IMG/VR virus record: IMGVR_UViG_3300046804_001904
Coordinates: 1-22,751 of that record
Reading direction: 5' to 3' (one strand)
DNA: 22,751 nt
DNA from: a virus
Below the pieces are notes generated by a model, which saw nothing but the letters and a program-made list of their open reading frames with translations, did no database searches and had not been told where the DNA came from. The translations under genes were made by a program, and so were the position numbers. Numbering within the stretch: position 1 is the stretch's first letter; the number at the start of each line of letters is the position of its first letter. Shown here piece after piece: positions 1-22,751 of this stretch.

Positions 1-1
1 C

Positions 2-124
2 TACAAAGGTGTCAACCGAGCAGCTACTCGTGAAGACTGTGCGTATCTACTGAAGCGTGAAGGTTACGCTACAGATCCCATCTACCCACAAAAGCTTATT
101 CGGTTGATGGAGCAGCATGATTGA
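2..124 (+). CDS. C-terminal end of a phage endolysin (glucosaminidase/muramidase type), 5' end outside window
   Basis: An open frame enters from the left edge and ends at TGA 122-124, giving about 40 residues. The segment EGYATDPIYPQKLIRLMEQ is the usual last stretch of phage and flagellar-type N-acetylglucosaminidase/muramidase proteins, which cleave peptidoglycan at lysis. The catalytic part lies upstream of the window, so the enzyme class rests on this tail only. Its stop overlaps the start of the holin-like gene at 117, and the small terminase follows, which fits a lysis-packaging cassette. T7 itself uses an unrelated amidase, so this is the cyanophage-type lysin. Confidence 0.6.
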   Translation, partial: YKGVNRAATREDCAYLLKREGYATDPIYPQKLIRLMEQHD

Positions 125-350
125 AGCCATTGTATCCGGCACAGTTGCCGTCTTTACTGCAGTAGTTGCACTACATTCACGTATGCATAACCGTATCTCT
201 GAAGTCGACAAACGCATCGATCAAGTTGAACTGCGTATCGCAGAGAAATATGTGCAACGTGAAGAACTATCCTCAGCACTTCAAAAGATGGAGGATCACA
301 TGATCCGCATTGAGAATAAGCTGGATCAAATTGTTTTGAGAAATGGCTAA
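117..350 (+). CDS. Holin-like small membrane protein with coiled coil
   Basis: This 77-residue protein has one hydrophobic N-terminal segment (about residues 3-20, AIVSGTVAVFTAVVAL) and then a charged heptad-like helix to the end (DKRIDQVELRIAEK..., KMEDHMIRIENKLDQI). One membrane helix plus a soluble coiled coil suits a small holin or another lysis accessory. It occupies the T7 gp17.5 (holin) position: right after the endolysin and overlapping the small terminase by 8 bases. No residue-level holin signature is visible, so the role is inferred from topology and position. It could also be a spanin-like or structural coiled-coil protein. Confidence 0.6.
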   Translation: MIEAIVSGTVAVFTAVVALHSRMHNRISEVDKRIDQVELRIAEKYVQREELSSALQKMEDHMIRIENKLDQIVLRNG

Positions 351-606
351 GAAAGCTAAGGCCACAGAAGATACTTTTAACGAACTTCATAACCTTGTCA
401 CTGCAGAACTCATTAGCCGTATTAAATCCGGTGAGGCATCCACTGCAGACCTGAAAGCAGCTTGTGATTGGCTTGCTAAGAATGACATTACTGGAGTTGC
501 ACTTGAAGGTTCCCCTCTTGATCAACTTGTCAACATCCTCCCCAAGGTTGATCCTGAATTAGTACGGAGTCGGTTGAATGGCACGCGACTGGAAAAAAGA
601 GTATAA
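343..606 (+). CDS. terS: Small terminase subunit, T7 gp18-like
   Basis: The protein has 87 residues and the layout of T7-like DNA packaging protein A: a basic start (MAKKAKATEDTFNELHN), helices with LVTAELISRIKSGEASTADLKAACDWL, then KNDITG and a C-terminal amphipathic part. It should recognise concatemeric phage DNA and regulate the large subunit (2371-4116) during packaging. T7 gp18 is of similar length (about 90 residues). It overlaps the gene before by 8 bases and the HNH gene after by 29. Two HNH genes and a low-complexity gene separate it from terL, which are adjacent or nearly so in most relatives. Confidence 0.75.
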   Translation: MAKKAKATEDTFNELHNLVTAELISRIKSGEASTADLKAACDWLAKNDITGVALEGSPLDQLVNILPKVDPELVRSRLNGTRLEKRV

Positions 607-823
607 AGCACGTGCTGAATATCTAAAGTCATACCGTCGTGAGCATCGCAAAGAGGATGCTGCACGAGCAAGAGCACGTCGATCAATGGGTGATATCCCA
701 AGTGGTTATGAAGTCGACCACAAAGATAATAACCCAATGAATAATTCACGTGAGAACCTGAAGATCGTTCCACGTAAAGCTAACCGTGCAAAGGGAGCAC
801 GTAAGACGAACGCTACACGGTAA
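578..823 (+). CDS. Small HNH-type endonuclease
   Basis: This is an 81-residue, highly basic protein. Its N-terminal half is an Arg/Lys-rich helix (RREHRKEDAARARARRS). The second half carries an HNH-like core: GYEVDHKDNNPMNNSRENL, with Asp-His at about residues 47-48 and the Asn-rich loop seen in short phage homing-type HNH nucleases, then KIVPRKANRAKG. It lacks the CxxC zinc knuckles of the next gene. The start at 578 lies inside the end of the terminase small gene (29-base overlap), and its stop shares TAATG with the next gene. Likely a homing or packaging-associated nicking nuclease; activity is inferred. Confidence 0.65.
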   Translation: MARDWKKEYKARAEYLKSYRREHRKEDAARARARRSMGDIPSGYEVDHKDNNPMNNSRENLKIVPRKANRAKGARKTNATR

Positions 824-1152
824 TGACTCCCCTTCTTCCCTCGCCTGATCACTATCTCCAAAACCTAATAACCATGACAAGCCCTGAAGCAAAGCGGCTC
901 TGGCGTAAAGCCATTAAAGAGCACTTCAACTGTCAATGTGTTTACTGCGGAGAAACTTATGACGCTAATGAACTTACTCTTGATCATGTTCGACCTAAAG
1001 CATTTGGAGGCTCTGACCTTACATCCAATCTTGTGCCCAGTTGTAGATCGTGTAATCAGGCAAAGGGAAGTCAAAACTGGCTCCAATGGATGAGAGCCAC
1101 CTTCGGTGAAAACCCCAACAAAGAACAGCTTATTCTCTCTTGGATTAATTAA
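823..1152 (+). CDS. HNH endonuclease with two zinc-binding CxxC pairs
   Basis: The 109-residue product has a complete HNH fold signature: CQCVYCGE, then LTLDHVRPKAFGGSDLTSN, then CRSCNQAKGSQ. The two CxxC pairs bind a structural zinc; His of LDHV and the Asn/His positions of the core form the metal site that cuts DNA. It starts at the ATG of TAATG at 823; a second ATG at 874 (MTSPEAKRLW) is possible and would remove 17 residues without touching the domain. HNH enzymes next to terminases can assist packaging in some phages, while others are homing endonucleases. The tandem arrangement with a second HNH gene does not decide between the two. Confidence 0.8.
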   Translation: MTPLLPSPDHYLQNLITMTSPEAKRLWRKAIKEHFNCQCVYCGETYDANELTLDHVRPKAFGGSDLTSNLVPSCRSCNQAKGSQNWLQWMRATFGENPNKEQLILSWIN

Positions 1153-1154
1153 TT

Positions 1155-2297
1155 ATGGCAACTCCTACCTCTTCTAATAACCGTAGCAAGCGTAAGACCA
1201 CTAAGCCCGTCACTCAAGGGCAGAACCCACAACGGGCTAACCGTCAGAAGGTTTCAAACGCTAAGGTTAGCAATAGCGAACAGCGTACCAATACCGGTTC
1301 TGCAAAAGTTACTACCAGCAAGGCATCGAAACCTAGCGACCCTTGGAAAGCACCTACACCTCAAAACTCACGTACTAAAGCTCCCTCATCAAATACACAG
1401 TTCCGAACTGGTAATAAGCCAATCACGTTGCCCAACTCTCGGGCTCAAGGAACCAACCTTCCTCGTGCTGGGGCACAGCAACTAAGGTCTGCAACTCAAG
1501 GCCCTCGTGCTAGCTCGACACCATCTGCAAAGCCTACTGGGTCTTTCAAGGCACCCAGTATTCCTAAACCGTCTCCTGCCGCACCTAAACCCACCGGACG
1601 TGTCGGTGCCCTAGGTGTCGGTCGGCTGAATGCAGCTGCAGCCCTCCTTGGCGCCGCTAACTACGTTGATGACATGCGTCTCACTGACAAGCAGCGTGCT
1701 GATAAGTACAAGGTTGTTGACCCGAACAGGGGTCAACGTCTTATGGATGACGTGTTAGGACGAAATAAACCTGCAACTAAGCCATCAAACTCTAGCAGTA
1801 GCACCGGTGTACGGGTTTCTGACAAGAAAAACAAGCGTGACTACCAAGCTGCACCTACTGGCAGCAAAGTATATAACGATTACCGCAACCAACAAATTGC
1901 TGCAGAACGCCAGCGTCTAAAAGGTGTTGGTAATCCTCCCGCTGCTAAGCCCAAACCTCCCGCTCCCACCCAATCCGGGAGTGGTTCCACTCAATCACGG
2001 GGTAGTAGTTCTGCACCTGCAGCTCCTCGTCGTCAACCAGGACCTGCTGCTGACGCTGGGATGAAGAACCAGAACAAGGATTACCGGGGTAACTTGTTTG
2101 AAAAGACCTTTGGTTACAAGCGCGGTCAAGCTCCTGATCAACAGAAGTCTCGCTTCAAGAGCGTAGACAACAAGTTCGGTCAAGACTCCGGCTATGAACC
2201 CAACACCAAGGTTGATGGCAGCAAGTATGCCGACAAGAAACCTGACATGAAGAAGGTCAAGGAGTATGACCGTCTTCGTCGTAAGTATTACGACTGA
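1155..2297 (+). CDS. Low-complexity, basic Pro/Ser/Gln/Lys-rich protein, possibly virion-associated
   Basis: I do not recognise this 380-residue protein. Its first ~140 residues are disordered-looking and rich in Ser, Thr, Asn, Pro and Lys. A short hydrophobic Ala/Leu/Gly patch follows (GRVGALGVGRLNAAAALLGA, about residues 148-167). A charged C-terminal half then carries tyrosine-rich elements such as KRDYQAAP, NKDYRGNLFEKTFGYK and a KEYDRLRRKYYD tail. Such composition is common in cyanophage structural or scaffold-like accessory proteins, but no domain is visible. It begins 2 bases after the HNH gene and is followed by a strong terminator, so it is probably the last gene of the transcript. 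A virion role is a guess. Confidence 0.6.
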   Translation: MATPTSSNNRSKRKTTKPVTQGQNPQRANRQKVSNAKVSNSEQRTNTGSAKVTTSKASKPSDPWKAPTPQNSRTKAPSSNTQFRTGNKPITLPNSRAQGTNLPRAGAQQLRSATQGPRASSTPSAKPTGSFKAPSIPKPSPAAPKPTGRVGALGVGRLNAAAALLGAANYVDDMRLTDKQRADKYKVVDPNRGQRLMDDVLGRNKPATKPSNSSSSTGVRVSDKKNKRDYQAAPTGSKVYNDYRNQQIAAERQRLKGVGNPPAAKPKPPAPTQSGSGSTQSRGSSSAPAAPRRQPGPAADAGMKNQNKDYRGNLFEKTFGYKRGQAPDQQKSRFKSVDNKFGQDSGYEPNTKVDGSKYADKKPDMKKVKEYDRLRRKYYD

Positions 2298-2312
2298 TTC
2301 ATAACACACGCT

Positions 2313-2350
2313 GAGAGGCCTCTGGAAGCCCCTGGAAGGCCTCTCTTTTT
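2313..2350 (+). terminator. Rho-independent terminator before terL
   Basis: A perfect 9-bp stem (GAGAGGCCT at 2313-2321 with AGGCCTCTC at 2337-2345) with a 15-base loop is followed directly by TTTTT (2346-2350). It sits 15 bases after the stop of the low-complexity gene and just before the large terminase, so it should end or attenuate late transcription there. Confidence 0.85.
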
Positions 2351-2370
2351 CTATTTAGGTACAATCTACC

Positions 2371-4116
2371 GTGAACGATATACTTGAGGCTTTACGGGGC
2401 GATTTCAAGCTGTTTCTGCAAGCACTGTGGCAACAGCTCGATCTTCCTTCTCCTACTCGTGCTCAATACGCCATTGCTGACTACCTGCAACTAGGGCCAA
2501 AACGACTACAGATCCAAGCCTTTCGTGGTGTCGGTAAGAGCTGGATCACAGGTGCCTTTGTGTTGTGGACACTCTTTAATAACCCCGAAAAAAAGATCAT
2601 GATCATCTCCGCTTCAAAAGAGCGTGCAGATAACATGTCCATCTTCCTTCAGAAGCTGATCATTGAAACCCCGTGGCTAAGTCATCTAAGACCGAAGTCG
2701 GATGATGCCCGGTGGTCACGCATCAGCTTTGATGTCAACTGCTCTCCTCACCAAGCACCATCAGTTAAGTCAGTCGGTATTACAGGTCAGCTCACGGGTT
2801 CTCGTGCTGACCTGATGATTCTTGATGACATCGAAGTTCCTGGTAACTCGATGACCGAGATGATGCGAGAGAAGCTCCTTCAGCTCTGTACAGAAGCGGA
2901 GTCCATCCTCACACCGAAGAAGGACAGCCGCATTATGTACCTTGGCACTCCACAGACTACCTTCACCATCTACCGAAAGCTAGCAGAACGTAACTATCGT
3001 CCATTTGTCTGGCCTGCTCGCTACCCACGTAAGGACAAGCTCAGTCAATACGAGAACCTACTAGCCCCACAGATTGTCGAAGACATTGAGATGGGTGCTG
3101 AGGAGTGGACGCCCACTGATCCAGACCGTTTCCAATCCGATGACCTATTGGAACGGGAAGCAGCAATGGGTCGTAGCAACTTCATGTTGCAGTTCATGCT
3201 TGATACCACGTTGAGCGATGCAGAAAAGTTCCCACTTAAGTTCTCAGACCTCATCATTACCTCCGTTAATCCGACTCAAGCGCCGGATGCTGTTGTGTGG
3301 TGCAGTGACCCTCGTAATGTGCTCAAAGATTTGCCTACGGTTGGCTTACCGGGTGATTACTTCTACTCCCCGATGCAACTTCAAGGAGAGTGGACTGACT
3401 ACACCGAGACGATCTGCTCCGTAGACCCCTCTGGTCGTGGTAGTGACGAAACCGCAGCAACCTATATCTCTCAGAAGAATGGCTTTCTCTACGTTCACGA
3501 AATACGAGCGTATCGCGATGGTTATAGCGACAGTACACTTCTTGACATCCTTCGTGGGTGTAAGCGCTACAATGTTACTAAACTCCTCATCGAAACCAAC
3601 TTCGGTGATGGTATCGTCGCAGAACTGTTCAAAAAACACCTCCAACAGACCAAACAACCCATAGACGTAGAAGAAGTCAGAGCCAATGTCCGAAAGGAAG
3701 ACCGGATCATTGATGCTCTAGAGCCAGTGATGAACCAACACCGTCTCATTGTTGATCGTGGGGTTGTGGAATGGGACTACAACTCCAATAAAGACGCAGC
3801 ACCAGAAGAGCGACTCTTGTACATGCTCTTTTACCAGATGTCTCGGATGTGCCGGGAGAAGGGTGCCGTTAAACATGACGACAGATTGGACTCCCTAGCT
3901 CAGGGGGTGAAGTATTTCACTGACGCCATGTCCATCAGTGCCTACGAAGCCGTTAAAGCCCGTAAACAGGAAGATTGGCAAGACTTGCTTGAGACATTCT
4001 TGGACGACCCTCAGAGCGCCACAGATCACCTCGTGATGGGCTTCTCTCTTGACCAACGGAGGGCTGCTAGAGGGGGCAGTAAACGGGGAGGTATTCCCAC
4101 GTGGGTCTCAAAATAA
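2371..4116 (+). CDS. terL: Large terminase subunit (ATPase/nuclease), T7 gp19-like
   Basis: The 581-residue packaging motor has a Walker A at residues 51-58 (FRGVGKSW), Walker B at about 148-154 (LMILDDIE) and a coupling motif near LGTPQTT. The C-terminal RNase H-like nuclease shows its acidic residues in CSVDPSGRGSDE (about residue 350) and KHDDRLDSLAQG (about 503). It cuts concatemers and drives DNA into the prohead with the small subunit. The start is GTG 2371; no in-frame ATG lies close by and this start keeps the N-terminal helices. Length is close to T7 gp19 (586). A TACAAT hexamer stands just upstream (2360-2365), but no convincing -35 accompanies it. Confidence 0.95.
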   Translation: MNDILEALRGDFKLFLQALWQQLDLPSPTRAQYAIADYLQLGPKRLQIQAFRGVGKSWITGAFVLWTLFNNPEKKIMIISASKERADNMSIFLQKLIIETPWLSHLRPKSDDARWSRISFDVNCSPHQAPSVKSVGITGQLTGSRADLMILDDIEVPGNSMTEMMREKLLQLCTEAESILTPKKDSRIMYLGTPQTTFTIYRKLAERNYRPFVWPARYPRKDKLSQYENLLAPQIVEDIEMGAEEWTPTDPDRFQSDDLLEREAAMGRSNFMLQFMLDTTLSDAEKFPLKFSDLIITSVNPTQAPDAVVWCSDPRNVLKDLPTVGLPGDYFYSPMQLQGEWTDYTETICSVDPSGRGSDETAATYISQKNGFLYVHEIRAYRDGYSDSTLLDILRGCKRYNVTKLLIETNFGDGIVAELFKKHLQQTKQPIDVEEVRANVRKEDRIIDALEPVMNQHRLIVDRGVVEWDYNSNKDAAPEERLLYMLFYQMSRMCREKGAVKHDDRLDSLAQGVKYFTDAMSISAYEAVKARKQEDWQDLLETFLDDPQSATDHLVMGFSLDQRRAARGGSKRGGIPTWVSK

Positions 4117-4144
4117 GACACAAGTCATATCAAGCTTTCTGCTC

Positions 4145-4166
4145 TAATCACGCACTATAACGGGGG
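4145..4166 (+). promoter_or_regulatory. Candidate phage RNA polymerase promoter A (T7-like)
   Basis: The sequence TAATCACGCACTATAACGGG (then GG) contains CACTATA followed by a G-run, strongly resembling the T7 promoter (TAAT...CACTATAGGG), but with the upstream TAAT two bases closer. The core CTATAACGGGGG (4155-4166) recurs with one change at 5831-5842. The window encodes a T7-family RNA polymerase that would need such promoters. It would drive ThyX and its neighbours or the genome end. Function is inferred from resemblance. Confidence 0.5.
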
Positions 4167-4167
4167 A

Positions 4168-4216
4168 AGGGGGAGTCGTGTCTCACGTAGACGTGATCCC
4201 CAACTCCCCTCTCTAT
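4168..4216 (+). terminator. GC-rich nested hairpin after promoter A
   Basis: An outer stem pairs AGGGGGAGT (4168-4176, one bulged G) with ACTCCCCT (4203-4210). Inside it is a perfect TCACGT/ACGTGA stem (4183-4196) with a 2-base loop. The trailer CTCTCTAT is pyrimidine-rich but not a true U-run. It may terminate the terL transcript or be an RNA-processing hairpin. The same frame, GGGGAGT...CCCCTCTCTAT, recurs at 8064-8099. Confidence 0.55.
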
Positions 4217-4259
4217 CAATGTCCCTGGGAATGGACATTCTGTGAGTACTGAACTCAAA

Positions 4260-4385
4260 ATGACACAAAAGACACAATTAGTAGTAGTTACTTGTAATGA
4301 ATCCTGGGAATGCAGAATCTTGATGAAACTGCAAACTGCTGAAGTTCATTCTGATACTACTATTACTACTTATACTACTAAGTAG
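4260..4385 (+). CDS. Doubtful 41-residue ORF
   Basis: ATG 4260 opens a frame ending at TAG 4383-4385. The product starts MTQKTQLVVVTCNESWEC and ends in a Thr-rich tail (DTTITTYTTK). There is no clear Shine-Dalgarno sequence, and the Thr tail merely translates an ACT-rich tract, so it may not be a gene. It is listed because cyanophage genomes often carry real genes this small. Confidence 0.25.
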   Translation: MTQKTQLVVVTCNESWECRILMKLQTAEVHSDTTITTYTTK

Positions 4386-4424
4386 AAGTTGTTACTTGGG
4401 GGTTAGAGGAGATTGAATCGGGAT

Positions 4425-4458
4425 CATCTGAATGGCTTCTTGATTGGCCATCTGAATG
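4425..4458. repeat. Direct repeat CATCTGAATG x2
   Basis: Two identical 10-base copies (4425-4434 and 4449-4458) begin 24 bases apart, shortly before the small gene at 4504. They could be a binding site for a regulator or a remnant of slippage; nothing in the sequence settles this. Confidence 0.4.
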
Positions 4459-4503
4459 ATACAGGATTCATTTCTTGTAACTTAAAATTCAGTAGCTATT
4501 CCT

Positions 4504-4695
4504 ATGTCTAAGACACATCGTAATCAACCACAGTATCTATTCCGTCACCCTAAAACAACTAATGAACTTAAGCAAGTCAAGGTTTCTCATGACTATTACG
4601 ATTCTGAATATCGGGTAAGTACTCGTAAACGTTATATCCCAACAGCTTGGGATGACATCAAAGCTTCTTCGTACTACCAAAACGATCACCACTAA
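4504..4695 (+). CDS. Conserved small cyanophage protein, unknown function
   Basis: This is a 63-residue soluble protein with basic and aromatic residues (MSKTHRNQPQYLFRHPKT..., RKRYIPTAWDDI..., SSYYQNDHH). From memory, the pattern of an N-terminal 'RHPKTTNE' and a C-terminal 'IPTAWDD' is shared by small proteins of other cyanophages, but no function is known to me. Its stop overlaps the thyX start as TAATG at 4693-4697, so the two are probably translationally coupled. Confidence 0.6.
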   Translation: MSKTHRNQPQYLFRHPKTTNELKQVKVSHDYYDSEYRVSTRKRYIPTAWDDIKASSYYQNDHH

Positions 4696-5336
4696 TGCAT
4701 TCTGTCAATCTTGTTCACATCACTCCAGAAGCAGAGAACCTCATTAGCTACATGGCTAGGGTCTCTAACCCATCCAATCAATCAAACACTGAGACCAGTG
4801 CTAAACTAATTAAGTACCTTATTGATCATCAACATTGGTCTCCATTTGAAATGGTGAACATGTGTGTTGAGATTAATACCACTAGATCAATAGCAGCTCA
4901 AATCCTGAGGCATAGAAGCTTCTCATTTCAAGAATTTAGTCAACGCTATGCAGATGTAACTACCATTGGTACTCCAGTCATTCCATCACTACGGAAACAA
5001 GACCTGAAGAACCGTCAGAACAGCACAGATGATCTTGATACAACAAAGAAACAACAGTTCCTTCGTCGTATTCAACAACACTTTGCAGAAGCTGAGGATC
5101 TCTATAGGGAGATGGTGTCTTCTGGTGTCGCTAAAGAGTGTGCAAGAGAGGTGTTGCCTTTAGCTGCCCCCTCTAGGTTGTACATGAATGGAACCATTAG
5201 GTCATGGTTGCATTATTGTGACCTGAGAACAGCTAATGGTACTCAAAGAGAACATGCAATTATTGCGGCACAAGTGCAAGATTTGTTGTATCAGCATCTT
5301 CCCAATGTTTGTGAGGCGATGTGGAGCCATGATTGA
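4695..5336 (+). CDS. thyX: Flavin-dependent thymidylate synthase
   Basis: The 213-residue protein carries the ThyX signature RHRxxSxxxxSxRY (residues 72-85, RHRSFSFQEFSQRY), preceded by WSPFEMVNMCVEI, which is typical of the fold. The C-terminal region has LPLAAPSRLYMNGTIRSWLHY with the Arg and Tyr/His that contact substrate. ThyX methylates dUMP to dTMP using methylene-tetrahydrofolate and FAD/NADPH, so it should support phage DNA synthesis together with the RNR at 19725-21835. Its length is typical for phage and bacterial enzymes. The unusual point is location: beside terL and far from the other nucleotide genes. It overlaps the genes on both sides. Confidence 0.95.
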   Translation: MHSVNLVHITPEAENLISYMARVSNPSNQSNTETSAKLIKYLIDHQHWSPFEMVNMCVEINTTRSIAAQILRHRSFSFQEFSQRYADVTTIGTPVIPSLRKQDLKNRQNSTDDLDTTKKQQFLRRIQQHFAEAEDLYREMVSSGVAKECAREVLPLAAPSRLYMNGTIRSWLHYCDLRTANGTQREHAIIAAQVQDLLYQHLPNVCEAMWSHD

Positions 5337-5496
5337 AGTCATACAATTAACTTATCATAACTTCTACAGCGCTCTTCTCTTCAGATTTGCCTTTGATGAC
5401 CCCTACTTTGACTTGGTCTTTCAAAGAGCATTCTGGAATGAGTTGAATACTGGCTGGTTAGAAATGAATCATGGTAGATCATTTAAAACTAAATGA
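5329..5496 (+). CDS. Small unknown protein
   Basis: ATG 5329 overlaps the end of thyX by 8 bases and opens a 55-residue frame: MIEVIQLTYHNFYSALLFRF, then acidic and aromatic residues (DDPYFDLVFQRAFWNE) and a basic tail. It is rich in Phe, Tyr and Leu but has no clean membrane segment. The next gene starts inside it at 5471. I do not recognise it; the overlap pattern supports it being translated. Confidence 0.5.
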   Translation: MIEVIQLTYHNFYSALLFRFAFDDPYFDLVFQRAFWNELNTGWLEMNHGRSFKTK

Positions 5497-5761
5497 GTTT
5501 AAGGCTCTTTATAAGGAGTGGAAGACTAAGATTCCGTGGGTAGATCATCTACTGCTTGGTCTCTTGGTCTGGTTAGAGGAGAAGTTCATTGACTATCGTG
5601 TGACAACGACAGTTGATGAAGCGATTGAGGAGTATGAAAAGTTGGAGGAACCAATGCCTGATTGTGTCACTCCGGTTTATACGGAGAAACCGTCAGAGGC
5701 CTCTACAAGGCTCCCTGAGATGCGTCTAACTGCTCCTTGGTATATTGACACCAAAGAGTGA
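5471..5761 (+). CDS. Unknown 96-residue protein
   Basis: The protein has a charged N-terminus (MVDHLKLNEFKALYKEWKTK), one moderately hydrophobic stretch (WVDHLLLGLLVWLEEKFI, about residues 23-40), then an acidic region (VDEAIEEYEKLEEPMPD) and a polar C-terminus. It could be peripherally membrane-bound, but the hydrophobic stretch carries charges. It overlaps the preceding small gene by 26 bases and is the last gene before a 370-base non-coding region. No family recognised. Confidence 0.55.
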   Translation: MVDHLKLNEFKALYKEWKTKIPWVDHLLLGLLVWLEEKFIDYRVTTTVDEAIEEYEKLEEPMPDCVTPVYTEKPSEASTRLPEMRLTAPWYIDTKE

Positions 5762-5823
5762 AAACAAGGCCCGTCTAGGCCATTCTGGAGGGGTCTTTAG
5801 TTTATGACAAAAATTTCTTAAGT

Positions 5824-5842
5824 CAATACGCTATAGCGGGGG
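5824..5842 (+). promoter_or_regulatory. Candidate phage RNA polymerase promoter B (T7-like)
   Basis: CAATACGCTATAGCGGGGG resembles the T7 promoter core (AATACG...CTATAGGG) with the middle shortened. The last 12 bases (5831-5842) match promoter A at 4155-4166 with one difference. It stands 63 bases after the preceding gene and 290 before the next, so it would start transcription into the early region or mark the genome end. Recognition by the gene product at 10611-12944 is an inference. Confidence 0.5.
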
Positions 5843-5870
5843 CGCAGGCTGACCCCCATAGCCCCTCTTT
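5831..5870 (+). terminator. Hairpin overlapping promoter B
   Basis: GGGGG (5838-5842) pairs with CCCCC (5853-5857), and CTAT (5831-5834) with ATAG (5858-5861), leaving a 3-base bulge. CCCCTCTTT follows (5862-5870). As RNA it could terminate or be processed. The trailer CCCCTCT...TGTCCC..GGAAT also follows hairpin A at 4206-4232, so the two modules look like diverged copies. Confidence 0.45.
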
Positions 5871-5880
5871 GTCCCGGAAT

Positions 5881-6130
5881 CGAGCGCGTTAGTTCTACAA
5901 ACTAGCTGCAAACGACCAAATAATGGTACGGATGAACTATTATTTTAGCCACAATCGCCGAGATCCATTGGTATGACTGGTGATACGAATACGTAGTGGT
6001 CATGACATCTGTTCGCCCATTAAGTTCTGTTACTGTCTACTGCACAAGTGGAGCAACCATGGCCTAGTGTCAGATCACGCAGCACAGCCCGACCGCTGCT
6101 CGCTGCCTCTCTCCACTACTGCAAGCACCA
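5881..6130. other. Leader region before the early gene cluster
   Basis: No gene is visible on either strand; frames are broken within a few codons. It contains the palindromic site at 6041-6052, followed 7 bases later by a minimal reading frame ATG-GCC-TAG (6059-6067). This resembles the arrangement in front of the gene at 6893. Host-type promoters are expected here for early transcription, but I cannot pick a convincing -35/-10 pair by eye. Confidence 0.45.
6041..6052. promoter_or_regulatory. Palindromic site 1 (TGCACAAGTGGA)
   Basis: One of seven matches in this window to T[C/G]CAC[A/T][A/T]GTG[C/G]A. It lies in the leader, 79 bases before the first early gene. The right flank (GCAACCATGG) resembles the flank of site 3. 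Confidence 0.55.
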
Positions 6131-6322
6131 ATGAACTACTACGTCTGCCGCATGGATGACGCTGGCCAATGGGTCGGCCTCCATTCCTTCGATACTGAGG
6201 ATCACGCTGAGCGCTACTGCGATGCTCTGAGCGAGGAACAACCATTCGCCTACATCGACGTGCTCACCTATGAAGAATTCCACGGCGGCCCTGACAAGTG
6301 GGCAGCTATGGCGATCAACTAA
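6131..6322 (+). CDS. Small acidic early protein, unknown function
   Basis: The protein has 63 residues: MNYYVCRMDDAGQWVGLHSF, then DTEDHAERYCDALSEEQPFAYIDVLTYEEFHGG. It is acidic, with a compact alpha/beta look and no membrane segment. The start ATG 6131 is preceded by CTGCAAGCACCA, with no strong Shine-Dalgarno sequence. It is the first gene after the leader and so probably expressed early by the host polymerase; small acidic early proteins of T7-like phages often inhibit host factors, but nothing here shows a target. Confidence 0.6.
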   Translation: MNYYVCRMDDAGQWVGLHSFDTEDHAERYCDALSEEQPFAYIDVLTYEEFHGGPDKWAAMAIN

Positions 6323-6323
6323 T

Positions 6324-6336
6324 CACAAGAACGCAC
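6324..6336 (+). promoter_or_regulatory. Translation-leader motif copy 1 (CACAAGAACGCAC)
   Basis: This 13-base sequence ends 8 bases before ATG 6345. Near-identical copies precede the starts at 7752 (CACAAGGACGCAC, 7732-7744) and 8153 (CACAAGGACGCA, 8136-8147). AAGGA/AAGAA would be the ribosome-binding part. Confidence 0.45.
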
Positions 6337-6344
6337 CCACCACC

Positions 6345-6485
6345 ATGTCACGCCTCCATCTCATCATCGAAACCACAGCATTCTTTACATTCGCTGTCGC
6401 CATTTCATCGCTCACAATCTTAGGCGCAATGGGCGTCGATCCATTTACCCAGCATCCTCCACAAGTGCAACAAACAAGCCGTTGA
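6345..6485 (+). CDS. Small single-pass membrane protein
   Basis: The frame from ATG 6345 encodes 46 residues: a short basic start (MSRLHLIIETTA), one membrane-length hydrophobic segment (FFTFAVAISSLTILGAMGV, about residues 13-31) and a polar Gln/Pro-rich tail. It follows the leader motif at 6324-6336. A palindromic site (6458-6469) lies within its last codons. A second early membrane protein is not known to me as a family; superinfection exclusion or host membrane modulation would be guesses. Confidence 0.55.
   Translation: MSRLHLIIETTAFFTFAVAISSLTILGAMGVDPFTQHPPQVQQTSR
6458..6469. promoter_or_regulatory. Palindromic site 2 (TCCACAAGTGCA)
   Basis: Matches the T[C/G]CAC[A/T][A/T]GTG[C/G]A pattern. 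It lies at the 3' end of the small membrane protein gene, 77 bases before the next start. Confidence 0.5.
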
Positions 6486-6545
6486 TCCTATTCCTACCAC
6501 TTCCTGCCCTTTTAGTTCTTCTTTGTTCTTTGCATGTTCTTCACC

Positions 6546-6710
6546 GTGACAAAAGCACAAGCACTAGCTGAATTCAGAGAATGCGTCGGTCGTTCATACG
6601 ATCACGACAGCATTATGAAGCGAGAGGCCTGGAATAACTTTATTGACTCTCTGCACCGTGATGATCTCATCACTGACAAACAAGTAAACAATTGGAGCAA
6701 CCCTTTCTAA
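6546..6710 (+). CDS. Conserved small cyanophage protein (WNxFxDSL...WSNPF type)
   Basis: GTG 6546 opens 54 codons: MTKAQALAEFRECVGRSY, then REAWNNFIDSLHRDDLITDKQ and the end NNWSNPF. The pattern 'REAWNxxxDSLxxDxxIT...WxNPF' is one I associate with small helical proteins found in many cyanophage genomes, usually of unknown function. Its TAA shares bases with the next ATG (TAATG at 6708-6712), indicating coupled translation. Confidence 0.6.
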   Translation: MTKAQALAEFRECVGRSYDHDSIMKREAWNNFIDSLHRDDLITDKQVNNWSNPF

Positions 6711-6856
6711 TGAACCATCCTTACATGTTCCCTGATGAAGCTCCTTGGACTGAAGAGTACCAAGACCGCATCGAAACAATCAACCAAGGCAGAGGTTATC
6801 CCCGAGCATTTGAAGATGAGGAAGAATTCCTCGATGCGTTGTTCTGGGTTGTTTGA
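6710..6856 (+). CDS. Small acidic unknown protein
   Basis: A 48-residue frame starts at the ATG of TAATG and ends at TGA 6854-6856: MNHPYMFPDEAPWTEEYQDR, a short basic GRGYPRAF, then a very acidic EDEEEFLDALFWVV end. Coupling to the gene before it and the biased composition favour real coding. Function unknown. Confidence 0.5.
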   Translation: MNHPYMFPDEAPWTEEYQDRIETINQGRGYPRAFEDEEEFLDALFWVV

Positions 6857-6870
6857 TTTACCCATCACTC

Positions 6871-6882
6871 TCCACAAGTGGA
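6871..6882. promoter_or_regulatory. Palindromic site 3 (perfect TCCACAAGTGGA, A/A centre)
   Basis: It is palindromic except at its two central bases and lies between the stop at 6856 and the start at 6893. The end of the site (GTGGAAAG) could also act as the ribosome-binding region for ATG 6893, so operator and leader functions cannot be separated by eye. Confidence 0.55.
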
Positions 6883-6892
6883 AAGACTAACC

Positions 6893-7582
6893 ATGGCACA
6901 CTGGTATCACCTCACCAAGAAAAGCAGCAACGCCAAGACGGGACCTATTGCAGTCAGCACAACGTCCCGTGATAGTTGTTCTCCATCCTGCCCCTTGTTT
7001 GGTAATGGTTGCTATGCCGAGACTGGCCCATTGAAACTACACTGGGACGCAGTATCTGATGGCCCATACAGAGAGAAGCCACGCGGGAATGACATTGAAA
7101 CGTTTGTGCGTGAATTGAGAACACTGCCAGAAGGTAGCTGTTTCCGTCACAATCAAGCAGGAGATTTACCTCACACCAACGGATTAATTAACGCCCATGC
7201 ACTTGAGTTAATCACTGACGCTTGTGCTGAGCGTAAGCTTGTGGCTTGGACTTATACACATCATAAGATGGATAATATGAATAATGTTGTTATGGTCAAG
7301 CGTTCCAACAATCACGGCCTAACAGTTAACGCTTCAGCCCATAGCCAAACCCACGCTGCAGAACTGCATAAGGAAGGCATACCTAGCGTCTGCATTGTTC
7401 CCAAGAACGAAACAAGGAAACAATGGGAACATGATGGCGTTAAGTTCCTTGTTTGCCCTGCCCAGTGGTCTGACAAGAACTGTGCGGAGTGTAAGTTATG
7501 TTCTGTTGCTGATCGCGCATGTGTTGTTGCCTTTAAGGCTCACGGTACACAAGCAAGGAAAGTAGAGGCAACCATCGCATGA
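6893..7582 (+). CDS. Conserved Cys-rich phage protein, unknown function
   Basis: The start is taken at ATG 6893 (MAHWYHLTKKSSN), since the upstream GTG 6878 lies inside a palindromic site. The 229-residue product has an N-terminal SRDSCSPSCPLFGNGCYAE motif followed by GPLKLHWDAVS, a central GSCFRHNQAGDLPH segment, and a C-terminal cluster CPAQWSDKNCAECKLC. This 'CPxxCPL...GCYA...GPLxxHW' arrangement recurs in a phage/plasmid family I know only as uncharacterised. The cysteines are spaced to hold a metal or Fe-S cluster. The His-rich middle adds to the idea of a metalloenzyme, but no reaction can be named. Confidence 0.75.
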   Translation: MAHWYHLTKKSSNAKTGPIAVSTTSRDSCSPSCPLFGNGCYAETGPLKLHWDAVSDGPYREKPRGNDIETFVRELRTLPEGSCFRHNQAGDLPHTNGLINAHALELITDACAERKLVAWTYTHHKMDNMNNVVMVKRSNNHGLTVNASAHSQTHAAELHKEGIPSVCIVPKNETRKQWEHDGVKFLVCPAQWSDKNCAECKLCSVADRACVVAFKAHGTQARKVEATIA

Positions 7583-7649
7583 TGCTAAGATCACCTTACA
7601 ACTAAAGACGGCAGCGTTCCGGCCATCGCGGACGTAGCCAGGCACATGG

Positions 7650-7682
7650 CCCTGGGGGTTTTTCCCCTGGGGTCTTTTGTTG
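7650..7682 (+). terminator. Rho-independent terminator after the Cys-rich gene
   Basis: CCCTGGGG (7650-7657) pairs with CCCCTGGG (7664-7671) apart from one central T-T mismatch, around a loop GTTTTT. TCTTTTGTTG follows from 7673. It closes the transcript of the 6893 gene. Confidence 0.7.
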
Positions 7683-7731
7683 TGCCCATGCGTGGGTAGT
7701 ACAGGTGTACCGTGGGGGAGGGACGTTACGA

Positions 7732-7744
7732 CACAAGGACGCAC
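7732..7744 (+). promoter_or_regulatory. Translation-leader motif copy 2 (CACAAGGACGCAC)
   Basis: It sits 7 bases before ATG 7752 of the ribbon-helix-helix gene and supports that start over the in-frame GTG 7692. The AAGGA part is 12 bases from the ATG, a little long for a Shine-Dalgarno. The same block occurs at 8136 and, with one change, at 6324. Confidence 0.5.
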
Positions 7745-7751
7745 CCAGCTT

Positions 7752-7925
7752 ATGGCCTACAACCAGTACAGACGCACCACCAGCCAACGACTCAGCATTG
7801 TGCTGTCGAGGGCGGTGTTTAAGCGTGTTGAGGAACGCTCCCAGAACGAAGGACGCAGCATGAGCAACCTTGTGGCGTACCTTGTGGAGCGTGCCCTGTG
7901 TGACGAAACAACAACTGGCCGGTAA
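7752..7925 (+). CDS. Ribbon-helix-helix (CopG/Arc-type) DNA-binding protein
   Basis: This 57-residue protein matches the ribbon-helix-helix pattern: a short beta strand (TSQRLSIVLS), helix A (RAVFKRVEERSQNEG), a turn (RSMSNLV) and helix B (VAYLVERALCDE). Such proteins dimerise, insert the paired strands in the major groove and usually repress transcription from palindromic or tandem operators. It lies alone between two terminators, preceded by a leader motif and followed 4 bases later by palindromic site 4. With int and a MarR-like gene nearby it is a candidate for lysis-lysogeny or early gene control. The family call is good; the role is inferred. Confidence 0.75.
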   Translation: MAYNQYRRTTSQRLSIVLSRAVFKRVEERSQNEGRSMSNLVAYLVERALCDETTTGR

Positions 7926-7929
7926 GCGT

Positions 7930-7941
7930 TGCACAAGTGGA
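7930..7941. promoter_or_regulatory. Palindromic site 4 (TGCACAAGTGGA)
   Basis: It begins 4 bases after the stop of the ribbon-helix-helix gene. The right flank GAGAC resembles that of site 3 (AAGAC). It could be an operator for a downstream leader RNA or transcript. Confidence 0.5.
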
Positions 7942-8029
7942 GAGACGCGGCATCATATACGCATCAGGGACGCGAGCCTCTGATACCAATGCCGGAGCAG
8001 CCCTCACTACGGCTACATAAGGAAGCACC

Positions 8030-8054
8030 GATCCACCGCTCTTGAGAGTGGATC
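8030..8054. other. Strong stem-loop in the 7926-8152 non-coding stretch
   Basis: GATCCA (8030-8035) pairs with TGGATC (8049-8054). An inner CTCT/AGAG stem (8039-8042, 8045-8048) is separated from it by a 3-base bulge. It lies 10 bases before the terminator at 8064. The two hairpins in a gene-free stretch could be the 3' part of a small RNA. Confidence 0.45.
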
Positions 8055-8063
8055 CTCGCCCAA

Positions 8064-8107
8064 GGGGAGTTGTGGCGCGTGAAGTAACGCCCCTCTCTAT
8101 TTTTCTT
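8064..8107 (+). terminator. Rho-independent terminator
   Basis: GGGGAGTT (8064-8071) pairs with AACGCCCC (8086-8093) with one A-G mismatch. CTCTATTTTTCTT follows. The frame GGGGAGT...CCCCTCTCTAT is shared with the hairpin at 4168-4216, suggesting a recurrent phage terminator design. Confidence 0.7.
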
Positions 8108-8135
8108 CCACGACAGTAAAACAGGCTGTCGTTCA

Positions 8136-8147
8136 CACAAGGACGCA
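8136..8147 (+). promoter_or_regulatory. Translation-leader motif copy 3 (CACAAGGACGCA)
   Basis: AAGGA ends 9 bases before TTG 8153, a normal Shine-Dalgarno distance. It is the main reason to accept the TTG-initiated gene that follows. Confidence 0.45.
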
Positions 8148-8152
8148 ACTCC

Positions 8153-8359
8153 TTGCCTGAACCGCTACAGAAACGCCTTTCTCGTCAATTCTGCATGCTG
8201 CAGGCATGTCTAGTTGACTGTGAGGGCGACCTGGAATCTATCCAGGAATTAGAACGATGCTTTAAATTACCGTCATATGGCCAAGAAAGATCCATTTCCC
8301 AACGAATGGGAGGAGGTGAACAACCTAAACGACAACGACATCGAAACAGCAACAGCTGA
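8153..8359 (+). CDS. Possible small unknown protein with TTG start
   Basis: The 68-codon frame starts at TTG 8153 behind leader motif copy 3: MPEPLQKRLSRQFCMLQACL, then VDCEGDLESIQELERCFKLP. The last ~28 codons overlap the gene at 8277 in another frame and read as a low-quality tail (QPKRQRHRNSNS). The first 40 residues look like a genuine amphipathic helical protein; the tail may be an artefact of a lost stop. I would keep it as a weak call. Confidence 0.4.
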   Translation: MPEPLQKRLSRQFCMLQACLVDCEGDLESIQELERCFKLPSYGQERSISQRMGGGEQPKRQRHRNSNS

Positions 8360-8573
8360 AGAAGTGATGGAAGATGTCATGACCTGGCATCTGCCACAAC
8401 CTTACTGTGCTGTGATTCGTGTCTATGACCGCAAGCAGAACAAGCTACGTGAATATGCGTACAAGCTTGAATCAAAAGCTCATCAACGCATTAAGGACGC
8501 AGCCTTTTCTGATGATGAGGTCACCATCTTGACCAATGCCTTGATCGGAACTATTAACTATCTTCCCGAATGA
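8277..8573 (+). CDS. Unknown 98-residue early protein
   Basis: The protein begins with an acidic, Asn/Glu-rich region (MAKKDPFPNEWEEVNNLNDN, then a Glu-rich stretch). A predicted alpha/beta part follows with QPYCAVIRVYDRKQNKLREYAYKLES and a helical end (KDAAFSDDEVTILTNALIGTI). It shows no membrane segment or known motif. Its stop overlaps the next gene by ATGA at 8570-8573, beginning a chain of three small overlapped genes that leads into the MarR-like gene and int. Confidence 0.6.
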   Translation: MAKKDPFPNEWEEVNNLNDNDIETATAEEVMEDVMTWHLPQPYCAVIRVYDRKQNKLREYAYKLESKAHQRIKDAAFSDDEVTILTNALIGTINYLPE

Positions 8574-8734
8574 TCCTTTTGACCAGCGATCAATGTGAAC
8601 CGGAGGATCTGATGGATCTAACGGTTTACCCGTCACTCTATGCGTATTCTGCATATGCTTGCCGATATGACGACACTCCTATTGACACGCTAGTACGAGC
8701 GTACTATCTTGATTCGTCTCTTCCGGTCGCATGA
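8570..8734 (+). CDS. Small unknown protein
   Basis: A 54-residue frame is coupled by ATGA to both neighbours: MILLTSDQCEPEDLMDLTVY, then a tyrosine-rich PSLYAYSAYACRYDDTPIDT and VRAYYLDSSLPVA. It contains six tyrosines and no known motif. Position and coupling support translation; function unknown. Confidence 0.5.
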   Translation: MILLTSDQCEPEDLMDLTVYPSLYAYSAYACRYDDTPIDTLVRAYYLDSSLPVA

Positions 8735-8907
8735 CTTTGTTGTATTTACCTTTCATCGGATTCTATTGCGGTTGGCAGAGGCACTTTGCTACACGAAAGC
8801 CGCAATTTTCCTGCACAAGATCCTCCATTAATGCAGCGTACCATCAGTTTGAGCTAGTTTGGGACTGGTCTGATCCCGACGAAAGTGGTCCTCAAGCAGG
8901 TTGTTGA
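8731..8907 (+). CDS. Small Trp/Phe-rich unknown protein
   Basis: This 58-residue frame starts at the ATG of ATGA (8731) and ends at TGA 8905-8907, inside the start of the MarR-like gene. The sequence is aromatic-rich (MTLLYLPFIGFYCGWQRHFA, then FELVWDWSDPDESG). The coupled start argues for translation, but the sequence has no recognisable family and could be a fortuitous open frame. Confidence 0.4.
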   Translation: MTLLYLPFIGFYCGWQRHFATRKPQFSCTRSSINAAYHQFELVWDWSDPDESGPQAGC

Positions 8908-9235
8908 TGAAGACTTGTTACCTCTTTTAGAGGTGATGGCTGAGTTTCGGGCTCTCAGAAAGAGCCTACCGGCTCAAGCTGTTGCAGCATTTGTCTACAT
9001 CGCAATCCATGAACGTGTACTGCAAACTGATCTTGAGAAAGATCTTAAGATGAGTTCAGCTAGTGCAAGTCGCAATACAGACATGCTTTCTGATTGGGAT
9101 AGGTTCGGAAAACCCGGCCCTAATCTAATTAAAAAGGAACCAGACCCGTTGATGGGCAATCGAATGATCCTGTCAATGACACCACGTGGTGAACGTTTTG
9201 CCCTCACAATCAAGAGGATTCTCTATGGCACCTAG
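8885..9235 (+). CDS. MarR-like winged-helix regulator
   Basis: The 116-residue product starts at GTG 8885; no in-frame ATG exists before the domain other than one inside it. It has a helical N-terminus (LLPLLEVMAEFRALRKSL), a helix-turn-helix (LQTDLEKDLKMSSASASRNT) and the wing/C-terminal helix ending SMTPRGERFALTIKRIL, where 'MTPRGE' matches the MarR-family wing. It should bind DNA as a dimer. It overlaps the integrase start by 11 bases, so regulator and integrase are co-expressed; control of integration or lysogeny is the natural inference. Cyanopodoviruses with int often carry such a gene at this place. Confidence 0.65.
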   Translation: MVLKQVVDEDLLPLLEVMAEFRALRKSLPAQAVAAFVYIAIHERVLQTDLEKDLKMSSASASRNTDMLSDWDRFGKPGPNLIKKEPDPLMGNRMILSMTPRGERFALTIKRILYGT

Positions 9236-10304
9236 TCGCACATTTGGTGAGTGTGCTGAGTACACGTTTAAGACTCGCGATTCATGGGTACGTGAACGCA
9301 AGGCTGTTGATGAATGGAAACGCATTCAAAAACTGCCTAAGGATCAACGGCCACGTGACATTGCGAAGCCTTCGATGTTTCGCACCATTCAAGTTAACCA
9401 CATACTTGAACTGCGTGGTGCTAGTTACCCAATCTCTAGGCTCGATCAGGCTGGTGTTACTCAGCTAATCTTTGAGCTTGAAGATGAGCGCAACTGGACA
9501 TCAAAGGAGACAGCTAACAAGGTCATTGATACCATCCGAACTATCGTCAATCATTGCAAACGGCATCGTTTTATTGACGAAGCTCCGTTTGATGCGTTGG
9601 AGATGTTCAGTGGTTCGGAGTCACGTCTGACGTGGTTCACGATGTCACAGATGGAGCAGATGTATGAGGCTTCATGCAATGTCTTTGGTTACCCAGCGTT
9701 GGGCGAAATCTTCCTGACGTTGGGGCTTACAGGCATGCGTCTAGGTGAGCTTCAGAAGCTGCGTGTGATGGATGTCGACATCCCTAACCTGCGGATCCAC
9801 GTAGGTGGGCGCGACGGTTTTGTCACCAAGGCCAAAAACTGGCGTGTCATCCCAATTCAAGATCGGATCCTTCCGTTCATGATTGAAAGGACACGTGATC
9901 AGCCACCCAAGAAGCACATCTTTGCTGATGACTTCGGCTCTGCTGATGCGTTACGACGCTCGTTCAACAAGATCCGCAAGTATGTGGGGATTGATGAAAA
10001 GCATGTGATTCATTCACTGCGTCATAGCTATGCCACGTTCCTCAATGAGTCTGGTGTACCGCCAATGACCATCAAAGACTTGATGGGTCACAAACGGATC
10101 GAGACCACGCTTCGCTACTGCAAGGTATCGGATGTGGCCCGTAACCAGGCGCAGGAGGCCCTCAATGCCCAACTCCAGCGAGCTACCCAGCAGCCTGCCC
10201 CGGAGCCCGCTCAACCGTCCTATGACCAGCTCCTGAATCAGGTTAATGCTTTGCAACAGTTGCTGGCTCAGATGCCACAACTAGCTGCAATGACTCGGAT
10301 CTAA
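9225..10304 (+). CDS. int: Tyrosine-family phage integrase
   Basis: The start is ATG 9225, seven bases after AGAGG in the end of the preceding gene; this gives 359 residues (MAPSRTFGECAEYTF...). A helical core-binding domain occupies about residues 40-130. The catalytic domain shows Arg in LTGMRLGELQKLR (about 172), HxxR in HSLRHSYATF (about 262-265), the GHKRIETT segment (His about 288) and the nucleophile Tyr in LRYCKV (about 298). It would integrate the phage at the host tRNA-Leu gene, whose 5' half lies 140 bases downstream. The C-terminus is a Pro/Gln-rich tail. All active-site residues are present. Confidence 0.95.
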   Translation: MAPSRTFGECAEYTFKTRDSWVRERKAVDEWKRIQKLPKDQRPRDIAKPSMFRTIQVNHILELRGASYPISRLDQAGVTQLIFELEDERNWTSKETANKVIDTIRTIVNHCKRHRFIDEAPFDALEMFSGSESRLTWFTMSQMEQMYEASCNVFGYPALGEIFLTLGLTGMRLGELQKLRVMDVDIPNLRIHVGGRDGFVTKAKNWRVIPIQDRILPFMIERTRDQPPKKHIFADDFGSADALRRSFNKIRKYVGIDEKHVIHSLRHSYATFLNESGVPPMTIKDLMGHKRIETTLRYCKVSDVARNQAQEALNAQLQRATQQPAPEPAQPSYDQLLNQVNALQQLLAQMPQLAAMTRI

Positions 10305-10443
10305 CCGCTCCTAGCGGTGCTGTGATACGCTCTTTTCATCGGCTTCGGAGCGCCATCTCGGCGAGTCCCAAACCGAGATTTGCAGGGTCTGACGACTCGA
10401 TTTTTCCTTGAAATCGACTGCGGCAGTTGACCTTGTGCCACTT
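10304..10443. other. Inverted-repeat-rich stretch between int and attP core
   Basis: This 140-base stretch holds several short perfect inverted repeats: ACCGCT/AGCGGT (10304-10318), ATCTCGG/CCGAGAT (10355-10379), CGATTT/AAATCG around 10398-10416, and ACTGC-G-GCAGT near 10418-10428. Phage attachment regions carry arm-type integrase or accessory-factor sites beside the core, so these are candidates. The first could also be an inefficient terminator for int. Confidence 0.5.
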
Positions 10444-10484
10444 GCGGATGTGGCGGAATTGGTAGACGCGCTAGTTTCAGGTTC
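10444..10484 (+). other. attP: attP core: 5' half of a tRNA-Leu gene
   Basis: About 41 bases match the 5' part of a cyanobacterial tRNA-Leu gene: acceptor GCGGATG, D-arm TGGCGGAATTGGTAGACGC and the anticodon arm GCTAGTTTCAGGTTC, with CAG in the anticodon loop. Homology stops there: the next bases do not pair with CTAGT and no T-arm or 3' acceptor follows, so it is not a functional tRNA. Int-encoding P-SSP7 is reported to carry a comparable ~42-bp match to host tRNA-Leu just after int. Recombination at this core would restore an intact host tRNA. Confidence 0.85.
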
Positions 10485-10514
10485 GCGTTTCTCAGCACTG
10501 CATTGGTGAGTTAA

Positions 10515-10542
10515 GGCGGGGCTAGTCCCCGTCTTTTCTTTT
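10515..10542 (+). terminator. Rho-independent terminator after attP
   Basis: GGCGGGG (10515-10521) pairs with CCCCGTC (10527-10533; one G-T pair) around a 5-base loop, followed by TTTTCTTTT. It separates the int/att region from the RNA polymerase gene. Confidence 0.85.
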
Positions 10543-10553
10543 GCCTAGGTCGC

Positions 10554-10565
10554 TCCACTAGTGGA
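10554..10565. promoter_or_regulatory. Palindromic site 5 (TCCACTAGTGGA) upstream of the RNA polymerase gene
   Basis: A perfect 12-bp palindrome between the terminator and ATG 10611. The position suits an operator controlling entry into middle/late transcription. Confidence 0.6.
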
Positions 10566-10610
10566 TAGATCTTTTTACCGGTACTAGCCGCACACATTTC
10601 TTGAGACAAC

Positions 10611-12944
10611 ATGGTTTCACCTGCTCTCACCGAGCAACAAATTGAGCTGGAAAAGCGTGCCATTACCTACGGGCGGGAACGCTTGCTGGACAACACACGC
10701 AAGCTGGAGGAGCGCTCCTACGGGTCGGCAACGGTCTATGGGTCAGCCAGCATCCAGGCAGCCGTTGGAGAGGTCTCACGGGTCATAGAGGACACGCTGA
10801 GCCGCATCCACAAGGGGAAAAACGGAGCTGACTTCGCCACGATCCACCAGTACCTCGCTGAGATCGAGCCAGAGGCAGCAGCAGCCATCGCGTTGAAGCT
10901 GACCTTTGACAAGGTGTTCAGCCCTAAGGATCGGGCCAATGAGATCGCCAACGTGATCACTGCCATTGGCCAAGCCCTAGAGCAGGAGTGTCAGCTTCGT
11001 TGGTACGAGTCACAGGACAAAGACCTGTACGACCGCATCAAGCGGCAGTACTGGCACAGCGCCTGTGGCACCCAACAGAAAGCCACCGTGACTCGCACGA
11101 TGATGAATCGACACGATCATCATTGGACGCCATGGGGGACCGTCGTCAGGGCAAAGCTCGGTGGCTGGTTGCTGGATTGTGTGATGAAAGCGACTGGTTG
11201 GTTTGACCGGATCACCGTCAACAGGCACAACGGAACACCAACGCTCATCGTTCCAAGCCTTCTCTTTGCCATGCAAAAGGAAGAGCTGATGCAAGACGCT
11301 TTGATGTTTGCTCCAATGGCGTGGCCCATGCTGGTCCCACCCCGAGATTGGAGCCATATCAAGTCTGGTGGCTATCTACTCAACGAGGTGATGCATGGGC
11401 ATGAACTGGTCCGACGTGGTGATCACGCACTAATACAGGGGAACACACCACTCCTGTTTTTGAACAAGCTCCAAAAGGTTGCCTACACGCTCAACGAGTT
11501 CATCGTCGACGTGGCTGAGACCTTGATGGAGCGTCAGTACAAGGTCGGTAAGTTCTTGCCGATCATTGAGCTACCCCTCCCCAACAAACCGTTCGACATC
11601 GCGGAGAACGACGAGGCTAGGCACGAGTACAGACGGCAAGCAGCAGAGGCCATGAACCAGAACGCTGCGTCATTCAAACGGTCATGCCGTACACGAATGA
11701 CAATGGAGACCGTCAAGATCTTCAAGGAGAGAGATAAGTTCTATCTCCCGTGGTCCTTTGACTATCGAGGTCGAACGTATCCAATCCCAGCCTTTCTCAC
11801 CCCACAAGACACTGACTTCGGTAAATCCCTGCTGAAGTTTGCTGAGCCGTCGTTCATGACGGATGAAGCAGAGGCTTGGTTGGCATTCCAAGTGGCTACA
11901 ACCTACGGGTTGGACAAAGCCACGATGAAAGAACGCCAGGACTGGGTTCTCCAGAACCAAGACCTGATATCTCGTGTGGCTAACGCTCCACTAGTGGAGA
12001 TAGGCGAGTGGGAGGTTGCAGATGAGCCGTGGCAGTTCCTTGCTGCATGTGAGGAATACAACGCTTGTGTCATTGAGTGCACAAGAAGTTGGACAAATCT
12101 GCCGGTTGCTATTGACGCTACGTGCTCAGGTCTGCAGATCTTGGCTGGTATGGCGAGGGATCAATCAACTGCAAAGTTGGTAAATGTTCTTCCGTCAGAT
12201 CAGCCACAGGATGCATACAAAGTTGTGGCTGAGGTTGCTAAACCAAAACTGCCAGATCACCTAGCTGTTCTCCTTGATCGGAAGGTCACAAAGAGAACAG
12301 TCATGACAATCCCATACAACGCCACCAAACATTCTAATAGGGCTTACATCCGTGAAGCTCTTAAGGAAAAGGGTGCTGAGTTCACACCAGAGGAACTCAC
12401 TCTGATTGTTAACGCAGTCAGAGAAGCCATGTATGAAGTTGTCCCCGGTCCAATGCGTGTCATGGACTGGATCAAACAAGAAGTTGGCGCAGCGTTTAAG
12501 CGCGGCGTAGATCACCTTATTTGGGAGACACCGTCTGGCTTCATTGTGAAGCAAAATAGACGTAAGTTCAAAACAAAACGAGTAGAGCTAAAAATTTTAG
12601 GACGATGTGACATCAATTTAAATATCGCTCCTAAAGGCCCTGATGTTGCTGGTCATAAGTCCAGCACAGCTCCGAATCTTATTCACTCATTGGATGCTTC
12701 GATCCTTCATCAAGCATTCCTGAAGTTCAATGCACCGTTCACGGTGATCCACGATTCAGTCCTGTGTCGGGCAACTGATATGGGCACATTGAATCGCGTA
12801 GTTAGGGAAACCTACTGCGAAATCTTTTCAACTAGCAATCCACTTGTGGACTTTGCTGAAGCCATCGGAGCAGAGACAGAACCACCAATCATTGGTGATC
12901 TTGATCTTGATTCCGTTCTTGAATCCACCTATTTCTTTTGTTAA
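10611..12944 (+). CDS. T7-type single-subunit RNA polymerase
   Basis: The 777-residue protein (T7: 883) shows the family motifs in order: PWSFDYRGRTYP (T7 'DWRGR' region, about residue 378), motif A AIDATCSGLQ (catalytic Asp about 502), motif B RKVTKRTVMTIPYNATKH (about 557-574), and motif C APNLIHSLDAS plus FTVIHDSVL (second catalytic Asp about 713). It ends in an aromatic YFFC, like the C-terminal foot of T7 polymerase. It should transcribe middle and late phage genes from promoters such as A and B. Palindromic sites lie upstream (10554) and inside the gene (11987, 12839). Base composition falls from GC-rich in the first half towards AT-richer in the last third. Confidence 0.97.
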   Translation: MVSPALTEQQIELEKRAITYGRERLLDNTRKLEERSYGSATVYGSASIQAAVGEVSRVIEDTLSRIHKGKNGADFATIHQYLAEIEPEAAAAIALKLTFDKVFSPKDRANEIANVITAIGQALEQECQLRWYESQDKDLYDRIKRQYWHSACGTQQKATVTRTMMNRHDHHWTPWGTVVRAKLGGWLLDCVMKATGWFDRITVNRHNGTPTLIVPSLLFAMQKEELMQDALMFAPMAWPMLVPPRDWSHIKSGGYLLNEVMHGHELVRRGDHALIQGNTPLLFLNKLQKVAYTLNEFIVDVAETLMERQYKVGKFLPIIELPLPNKPFDIAENDEARHEYRRQAAEAMNQNAASFKRSCRTRMTMETVKIFKERDKFYLPWSFDYRGRTYPIPAFLTPQDTDFGKSLLKFAEPSFMTDEAEAWLAFQVATTYGLDKATMKERQDWVLQNQDLISRVANAPLVEIGEWEVADEPWQFLAACEEYNACVIECTRSWTNLPVAIDATCSGLQILAGMARDQSTAKLVNVLPSDQPQDAYKVVAEVAKPKLPDHLAVLLDRKVTKRTVMTIPYNATKHSNRAYIREALKEKGAEFTPEELTLIVNAVREAMYEVVPGPMRVMDWIKQEVGAAFKRGVDHLIWETPSGFIVKQNRRKFKTKRVELKILGRCDINLNIAPKGPDVAGHKSSTAPNLIHSLDASILHQAFLKFNAPFTVIHDSVLCRATDMGTLNRVVRETYCEIFSTSNPLVDFAEAIGAETEPPIIGDLDLDSVLESTYFFC
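11987..11998. repeat. Palindromic site 6 (TCCACTAGTGGA) within the RNA polymerase gene
   Basis: It is identical to site 5 and extends to 14 bp (CTCCACTAGTGGAG, 11986-11999). Being in coding sequence it may be a chance or roadblock site, but the identity with the upstream site is striking. Confidence 0.45.
12839..12850. repeat. Palindromic site 7 (TCCACTTGTGGA) near the end of the RNA polymerase gene
   Basis: This is the exact reverse complement of site 3 (TCCACAAGTGGA), located about 95 bases before the SSB start. Confidence 0.45.
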
Positions 12945-13513
12945 TGGCCGCCAAAACTATCGTCACCGAAAAGCCTGTTGTCCTTGAAGGTTATCAGGCT
13001 GTGATGAAGCCCAGCAAGTTTGGTTACTCTCTTGCTACTGTCTTTACCGATGATCTCATCGAACAACTGGAAGCAGACCGCACTGAGGTTCTCAAGTGGT
13101 GTGAATCCAAGTTGAAGAACCCAAAGCGTGCAACGCTAAAGCCTGAACCATGGGAAGAAGTTTCCGATGGTAAGTATAAAGTCAAGTTCTCTTGGAATGA
13201 GGAGAACTGCCCAACGATTGTGGACAGCGAAGGTACTGTGATTACTAACACAGCATTGCCTGTGTATAGCGGATCGACAGTCAAGCTGGCCTTCTTCCAA
13301 AAACCTTACATCCTCAAGGATGGTGTTACTTACGGCACCAGTCTGAAGTTGAAGGGTATTCAGATTATCAGTCTTTCCAGTAGTGCTGGTGTTGATACTG
13401 GTGATATGGATGCTGAAGATGTTGCTGAACTCTTTGGTAAAACCAAGGGATTCAAGGCTGAGGATCCGAATGTGACCCCGGCTCCTGCAACTGAAACCGA
13501 CATCGATTTCTGA
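12944..13513 (+). CDS. Single-stranded DNA-binding protein, T7 gp2.5-like
   Basis: The start is ATG 12944, sharing TAATG with the polymerase stop. The 189-residue protein begins MAAKTIVTEKPVVLEGYQAV and has an OB-fold-like body (KYKVKFSWNEEN, PVYSGSTVKLAFFQKPY, TSLKLKGIQIISL). It ends in the acidic tail ETDIDF with terminal Phe. T7 gp2.5 uses just such a tail to contact the polymerase and helicase-primase. It coats single-stranded DNA during replication and recombination. The position between RNA polymerase and endonuclease I matches T7. Confidence 0.85.
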   Translation: MAAKTIVTEKPVVLEGYQAVMKPSKFGYSLATVFTDDLIEQLEADRTEVLKWCESKLKNPKRATLKPEPWEEVSDGKYKVKFSWNEENCPTIVDSEGTVITNTALPVYSGSTVKLAFFQKPYILKDGVTYGTSLKLKGIQIISLSSSAGVDTGDMDAEDVAELFGKTKGFKAEDPNVTPAPATETDIDF

Positions 13514-13518
13514 TTCCG

Positions 13519-13872
13519 ATGGCTTTCCGCTCTGGGTTGGAAGAGAAGGTCGCTGATCTTCTCACCAACCTGGGCGTGAAGTACGAGTACGAATCAACCA
13601 AGGTTGCATATCAGATTCAACACAATTACTGCCCCGATTTTCTTTTGCCGAATGGAATTTATCTTGAGGTGAAAGGTCATCTGACCGAAGAGGATCGTCG
13701 AAAGATGAAGGCAGTAAAGGATCAGAACCCTAACCTTGATATTCGCTTTGTATTTCAATCGCCCTATAACAAGATCTACAAAGGATCAAAAACTACGTAC
13801 GCAAAGTGGGCCGAGAAACACGGCTTCCAATGGTGCGTGTTCCACAGTATCCCAATCGAATGGCTGATGTAG
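13519..13872 (+). CDS. Endonuclease I (Holliday-junction resolvase), T7 gp3-like
   Basis: The 117-residue protein has the gp3 core: GLEEKVADLLTNLGVKYEYE (catalytic Glu in the first helix), then YCPDFLLPNGIYLEVKGH with the Asp and the Glu-x-Lys of the PD-(D/E)xK site. The family motif RFVFQSPYNKIYKGSKTTY follows, then WAEKHGF. T7 endonuclease I (149 residues) resolves branched DNA and degrades host DNA. The gene begins 5 bases after ssb and overlaps the next small gene at its end. Active-site residues are intact. Confidence 0.93.
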   Translation: MAFRSGLEEKVADLLTNLGVKYEYESTKVAYQIQHNYCPDFLLPNGIYLEVKGHLTEEDRRKMKAVKDQNPNLDIRFVFQSPYNKIYKGSKTTYAKWAEKHGFQWCVFHSIPIEWLM

Positions 13873-14009
13873 AGCTGATCAAAGATCTTGCTACCAATCT
13901 GATCATGGCACTCGACAAACATTCCTCACCGAATGACATTGTCGAAGGCTTTGAAGATGCATTGGATAGCTACGAAGAATTGATCCAACGTTTCCACACC
14001 CAAAAATGA
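13860..14009 (+). CDS. Small acidic helical protein
   Basis: ATG 13860 inside the end of the endonuclease gene opens 49 codons: MADVELIKDLATNLIMALDK, then NDIVEGFEDALDSYEELIQR. It is all-helical and acidic. Its middle resembles the next small protein (DIVEGFEDALDSY versus DVVNAFAAAINDW), so the two may be paralogues. ATGA coupling (14006-14009) links them. Function unknown. Confidence 0.55.
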   Translation: MADVELIKDLATNLIMALDKHSSPNDIVEGFEDALDSYEELIQRFHTQK

Positions 14010-14212
14010 CTCCACAAAAACGACTTGAACAGTATTTCTCTGATGTCTTGTGTGAAGCAGAGGAATCCATCAAGGCTGGTGAAGTAAGTGTTGACGATGT
14101 TGTCAATGCTTTTGCTGCTGCCATCAATGATTGGCATTCGTATTTCCAGAACACTGCTGACATTTACGAAAAGCTGATCAATGCTGTCATTTCCCGATAC
14201 AGAAACAAGTAA
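14006..14212 (+). CDS. Small acidic helical protein, possible paralogue of the preceding gene
   Basis: The 68-residue product starts MTPQKRLEQYFSDVLCEAEE and continues VSVDDVVNAFAAAINDWHSY, then a helix ending NAVISRYRNK. It shares a 'DxVxxFxxAixxxxxY' pattern with the previous protein. The last 32 bases overlap the primase-helicase start. Such small genes between endonuclease I and primase occur in other T7-like phages; function unknown. Confidence 0.6.
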   Translation: MTPQKRLEQYFSDVLCEAEESIKAGEVSVDDVVNAFAAAINDWHSYFQNTADIYEKLINAVISRYRNK

Positions 14213-15770
14213 GTATCTAACCCATGAACCTTGTCCTAATTGTGGCAGTAGAAACAATCTTGGTCGTTACGACGATGGCCACGGCTACTGCTTTGGGTGC
14301 GGCTATTGGGAGGCTGGTGAATTCAACACTGTCACATCGTCAAAACCACGGATGACATTTCCCATTAAGGGAACACCCGAACCACTACCTAAACGTGGCC
14401 TCAGTGAAGAGACTTGCCGAAAGTATCGAGTCCATCGAGAAGGCAATCAACTCTACTTCCATTACTTCGCAAAGGATGGAAGCTGCACTGGTGCCAAGGT
14501 AAAAACACCTGACAAACAATTCCGATGGGAGGGAACCAACCCTGATGGACAACTATTTGGACAGCAGCTCTTCCCAAGTTCTGGAAAGAGAGTGGTTATC
14601 ACTGAAGGAGAACTTGATGCGCTTTCGTGTTATCAAGCTTACTCGGGGAATTGGCCGATGGTATCAATACCGGATGGTGCCAATTCGGCCAAGCGTGCGA
14701 TTCAAAGGCAGCTTGAGTGGCTCCAGGGTTATGAGGAGATTGTCCTCTTCTTTGATAACGACGATCCAGGCCGTCAAGCTGCGAAGGATGCGGCAGGGGT
14801 ATTGCCACCAGGCAAGGTTAAGATCGCTCACTTGCCAGATTTCAAGGATGCTTCCGATGCACTCCAGGCTGGCAAGGTACAAGCGATTAAAGAAGCAATC
14901 TGGAACGCTTCCGCATACCGCCCAGACGGCATTGTCGAAGCGAAGAGCCTCCTAGAGCAGATTCTTAAACCTAACGATGATGGACTCTACGAGTACCCAT
15001 TTAAAGGGTTACAGGACAAGCTTCATGGCATTAGAAATGGCGAACTGGTGACCGTGACCGCTGGATCGGGGACAGGGAAGAGTTCTTTTTGTAGAGAACT
15101 TGCTACACACTTACTCAATAAGGGTGAGCGTGTTGGATATCTGGCCTTAGAAGAATCCAACCGTCGCACAGCTCTTGGACTAATGTCCGTTGCTGAAGGT
15201 AAGCCCTACCACATTGGTGAACACTCACGCACTGAATTATCAGATGTCTACTCCAGAACCCTTGGACATTGGCCGCTTTATCTTTTTGATGGCTTCGGTA
15301 GTTTTGATCCCGATGTTATTTATAACCGTGTGGAGTATCTTGCCCAAGGTCTTGACGTAAAGATTGTCTTCCTTGATCACCTCAGCATTCTGTTGAGTGG
15401 TCTTGATGGAGACGAACGTCGGGTGATCGACCAGACAATGACCAAGCTTCGTTCTCTTGTGGAACGGACTGGCATCTCATTGTTCCTTGTCTCTCACCTG
15501 CGTCGTCCTAGTGGTGACCAAAGTCACGAGGAAGGAGCACGTGTAAGTCTGGGCTCCTTAAGAGGTTCACACAGCATCGCACAACTCAGTGATGCCGTTA
15601 TTGCACTTGAACGGAATCAACAAACCAACTCCGCGACAACTGTACGAGTACTCAAGAATCGGTACAGCGGAGAAGTTGGCCCTTGTTGTGACCTTATTTA
15701 TGACCTTAACACTTGCCGTTTTATCGAGCATGAATCCGAACAAGAGTTCGACCCAACAACGGATTTCTAA
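14181..15770 (+). CDS. DNA primase-helicase, T7 gp4-like
   Basis: The 529-residue protein has the full bifunctional layout: a zinc ribbon CPNC...CFGC (Cys 18, 21, 37, 40), a Toprim primase core with VVITEGELDAL (about 136-146) and LFFDNDDPGRQA, then a RecA-like DnaB-type helicase with Walker A AGSGTGKSS (about 293-301), Walker B IVFLDHLSIL (about 394) and LFLVSHLRRP. The acidic tail EFDPTTDF ends in Phe, as in T7 gp4, where it docks on the polymerase. It unwinds the fork and makes primers for the split polymerase downstream. Start 14181 is needed to keep the zinc ribbon and overlaps the previous gene by 32 bases. Confidence 0.96.
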   Translation: MLSFPDTETSKYLTHEPCPNCGSRNNLGRYDDGHGYCFGCGYWEAGEFNTVTSSKPRMTFPIKGTPEPLPKRGLSEETCRKYRVHREGNQLYFHYFAKDGSCTGAKVKTPDKQFRWEGTNPDGQLFGQQLFPSSGKRVVITEGELDALSCYQAYSGNWPMVSIPDGANSAKRAIQRQLEWLQGYEEIVLFFDNDDPGRQAAKDAAGVLPPGKVKIAHLPDFKDASDALQAGKVQAIKEAIWNASAYRPDGIVEAKSLLEQILKPNDDGLYEYPFKGLQDKLHGIRNGELVTVTAGSGTGKSSFCRELATHLLNKGERVGYLALEESNRRTALGLMSVAEGKPYHIGEHSRTELSDVYSRTLGHWPLYLFDGFGSFDPDVIYNRVEYLAQGLDVKIVFLDHLSILLSGLDGDERRVIDQTMTKLRSLVERTGISLFLVSHLRRPSGDQSHEEGARVSLGSLRGSHSIAQLSDAVIALERNQQTNSATTVRVLKNRYSGEVGPCCDLIYDLNTCRFIEHESEQEFDPTTDF

Positions 15771-15903
15771 CTACGAATCGCTGCTCAAGCGACCCAACCC
15801 TCCTTCACCAGAAATGGTGCAACGAGCACAACCCTACCGGGCAGACACGCTTCAGGAATTAGAGGCTGTCATTAAGTACCCCGCAAATGTTATCGATGGA
15901 TGA
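15730..15903 (+). CDS. Small unknown protein
   Basis: ATG 15730, inside the last codons of the primase-helicase, gives 57 residues: MNPNKSSTQQRISNYESLLK, then RPNPPSPEMVQRAQPYRADT and a helix LQELEAVIKYPANVIDG. An alternative ATG at 15814 would leave a very short product. It is followed by another tiny gene overlapping its end. Not recognised; possibly a replisome accessory by position only. Confidence 0.5.
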   Translation: MNPNKSSTQQRISNYESLLKRPNPPSPEMVQRAQPYRADTLQELEAVIKYPANVIDG

Positions 15904-16066
15904 CACTGAAACACTCATCATTTGCACCAAGGAAGAACTCCTGGCTATGCATAAACGGGGTGAGATTGAAGGTGAAGGGTTTGTGATCACTACCGAAGCA
16001 TTGTTTGAAGTACTTGCTGAGTACTACGGAGTCAACCCACACTGGCAACCTAATGATGTCTATTGA
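15896..16066 (+). CDS. Small acidic unknown protein
   Basis: The frame from ATG 15896 encodes 56 residues: MDDTETLIICTKEELLAMHK, then GEIEGEGFVITTEALFEVLA and EYYGVNPHWQPNDVY. An in-frame ATG at 15887 would add three residues. Its TGA (16064-16066) shares a base with the exonuclease ATG, a TGATG coupling that supports real translation. The composition suggests a small alpha/beta fold. Function unknown. Confidence 0.6.
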   Translation: MDDTETLIICTKEELLAMHKRGEIEGEGFVITTEALFEVLAEYYGVNPHWQPNDVY

Positions 16067-16632
16067 TGAACCTACTTTTCGACATCGAGACTGACGGACT
16101 GTACGACAACCTTACGACCATCCACTGTGTTGCTATCAAAGACCTTGGTAACAATGAGGTTTATGTCTTTAACGATGAGGGTAATCAGCCACCTATTGCT
16201 CGTGCCATCACGATGCTGGAGGAGGCTGACACGATCATTGGGCAGAACGTAATTAATTACGACATCCCAGTCATCCAGAAGTTCTACCCATGGTTCACAC
16301 CACCACGGACCATTGACACTCTTATTCTTAGCCGTTTGTATCATCCTGATCTGCTTAAGATTGATGGTATTAGGAAGTGGAACCACATGCCACTCCAACT
16401 CTACGGACGACATTCGTTAGAGGCATACGGTTACAGATTAGGTGAGTACAAGGGTGGCTTTGCCAAGCAAACTGACTGGAAAAACTGGTCTCAAGACATG
16501 GAGGACTATTGCGTACAGGACTTACAAGTCACACACAAACTATGGAATCACTTCCAGAAAAAGATCCAACAACAAGCAAAGGAGGATCAGGAGTTGAAGT
16601 CCCAGAATGGGTCACGCTTGAGCACCAAGTAG
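16066..16632 (+). CDS. DNA polymerase, N-terminal 3'-5' exonuclease part (split gene)
   Basis: The 188-residue protein corresponds to the proofreading domain of T7 DNA polymerase: Exo I LLFDIETDGL (Asp and Glu at about 6 and 8), Exo II DTIIGQNVINYDIPVI, and Exo III DYCVQDLQVTHKLW (Tyr and Asp). It then runs into a Gln/Lys-rich stretch that lacks family character and stops at 16630-16632. The polymerase domain continues in the -1 frame from within this gene. The true exonuclease-like reading ends near the A5 run at 16558-16562. Either a programmed frameshift joins the parts, or they are two proteins, or one A is missing from the assembly. Confidence 0.88.
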   Translation: MNLLFDIETDGLYDNLTTIHCVAIKDLGNNEVYVFNDEGNQPPIARAITMLEEADTIIGQNVINYDIPVIQKFYPWFTPPRTIDTLILSRLYHPDLLKIDGIRKWNHMPLQLYGRHSLEAYGYRLGEYKGGFAKQTDWKNWSQDMEDYCVQDLQVTHKLWNHFQKKIQQQAKEDQELKSQNGSRLSTK

Positions 16633-17852
16633 CAGAAATCCTCACTAAACAACAGTTGCATGGATGGCATTTCGACGAACGATCCGCTCATGAGTTGGAA
16701 TCAGAACTACGATCTGCATTTGACTCGCTGCAAGGATCTCTTCGACAGCGGCACCCTTTCGTTGCGGGAGGCGAGTTTACTCCTCGTCGTTCTAACAAGA
16801 CCAAGGGATATCTACCTGGATGCCCTTTTACGCGCATCAAGGATCTTAGCCCAACCTCGCGAGATCACATCGCATGGGTCATGCAAGAGTTCTACGGATG
16901 GGAACCAACTGAATTTACAAAATCAGGAAAAGAAGCTATTGACGAAGTAGTTCTAAAGGACATAGGTACTCCAATTGCGCTGGACTTTCTTCAGTGTTTG
17001 GAACTGACTAAGCAGCTTGGCATGTTGTCAGACGGCAACAACGCCTGGCTAAAGCTTGTCAGAAAGGGCCGAATCCATCACCACTGCTCCGTTGCAACTA
17101 ACACTCACCGATGTGCCCATAGAAACCCAAATCTGGCCCAAGTCCCATCTGATGAACGATTCAGACGACTCTTCACTGCAACTCCAGGACTATGCATGGT
17201 TGGGGCCGATCTTAGCGGCATCGAGTTGCGGATGTTCGCGCATTACCTTAGTAAGTATGACAGTGGCCGCTATGGTGAGATCTTGCTTAATGGCGACATC
17301 CACCAAGTTAATGCCGACAAGATTGGCATTAGTCGTAAGCTCGTCAAAACCGTTACCTATGCTTTTCTTTATGGGGCAGGGAACGAAAAGATCGGACTTT
17401 CCTATGACCCTCAGCTTCCAGCCGATAAGGCAAAGAAGAAAGGGGCAGAGATACGGCAAGCGTATCTTGATGCAATTGAAGGTCTTAGCGATCTTGTTGA
17501 GGCCGTCAAGAAAAAGGTTCAATCAGTTGGCTACGTCAATTCAATTGATGGACGGCGTATCGCTGTTGATGGACCCCATAAAGCTCTGAACTATCTTCTG
17601 CAATCAGGAGCTGGTGTCATTGCAAAGCGATGGATGGTCATCGCTAACGATCAAATTAAACAACTAAATATTGAAGCTGATCAACTGGCATTTGTTCATG
17701 ATGAGCTTCAGTTTGAATGTAACCCCGCTCATGCGGACACTCTAATGTTTAACCTTGAATTGTCAGCAGCTCTCGCTGGCGAATATTACGGGATGCGAGT
17801 CCCTATTGCAGCCGAAGCTAAAAAGGGAGCCAACTGGTCAGAAGTGCATTAA
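16542..17852 (+). CDS. DNA polymerase, family A polymerase part (split gene)
   Basis: Read from ATG 16542 (436 residues), it contains the T7-type polymerase domain: VPEWVTLEHQVAEIL, where intact family members link exonuclease and polymerase, then HHHCSVATNTHRCAH, motif A GADLSGIELRMFAHYLS, motif B RKLVKTVTYAFLYGAG and motif C AFVHDELQFEC. The C-terminus GANWSEVH is normal. No Shine-Dalgarno sequence precedes ATG 16542. A purine block AAAGGAGG lies further in (about 16577-16584) but has no in-frame start at a useful distance. This supports either frameshift expression or a sequencing/assembly gap over separate initiation. All catalytic residues are present. Confidence 0.92.
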   Translation: MESLPEKDPTTSKGGSGVEVPEWVTLEHQVAEILTKQQLHGWHFDERSAHELESELRSAFDSLQGSLRQRHPFVAGGEFTPRRSNKTKGYLPGCPFTRIKDLSPTSRDHIAWVMQEFYGWEPTEFTKSGKEAIDEVVLKDIGTPIALDFLQCLELTKQLGMLSDGNNAWLKLVRKGRIHHHCSVATNTHRCAHRNPNLAQVPSDERFRRLFTATPGLCMVGADLSGIELRMFAHYLSKYDSGRYGEILLNGDIHQVNADKIGISRKLVKTVTYAFLYGAGNEKIGLSYDPQLPADKAKKKGAEIRQAYLDAIEGLSDLVEAVKKKVQSVGYVNSIDGRRIAVDGPHKALNYLLQSGAGVIAKRWMVIANDQIKQLNIEADQLAFVHDELQFECNPAHADTLMFNLELSAALAGEYYGMRVPIAAEAKKGANWSEVH

Positions 17853-18198
17853 GTGTCAAGAGGAAAAACCCTTAAGTGCGTTTGATCTTTTTCAAACAGG
17901 AGGTGGGATAAGAAATACGTGTAAGCAGTGCAGAAAAGAAATGTCTGCATTAAGGAATCGTCTTCGTAAAGCAAACCCTGTACCGCCACCAGGGGCTTGT
18001 CCAATATGTGGGTATCACACAGAAGTATGGATACTTGACCATTCGCATACTAGTAGCACATTTCGCGGTTACATATGCGACCGGTGCAATCGTGGCTTGG
18101 GATGCTTTCACGATGACTCGTTAATTGTACAAAAAGCCTTTGACTATCTAAATGCCCACAACCAAATCCAAAACAAACCTAGCCAAGAAACAATTTGA
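17806..18198 (+). CDS. Endonuclease VII-like nuclease with N-terminal zinc ribbon
   Basis: The domain starts with a zinc ribbon, CIKCQEEKPLSAF...CKQCRKE, followed by a recombination endonuclease VII signature: CPICG, VWILDHSHTSSTFRGYIC, DRCNRGLGCFHDD. The His-His/Asn pattern binds the catalytic metal. T4 endonuclease VII cuts Holliday junctions; many phage homologues act as homing-type enzymes. No ATG or GTG precedes the domain in frame: TTG 17806 or TTG 17755 are the available starts, both inside the end of the polymerase gene and without good ribosome sites. Its presence beside the polymerase gene, in a phage that already has endonuclease I, suggests a selfish insertion. Confidence 0.82.
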   Translation: MQPKLKREPTGQKCIKCQEEKPLSAFDLFQTGGGIRNTCKQCRKEMSALRNRLRKANPVPPPGACPICGYHTEVWILDHSHTSSTFRGYICDRCNRGLGCFHDDSLIVQKAFDYLNAHNQIQNKPSQETI

Positions 18199-18292
18199 AT
18201 CACGAGCTAAGTTCAAGCATACTCGTCAAGGCAACGGAACCCGCTCACTCCCAAAGGGCACAAAGAAATTGCGTAAGGGGCAAGGCCGATGA
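18152..18292 (+). CDS. Small strongly basic protein
   Basis: ATG 18152 opens a 46-residue frame with about 16 Lys/Arg: MPTTKSKTNLAKKQFESRAK, then FKHTRQGNGTRSLPKGTKKL and RKGQGR. It overlaps the endonuclease VII end by 47 bases and is coupled by ATGA (18289-18292) to the exonuclease. Small basic proteins of this type are common at this place in cyanopodoviruses, as I recall; a nucleic-acid-binding role is likely from charge alone. Confidence 0.6.
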   Translation: MPTTKSKTNLAKKQFESRAKFKHTRQGNGTRSLPKGTKKLRKGQGR

Positions 18293-19083
18293 CTTTACTT
18301 ATTGACGCAGACTTCCTTGCGTACAAAACCTGTGCCGCTTGTGAAGATGAGATCGACTTCAATGACGACGTAATCGTTGTCACCAGTCGTTTCTCTGAAG
18401 TGCTGGAGATGTTCCAGAAAGAGCTGATGTCTATTGCTGAATGCATGGGTCAGTTCGATGACTTCATCCTTTTCTTTTCTAGCCCGAATAATTTCAGGAA
18501 AAAAATTTTCCCGGATTACAAGGGACATCGAAATAGGAAGAAGCCATGCGGATACAAACGCCTGCTCAACTGGTGTGGTGACAACTACGTCACCATGATG
18601 GTTGACAATCTGGAAGCTGATGATGCCATTGGTATCTACGCCACCGATCCAATTGAATCAGAGAACGAACTGATTATCTGCTCGCCCGATAAGGACATGA
18701 GACAGATACCAGGGCTACTGTTTGATCTCAAAAATCCTGTGATTGAAATCACCAAGGAAGAAGGAGATCGCTGGCATCTGATTCAAACGATGAGTGGTGA
18801 CCAGACTGATGGTTACGCAGGTGCTCCTGGTATTGGCATCAAACGTGCTGATGCTCTTCTTGATAAACATGGCTGCTGTTGGGAAACAGTTGTTCAAACC
18901 TTTGAAGAACGAGGAATGACTGCTGATGATGCTCTTCTTAATGCACGTCTCGCGAGGATTCTCCAACACTCCGACTACAACTTCGACACCGATGAACCAA
19001 TCCTTTGGACCCCCACCACCAGTGATAGAGATGACGGTGGAGCAGCAGTTCAAGATGCGACGCCTGAACGACTTGCTGCCTGA
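18289..19083 (+). CDS. 5'-3' exonuclease, T7 gp6-like
   Basis: The 264-residue protein belongs to the FEN/5'-nuclease family: LLIDADFLAYK (first metal Asp), KKIFPDYKGHR, NLEADDAIGI, CSPDKDMRQIPGLLFD, and the helix-3-turn region SGDQTDGYAGAPGIGIKRA. T7 gp6 removes RNA primers, degrades host DNA and helps process concatemers. Length (T7: 300) and position after the polymerase fit. The C-terminal ~30 residues (acidic, Thr-rich) overlap the NblA-like frame. Catalytic acids are all present. Confidence 0.93.
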   Translation: MTLLIDADFLAYKTCAACEDEIDFNDDVIVVTSRFSEVLEMFQKELMSIAECMGQFDDFILFFSSPNNFRKKIFPDYKGHRNRKKPCGYKRLLNWCGDNYVTMMVDNLEADDAIGIYATDPIESENELIICSPDKDMRQIPGLLFDLKNPVIEITKEEGDRWHLIQTMSGDQTDGYAGAPGIGIKRADALLDKHGCCWETVVQTFEERGMTADDALLNARLARILQHSDYNFDTDEPILWTPTTSDRDDGGAAVQDATPERLAA

Positions 19084-19243
19084 AGCAAAAAAGGAGGACA
19101 TCATAACTGTTCTTCTTGCCTTGCAACATCAGAACTTTGTCCTCACGAACACTGTCTCTAACCTTGTCAAACAATGGCCAACAGTCCAGAGCATTACGGA
19201 AGTAGTTGGAAAGTCGGAGACTTCATCCGAGAACAGCAACTGA
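18992..19243 (+). CDS. nblA: NblA-like phycobilisome degradation adaptor (probable)
   Basis: From ATG 18992 the product has 83 residues; an alternative ATG at 19031 (MTVEQQFKMRRL) gives 70. The core IEMTVEQQFKMRRLND...LLALQHQNFVLTNTVSNLVKQW lines up almost without gaps with cyanobacterial NblA (pattern L-S-x-E-Q-x-F-x-x-R ... L-x-x-L-x-x-Q ... L-L-K-x-x-W). NblA is a small helical-hairpin dimer that binds phycobiliproteins and ClpC to start antenna proteolysis. Several cyanophages carry it as an auxiliary gene. I call it from remembered family sequence, so it needs a profile search. It overlaps the exonuclease gene by 92 bases, and its own end overlaps the next gene. Confidence 0.62.
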   Translation: MNQSFGPPPPVIEMTVEQQFKMRRLNDLLPEAKKEDIITVLLALQHQNFVLTNTVSNLVKQWPTVQSITEVVGKSETSSENSN

Positions 19244-19455
19244 GTTTCCATCTAGGTAATGCAATCAAATACATCGCTCGTTGTGGAAAGAAACCCACAG
19301 AAGACCCCATTGACGATCTCACCAAAGCAATCCACTACCTTGAAAACGAACGTGAGTTTCTACGAAACAGCAGCACACGAATTTCGGAGAGCCTACGAGC
19401 TGCCGCTCGGGCTGACGATTTCCTCTTTGAAGCTTCAGCAGAATTTGATCGATGA
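19174..19455 (+). CDS. DUF3310 protein (T7 gp1.7-like region)
   Basis: The 93-residue protein contains the DUF3310 pattern: PEHYGSSWKVGDFIREQQLS, then FHLGNAIKYIARCGKKPTED and DLTKAIHYLENERE. This domain is found in phage proteins including the T7 gp1.7 nucleotide kinase, although this short version has only the helical DUF3310 part. The last third (STRISESLRAAARADDF...) overlaps the MazG-like gene in another frame and shows little family character. It lies in the nucleotide-metabolism block with MazG-like and RNR genes, which suits a nucleotide-related role. Confidence 0.8.
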   Translation: MANSPEHYGSSWKVGDFIREQQLSFHLGNAIKYIARCGKKPTEDPIDDLTKAIHYLENEREFLRNSSTRISESLRAAARADDFLFEASAEFDR

Positions 19456-19732
19456 GGAACATCTTGAACTTGCCCATGCTTATCTCGATCTGAAGAAAGA
19501 CATCACCAACAAGCGAGCTAGAGAGCACATGCTGAAGGAGCTTGCTGATGTGGTCGTCACCTGTCATCAGATGGCTGCAGCTTTTGGCTGGGATCTGCAA
19601 ACAGCACATAACCGAGTTCATGCCAGCAACATGAGCAAGCTTGGGGAAGACGGCAAACCCATACGTCGTGAGGATGGAAAGATCCTCAAAGGACCTAACT
19701 ACAAAGAACCTTCACTGATTGATCTTGTCTAA
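19352..19732 (+). CDS. mazG: MazG-like nucleotide pyrophosphohydrolase
   Basis: GTG 19352 is chosen as start (MSFYETAAHEFRRAYELPLG); the longer ATG 19259 start adds 31 residues without family character. The 126-residue protein has the all-alpha NTP-PPase metal motifs: LIDEEHLELAHAY (ExxE-like) and HMLKELADVVVTCHQMA (ExxD). A C-terminal RVHASNMSKLGEDGKPIRRE...GPNY tail follows, typical of cyanophage MazG-like enzymes. It hydrolyses nucleoside polyphosphates and may adjust nucleotide or alarmone pools during infection. It overlaps DUF3310 by about 104 bases and the RNR alpha start slightly. Confidence 0.85.
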   Translation: MSFYETAAHEFRRAYELPLGLTISSLKLQQNLIDEEHLELAHAYLDLKKDITNKRAREHMLKELADVVVTCHQMAAAFGWDLQTAHNRVHASNMSKLGEDGKPIRREDGKILKGPNYKEPSLIDLV

Positions 19733-21125
19733 TACTACTGTGGAAAAAGAACTCATCGCACGTACTGGCCGTGTACAAAGTTGGATTGATGATCCGACAT
19801 CTCGTCTACCTGTGAGCTGCACAGTCTTCGTTGTTGAAGACACAATGGAGGGAGAGAATGGAATTGAAGCGTCTTGGCGATTTGTTAGCCATGCTCTCCG
19901 CTATGGAGCAGGAGTGGCGGTCCACTTATCCAAACTACGACCCAAGGGAGCTGAGAACGGCAAAGGCTTGGTTGCTTCTGGCCCAGTCTCGTTTGCAAAG
20001 ATATACTCCACCCTCAATGAAATCCTGAGGCGTGGAGGTGTCTACAAAAATGGAGCAGTTGTATGTCATCTTGATCTCAGTCATCCTGATGTGCTTGAGT
20101 TCATTACTGCTAGCCGTAGTGAGCTGCCTTGGGTTAAGCGTTGCGTCAACATTAATTACCATTGGTGGAATCTTGCCACGCCAGAAGTCAAGGAAGCGCT
20201 GATTCTTGCCATCAAACGCGGCGACGTTTGGCTCAACAAAACAAAAGTCGATAAGCATGGACAACGTATCTACGGAAATGTTTGCTTGGAGGTGTACTTG
20301 CCATCACGGGGCACCTGTCTACTGCAACATGTCAACCTTGGGGCATGCGAATTTGATGACATTCGATCTGCGTTTTCACGTGGAATGTCCGAACTGTGTC
20401 ACCTCCACTCAAAAACAGGTGTTGGAGACAGCGGTGAATACCTCACTCCAGAGGTTGATCGCCAGGTCGGTCTCGGAATGCTTGGGCTTTCCAACTTGCT
20501 CCGTCAACAAGGGGTGACCTACAAGGAGTTTGGTGAGGCGTTGATGTACATCGTCAACAACGAACCTCATGAACGGACTCCTGCTGCGGTGTTGGCTCAC
20601 GAGCTTCACGCTGGTATCCGTGAGGCTGCAGAGATTGCCAAGGCAAACAAGATGGTGCGTGCCTTTGCCATTGCACCTACTGCCTCGTGCAGTTACCGCT
20701 ACAAGGATCTCGATGGGTACACCACTACCCCTGAGATCGCTCCTCCCATTGCCCGTCAAGTGGACCGTGACAGCGGCACCTTTGGCGTCCAGAGCTTTGA
20801 CTACGGTCCTGTTGAGATCGCGTCTGAAGTTGGCTGGGATGATTATTTCAAAGTGGCAAACGGTATTGTCCGTCTGCTTTCTATGACTGGGCTTCTTCAT
20901 GGATATAGCTTCAACTCGTGGAGTGACGTAGTTACTTACGACGAAGCATTCATCGAGGAGTGGCTGAACAGCCCCCAAACCTCTTTGTATTACAGCTTGC
21001 AGGTAATGGGAGATGTTCAGGATAAGTCCGACGCATATGCTGCGTTGTCTCAATCTGATATCGACGATTACCTGGACGAGTTGTTTAATGATGACCCTGC
21101 TCCAGATTGTAATTGCGGCGAATGA
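19725..21125 (+). CDS. nrdA: Ribonucleotide reductase, catalytic alpha subunit (short cyanophage form)
   Basis: The start is TTG 19725 (MSNTTVEKELIARTGRV) or TTG 19719; GTG 19740 is also possible. The ~466-residue protein carries all catalytic elements: the N-terminal redox Cys in RLPVSCTVF, the active-site NVCLE (Asn, thiyl-radical Cys, Glu at about 187-191), the partner Cys in RGTCLLQHVNLG (about 200), the phosphate-binding APTASCSY loop and C-terminal redox pair CNCGE. It reduces ribonucleotides to deoxyribonucleotides. It is much shorter than E. coli NrdA (761) and lacks an ATP-cone. A metal-binding beta subunit follows directly, so class I is favoured over the class II label often given to this group. 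Confidence 0.93.
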   Translation: MSNTTVEKELIARTGRVQSWIDDPTSRLPVSCTVFVVEDTMEGENGIEASWRFVSHALRYGAGVAVHLSKLRPKGAENGKGLVASGPVSFAKIYSTLNEILRRGGVYKNGAVVCHLDLSHPDVLEFITASRSELPWVKRCVNINYHWWNLATPEVKEALILAIKRGDVWLNKTKVDKHGQRIYGNVCLEVYLPSRGTCLLQHVNLGACEFDDIRSAFSRGMSELCHLHSKTGVGDSGEYLTPEVDRQVGLGMLGLSNLLRQQGVTYKEFGEALMYIVNNEPHERTPAAVLAHELHAGIREAAEIAKANKMVRAFAIAPTASCSYRYKDLDGYTTTPEIAPPIARQVDRDSGTFGVQSFDYGPVEIASEVGWDDYFKVANGIVRLLSMTGLLHGYSFNSWSDVVTYDEAFIEEWLNSPQTSLYYSLQVMGDVQDKSDAYAALSQSDIDDYLDELFNDDPAPDCNCGE

Positions 21126-21835
21126 ACCCTTATCAGAAACTATTTAATCGCAAACGTAAGTGGACTCCAGTGCAAACCACTGCGGGTCAACTTGTTGAGG
21201 GCTCGGAGGAAACCATCTTCCGGGCTCTCGCCCTTCGCCATATGGAACTACCTGTTGGCGACTTTATCCAAGATGCACTGAAGAATGAAGTTCCAGAGTT
21301 ATCGCGGGACCTACTCCGATCCAACATCCAAGACGAAGTCAACCACGACTTGGCTCTCGGTTACATCGCCCAAGCTCTCGGCACTGACCCAAGTGCTGAA
21401 GCCGAAGCCCTTCGACTCCGCGATGCTTGGACGACGCATCCAGATCACACGGTCCTCAAAGCAATGGTGGCCGAGCGTGCAATTTTCTTCGTTCTACTCC
21501 CCTTCTTCCGCTTTAATGGTGACGCTGGTCTCCGAACAGTAAGTGCAGACATTTCACGGGATGAGCAAGTCCATGTGGCAACGAATAGCTTGGTATGTCG
21601 TGAGCTTAATCTCACTGTATCTCCTTCTCTTGATCGCCTCAGGAAGGCAACCATTGCTTGGGTAATGCAGCCACTCAAAAAGTCTGAGAACAAGTACCTG
21701 GACAAACAGTTTTGGCTTGATCAGAGTGACAGCTTGATGTATGCAGGTAAAGCAGAAGGTCTGATCGAAACACAACGTGCTCGTATGCCTGCGTTCTTTG
21801 AACATGCAAACCCCAATCTCCCTCAGTATGCTTGA
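21122..21835 (+). CDS. nrdB: Ribonucleotide reductase, class I beta (radical-generating) subunit
   Basis: ATG 21122 overlaps the alpha stop (ATGA) and gives 237 residues, short for NrdB (about 375 in E. coli). It is a ferritin-like helical protein with ExxH at 72-75 (DEVNH), Glu118 (MVAERAIFF) and ExxH at 148-151 (DEQVH), plus an upstream carboxylate such as Glu42. Together these give a plausible dimetal site. At the usual radical position, four residues after the first His, there is Leu79 rather than Tyr, so the cofactor may not be a canonical diiron-tyrosyl radical. It would activate the alpha subunit encoded just before. Confidence 0.85.
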   Translation: MNPYQKLFNRKRKWTPVQTTAGQLVEGSEETIFRALALRHMELPVGDFIQDALKNEVPELSRDLLRSNIQDEVNHDLALGYIAQALGTDPSAEAEALRLRDAWTTHPDHTVLKAMVAERAIFFVLLPFFRFNGDAGLRTVSADISRDEQVHVATNSLVCRELNLTVSPSLDRLRKATIAWVMQPLKKSENKYLDKQFWLDQSDSLMYAGKAEGLIETQRARMPAFFEHANPNLPQYA

Positions 21836-22001
21836 GACCTCTGGTCTCCAGCTTCAATCAATATTGCAAGAACTAGAGGATAACTTTCCTGTAGTTAATC
21901 CCCACCCGGATGATCTACACTCTCTCATAATGTACCGCTCTGGCCAACGTTCTGTGGTCGAGTGGATAAACCATCGTCTCTCAGAAGATTACAATGGCTA
22001 A
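21828..22001 (+). CDS. Small conserved cyanophage-type protein
   Basis: ATG 21828 overlaps the RNR beta stop and encodes 57 residues: MLETSGLQLQSILQELEDNF, PHPDDLHSLIMYRSGQRSVV and EWINHRLSEDYNG. It is helical and amphipathic. The 'MYRxGQRSVVEWI' segment looks conserved from memory of related phages, without known function. Its end overlaps the next gene start by 8 bases. Confidence 0.6.
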   Translation: MLETSGLQLQSILQELEDNFPVVNPHPDDLHSLIMYRSGQRSVVEWINHRLSEDYNG

Positions 22002-22751
22002 GAATGATAAGCGGGAAGCAGCGAAGACACTAGCTGCAACTGGTGCATCTGCACAGAAGATCTCTCGACAAACTGGTGTTAGCTCTGCTGCTGCAACCAA
22101 GATGGCAGCTAAGGCAGCACCTACTAACAATATGAAGATCAACTATCAGGATGTTATTAACAATCCTGGTAAGTACGACGCAGGCTACTCGCAAGAAGTA
22201 GCTTCTCAAAATCCTGACAGTGTGATCTATAAGGGTCTCTATGGTGGCGGCCTGAATGCTGGTGGAACGAACGACTTCTACAAGCTGCAGGGCTATCAAG
22301 TCCCTGGAGCAACCAATGGCATCGGTCCTGACGGCAGTGTGCTGTTCATGGCTGACCCTGGTAATGGCCGTGGCCAAGAGTGGCTGAATGAAAACTTCGG
22401 TCCTGGTGGTCGCTACTATGGTGGTGATAAAGGTGGCTCTGCTGCTGCTACTGCTGCAACACCAGGAACGGCGACTGGATCGAGTGACGCACAAACTGCC
22501 ACTGCTCAGCAAGCTGCCATCAGCAAGAAAAACTCTCTATCTAAGAACCTAAAGATTGCTCAAGCTGGTGGCATAACCAGAAACGAACTAGCTGATCTTT
22601 CTAAGGGAATAGATAGTGGTAAAGTAGTTAGGCGAATGGATGCTATGAATAAGAAGGGGAAAGATCTCCGACTTAATTCAGGCGCTGCAAACATGCTGCT
22701 CAAGCAAGCAGGACCAGCTAGTGGTGGGTTCTATGGCCTTAACATCAAACC
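21994..22751 (+). CDS. Gly/Ala/Asn-rich protein, possibly virion-associated, 3' end outside window
   Basis: ATG 21994 opens a frame with no stop before the window ends (over 250 residues). The N-terminus is basic, with an HTH-like helical segment (KTLAATGASAQKISRQTGVS). A central Gly/Asn/Tyr-rich section follows (YGGGLNAGGTNDFYKL, NFGPGGRYYGGDKGG), then an Ala/Thr linker and a Lys-rich helical part (SKKNSLSKNLKIAQAGGITR). It stands where the structural genes begin in T7-like phages, just before the expected portal. I do not recognise a family; structural or ejected-protein function is a guess from place and composition. Confidence 0.6.
   Translation, partial: MAKNDKREAAKTLAATGASAQKISRQTGVSSAAATKMAAKAAPTNNMKINYQDVINNPGKYDAGYSQEVASQNPDSVIYKGLYGGGLNAGGTNDFYKLQGYQVPGATNGIGPDGSVLFMADPGNGRGQEWLNENFGPGGRYYGGDKGGSAAATAATPGTATGSSDAQTATAQQAAISKKNSLSKNLKIAQAGGITRNELADLSKGIDSGKVVRRMDAMNKKGKDLRLNSGAANMLLKQAGPASGGFYGLNIK

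Follow-up and report, generated by a model that had tools for sequence, protein, structure and literature searches.

Organisation of the integrase and attP region

The window (the whole stretch of DNA that was analysed, a viral contig of 22,751 bp) encodes the following features at and around the site under study, all of them on the + strand:

7677..7925, +, ribbon-helix-helix (RHH_5/Arc-like) protein, a possible second regulator
8885..9235, +, MarR-like winged-helix regulator, overlapping int
9225..10304, +, int, tyrosine recombinase of 359 aa (R172, K202/K204, H263, R266, H289, Y298)
10323..10331, +, promoter-like extended -10 element, TGATACGCT, between int and attP and directed through attP
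10444..10482, +, attP core, 39 bp, with exactly the sequence of picocyanobacterial tRNA-Leu(CAG) over its 5' half: acceptor strand, D arm, 5' strand of the anticodon stem (10471-10475) and anticodon loop TTCAGGT (10476-10482), with the anticodon CAG at 10478-10480
10483..10484, +, T-C, the bases after the core, phage-side
10513..10535, +, intrinsic terminator, AAGGCGGGG-ctagt-CCCCGTCTT followed by TTCTTTT, 30 nt past the core
10611..12944, +, T7-like single-subunit RNA polymerase, the first gene downstream of attP

The int product matches Pfam Phage_integrase (E = 1.4e-23) and PHROG integrases. Its catalytic residues were taken from an alignment to a XerC-like structure, and the whole set of active recombinases (R...K...HxxR...H...Y) is there. 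The pattern HxxRH...G[H]...Y with R..E is kept in 124 of the 126 viral integrases examined, and the two lacking it seem to be truncated reading frames. The window integrase is complete, as the first-pass annotation had stated, and with all these residues present it looks active rather than inactive. The genes around the site include the single-subunit RNA polymerase and a T7 terminase, which place the phage among the T7-like (Autographiviridae) cyanophages. Two adjacent HNH endonuclease genes (578-823 and 823-1152) lie beside the terminase region, and the DNA polymerase is split into two overlapping frames, 16063-16632 (exonuclease part) and 16509-17852 (polymerase part).

The attP core and its host counterparts

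The 41-mer at 10444-10484 occurs once in the 22,751-bp record; its start lies 139 nt beyond the stop codon of int (10302-10304), in agreement with the half tRNA about 140 bases past the integrase that had been noticed earlier. ARAGORN found no complete tRNA in the window, indicating that the site is only a half tRNA, and no Rfam family matched in 10290-10620. The exact 41-mer, proposed in the first-pass annotation as the sequence to look for in cyanobacterial tRNA-Leu genes, had no match in 84,980 bacterial and archaeal genomes and was dropped as a host probe, base 10483 being phage-specific; the 39-mer at 10444-10482 matched exactly in at least 120 genome contigs, and among the matches listed nearly all are tRNA-Leu(CAG) genes of Synechococcus, Cyanobium, Vulcanococcus and Prochlorococcus. 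Past the 39-mer these host sequences read ACTAG or ATTAG and never T-C, with ACTATG as the lone exception among the matches listed. Since hosts continue with A and not with T-C, the identity extends to the final base of the anticodon loop and no further; judged from these alignments T10483 is phage-specific, and C10484 agrees with the hosts by coincidence. The earlier reading of a tRNA-Leu 5' half followed by an abrupt loss of homology is thus borne out, hosts diverging at 10483, and the length of the match is to be corrected from about 41 to 39 bp.

The site belongs to a known kind. Published attP motifs of T7-like cyanophages are 39 bp long, correspond to the first half of tRNA-Leu and were found in 11 of 13 int-bearing genomes (PMC8776855). 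Integration at tRNA-Leu is documented for P-SSP7 and S-TIP37 (Shitrit et al. 2021, PMC8776855; P-SSP7 is credited there to an earlier report), and in S-TIP37 the deletion of either int or attP abolishes integration (PMC8776855). The window has the same arrangement, a codirectional tyrosine integrase gene upstream of 39 bp that are identical with the first half of tRNA-Leu; its attP is of this experimentally proven kind and the phage is a further member of the group. S-TIP37 shares the core word exactly and has the int/attP/MarR-like cassette in common with the window, with integrases 35% identical. P-SSP7 also has int followed by a tRNA-Leu 5' half, and a MarR-like gene (integrases 29% identical), but its core differs, the anticodon region reading ACTTAAAAA, so that it does not correspond to the CAG gene. 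The closest sequenced relative is S-SRP01, a Synechococcus phage from Serangoon Reservoir, Singapore: its integrase is 42% identical at the amino acid level, its DNA is 79% identical from attP through the polymerase, and a 53-bp match at 98% spans the window attP. We know of no integration test of S-SRP01.

Conservation of the core among viral loci

At least 160 viral contigs bear the 39-mer. Among the 167 exact-core matches listed, int was detectable in 152, always upstream, on the same strand and at most 573 nt from the end of the int match, and the remaining 15 have less than 1.2 kb of sequence upstream of the core. Where an RNA polymerase was found among these 167, it lay downstream in 138 and upstream in 16; the two bases after the core were TC in 119 of the 167 and AC, as in the hosts, in 32. 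In 93 dereplicated viral loci the column consensus was 0.53 over the 60 nt before the core and 0.51 over the 60 nt after it; the core consensus of 1.00 in these loci follows from their having been chosen by the core, and it is the divergence of the flanks which argues that the core match is not due to chance. Megablast of 4 kb around the site gave the same picture: S-SRP01 apart, the named phages S-CBP1, S-CBP2, S-TIP28 and S-TIP37 share with the window only a 42-bp word.

A tRNA half captured by chance, or kept as a vestige that is out of use, would be consistent with the lack of any junction of the window phage's own: the attL of its T-C type (41-mer) was found in none of the 84,980 genomes, and the attR pattern in none of the viral contigs. 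We regard this explanation as highly improbable: at least 160 loci have the identical core while their flanks diverge, it follows int wherever int is visible, and the catalytic residues of the integrase are intact.

A provirus in Synechococcus AG-670-B23

The one host match continuing ACTATG rather than ACTAG (L186), found in the scan with the 39-mer, sits on contig QCSL01000012.1 (G280:C12; 52,265 bp) of the single-cell genome Synechococcus sp. AG-670-B23. Three further loci on this contig (L318, L321, L322) belong with it to an apparently complete T7-like cyanophage provirus at tRNA-Leu(CAG). The order is: host murA; the core (48124-48086); a phage right arm with the terminator; genes for SSB, endonuclease, primase/helicase, DNA polymerase, exonuclease, RNR, portal, capsid, tail and internal virion proteins, terminase, ThyX and RNA polymerase; int; a complete tRNA-Leu(CAG) (2610-2526); and Synechococcus-type DNA. 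The insert, 45,514 bp when counted from core to core, is as long as a T7-like cyanophage genome; its main genes are uninterrupted, and the phage gene order is permuted precisely at attP, as expected under the Campbell model. The left flank matches the cultured strain MU1642 at 88% over 4,181 bp up to the end of the core, and MU1642 has an empty site where AG-670-B23 has the insert. On the attR side the DNA is Synechococcus-like, but the canonical neighbour gene of tRNA-Leu is not there; two other Synechococcus-type genomes have, in a chromosomal island, a gene 93% identical to the fasciclin gene of this right flank.

The provirus shares with the window the core, the int-attP order and the T7-like genes. 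It differs in being integrated, in having a right arm of the A-C type, in its integrase (26% identical to that of the window) and in gene order, the polymerase preceding int and SSB following attP, where in the window the polymerase is the first gene after attP. Its DNA polymerase is one frame of 592 aa, unlike the split version of the window. An extra C is present in the attR core (GAATCTGG) and absent from that of attL; the exchange should therefore have taken place 3' of that C, towards the anticodon loop; comparison of attL and attR in this provirus thus indicates that strand exchange probably occurs in or next to the loop.

A second junction was found in a metagenomic contig of 4,339 bp (L292, IMGVR_UViG_3300034198_030546), in which host murA is followed by the core and a phage right arm. 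The host part covers 1.5 kb (87% identical to a MAG, L175) and the phage part 2.7 kb (82.5% identical to another locus, L028); by its sequence, this contig is a host-phage attL junction. A third contig (L261), which starts with 15 bp of host flank followed by the core, is a weak junction.

Since host and phage have the core as an exact repeat, assembly or amplification through these 39 bp could in principle join the two into chimeras, and the mere 15 bp of host sequence in L261 would fit this. For AG-670-B23 and L292 such an origin appears quite improbable: AG-670-B23 has both junctions on one contig, a gene order permuted at attP, a left flank colinear with MU1642 to the very end of the core and no second core or attB copy anywhere in the genome, and L292 joins long stretches of host and phage DNA. 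Chimeras are possible in single-cell amplification, and two of them at the exact predicted points are unlikely.

The AG-670 cells are part of the data set of Berube et al. 2018 (PMC6122165), to which Shitrit et al. refer when stating that intact prophages are absent (PMC8776855). No paper naming AG-670-B23 was found in open-access full text; subscription papers and preprints lay outside this search, and an earlier mention is possible. According to its citation in PMC8776855, a prophage of marine Synechococcus has been described by Flores-Uribe et al. 2019, with cyanophage genes in a Synechococcus chromosome as in AG-670-B23, and is termed there a 'relic'. The prophage state of T7-like viruses of picocyanobacteria is a long-standing question, in which AG-670-B23 and L292 are counter-examples to be checked.

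An intact tRNA-Leu on the cyanobacterial MAG contig CANCJV010000068.1 (L214/L296, about 7707-7800) has before it a TGATAAGGT motif and a 28-bp stretch that is 93% identical to phage left arms. It was rejected as a prophage-bearing MAG, the 4.3 kb upstream of the tRNA being host-like and without recognisable phage genes, and is at most a candidate attR scar of an old integration.

Promoter-like and terminator sequences flanking the core

The motif TGNTANNNT is present within the last 130 nt before the core in 88 of 94 dereplicated loci, against 5.3 expected from dinucleotide shuffles and 3.6 from random windows of the same contigs; in these loci it was never found on the reverse strand and once in the 130 nt downstream. 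The stricter TGNTACNNT occurs in 71 of the 94 (1.2-1.4 expected). Only one of 94 host tRNA-Leu genes has the motif, and many of them, inspected by eye, have TATGTT or TATGGT instead, about 30 nt before the gene. The terminator after the core is also conserved, in position as well as in occurrence (82 of 93 loci, 5.1 expected). Among the named phages, P-SSP7 has TGTTATAAT, P-SSP2, P-SSP3 and SS120-1 have TATAAT, and S-SRP01 has TGTTAGGCT compared with TGATACGCT in the window; the strict motif is absent from S-TIP37, which has GTAGTACCAT, and the motif is missing from Syn5 and S-CBP42, both of which have int and no attP. The motif lies 112 nt from the core in the clade of the window, compared with a median of 55. 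In the attR of AG-670-B23, TGCTATATT is found 36 nt before the rebuilt tRNA.

No clear -35 box was found with the promoter motif; a [CT]GACT sequence enriched upstream of it was rejected as such because of its wrong spacing. The RNA from promoter to terminator was likewise discarded as a special fold (z = -1.4, unremarkable beyond the terminator). A 17-nt imperfect inverted repeat flanks the core (10314-10330, GCTGTGATACGC; 10485-10501, GCGTTTCTCAGC) and might represent the arm sites of Int; by eye, it is kept in only part of the close relatives.

The attP cores of phages that use tRNA genes are mostly 3' halves, so that the tRNA retains its own promoter. Here the core is a 5' half, and integration therefore parts the rebuilt tRNA from the host promoter. 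We infer that the phage promoter restores expression of the tRNA at attR, a reading which the motif position in AG-670-B23 fits, and that the terminator shields the lytic phage genes at attL. Mycobacteriophages with tRNA-dependent lysogeny (PMC10865867) are comparable in that the phage must handle the loss of an important host tRNA. There the tRNA is broken by a short core, and a whole tRNA gene comes with the phage; in the cyanophage cassette the tRNA is rebuilt by the core, and only a promoter would come with the phage.

Alternatively, the promoter, attP and terminator could serve the free phage, as a source of a short RNA with the 5' half of tRNA-Leu or as an early promoter for the RNA polymerase, with no rescue of the tRNA. 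Both elements are there in the non-integrated genome, the motif is conserved, and in the window the RNA polymerase is the next gene; however, the polymerase gene is separated from the promoter by the terminator, the cassette is found as well where SSB is the next known gene (S-TIP28 and the AG-670-B23 group), int-bearing phages without attP lack the motif, and exact identity to the tRNA is best explained by matching of the host gene. A function confined to the free phage is accordingly unlikely.

Integration and life style

We consider it very probable that the window holds the attP and integrase of a T7-like cyanophage which integrates by the Campbell route at tRNA-Leu(CAG), with promoter rescue and terminator insulation, rarely and as a rule transiently. 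Int would recombine attP with its identical counterpart in the host tRNA-Leu(CAG) gene, exchanging strands in or beside the anticodon loop, and the circularised phage genome would be inserted. At attR, the junction after int, the phage 5' half and the host 3' half would form a whole tRNA-Leu that has lost the host promoter and is most likely transcribed from the phage motif between int and attP. At attL, the terminator past attP would land behind the displaced host promoter and keep host transcription out of the phage genes. For its relatives integration has been demonstrated by others and is supported by the natural provirus; for the window phage itself it is likely. Speaking against this picture are the absence of a junction of its own from the genomes and viral contigs searched, the distance of the promoter motif from the core and its missing clear -35 box, the deviating motif of S-TIP37 and the non-canonical right flank of the AG-670-B23 insert. 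The first-pass assignment of the site as an attP at tRNA-Leu agrees with the identical 39-bp host cores, the active-looking integrase and the relatives integrated in nature (AG-670-B23, L292).

The further suggestion that the phage may be truly temperate, with stable lysogeny after integration at tRNA-Leu maintained by the MarR-like and/or the RHH protein, is not supported, and we judge it improbable. In its favour are the complete int and attP, the two DNA-binding proteins, the provirus that a relative has left, to all appearance intact, in a single cell from the wild, with long uninterrupted genes and a weak RHH match, and the candidate attR scar in the MAG. Both DNA-binding proteins had been noticed earlier. 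A MarR-like homologue adjoins int in P-SSP7, S-TIP37, S-CBP1, S-SRP01 and pelagiphages, is standard in int-bearing cyanopodoviruses and, being common to P-SSP7 and S-TIP37, is no argument for lysogeny. The RHH protein has no match in 50,697 phage records and 13 among the collected viral loci, one of them (L123) the window itself; with no relative in sequenced phages, it is proof neither for repression nor against it. S-TIP37 shares the cassette together with its MarR-like gene; it was integrated in about 0.3-1% of infected cells and gave no stable lysogens, and intact prophages have been reported absent (PMC8776855). An A-C type attL, in the pattern used for the scan, was found in only one of 400 sampled family genomes (AG-670-B23), indicating that the integrated state is rare, and this provirus may be a transient integration caught in a single-cell genome. 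The search for junctions and prophages suggested earlier thus succeeded for relatives and not for the lineage of the window, which gave none by exact 41-mer in the 84,980 genomes. The phage probably lives mainly by lytic growth and integrates rarely, in most cases only for a time.

The provirus, the L292 junction and the conserved promoter/terminator cassette go beyond PMC8776855, and the surprise lies in the provirus and the cassette, not in the site itself. If the proposed role holds, the cassette would account for integration at the 5' half of a tRNA gene that leaves this gene expressed, and predicts transcription of tRNA-Leu in integrated cells. We put forward, tentatively and as somewhat doubtful, the broader idea that T7-like cyanophages form real prophages in the wild and that their attP is purpose-built (promoter, tRNA 5' half, terminator) to give phage-driven tRNA-Leu(CAG) and to insulate the phage genes, in which case proviruses such as that of AG-670-B23 would be overlooked lysogens.

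Other phage-related loci in host genomes

Matches to int near the tmRNA of G035 and on contig 48 of G280 (AG-670-B23) were set aside as divergent relics (24-30% identity) that lie outside the system described here. These loci (L319, G035:C1, about 920-926 kb; L320, G280:C48) have a divergent int with in-frame stops and remnants of a T7-like RNA polymerase, and are relic prophages. T7-like genes in G026, G067, G364, G222 and G055 showed no tRNA-Leu(CAG) junction in the stretches examined. Two of these stretches (L337, G364:C25; L335, G067:C5), on host contigs of 1.2-Mb genomes, encode a terminase large subunit 82% identical to that of the window and hardly any of the other phage proteins that were looked for; G364 has an int-like gene immediately next to tRNA-Leu(TAA). 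They look like an integrative element or satellite that acquired a phage terminase. The locus L358 (G113:C1:1460001-1480000), with a fasciclin gene, a tyrosine recombinase-like gene, a MarR-like protein and a C-terminal terminase fragment, is a genomic island with a decayed phage.
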